NCBI GenBank assembly: GCA_013619035.1
Contig: JABXKX010000086.1
Location: 1 to 7,122 of the forward strand
DNA length: 7,122 nucleotides
Source: Peptostreptococcaceae bacterium
Lineage (GTDB): Bacteria > Bacillota_A > Clostridia > Peptostreptococcales > Acidaminobacteraceae
Reading direction: 5' to 3'
Part shown: positions 1 through 7,122 of the stretch, one piece after another
Layout of the letters: each line of letters starts with the position of its first letter
Numbering within the stretch: position 1 is the first letter of the stretch
Notes under the pieces: generated by a model
The model's input: the letters and a program-made list of their open reading frames with translations, nothing else
What the model was told of the DNA's origin: nothing
Databases searched by the model: none
Position numbers and translations under genes: made by a program

Positions 1-2564
1 GCTGATACGATATCACCACTTTGAATTAGTTCATGAATTTTATCATAGTTCTTAGTAAGTTGATCAAAGTCAGGTGTTTCATCTGCTTTTCTAACAGCAT
101 CAAACACAATAAGTGTTGAGTCATCAGATTTAAACTCTGGTGTAATCACATCATTTACCTTAGCAGGGCTAACAGCGAATGAAATCAATGTTGGCGGTAC
201 AGTGATATCTTTAAAAGTACCTGACATTGAATCTTTACCACCGATTGCTGCTGTTTTAAAAGCATCCTGAGCAATATGAGCACCTAATAAAGCTGACATA
301 GGCTTACCCCATTTGGTTTCATCTTGTCCTAATTTTTCAAAGTACTCTTGGAATGTTAATCTAGCGGTTCTATAATCGCCACCCATAGCAACAATTTTTG
401 CTATAGAATCCACGACAGCATATAATCCACCATGGAATGGTGACCATATTGCAAGCTCAGGATGATACCCATGAGTCATCATTGTCACTGACGTTGTTTC
501 AATGCCTTTAACAGGTACTTTAGCAACCATACCTTCCGTTGGTGTTTGATATCTTTTACCACCAAATGGCATTAAAACTGAATTTGCACCAACGGTGCTA
601 TCAAAATGTTCTATCATACCTTTTTGAGAACATACATTTAAACTTGAAATTGTCTCTCCTACTAAAGATTCAAATGATCCTTCAAAAGACTTATTAAAGA
701 AGTTGTTTTCTGAAGTAGGTGGTTTAATGTTAACTTTCATTTGTCCTCTAACACCATTTGTATCTAAGAAACTTCTTTTTACATTAAACACTTCCTGCCC
801 TTTAAAGAACATTCTTAATCGTCCAGAATCTGTAACATGTGCGACTTCAACCGCTTCTAAATTTTCGGTTTCTGATATAGCAATGAATCTATCAACGTCT
901 TCTTTTCTAACCACAACAGCCATTCTCTCTTGAGACTCTGAAATTGCTAGTTCAGTACCATCTAGACCCTCATATTTCTTTGAAACCATATCTAACTTGA
1001 TATCGATTGAATCTGCTATTTCTCCAATTGCTACTGAAACGCCTCCAGCACCAAAGTCATTACATCTTCTAATCATTTGAGATAATTCTGTATTTCTAAA
1101 CAAACGTTGTAATTTTCTTTCTACAGGTGCATTACCCTTCTGAACTTCAGAACCACAATCTAATATAGAATCTTCCGTATGTTCTTTTGAAGAACCGGTC
1201 GCACCACCACAACCATCACGTCCTGTTAAGCCACCCACTAGTAAAACGATATCACCAGGATCTGGTGTTTCTCTAATCACTTCGTTTTTAGGTGTCGCTG
1301 CTATTACAGCACCAACTTCCATACGTTTTGCTAAGAATCCATCATTGTAGTACTCTTTTACAAAACCTGTTGATACACCAATTTGATTACCATAAGAACT
1401 GTAACCTTTTGTTGCGCCAGTTGAAATACTTCTTTGCGGTAGCTTACCTGGAAGCGTCTGATCAATATCAACTCTAGGATCTGCAGCACCGGTAATTCTC
1501 ATGGCTTGATACACATACGCTCTACCAGAAAGCGGATCTCTTATCGCACCTCCTAAACATGTTGCTGCACCACCAAATGGTTCTATTTCAGTTGGATGAT
1601 TATGTGTTTCATTTTTAAACATAATCAAATAATCTTCTTCTATACCATCTACATCTACTTTTACTTCTATTGAACAAGCATTGATTTCTTCTGAAATATC
1701 TAAATCAGACAGTAGTCCTTCTTGTCTTCTCTTCTTAGCTGCAATAGTACCTAAATCCATTAAACTTACAATCTTATGTTCTCTATCAAGTGTTTTTCTA
1801 TCTGAATAGTATAATTCTAAAGCATCTTCAATTGCCTTTGAAAATTCATTGGATTCTATCTTCACATCTACAATCTCAGTTTCAAATGTAGTATGTCTAC
1901 AGTGATCTGACCAATATGTATCTATTGCTTTTAACTCTGTAATAGTAGGATTTCTATCCTCTTGTACAAAATATTTTCTAATATGTTCTAAGTCTAAAAG
2001 ACTCATTGCAAATCCTTCAGATCCTTTAAATGATTCTAACTCAGTGATTGAATAATTGATGAAACCTTCATAATGAGCAACCAATTCAGGTTCTTCTGTT
2101 ACCATCTTCAATGTAACTTTTGTTTCAAACCCGATTTCATGTGATTCAACTGGATTAATTAAATATTTCTTTACCTTTACTTTTTCTTCTTCGGTTAAGG
2201 TACCATTTATCGCAATAATTTTGGATGAATTTACCAAAGGTCTCTCTTTACCAGTAATTAACTGAATACATTGTTCGGCAGAATCTGCTCTTTGATCATA
2301 TTGCCCTGGTAATAATGCCATTCTAATGACAAAATCATTTTCTAAAAAATTTGTATCTTCATATACAGTATCTACATTAGGTTCAGAAAATACATTTTCT
2401 TTTGCGAGTGCGAATGTATCATCGTCCATGTTTTCCATTTCGTAGCAGTTAATGACTCTAACCTCTTTAAGGTTCAAATTCAAATGTCCATTTAAATCTT
2501 TTATTAAATGATCACTTTCTACAGTAAAATTATCTTTTTTCTCTACAAATATTCTTCTAACCAT
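1..2564 (-). CDS. purL: Phosphoribosylformylglycinamidine synthase, single-chain form (C-terminus outside window)
   Basis: FGAM synthase of de novo purine synthesis: it converts formylglycinamide ribotide, glutamine and ATP to formylglycinamidine ribotide in the cytoplasm. The window holds 854 codons with no internal stop; the frame runs off the left edge. Visible family motifs are SDHCRHT (219-225), FKNETHNHPTEIEPFGGA (316-333), GGLTGRDGCGGAT (444-456), NDFGAGGV (502-509) and GGKDSM (775-780). Residues 1 to about 190 form the PurS-like N-terminal part, followed by the linker and two ATPase-like halves. The glutamine amidotransferase domain of single-chain enzymes (about 1,250 residues in clostridial-type members) would lie outside. 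Two ATGs are adjacent (2567 and 2564). I chose 2564 because GGAGG at 2571-2575 then sits 6 nt away, and because relatives begin MVRRIFVEKK. No frameshift or missing motif is seen. Identification is firm; only the C-terminal architecture is inferred. Confidence 0.97.
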   Translation of the reverse strand, partial: MVRRIFVEKKDNFTVESDHLIKDLNGHLNLNLKEVRVINCYEMENMDDDTFALAKENVFSEPNVDTVYEDTNFLENDFVIRMALLPGQYDQRADSAEQCIQLITGKERPLVNSSKIIAINGTLTEEEKVKVKKYLINPVESHEIGFETKVTLKMVTEEPELVAHYEGFINYSITELESFKGSEGFAMSLLDLEHIRKYFVQEDRNPTITELKAIDTYWSDHCRHTTFETEIVDVKIESNEFSKAIEDALELYYSDRKTLDREHKIVSLMDLGTIAAKKRRQEGLLSDLDISEEINACSIEVKVDVDGIEEDYLIMFKNETHNHPTEIEPFGGAATCLGGAIRDPLSGRAYVYQAMRITGAADPRVDIDQTLPGKLPQRSISTGATKGYSSYGNQIGVSTGFVKEYYNDGFLAKRMEVGAVIAATPKNEVIRETPDPGDIVLLVGGLTGRDGCGGATGSSKEHTEDSILDCGSEVQKGNAPVERKLQRLFRNTELSQMIRRCNDFGAGGVSVAIGEIADSIDIKLDMVSKKYEGLDGTELAISESQERMAVVVRKEDVDRFIAISETENLEAVEVAHVTDSGRLRMFFKGQEVFNVKRSFLDTNGVRGQMKVNIKPPTSENNFFNKSFEGSFESLVGETISSLNVCSQKGMIEHFDSTVGANSVLMPFGGKRYQTPTEGMVAKVPVKGIETTSVTMMTHGYHPELAIWSPFHGGLYAVVDSIAKIVAMGGDYRTARLTFQEYFEKLGQDETKWGKPMSALLGAHIAQDAFKTAAIGGKDSMSGTFKDITVPPTLISFAVSPAKVNDVITPEFKSDDSTLIVFDAVRKADETPDFDQLTKNYDKIHELIQSGDIVS

Positions 2565-2600
2565 CATTAACCTCCAACAGTCTTGGTTACCATTTTCATC

Positions 2601-2628
2601 TTGATTTTAACACAGCTCTATGTATAAT
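2601..2628 (+). promoter_or_regulatory. Promoter of the LysR-family gene
   Basis: A TTGATT -35 box (2601-2606) and a perfect TATAAT -10 box (2623-2628) are separated by 16 nt. Transcription would begin near 2635, giving a leader of about 37 nt that carries the AGGAGGG ribosome binding site (2658-2664). The surrounding AT-rich repeats (TATAATTATAATTAAT) could hold a T-N11-A LysR operator, but I cannot single one out. Confidence 0.6.
2604..2612 (-). promoter_or_regulatory. Candidate extended -10 promoter of purL
   Basis: Read on the minus strand this is TGTTAAAAT, an extended -10 element (TG, one base, then TAAAAT). It would start transcription near 2597 and give a leader of roughly 33 nt before the purL ATG. 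No convincing -35 box lies 17 nt upstream, which is tolerable for an extended -10 promoter. It overlaps the -35 box proposed for the divergent lysR gene. Confidence 0.4.
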
Positions 2629-2671
2629 TATAATTAATAATAGTAATACAACCCATTAGGAGGGCTAATGC

Positions 2672-3547
2672 ATGGATATTAACTTTGAACTTTATAAAAT
2701 CTTCTATTTTACTGCATTAAATCTAAGTTTTACAAAAGCTGCCGAACAGCTGTTTGTGACCCAATCTTCAGTCAGTCAATCTATTAAATCGCTTGAAGGA
2801 AAGTTAAATGTAAAACTGTTTAAAAGACATAAAAAAAAGATTGAACTTACAGATGAAGGACATATTTTATATTTACACGTAGAACAGGCTTTTAATCACC
2901 TAAAAGCTGCCGAAAGAAAATTAGAGCATTTTAATTTAGGTGAAATTACCATAGGGGCTAGTGATACAATCTGTAAATACTTCTTATTGCCCTATTTTAA
3001 GAAGTTTCACAAAAAATATCCTGAAATCAAAATCAATATCATCAACCAACCTTCTAGACAAACATTAAAGATGATTCAAGAAGGTCTCATGGACTTTGGT
3101 ATCGTTGCAGTTTCTGAAAATAAACAGTTTGATAATATTCAGCTGATTAAACTAAAGGACTATCAAGAAGTCTGTATTGTCGGTGAGGAAATCTATCAAA
3201 ACACAGGCAATCAATTAACACTGGATCAATTAGAAAAGTATCCTATGATTACACTCAGGAAAAACACCAATACTAGAAAGTTTATGGATGATTTCTTTAA
3301 GTCATATGATTATGTACTTGAGCCTGAGTTTGAAATGGTCAGTGTGGATTTAATCATTGAAATGGTTAAAGCCGACCTGGGGATTGGTTTTGCTATGTCA
3401 GATACCATCAATGAGCAAACCGGTATTTATACCATTGAATTAACACCACCAATGCCCAGTCGACATATATCATTTGCTATCAGTAAAATATTGCCTCTTT
3501 CAGATACAGCAAACGATTTTATGAATCATATGATCAACGAAAAATAA
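2672..3547 (+). CDS. LysR-family transcriptional regulator
   Basis: A 291-residue DNA-binding regulator of usual LysR length. The N-terminal winged helix-turn-helix spans about residues 1-60, with the HTH core at about 19-40 (FTKAAEQLFVTQSSVSQSI) followed by the typical LEGKLNVKLFKR wing. The rest, about 90-288, is the effector-binding domain with a periplasmic-binding-protein fold. AGGAGGG at 2658-2664 sits 7 nt before the ATG, which fixes the start over an out-of-frame ATG at 2668. It is divergent from purL and convergent with the HesB-like selenoprotein gene. LysR regulators often control a divergent neighbour and themselves, but PurL is not an obvious target. Proximity to the Se/S genes makes a link to sulfur or selenium metabolism possible. 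The effector cannot be read from the sequence. No strong U-tract terminator follows it on the plus strand. Confidence 0.95.
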   Translation: MDINFELYKIFYFTALNLSFTKAAEQLFVTQSSVSQSIKSLEGKLNVKLFKRHKKKIELTDEGHILYLHVEQAFNHLKAAERKLEHFNLGEITIGASDTICKYFLLPYFKKFHKKYPEIKINIINQPSRQTLKMIQEGLMDFGIVAVSENKQFDNIQLIKLKDYQEVCIVGEEIYQNTGNQLTLDQLEKYPMITLRKNTNTRKFMDDFFKSYDYVLEPEFEMVSVDLIIEMVKADLGIGFAMSDTINEQTGIYTIELTPPMPSRHISFAISKILPLSDTANDFMNHMINEK

Positions 3548-3559
3548 TTAAAAATAAAA

Positions 3560-3592
3560 ATCCTTTACAACATTTTAGATGTTGTAAAGGAT
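3560..3592. terminator. Perfect 14-bp hairpin between convergent genes
   Basis: The arms ATCCTTTACAACAT (3560-3573) and ATGTTGTAAAGGAT (3579-3592) pair perfectly around a TTTAG loop. On the minus strand it is followed by TTTTTATTTTTAA, so it would work as a second terminator for the selenoprotein transcript. On the plus strand, 13 nt after the lysR stop, it is followed by ACAAAAAA rather than a T-run, so for lysR it may only slow polymerase or protect the 3' end. Confidence 0.7.
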
Positions 3593-3594
3593 AC

Positions 3595-3621
3595 AAAAAA
3601 AAAGTACTCAATGAGTACTTT
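3595..3621 (-). terminator. Rho-independent terminator of the HesB-like selenoprotein gene
   Basis: Read on the minus strand, AAAGTACTC / GAGTACTTT (3613-3621 with 3601-3609) forms a 9-bp stem with a 3-nt loop. It runs straight into nine or more Ts (3603 down to 3595). It begins 4 nt beyond the TAA stop at 3625-3627. This is a textbook intrinsic terminator. Confidence 0.85.
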
Positions 3622-3624
3622 AGT

Positions 3625-3939
3625 TTAACCGCAGCTGCCTGAGCATGAACCACATTCTGATTCTGATTGTTGGATAGGGCGAACCATATATCCTCCACCT
3701 GATAATTCTACCATGATGTCACCGATTTGCTCATAAATGTCCTTCGCCATAATGAAAGTTACGTCATTTGTGTCGTCTTTCAAATCATTTTCACTTAACT
3801 CATCCAGAGTTAAACCAAAGCTAGGACCACTTCAACCCATACCTGCAATGTAAATTCTTACATTACCAGGTTGGTCTGCTTGCTGCTCAACGATACCTTT
3901 GATCGCATCAACAGTTTCTTGATTAGTTTGTACTTTCAT
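3625..3939 (-). CDS. HesB/IscA-like selenoprotein with in-frame UGA (Sec36)
   Basis: A 104-residue protein read through one in-frame TGA at 3832-3834. It starts MKVQTNQETV, has RIYIAGMG-Sec-SGPSFGLTLDE at about residues 28-46, continues NDVTFIMAKDIYEQIGDIMVEL, and ends ECGSCSGSCG. The fold is that of HesB/IscA A-type carriers, which bind or transfer iron-sulfur clusters through one central cysteine and two C-terminal ones. The Sec replaces the central cysteine, and C96, C99 and C103 form the tail. A family of HesB-like selenoproteins with this arrangement is established. AGGAGGG (3945-3951) lies 5 nt before the ATG at 3939. The frame is intact on both sides of the TGA, ends in TAA, and is followed by a terminator, so this is not decay. 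A standard gene caller would split or miss it. Substrate and partners are unknown. A recent nonsense mutation is the only serious alternative, and the SECIS-like hairpin argues against it. Confidence 0.9.
3795..3813 (-). promoter_or_regulatory. Candidate bacterial SECIS hairpin
   Basis: On the minus strand, TTAACTC and GAGTTAA form a perfect 7-bp stem around the loop TGGAT; two G-U wobbles (3814-3815 with 3793-3794) can extend it to 9 bp. The loop begins 26 nt after the TGA and has a G at its second and third positions. Bacterial SECIS elements lie within the coding region just downstream of UGA and present a small G-containing apical loop to SelB. Position, loop size and G placement all fit. 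No folding energy has been calculated. Confidence 0.7.
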
Positions 3940-3963
3940 GCAAACCCTCCTCTTCTTATTGTT

Positions 3964-3969
3964 ATTATA
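3964..3969 (-). promoter_or_regulatory. Candidate -10 box for the selenoprotein gene
   Basis: Perfect TATAAT on the minus strand, 25 nt upstream of the ATG, giving a short leader of about 17 nt. The -35 region is poor. A second perfect TATAAT at 3993-3998 is an alternative start about 30 nt further upstream, also with a weak -35. Confidence 0.45.
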
Positions 3970-4029
3970 TCCTAAAAATCAAATAACTAAACATTATATG
4001 ACTGTTTTAGTATAGTATGTACACTTTTT

Positions 4030-4054
4030 TTAAGTGATAAATTATATCACTTAA
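4030..4054. repeat. 10-bp inverted repeat
   Basis: TTAAGTGATA (4030-4039) and TATCACTTAA (4045-4054) pair perfectly around AATTA. No proper T-tract follows on either strand, although a T-run precedes it on the plus strand. It lies between the selenoprotein promoter region and the decayed second copy, so it could be an operator or the worn terminator of that copy. Function unassigned. Confidence 0.5.
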
Positions 4055-4056
4055 TT

Positions 4057-4192
4057 TCAACTACTTGAACACAATTCGCGTTCTAATTCATGTTATACCA
4101 CGGTTTCACTAAGTTCAACCACCAGATAATTCAACAATCAGATCTCCAACTTGTTCATAAATTTCTTTTGACATAATAAATGATACATCATT
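4057..4192 (-). pseudogene. Decayed partial second copy of the HesB-like gene
   Basis: Minus-strand positions 4192 to 4118 translate to NDVSFIMSKEIYEQVGDLIVELSGG without a stop. This matches the intact gene's NDVTFIMAKDIYEQIGDIMVELSGG (3694-3768) at 19 of 25 residues. Upstream of it an A-run shifts the frame, and no start, UGA or central motif survives. Downstream come stops (TGA, TAG, TGA), and then, in a shifted frame, GAA...TGT-TCA-AGT-AGT-TGA (4057-4077), a possible worn trace of the cysteine/serine tail; that last part is weak. The fragment lies directly after the 112-residue membrane protein gene. It looks like the 3' half of a diverged paralogue truncated by deletion. It is not expected to make protein. 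Confidence 0.8.
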
Positions 4193-4217
4193 TTTTTCTT
4201 AATATCATAATGCTGTG

Positions 4218-4556
4218 TTAAATTCTTACCACAAGAATTGACAGAATCAGAATAATCGCACCATTGGCTAACATCAGCCATCCATCGACCAATTTAGCTT
4301 TTGCTGTATCTTCTTTTTCTTTCTTCTCTTCTGGAGAATATCGCTCATTCATATTACGTTTCATACTTGAAAATAAGTTCGACATATTCGAAGCAGTATA
4401 AGCACCGTATCCCATTACCACAATACCAGCATAGGTCAACATGTCTGAAAATGTTTTAAACGACCAACCGAATCCAGCGACAGCTACAGTCAAAATTATT
4501 GATATGATAATAGCAATACTTAAGATCAAACCATTCTTCATTAGTTTCTGCTTCAT
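4218..4556 (-). CDS. Small membrane protein of unknown function
   Basis: A 112-residue protein with three likely membrane helices at about 9-29, 38-58 and 92-111. Between the second and third is a charged, helix-forming loop (about 64-90) rich in Lys and Glu, including ERYSPEEKKEKED. No signal-peptidase site or catalytic motif is visible. AAAGG upstream (about 7 nt before the ATG at 4556) supports the start; a second Met at position 6 is possible. I do not recognise the family; it loosely resembles the small uncharacterised two- to three-helix membrane proteins common in Bacillota. It is transcribed alone: the genes on either side of it are remnants, and the nearest intact genes are the selenoprotein downstream and the DUF3343 gene upstream. 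No clear terminator follows, so read-through into the decayed HesB copy is likely. A promoter such as TTGTTT-17-TATGCT lies upstream but is weak. Confidence 0.75.
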   Translation of the reverse strand: MKQKLMKNGLILSIAIIISIILTVAVAGFGWSFKTFSDMLTYAGIVVMGYGAYTASNMSNLFSSMKRNMNERYSPEEKKEKEDTAKAKLVDGWLMLANGAIILILSILVVRI

Positions 4557-4698
4557 TGTTCATCCTTTCTCCAAAATACGGTATAAGCATAGCATACTTT
4601 TTTGAGACAAACAAGAACTTATGTTACACTTTTAATAAATTCCCACTAAAAAAGTAGGGATTTCAAATAAAACTGGGTATATTGCTCGCTGAGGTAGT
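4557..4698. other. Intergenic stretch with an imperfect hairpin
   Basis: No gene is seen here. At 4641-4660, TCCCACT and AGTAGGGA pair with one bulged A around an AAAAA loop. No T-run follows on either strand, so it is not a convincing terminator. The part nearest 4557 must carry the promoter of the small membrane protein gene. Together with the DUF1801 remnant this accounts for the whole interval up to 5022. Confidence 0.5.
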
Positions 4699-4998
4699 TT
4701 GAGGTATGAATTAAAGACAAAAATTAATGATTATAACGTTTTAGAATTTCTTAATATAATCGCAAATAAAAAGCAAAAAGAAGATGGTATGGTTATACTA
4801 GAGTTAATGACAAATGTTACTGCTAATACTGCGAAAAGCTGTGGATCAAACATAATCGGATTTGATTTATGCATTTAAAAGAATAAATGCGGTCATCATG
4901 ATGAATGGATGAAGATAGGTTTTTCTCCTAGAAAAAAATGTTTAATACGATACCTTATGAAGGGTTAAGATACGTATGACTACGTTTCAAAAAACTTT
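4699..4998 (+). pseudogene. Decayed DUF1801-type protein gene
   Basis: The plus-strand frame starting at TTG 4699 reads RYELKTKINDYNVLEFLN, then KKQKEDGMVILELMTNVT, then CGSNIIGFDL, then (after a TAA at 4876-4878) DEWMKIGFSPRKKCLIRYLMKG. After a second TAA at 4966-4968 it continues DTYDYVSK. This order matches small cytoplasmic DUF1801 proteins, which typically begin MYELKT and carry IVGFG, a GFSPRK motif and YxMxGFDRYDELL. Decay signs are the two in-frame TAA stops, no ATG where the family starts (AGG instead), and loss of the last 30-40 residues, where the sequence meets the terminator of the opposing operon. The function of the intact family is unknown. It is the only trace of a plus-strand gene between 3.6 kb and the right edge. 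Family assignment is from remembered consensus. Confidence 0.75.
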
Positions 4999-4999
4999 A

Positions 5000-5024
5000 A
5001 AAGGGAAATCTTAGATTTCCCTTT
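5000..5024 (-). terminator. Terminator of the yedE-tusA-DUF3343 operon
   Basis: AAAGGGAAATC and GATTTCCCTTT (11 bp, loop of 3) form a perfect stem; on the minus strand it is followed by TTTAAAGTTTTTT. The TAA stop of the DUF3343 gene (5023-5025) overlaps the first arm, so the gene ends inside its terminator. Confidence 0.85.
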
Positions 5025-5265
5025 AGTCATTTTCAAATACCAAATGATATGTATCATTCACTTCATAAATTCTGTGGATATTTTCGGTTGAAACTTCCGA
5101 TATAATATTATCATAATTCTCTGATTCAAATCGAAGTGCTACACCACAATCCACACTAAGCTCTCTTGGTGCAGGCATTGTTTCACAATCAATATTATTT
5201 TTTTTCATATAACGTTCCAAAGCCATTACGCCTGAAAATGTATGAAATATAACCAAGTAACTCAC
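5023..5265 (-). CDS. DUF3343 putative Se/S carrier-like protein
   Basis: An 80-residue cytoplasmic protein of the DUF3343 family, described as putative selenium/sulfur carriers. The diagnostic block is PAPRELSVDCG at residues 31-41, with the conserved cysteine at C40 followed by Gly; a second cysteine is C27. The N-terminus (YLVIFHTFSGVMALERYMKK) matches the usual strand-helix opening in which the family tracks its substrate-handling site. The start is GTG at 5265. The stop TAG of the TusA gene and this GTG share one base (TAGTG), so translation is probably coupled and a weak ribosome binding site suffices. It is the last gene of the operon with yedE and tusA. The role as a carrier of reduced selenium or sulfur is family inference, not shown by this sequence. 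Confidence 0.9.
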   Translation of the reverse strand: MSYLVIFHTFSGVMALERYMKKNNIDCETMPAPRELSVDCGVALRFESENYDNIISEVSTENIHRIYEVNDTYHLVFEND

Positions 5266-5456
5266 TATTTCTTAGCCTTAATTAAATAGTCTTCAATGTT
5301 AACTGTGTACTTATTATTTTCTAAGAATCGTTTTACATTTTGAAGCGCTGTATTATTATCAACAATAACTTCTAAAGAAGCTGGTTGATTTTTAATAGCT
5401 TGTTTTGTTTTTAAAACAGGTTCTGGACATGAAAGTCCTGATGTATCAATTGTCAT
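5265..5456 (-). CDS. TusA/SirA-family sulfur (selenium) carrier, YedF N-domain-like
   Basis: A 63-residue TusA-fold protein. The signature DTSGLSCPEPVLKTKQAI spans residues 4-21, with the persulfide-forming cysteine at C10 in a CPEP motif. TusA proteins carry sulfur as a cysteine persulfide; the KTKQAI continuation resembles the N-terminal domain of YedF proteins from selenium operons. It is shorter than usual TusA (75-81 residues) and lacks the C-terminal half of full YedF. GGAGG (5462-5466) sits 5 nt before the ATG and overlaps the TAG stop of yedE. It therefore lies between yedE and the DUF3343 gene with no spacing at either end. It probably accepts sulfur or selenium brought in by YedE. 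A thiosulfate-transport pairing (TsuA/TsuB type) is the main alternative. Confidence 0.92.
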   Translation of the reverse strand: MTIDTSGLSCPEPVLKTKQAIKNQPASLEVIVDNNTALQNVKRFLENNKYTVNIEDYLIKAKK

Positions 5457-5465
5457 GACTGCCTC

Positions 5466-6497
5466 CTAATCTCTATTAACCAAACTAACGAATAATAAGA
5501 AACCTATCAAAATCACTAATGCAGGCATTGTATTATTTGCAGCTCCTACTAATTTTAAATTATGCGCTATACCAGCACCCATCATCAATCCCATAATTGT
5601 CACTGATGAGTCTACATTTCCTTCACTTGATAATACCAATTGTCTAAGAGGACAACCACCTAATAAGACAGAGCCCCATCCTGCAACTACCATACCTAAG
5701 AAGTTTACATACCAAACACTATGAGCTGCTGGTTGACCTTCAAATCCAAGATTAAAGTTACCAAAAATTAGATTGGTAATAAGTGCACCTACAAAGATAC
5801 TTACAAAACCCAACAATAAATAACTATCTTTGAACATCACAGAATCTCTAATACCACCAACCATACAAAGACGCGTTCTTTGGGCTATTACACCTGTAAT
5901 TAGTCCAGCTCCTAAAGAAAGTAATATTGGTGCATGTGGCGGTAATTTCCCCTCAACACCGAAAATTAAAAATGCTGGTTTCATGATGACCAATACCAGT
6001 AAAGCAACCATAATGGCTGGTAACATGTAACCACCGGCTTTGGGTTGTTTGTAGTTTCGTTTCAAACTGAAGCCTTTATTTAAGAAATAAATACCCACTA
6101 AAATACCAAAAGCAAATCCTATGATTCCGATAATGGCATTTAAGTCACCACCACCTAATCTAAGTACCATTCGAAGTGGACAGCCCAAAAATGCGAGTGC
6201 GCCAATCATCACCGCCATACCTAAAAGGAATCTAATAAACGGCGATGAACCACCCTTTACACTAAATTCTTTTGATAGTATTGCTGCAATAAATCCACCT
6301 AAAACAATACCGATAACTTCTGGTCTGATATAGGCTAACTTTGATGTACTATGTAGTCCTAAACTCCCTGAGATATCTCTTAGAAAACAAGCAATACAAA
6401 CACCCATATTACCTGGATTACCAAACTTCACCAAAAGTCCTGACATCACACCAATGATTAGGCCGCCTATTATCATCCATAATTTCTTTTTATTCAT
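5466..6497 (-). CDS. yedE: YeeE/YedE-family transporter, putative selenium (or sulfur) uptake protein
   Basis: A 343-residue polytopic membrane protein of the YeeE/YedE family with about nine hydrophobic segments, in the usual size range. It shows the family's internal repeat: FLGCPLRM (103-110) in the first half and GGCPLRQLV (280-288) in the second. Other conserved cysteines lie in GVCIACFLRD (C34, C37) and RTRLCMVGGIRD (C211). Such cysteines line the substrate path in thiosulfate-transporting relatives. The long form with this cysteine set next to TusA/YedF genes is typical of selenium-metabolism YedE. GGGAGGG (6501-6507) precedes the ATG by about 3-5 nt. It heads the operon, and its TAG stop overlaps the next gene's ribosome binding site. 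The substrate cannot be settled from sequence: selenium species are favoured by the nearby selenoprotein, and thiosulfate is the rival. Confidence 0.93.
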   Translation of the reverse strand: MNKKKLWMIIGGLIIGVMSGLLVKFGNPGNMGVCIACFLRDISGSLGLHSTSKLAYIRPEVIGIVLGGFIAAILSKEFSVKGGSSPFIRFLLGMAVMIGALAFLGCPLRMVLRLGGGDLNAIIGIIGFAFGILVGIYFLNKGFSLKRNYKQPKAGGYMLPAIMVALLVLVIMKPAFLIFGVEGKLPPHAPILLSLGAGLITGVIAQRTRLCMVGGIRDSVMFKDSYLLLGFVSIFVGALITNLIFGNFNLGFEGQPAAHSVWYVNFLGMVVAGWGSVLLGGCPLRQLVLSSEGNVDSSVTIMGLMMGAGIAHNLKLVGAANNTMPALVILIGFLLFVSLVNRD

Positions 6498-6564
6498 AAT
6501 CCCTCCCTTTATCCAAACTCATTCTAACAGGACGTGCAGCCAAAGAAAAATTGAAAGATTGAAT

Positions 6565-6594
6565 GGTATAACATCTCTCTATTAGAAATATCAA
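6565..6594 (-). promoter_or_regulatory. Promoter of the yedE operon
   Basis: On the minus strand a TTGATA -35 box (6589-6594) and TATACC -10 box (6565-6570) are separated by 18 nt. TG one base before the -10 (6572-6573) makes it an extended -10. Transcription would start near 6558, leaving a leader of about 60 nt before the yedE ATG. I see no riboswitch fold in that leader. Confidence 0.5.
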
Positions 6595-6610
6595 TTAACA
6601 ACTATTTTGG

Positions 6611-6637
6611 TAAAGAAAAAACACCCCTTAAGGTGTT
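6611..6637 (-). terminator. Terminator upstream of the yedE operon
   Basis: AACACC (6620-6625) pairs with GGTGTT (6632-6637) around a 6-nt loop; on the minus strand a TTTTTTCTTT tract follows. It overlaps the TAA (6636-6638) that ends the broken reading frame to its right, so it was probably that gene's terminator. It insulates yedE from transcription further upstream. Confidence 0.75.
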
Positions 6638-6901
6638 AATCATCCATCTGTTGTACCGCGGTTATTAAATTCTTATAACATAGTTGATTGTCATGTTTCT
6701 TTTCTTTGTATTTAACCGCTAACGCCAATATCTCATCATGAAAGCAACTGCTTCTTCATCATGTAATAATGCATTGGCTGTCTTATATAAAATCGACTTA
6801 AACACTTCAAATATAGAATTAAAGAACTGTATCGTCTGATTCGCCATAACATCACCAGACTTATTAGTTACTTCTAATCGAAATTCTAAAACAGCAAACA
6901 G
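6636..6901 (-). pseudogene. Frame-broken small gene of unknown family
   Basis: On the minus strand one frame reads LFAVLEFRLEVTNKSGDV, then MANQTIQFFNSIFEVFKSI (ATG at 6847) to ANALLHDEEAVAF, and stops at TAG 6719-6721. A second frame takes over near 6743 (FHDEILALAVKYKEKKHD) and ends QQMDD-TAA at 6636-6638, right at a terminator. Joined by a single shift near 6743, the two make one plausible amphipathic helical protein of about 70-90 residues. The original start is unclear: a TAA precedes the first frame and no good ribosome binding site precedes the internal ATG. I do not recognise the family. Alternatives are a true 42-residue ORF (6719-6847), or a sequencing indel in an intact gene. Confidence 0.45.
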
Positions 6902-6927
6902 TTAGTAGATTCTTATGTCTACTAACT
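6900..6927. repeat. 10-bp perfect inverted repeat downstream of the pyrophosphohydrolase-like gene
   Basis: AGTTAGTAGA and TCTACTAACT pair perfectly around an 8-nt loop, 18 nt beyond the stop of the right-edge gene. On the minus strand it is followed by GTTTGCTGTTTTAG, a poor U-tract, so it may be a weak terminator or a transcript-end stabiliser. Confidence 0.5.
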
Positions 6928-6945
6928 CTTATTGGTTCTAATTAT

Positions 6946-7122
6946 CTATTCTTCTACACTTCTTAAAAATATCTTTTTGTCAAAAGCACCTCTATCTTCT
7001 TGTTTCTTCTTTCTAAGAGATTCAAATGTTTCTAACGACACTTGTTTATGATTGAGAATAGCAATAATAACTTCTACCATATCTGCTAATTCCTCAACAC
7101 TTTCATCCTCTAAGTATTCATC
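6946..7122 (-). CDS. MazG-like NTP pyrophosphohydrolase / phosphoribosyl-ATP pyrophosphohydrolase relative (C-terminal part)
   Basis: The last 58 codons of a gene entering from the right edge, ending in TAG at 6946-6948. The visible part reads DEYLEDESVEELADMVEVIIAIL at its start, then RKKKQEDRGAFDKKIFL. The EELADMVE block supplies the E-x-x-D pair that helps bind magnesium in all-alpha NTP pyrophosphatases. The RGAFxKKIFL ending is characteristic of small proteins of about 100 residues that begin with KLVRDKIP. Those are house-cleaning or phosphoribosyl-ATP pyrophosphohydrolase-like enzymes that hydrolyse nucleoside triphosphates to monophosphate and pyrophosphate. The first metal-binding E-x-x-E half and the start lie outside the window. 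Substrate is unknown, and it is not evidently linked to the Se/S operon. Confidence 0.85.
   Translation of the reverse strand, partial: DEYLEDESVEELADMVEVIIAILNHKQVSLETFESLRKKKQEDRGAFDKKIFLRSVEE

What the first reader, a model, noticed from the sequence alone, without database searches (positions are those of the whole stretch)
3625..3939. Hidden selenoprotein: HesB/IscA-like protein with UGA at the central cysteine
Seen: a 104-codon minus-strand frame with good ribosome binding site, TAA stop and terminator, interrupted only by a TGA at codon 36. The surrounding residues GMG-(TGA)-SGPSFGL place it where HesB/IscA proteins have their first cluster-binding cysteine. Known: HesB-like selenoproteins exist, and Sec commonly replaces a functional Cys. 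Inference: Sec36 together with the tail cysteines C96, C99 and C103 forms a redox-active or cluster/selenium-binding site. Standard gene calling leaves this gene out or splits it.
Basis: partly seen in the sequence, partly recalled or inferred. Interest (0 to 1): 0.85.

Follow-up and report, generated by a model that had tools for sequence, protein, structure and literature searches.

The report
Selenocysteine-containing HesB/IscA-like small protein
The interrupted little gene is a real, complete gene whose internal UGA most likely encodes selenocysteine; it is one more HesB-like selenoprotein, a kind known for two decades whose job is still unknown.

Summary
Window 3625-3939 (-) is a 104-codon gene with ribosome binding site, TAA stop and terminators, interrupted only by TGA at codon 36. 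A close relative, G191 (89-93% DNA identity in the long aligned blocks), has the same TGA plus selA, selB, tRNA-Sec and a selD with its own TGA. Of 68 distinct relatives with in-frame TGA, window included, 66 have it before xGP, where 59 of 60 others have Cys. A hairpin just after the TGA, in one of two registers, occurs in 38 of 42 non-redundant TGA genes against 3 of 45 Cys genes, and in a hold-out set in 21 of 22 against 2 of 13. The model has the IscA/SufA fold. The kind is known: 'HesB-like protein', motif UxGP (PMC1794560, PMC13188914). New are details: scores under NCBI's cut-offs, two hairpin registers, recurrent adjacent Sec/Cys pairs (24 of 26), and a decayed second copy beside the gene. 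Function is unknown. The window's own genome is not held, so the Sec machinery was tested only in relatives.

The parts
3625..3939 (-). HesB/IscA-like selenoprotein gene, 104 codons plus TAA
3832..3834 (-). TGA codon 36, read as selenocysteine
   Evidence: aligned with Cys in HI1723 and AQ_1857
3795..3813 (-). SECIS-like hairpin, register A: at least seven pairs, loop UGGAU whose first base is the 26th after the UGA
3946..3951 (-). ribosome binding site AGGAGG
3601..3621 (-). intrinsic terminator-like hairpin
3560..3592 (-). second terminator-like hairpin, between the converging hesB and lysR genes
4115..4183 (-). remnant of a second, decayed hesB-like copy (the half that would hold the Sec/Cys codon is not there)
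   Evidence: blastn match of this stretch to the intact gene of L060, 77% over 74 nt; profile match to the same remnant in L059, 21 bits
5023..5265 (-). DUF3343 (Se_S_carrier) gene, neighbour
5265..5456 (-). TusA domain / YedF-like gene, neighbour
   Evidence: YedF model below its cut-off
5466..6497 (-). YedE putative selenium transporter gene, neighbour
   Evidence: 450 bits, cut-off 200
2672..3547 (+). LysR-type regulator converging on hesB; near but not in the selenium LysR family

Best explanation
The gene encodes a full-length IscA-fold selenoprotein. SelB with Sec-tRNA reads UGA36 as selenocysteine, guided by the hairpin whose UGGAU loop begins at the 26th base downstream. This is inferred from comparative evidence, not shown by experiment. 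The Sec sits where Fe-S carrier proteins have a conserved Cys (shown by alignment; that it is their first ligand is recalled). A flexible tail with C96, C99 and C103 could close over it. The most likely chemistry is a reversible selenolate-thiolate centre: a selenenylsulfide, or a labile iron-sulphur or metal site shared with the tail cysteines. I put the redox-pair version first (about 0.4) because many Sec forms, in two groups that the tree keeps apart, have one tail Cys, while no Cys form counted does so. Neighbouring yedE, tusA/yedF-like and DUF3343 genes suggest use within selenium metabolism in this lineage. The confidence given is for the selenoprotein claim, not for the chemistry.
For: TGA in the three nearest genomes (98, 83, 76% identity) and before xGP in 66 of 68 distinct rows with in-frame TGA, against 36 TGT, 23 TGC and 1 GCT in the 60 rows without. 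Hairpin in 38 of 42 TGA genes against 3 of 45 Cys genes; synonymous-codon shuffles give mean 8.6 and at most 15 of 42; hold-out 21 of 22 against 2 of 13. In the 23 register-A genes, pair 20-34, which the definition does not require, is formed in 23 of 23 with types UA, AU, GC and GU. G191 has selA 612 bits, selB 395, tRNA-Sec 71 and selD 398 with its own TGA, all over cut-off. Fold search ranks 1-5, 7, 8 and 10 are HI1723, SufA, IscA and AQ_1857 entries, rank 9 DsrR, rank 6 an entry titled an integrative model. Tail Cys counts: Sec rows 50 of 95 with three, 39 with one; Cys rows 85 of 90 with three, none with one (rows include repeats of one gene).
Against: The window's genome is not held, so its own Sec machinery is untested. 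Two of the TGA genomes, G188 and G157, gave no strong tRNA-Sec hit (47.2 bits; best E 4.2e-5), and G196 only a selB fragment; whether these assemblies are incomplete was not checked. The window's hairpin is not unusually stable by itself (z -0.42; 37% of synonymous shuffles do as well). The two registers were defined after seeing the first set; only the hold-out is free of that. Four of 42 TGA genes lack either register. Scores are below the curated cut-off of both HesB selenoprotein models. 21 of 39 homologues with that column have Cys (query not counted). The groups with one tail Cys are not joined by starred branches. No chemistry was tested.
Confidence: 0.93

Rival explanations
1. The TGA is a real stop from mutation or a sequencing error, and the gene is a recent pseudogene.
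For: Stop codon in frame by the standard code; a decayed neighbour copy shows that copies do die here.
Against: Same TGA in a separate genome whose gene differs by 5 of 315 bases, 4 of them silent, and in many diverged genes at the same codon with the protein conserved after it.
Confidence: 0.02
2. UGA is reassigned to tryptophan in this organism, as in code 4.
For: 18 of 39 homologous protein records have W at this column, which I take to be TGA read by table 4; none of the seven frames checked in the window ends in TGA.
Against: YedE and the LysR match their family models over nearly the whole length (1-332 of 337; 2-296 of 298) in frames without TGA, and TGG stands in YedE (3) and the 112-aa gene (2); these frames were called with TGA as a stop. 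Of 60 distinct homologous rows without TGA, 59 have Cys and one Ala at this place. The nearest genomes carry the whole Sec apparatus.
Confidence: 0.02
3. It is a selenoprotein that acts as an A-type Fe-S carrier, the Sec being one cluster ligand, with the tail cysteines as the others.
For: IscA/SufA fold; Sec on the conserved Cys of HI1723 and AQ_1857; conserved tail cysteines.
Against: The tail is CGSCSGSC, not the C-G-C of IscA (recalled definition); in 39 of 95 Sec rows only one tail Cys remains; no Fe-S_biosyn match for the window protein at E 0.01, 20 of 62 aligned members match.
Confidence: 0.3
4. It is a selenium-handling protein (carrier or chaperone between YedE import and SelD), the Sec being a selenium acceptor.
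For: Neighbours YedE, TusA/YedF-like and DUF3343 in the window and L089, L090, L091.
Against: These genes were matched in only 4 of the 89 stretches inspected, window included (stretches of up to 13 kb, some cut short by contig ends), so the link looks confined to this lineage.
Confidence: 0.2

Closest known systems
HesB-like selenoprotein (literature family; TIGR01911 HesB_rel_seleno, NF038090 IscA_HesB_Se)
   Same: IscA-type fold, single Sec followed by xGP (UxGP in Table 1 of PMC13188914), SECIS-like hairpin after the UGA, Cys homologues in relatives.
   Different: Scores 44.2 (cut-off 66.35) and 56.4 (cut-off 85); the ten relatives scanned singly also fall below both. Three-Cys tail CGSCSGSCG, whereas many Sec relatives have a single tail Cys.
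HesB-like selenoprotein of Methanococcus maripaludis
   Same: Identified there by mutagenesis and 75Se labelling, as cited in PMC11097638 (passages seen).
   Different: Archaeal, function not clear; a disruption mutant was not impaired in nitrogen fixation (unpublished observation cited there). Not compared by sequence here.
IscA / SufA / ErpA A-type Fe-S carriers
   Same: Fold and place of the conserved Cys.
   Different: Sec instead of Cys, different tail spacing, below the cut-offs of the three Fe-S carrier models that matched.
YedE-YedF-DUF3343-LysR_Se selenium gene set (PMC5322559, passages seen)
   Same: YedE, TusA/YedF-like and DUF3343 genes lie upstream on the same strand.
   Different: The main text of that paper has no mention of HesB. 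The window's LysR is not LysR_Se: the copies over cut-off lie elsewhere in G191, G174 and G162.

Membership tests
HesB-like selenoprotein | in-frame UGA followed by xGP (UxGP motif) | tested here: met
   USGP at residues 36-39; motif from Table 1 of PMC13188914
HesB-like selenoprotein | UGA aligned with a conserved Cys in homologues | tested here: met
HesB-like selenoprotein | bacterial SECIS: small apical loop with guanosine just after the UGA (PMC1088965, passages) | tested here: met
   window loop UGGAU; 38 of 42 and 21 of 22 TGA genes against 3 of 45 and 2 of 13 Cys genes
HesB-like selenoprotein | Sec machinery in the genome | tested here: inconclusive
   window genome not held; complete in relatives G191, G174, G162
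NCBIfam models TIGR01911 and NF038090 | score over the curated cut-off | tested here: not met
   44.2 against 66.35 and 56.4 against 85. I therefore do not file it under these two models, only under the literature kind.
A-type Fe-S carrier (IscA/SufA/ErpA) | fold | tested here: met
   Foldseek E 4.1e-5 to HI1723, 7.3e-5 to SufA, 1.0e-4 to IscA
A-type Fe-S carrier (IscA/SufA/ErpA) | three cysteines C...C-G-C (recalled) | tested here: not met
   U36 and CGSCSGSC tail
A-type Fe-S carrier (IscA/SufA/ErpA) | binds and transfers an Fe-S cluster | not testable with these tools
   needs purified protein
LysR_Se regulator (neighbour gene) | NF040786 over cut-off | tested here: not met
   146 bits against 250; copies over cut-off elsewhere in G191, G174, G162

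The most novel reading that the evidence does not exclude
HesB selenoproteins commonly work as a Sec form partnered with a Cys form, as a mixed dimer or a selenium-controlled pair of isoforms. Adjacent genes are almost always one Sec and one Cys (24 of 26 pairs distinct by tail, in either order and in several groups of the tree). The window carries a Sec gene beside a decayed copy, while its nearest genomes keep, on another contig, a Cys paralogue that is the sister group.
Probability: 0.25. Interest if true: 0.55.

Novelty: new member of a known kind. Interest (0 to 1): 0.37.

Why it matters
With the standard code only a 52-codon piece of this gene is listed, and the protein also scores under the two curated models closest to it. 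The passages seen say that the function of the M. maripaludis HesB-like selenoprotein is not clear (PMC11097638). The recurrent Sec/Cys neighbours, the single tail Cys found only in Sec forms, and the selenium-import genes beside this copy give concrete tests.

Tried and rejected
Stability of the single hairpin as evidence: not significant on its own; the comparison of TGA with Cys genes was used instead. Rfam at gathering scores and a tRNA scan of the window: nothing. The genome-contig scan could find only Cys or Trp codons at the site because its pattern was G[CW][SG]GPSFGL, so it says nothing about TGA; whole-genome searches replaced it. Co-occurrence of TGA genes with Sec machinery as a statistical test: too little contrast, since tRNA-Sec was over cut-off in 75 of 80 and selB in 76 of 80 genomes, many with only Cys copies seen; the tRNA-Sec model also gives hits near 45-50 bits, several per genome, which I take to be other tRNAs. 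LysR as LysR_Se: rejected. Gene neighbourhoods of other groups gave no functional hint that I could use: the most shared neighbour, in 27 loci and on the same strand, looks by eye like a methyltransferase and was not identified further. The tree has few columns for its rows; 56 of 132 inner branches are open. Rows dropped before the hairpin counts: of 189 rows, 3 without the motif, 4 with score under 60 and 66 repeats, leaving 62 Sec and 54 Cys, then near-copies over 88% identity, leaving 42 and 45.

Full report
What is in the sequence. The minus strand at 3939-3625 reads ATG to TAA over 104 codons with one interruption, TGA at codon 36, + strand positions 3832-3834. AGGAGG lies six bases before the ATG. 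Two terminator-like hairpins follow. The chance that 68 codons stay open after the TGA is about 0.009 at the window's stop-triplet frequency, so the frame by itself proves little.

Homology across the TGA. A search of predicted proteins gave 41 hits. Of these, 39 have a residue at position 36: 21 Cys and 18 Trp (the query not counted). I read the Trp as TGA translated by table 4; the contigs behind those records were not seen. Profiles closest to the protein are NF038090 IscA_HesB_Se (56.4 bits, cut-off 85) and TIGR01911 HesB_rel_seleno (44.2, cut-off 66.35), both below cut-off. Ten relatives scanned singly also fall below both. Of 62 aligned members, all match both models at E 0.001; the best TIGR01911 E-value is 8.7e-22, its score not shown, so some members may pass.

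The same TGA in genomes. No genome is held for the window. In 393 genomes drawn from the order of G005 (Fusibacter tunisiensis, by locus L005), 164 had a match (its match list was cut). The three nearest, G191, G174 and G162 at 98, 83 and 76% identity, each have one TGA in the frame. Against G191 the gene differs at 5 of 315 bases, 4 silent; six neighbouring genes differ by 7.0 to 9.6%. Of 128 distinct rows read by script, 68 have an in-frame TGA, 66 of these before xGP; the two others are a weak copy in L074 and the decayed copy in L059. The 60 rows without TGA have TGT (36), TGC (23) or GCT (1) there.

Machinery. In G191, G174 and G162, selA, selB, selD and tRNA-Sec are all over cut-off, and selD has an internal TGA in each. 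In 80 genomes chosen (80 of the 99 first listed), tRNA-Sec was over cut-off in 75 and selB in 76; 14 control genomes gave 5 and 2. The four without selB over cut-off are G196, which has a TGA copy and a selB fragment, and G035, G143 and G255, in which I saw only Cys copies. G188 and G157, with TGA copies and selB, have no strong tRNA-Sec hit. This is consistency, not a strong association.

The hairpin. Most TGA genes have one of two hairpins: register A, loop UGGAU (20 of 23; UGGAC 2, UGGAA 1) from the 26th base after the UGA, or register B, loop GGUC, GGUU or GCUU from the 22nd. After removing near-copies, 38 of 42 TGA genes and 3 of 45 Cys genes have one; shuffling synonymous codons gives a mean of 8.6 and a maximum of 15 of 42. 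These definitions were drawn from the same sequences, so I tested genes fetched later, from the class search and leftovers: 21 of 22 TGA genes and 2 of 13 Cys genes. In register A, the pair 20-34, not required by the definition, is formed in all 23 genes by four pair types. The window has register A. Its fold is not more stable than shuffles, which counts against using stability as evidence.

Fold and site. AlphaFold gives mean pLDDT 84.6 and pTM 0.73, with residues 93-98 and 102-104 under 50. Foldseek's best solved structures are HI1723, SufA and IscA. Sequence alignment puts U36 on the Cys of GGCSG in HI1723 and AQ_1857. The tail CGSCSGSCG differs from the C-G-C of IscA (recalled).

Evolution. 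A tree of 135 proteins without the Sec/Cys column needs 17 changes between Sec and Cys; starred branches alone force 7; shuffled labels need about 44. The window's Sec gene groups with those of G174 and G162 (support 82), and the sister group is the Cys paralogue found on another contig in G191, G174 and G162 (support of the whole group 97). Of 48 adjacent pairs, 26 are distinct by residue 36 and tail: 20 Cys then Sec, 4 Sec then Cys, 1 Sec then Ala, 1 Cys then Cys, none Sec then Sec. The loci were found through a Cys or Trp codon, which favours pairs with a Cys gene, and many pairs come from Fusibacter and its kin. The window has a remnant of a second copy at 4115-4183, also present in G191; its Sec/Cys half is lost.

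Surroundings. Upstream on the same strand lie a 112-residue gene with hydrophobic stretches (by eye), DUF3343, a TusA/YedF-like gene and YedE. Of 89 stretches inspected, the last three were matched in the window, L089, L090 and L091 only; the converging LysR in the window and seven others. The LysR is not the selenium regulator LysR_Se.

What is known. PMC1794560 (passages and table pieces by term) lists 11 HesB-like selenoproteins in Table 1 and one in Alkaliphilus in Table 3. PMC13188914 (passages) gives motif UxGP and TIGR01911. PMC11097638 (passages) says that the M. maripaludis protein was identified by mutagenesis and 75Se labelling and that its function is not clear. PMC5322559 (passages) proposes YedE, YedF, DUF3343 and LysR_Se; its main text has no HesB. 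Searches for HesB with selenocysteine and tandem, and for IscA with selenoprotein and selenocysteine, listed no paper whose title or start of abstract concerns adjacent Sec/Cys pairs; the texts were not read for this, except a term search of PMC1794560, which has neither 'tandem' nor 'adjacent'.

Verdict. A real HesB-like selenoprotein gene, of a known kind, scoring under the curated models. The chemistry is open.

Noticed in passing
window 4115-4183 (-), tail remnant perhaps to about 4056: Decayed second hesB-like copy between the intact gene and the 112-aa gene, also present in G191 (L059); the tail remnant is tentative and by eye.
   Followed up: partly
L001-L008, L010, L013, L019, L023, L065, L068, L071, L072, L074, L099, L104, L109, L110, L113, L115, L116: Adjacent same-strand HesB pairs of one Sec and one Cys gene, in either order.
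   Followed up: partly
TGA genes: Two SECIS-like hairpin registers four bases apart within one family: loop UGGAU and loop GGUC/GGUU/GCUU.
   Followed up: partly
Sec genes such as L005 4714-5001, L169, L173: Many Sec forms have a single tail Cys; the Cys forms counted have two or more.
   Followed up: partly
window 3625-3939 against L089: The gene differs from G191 by 1.6% while six neighbours differ by 7.0-9.6%; constraint or recent exchange, not resolved.
   Followed up: no
window 4218-4556 (-): 112-residue gene with no family match over cut-off, next to the hesB gene, kept in L089 and L090.
   Followed up: no
G191:C10:46216-46476, G174:C100:6965-7228, G162:C82:31541-31792: A further HesB-like frame with one TGA in each of the three nearest genomes, scoring higher on TIGR01911 than the copy orthologous to the window gene.
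   Followed up: no
P0041: A 76-residue record joining an unrelated-looking N-terminus to the second half of this protein; perhaps a mis-called or chimeric frame.
   Followed up: no
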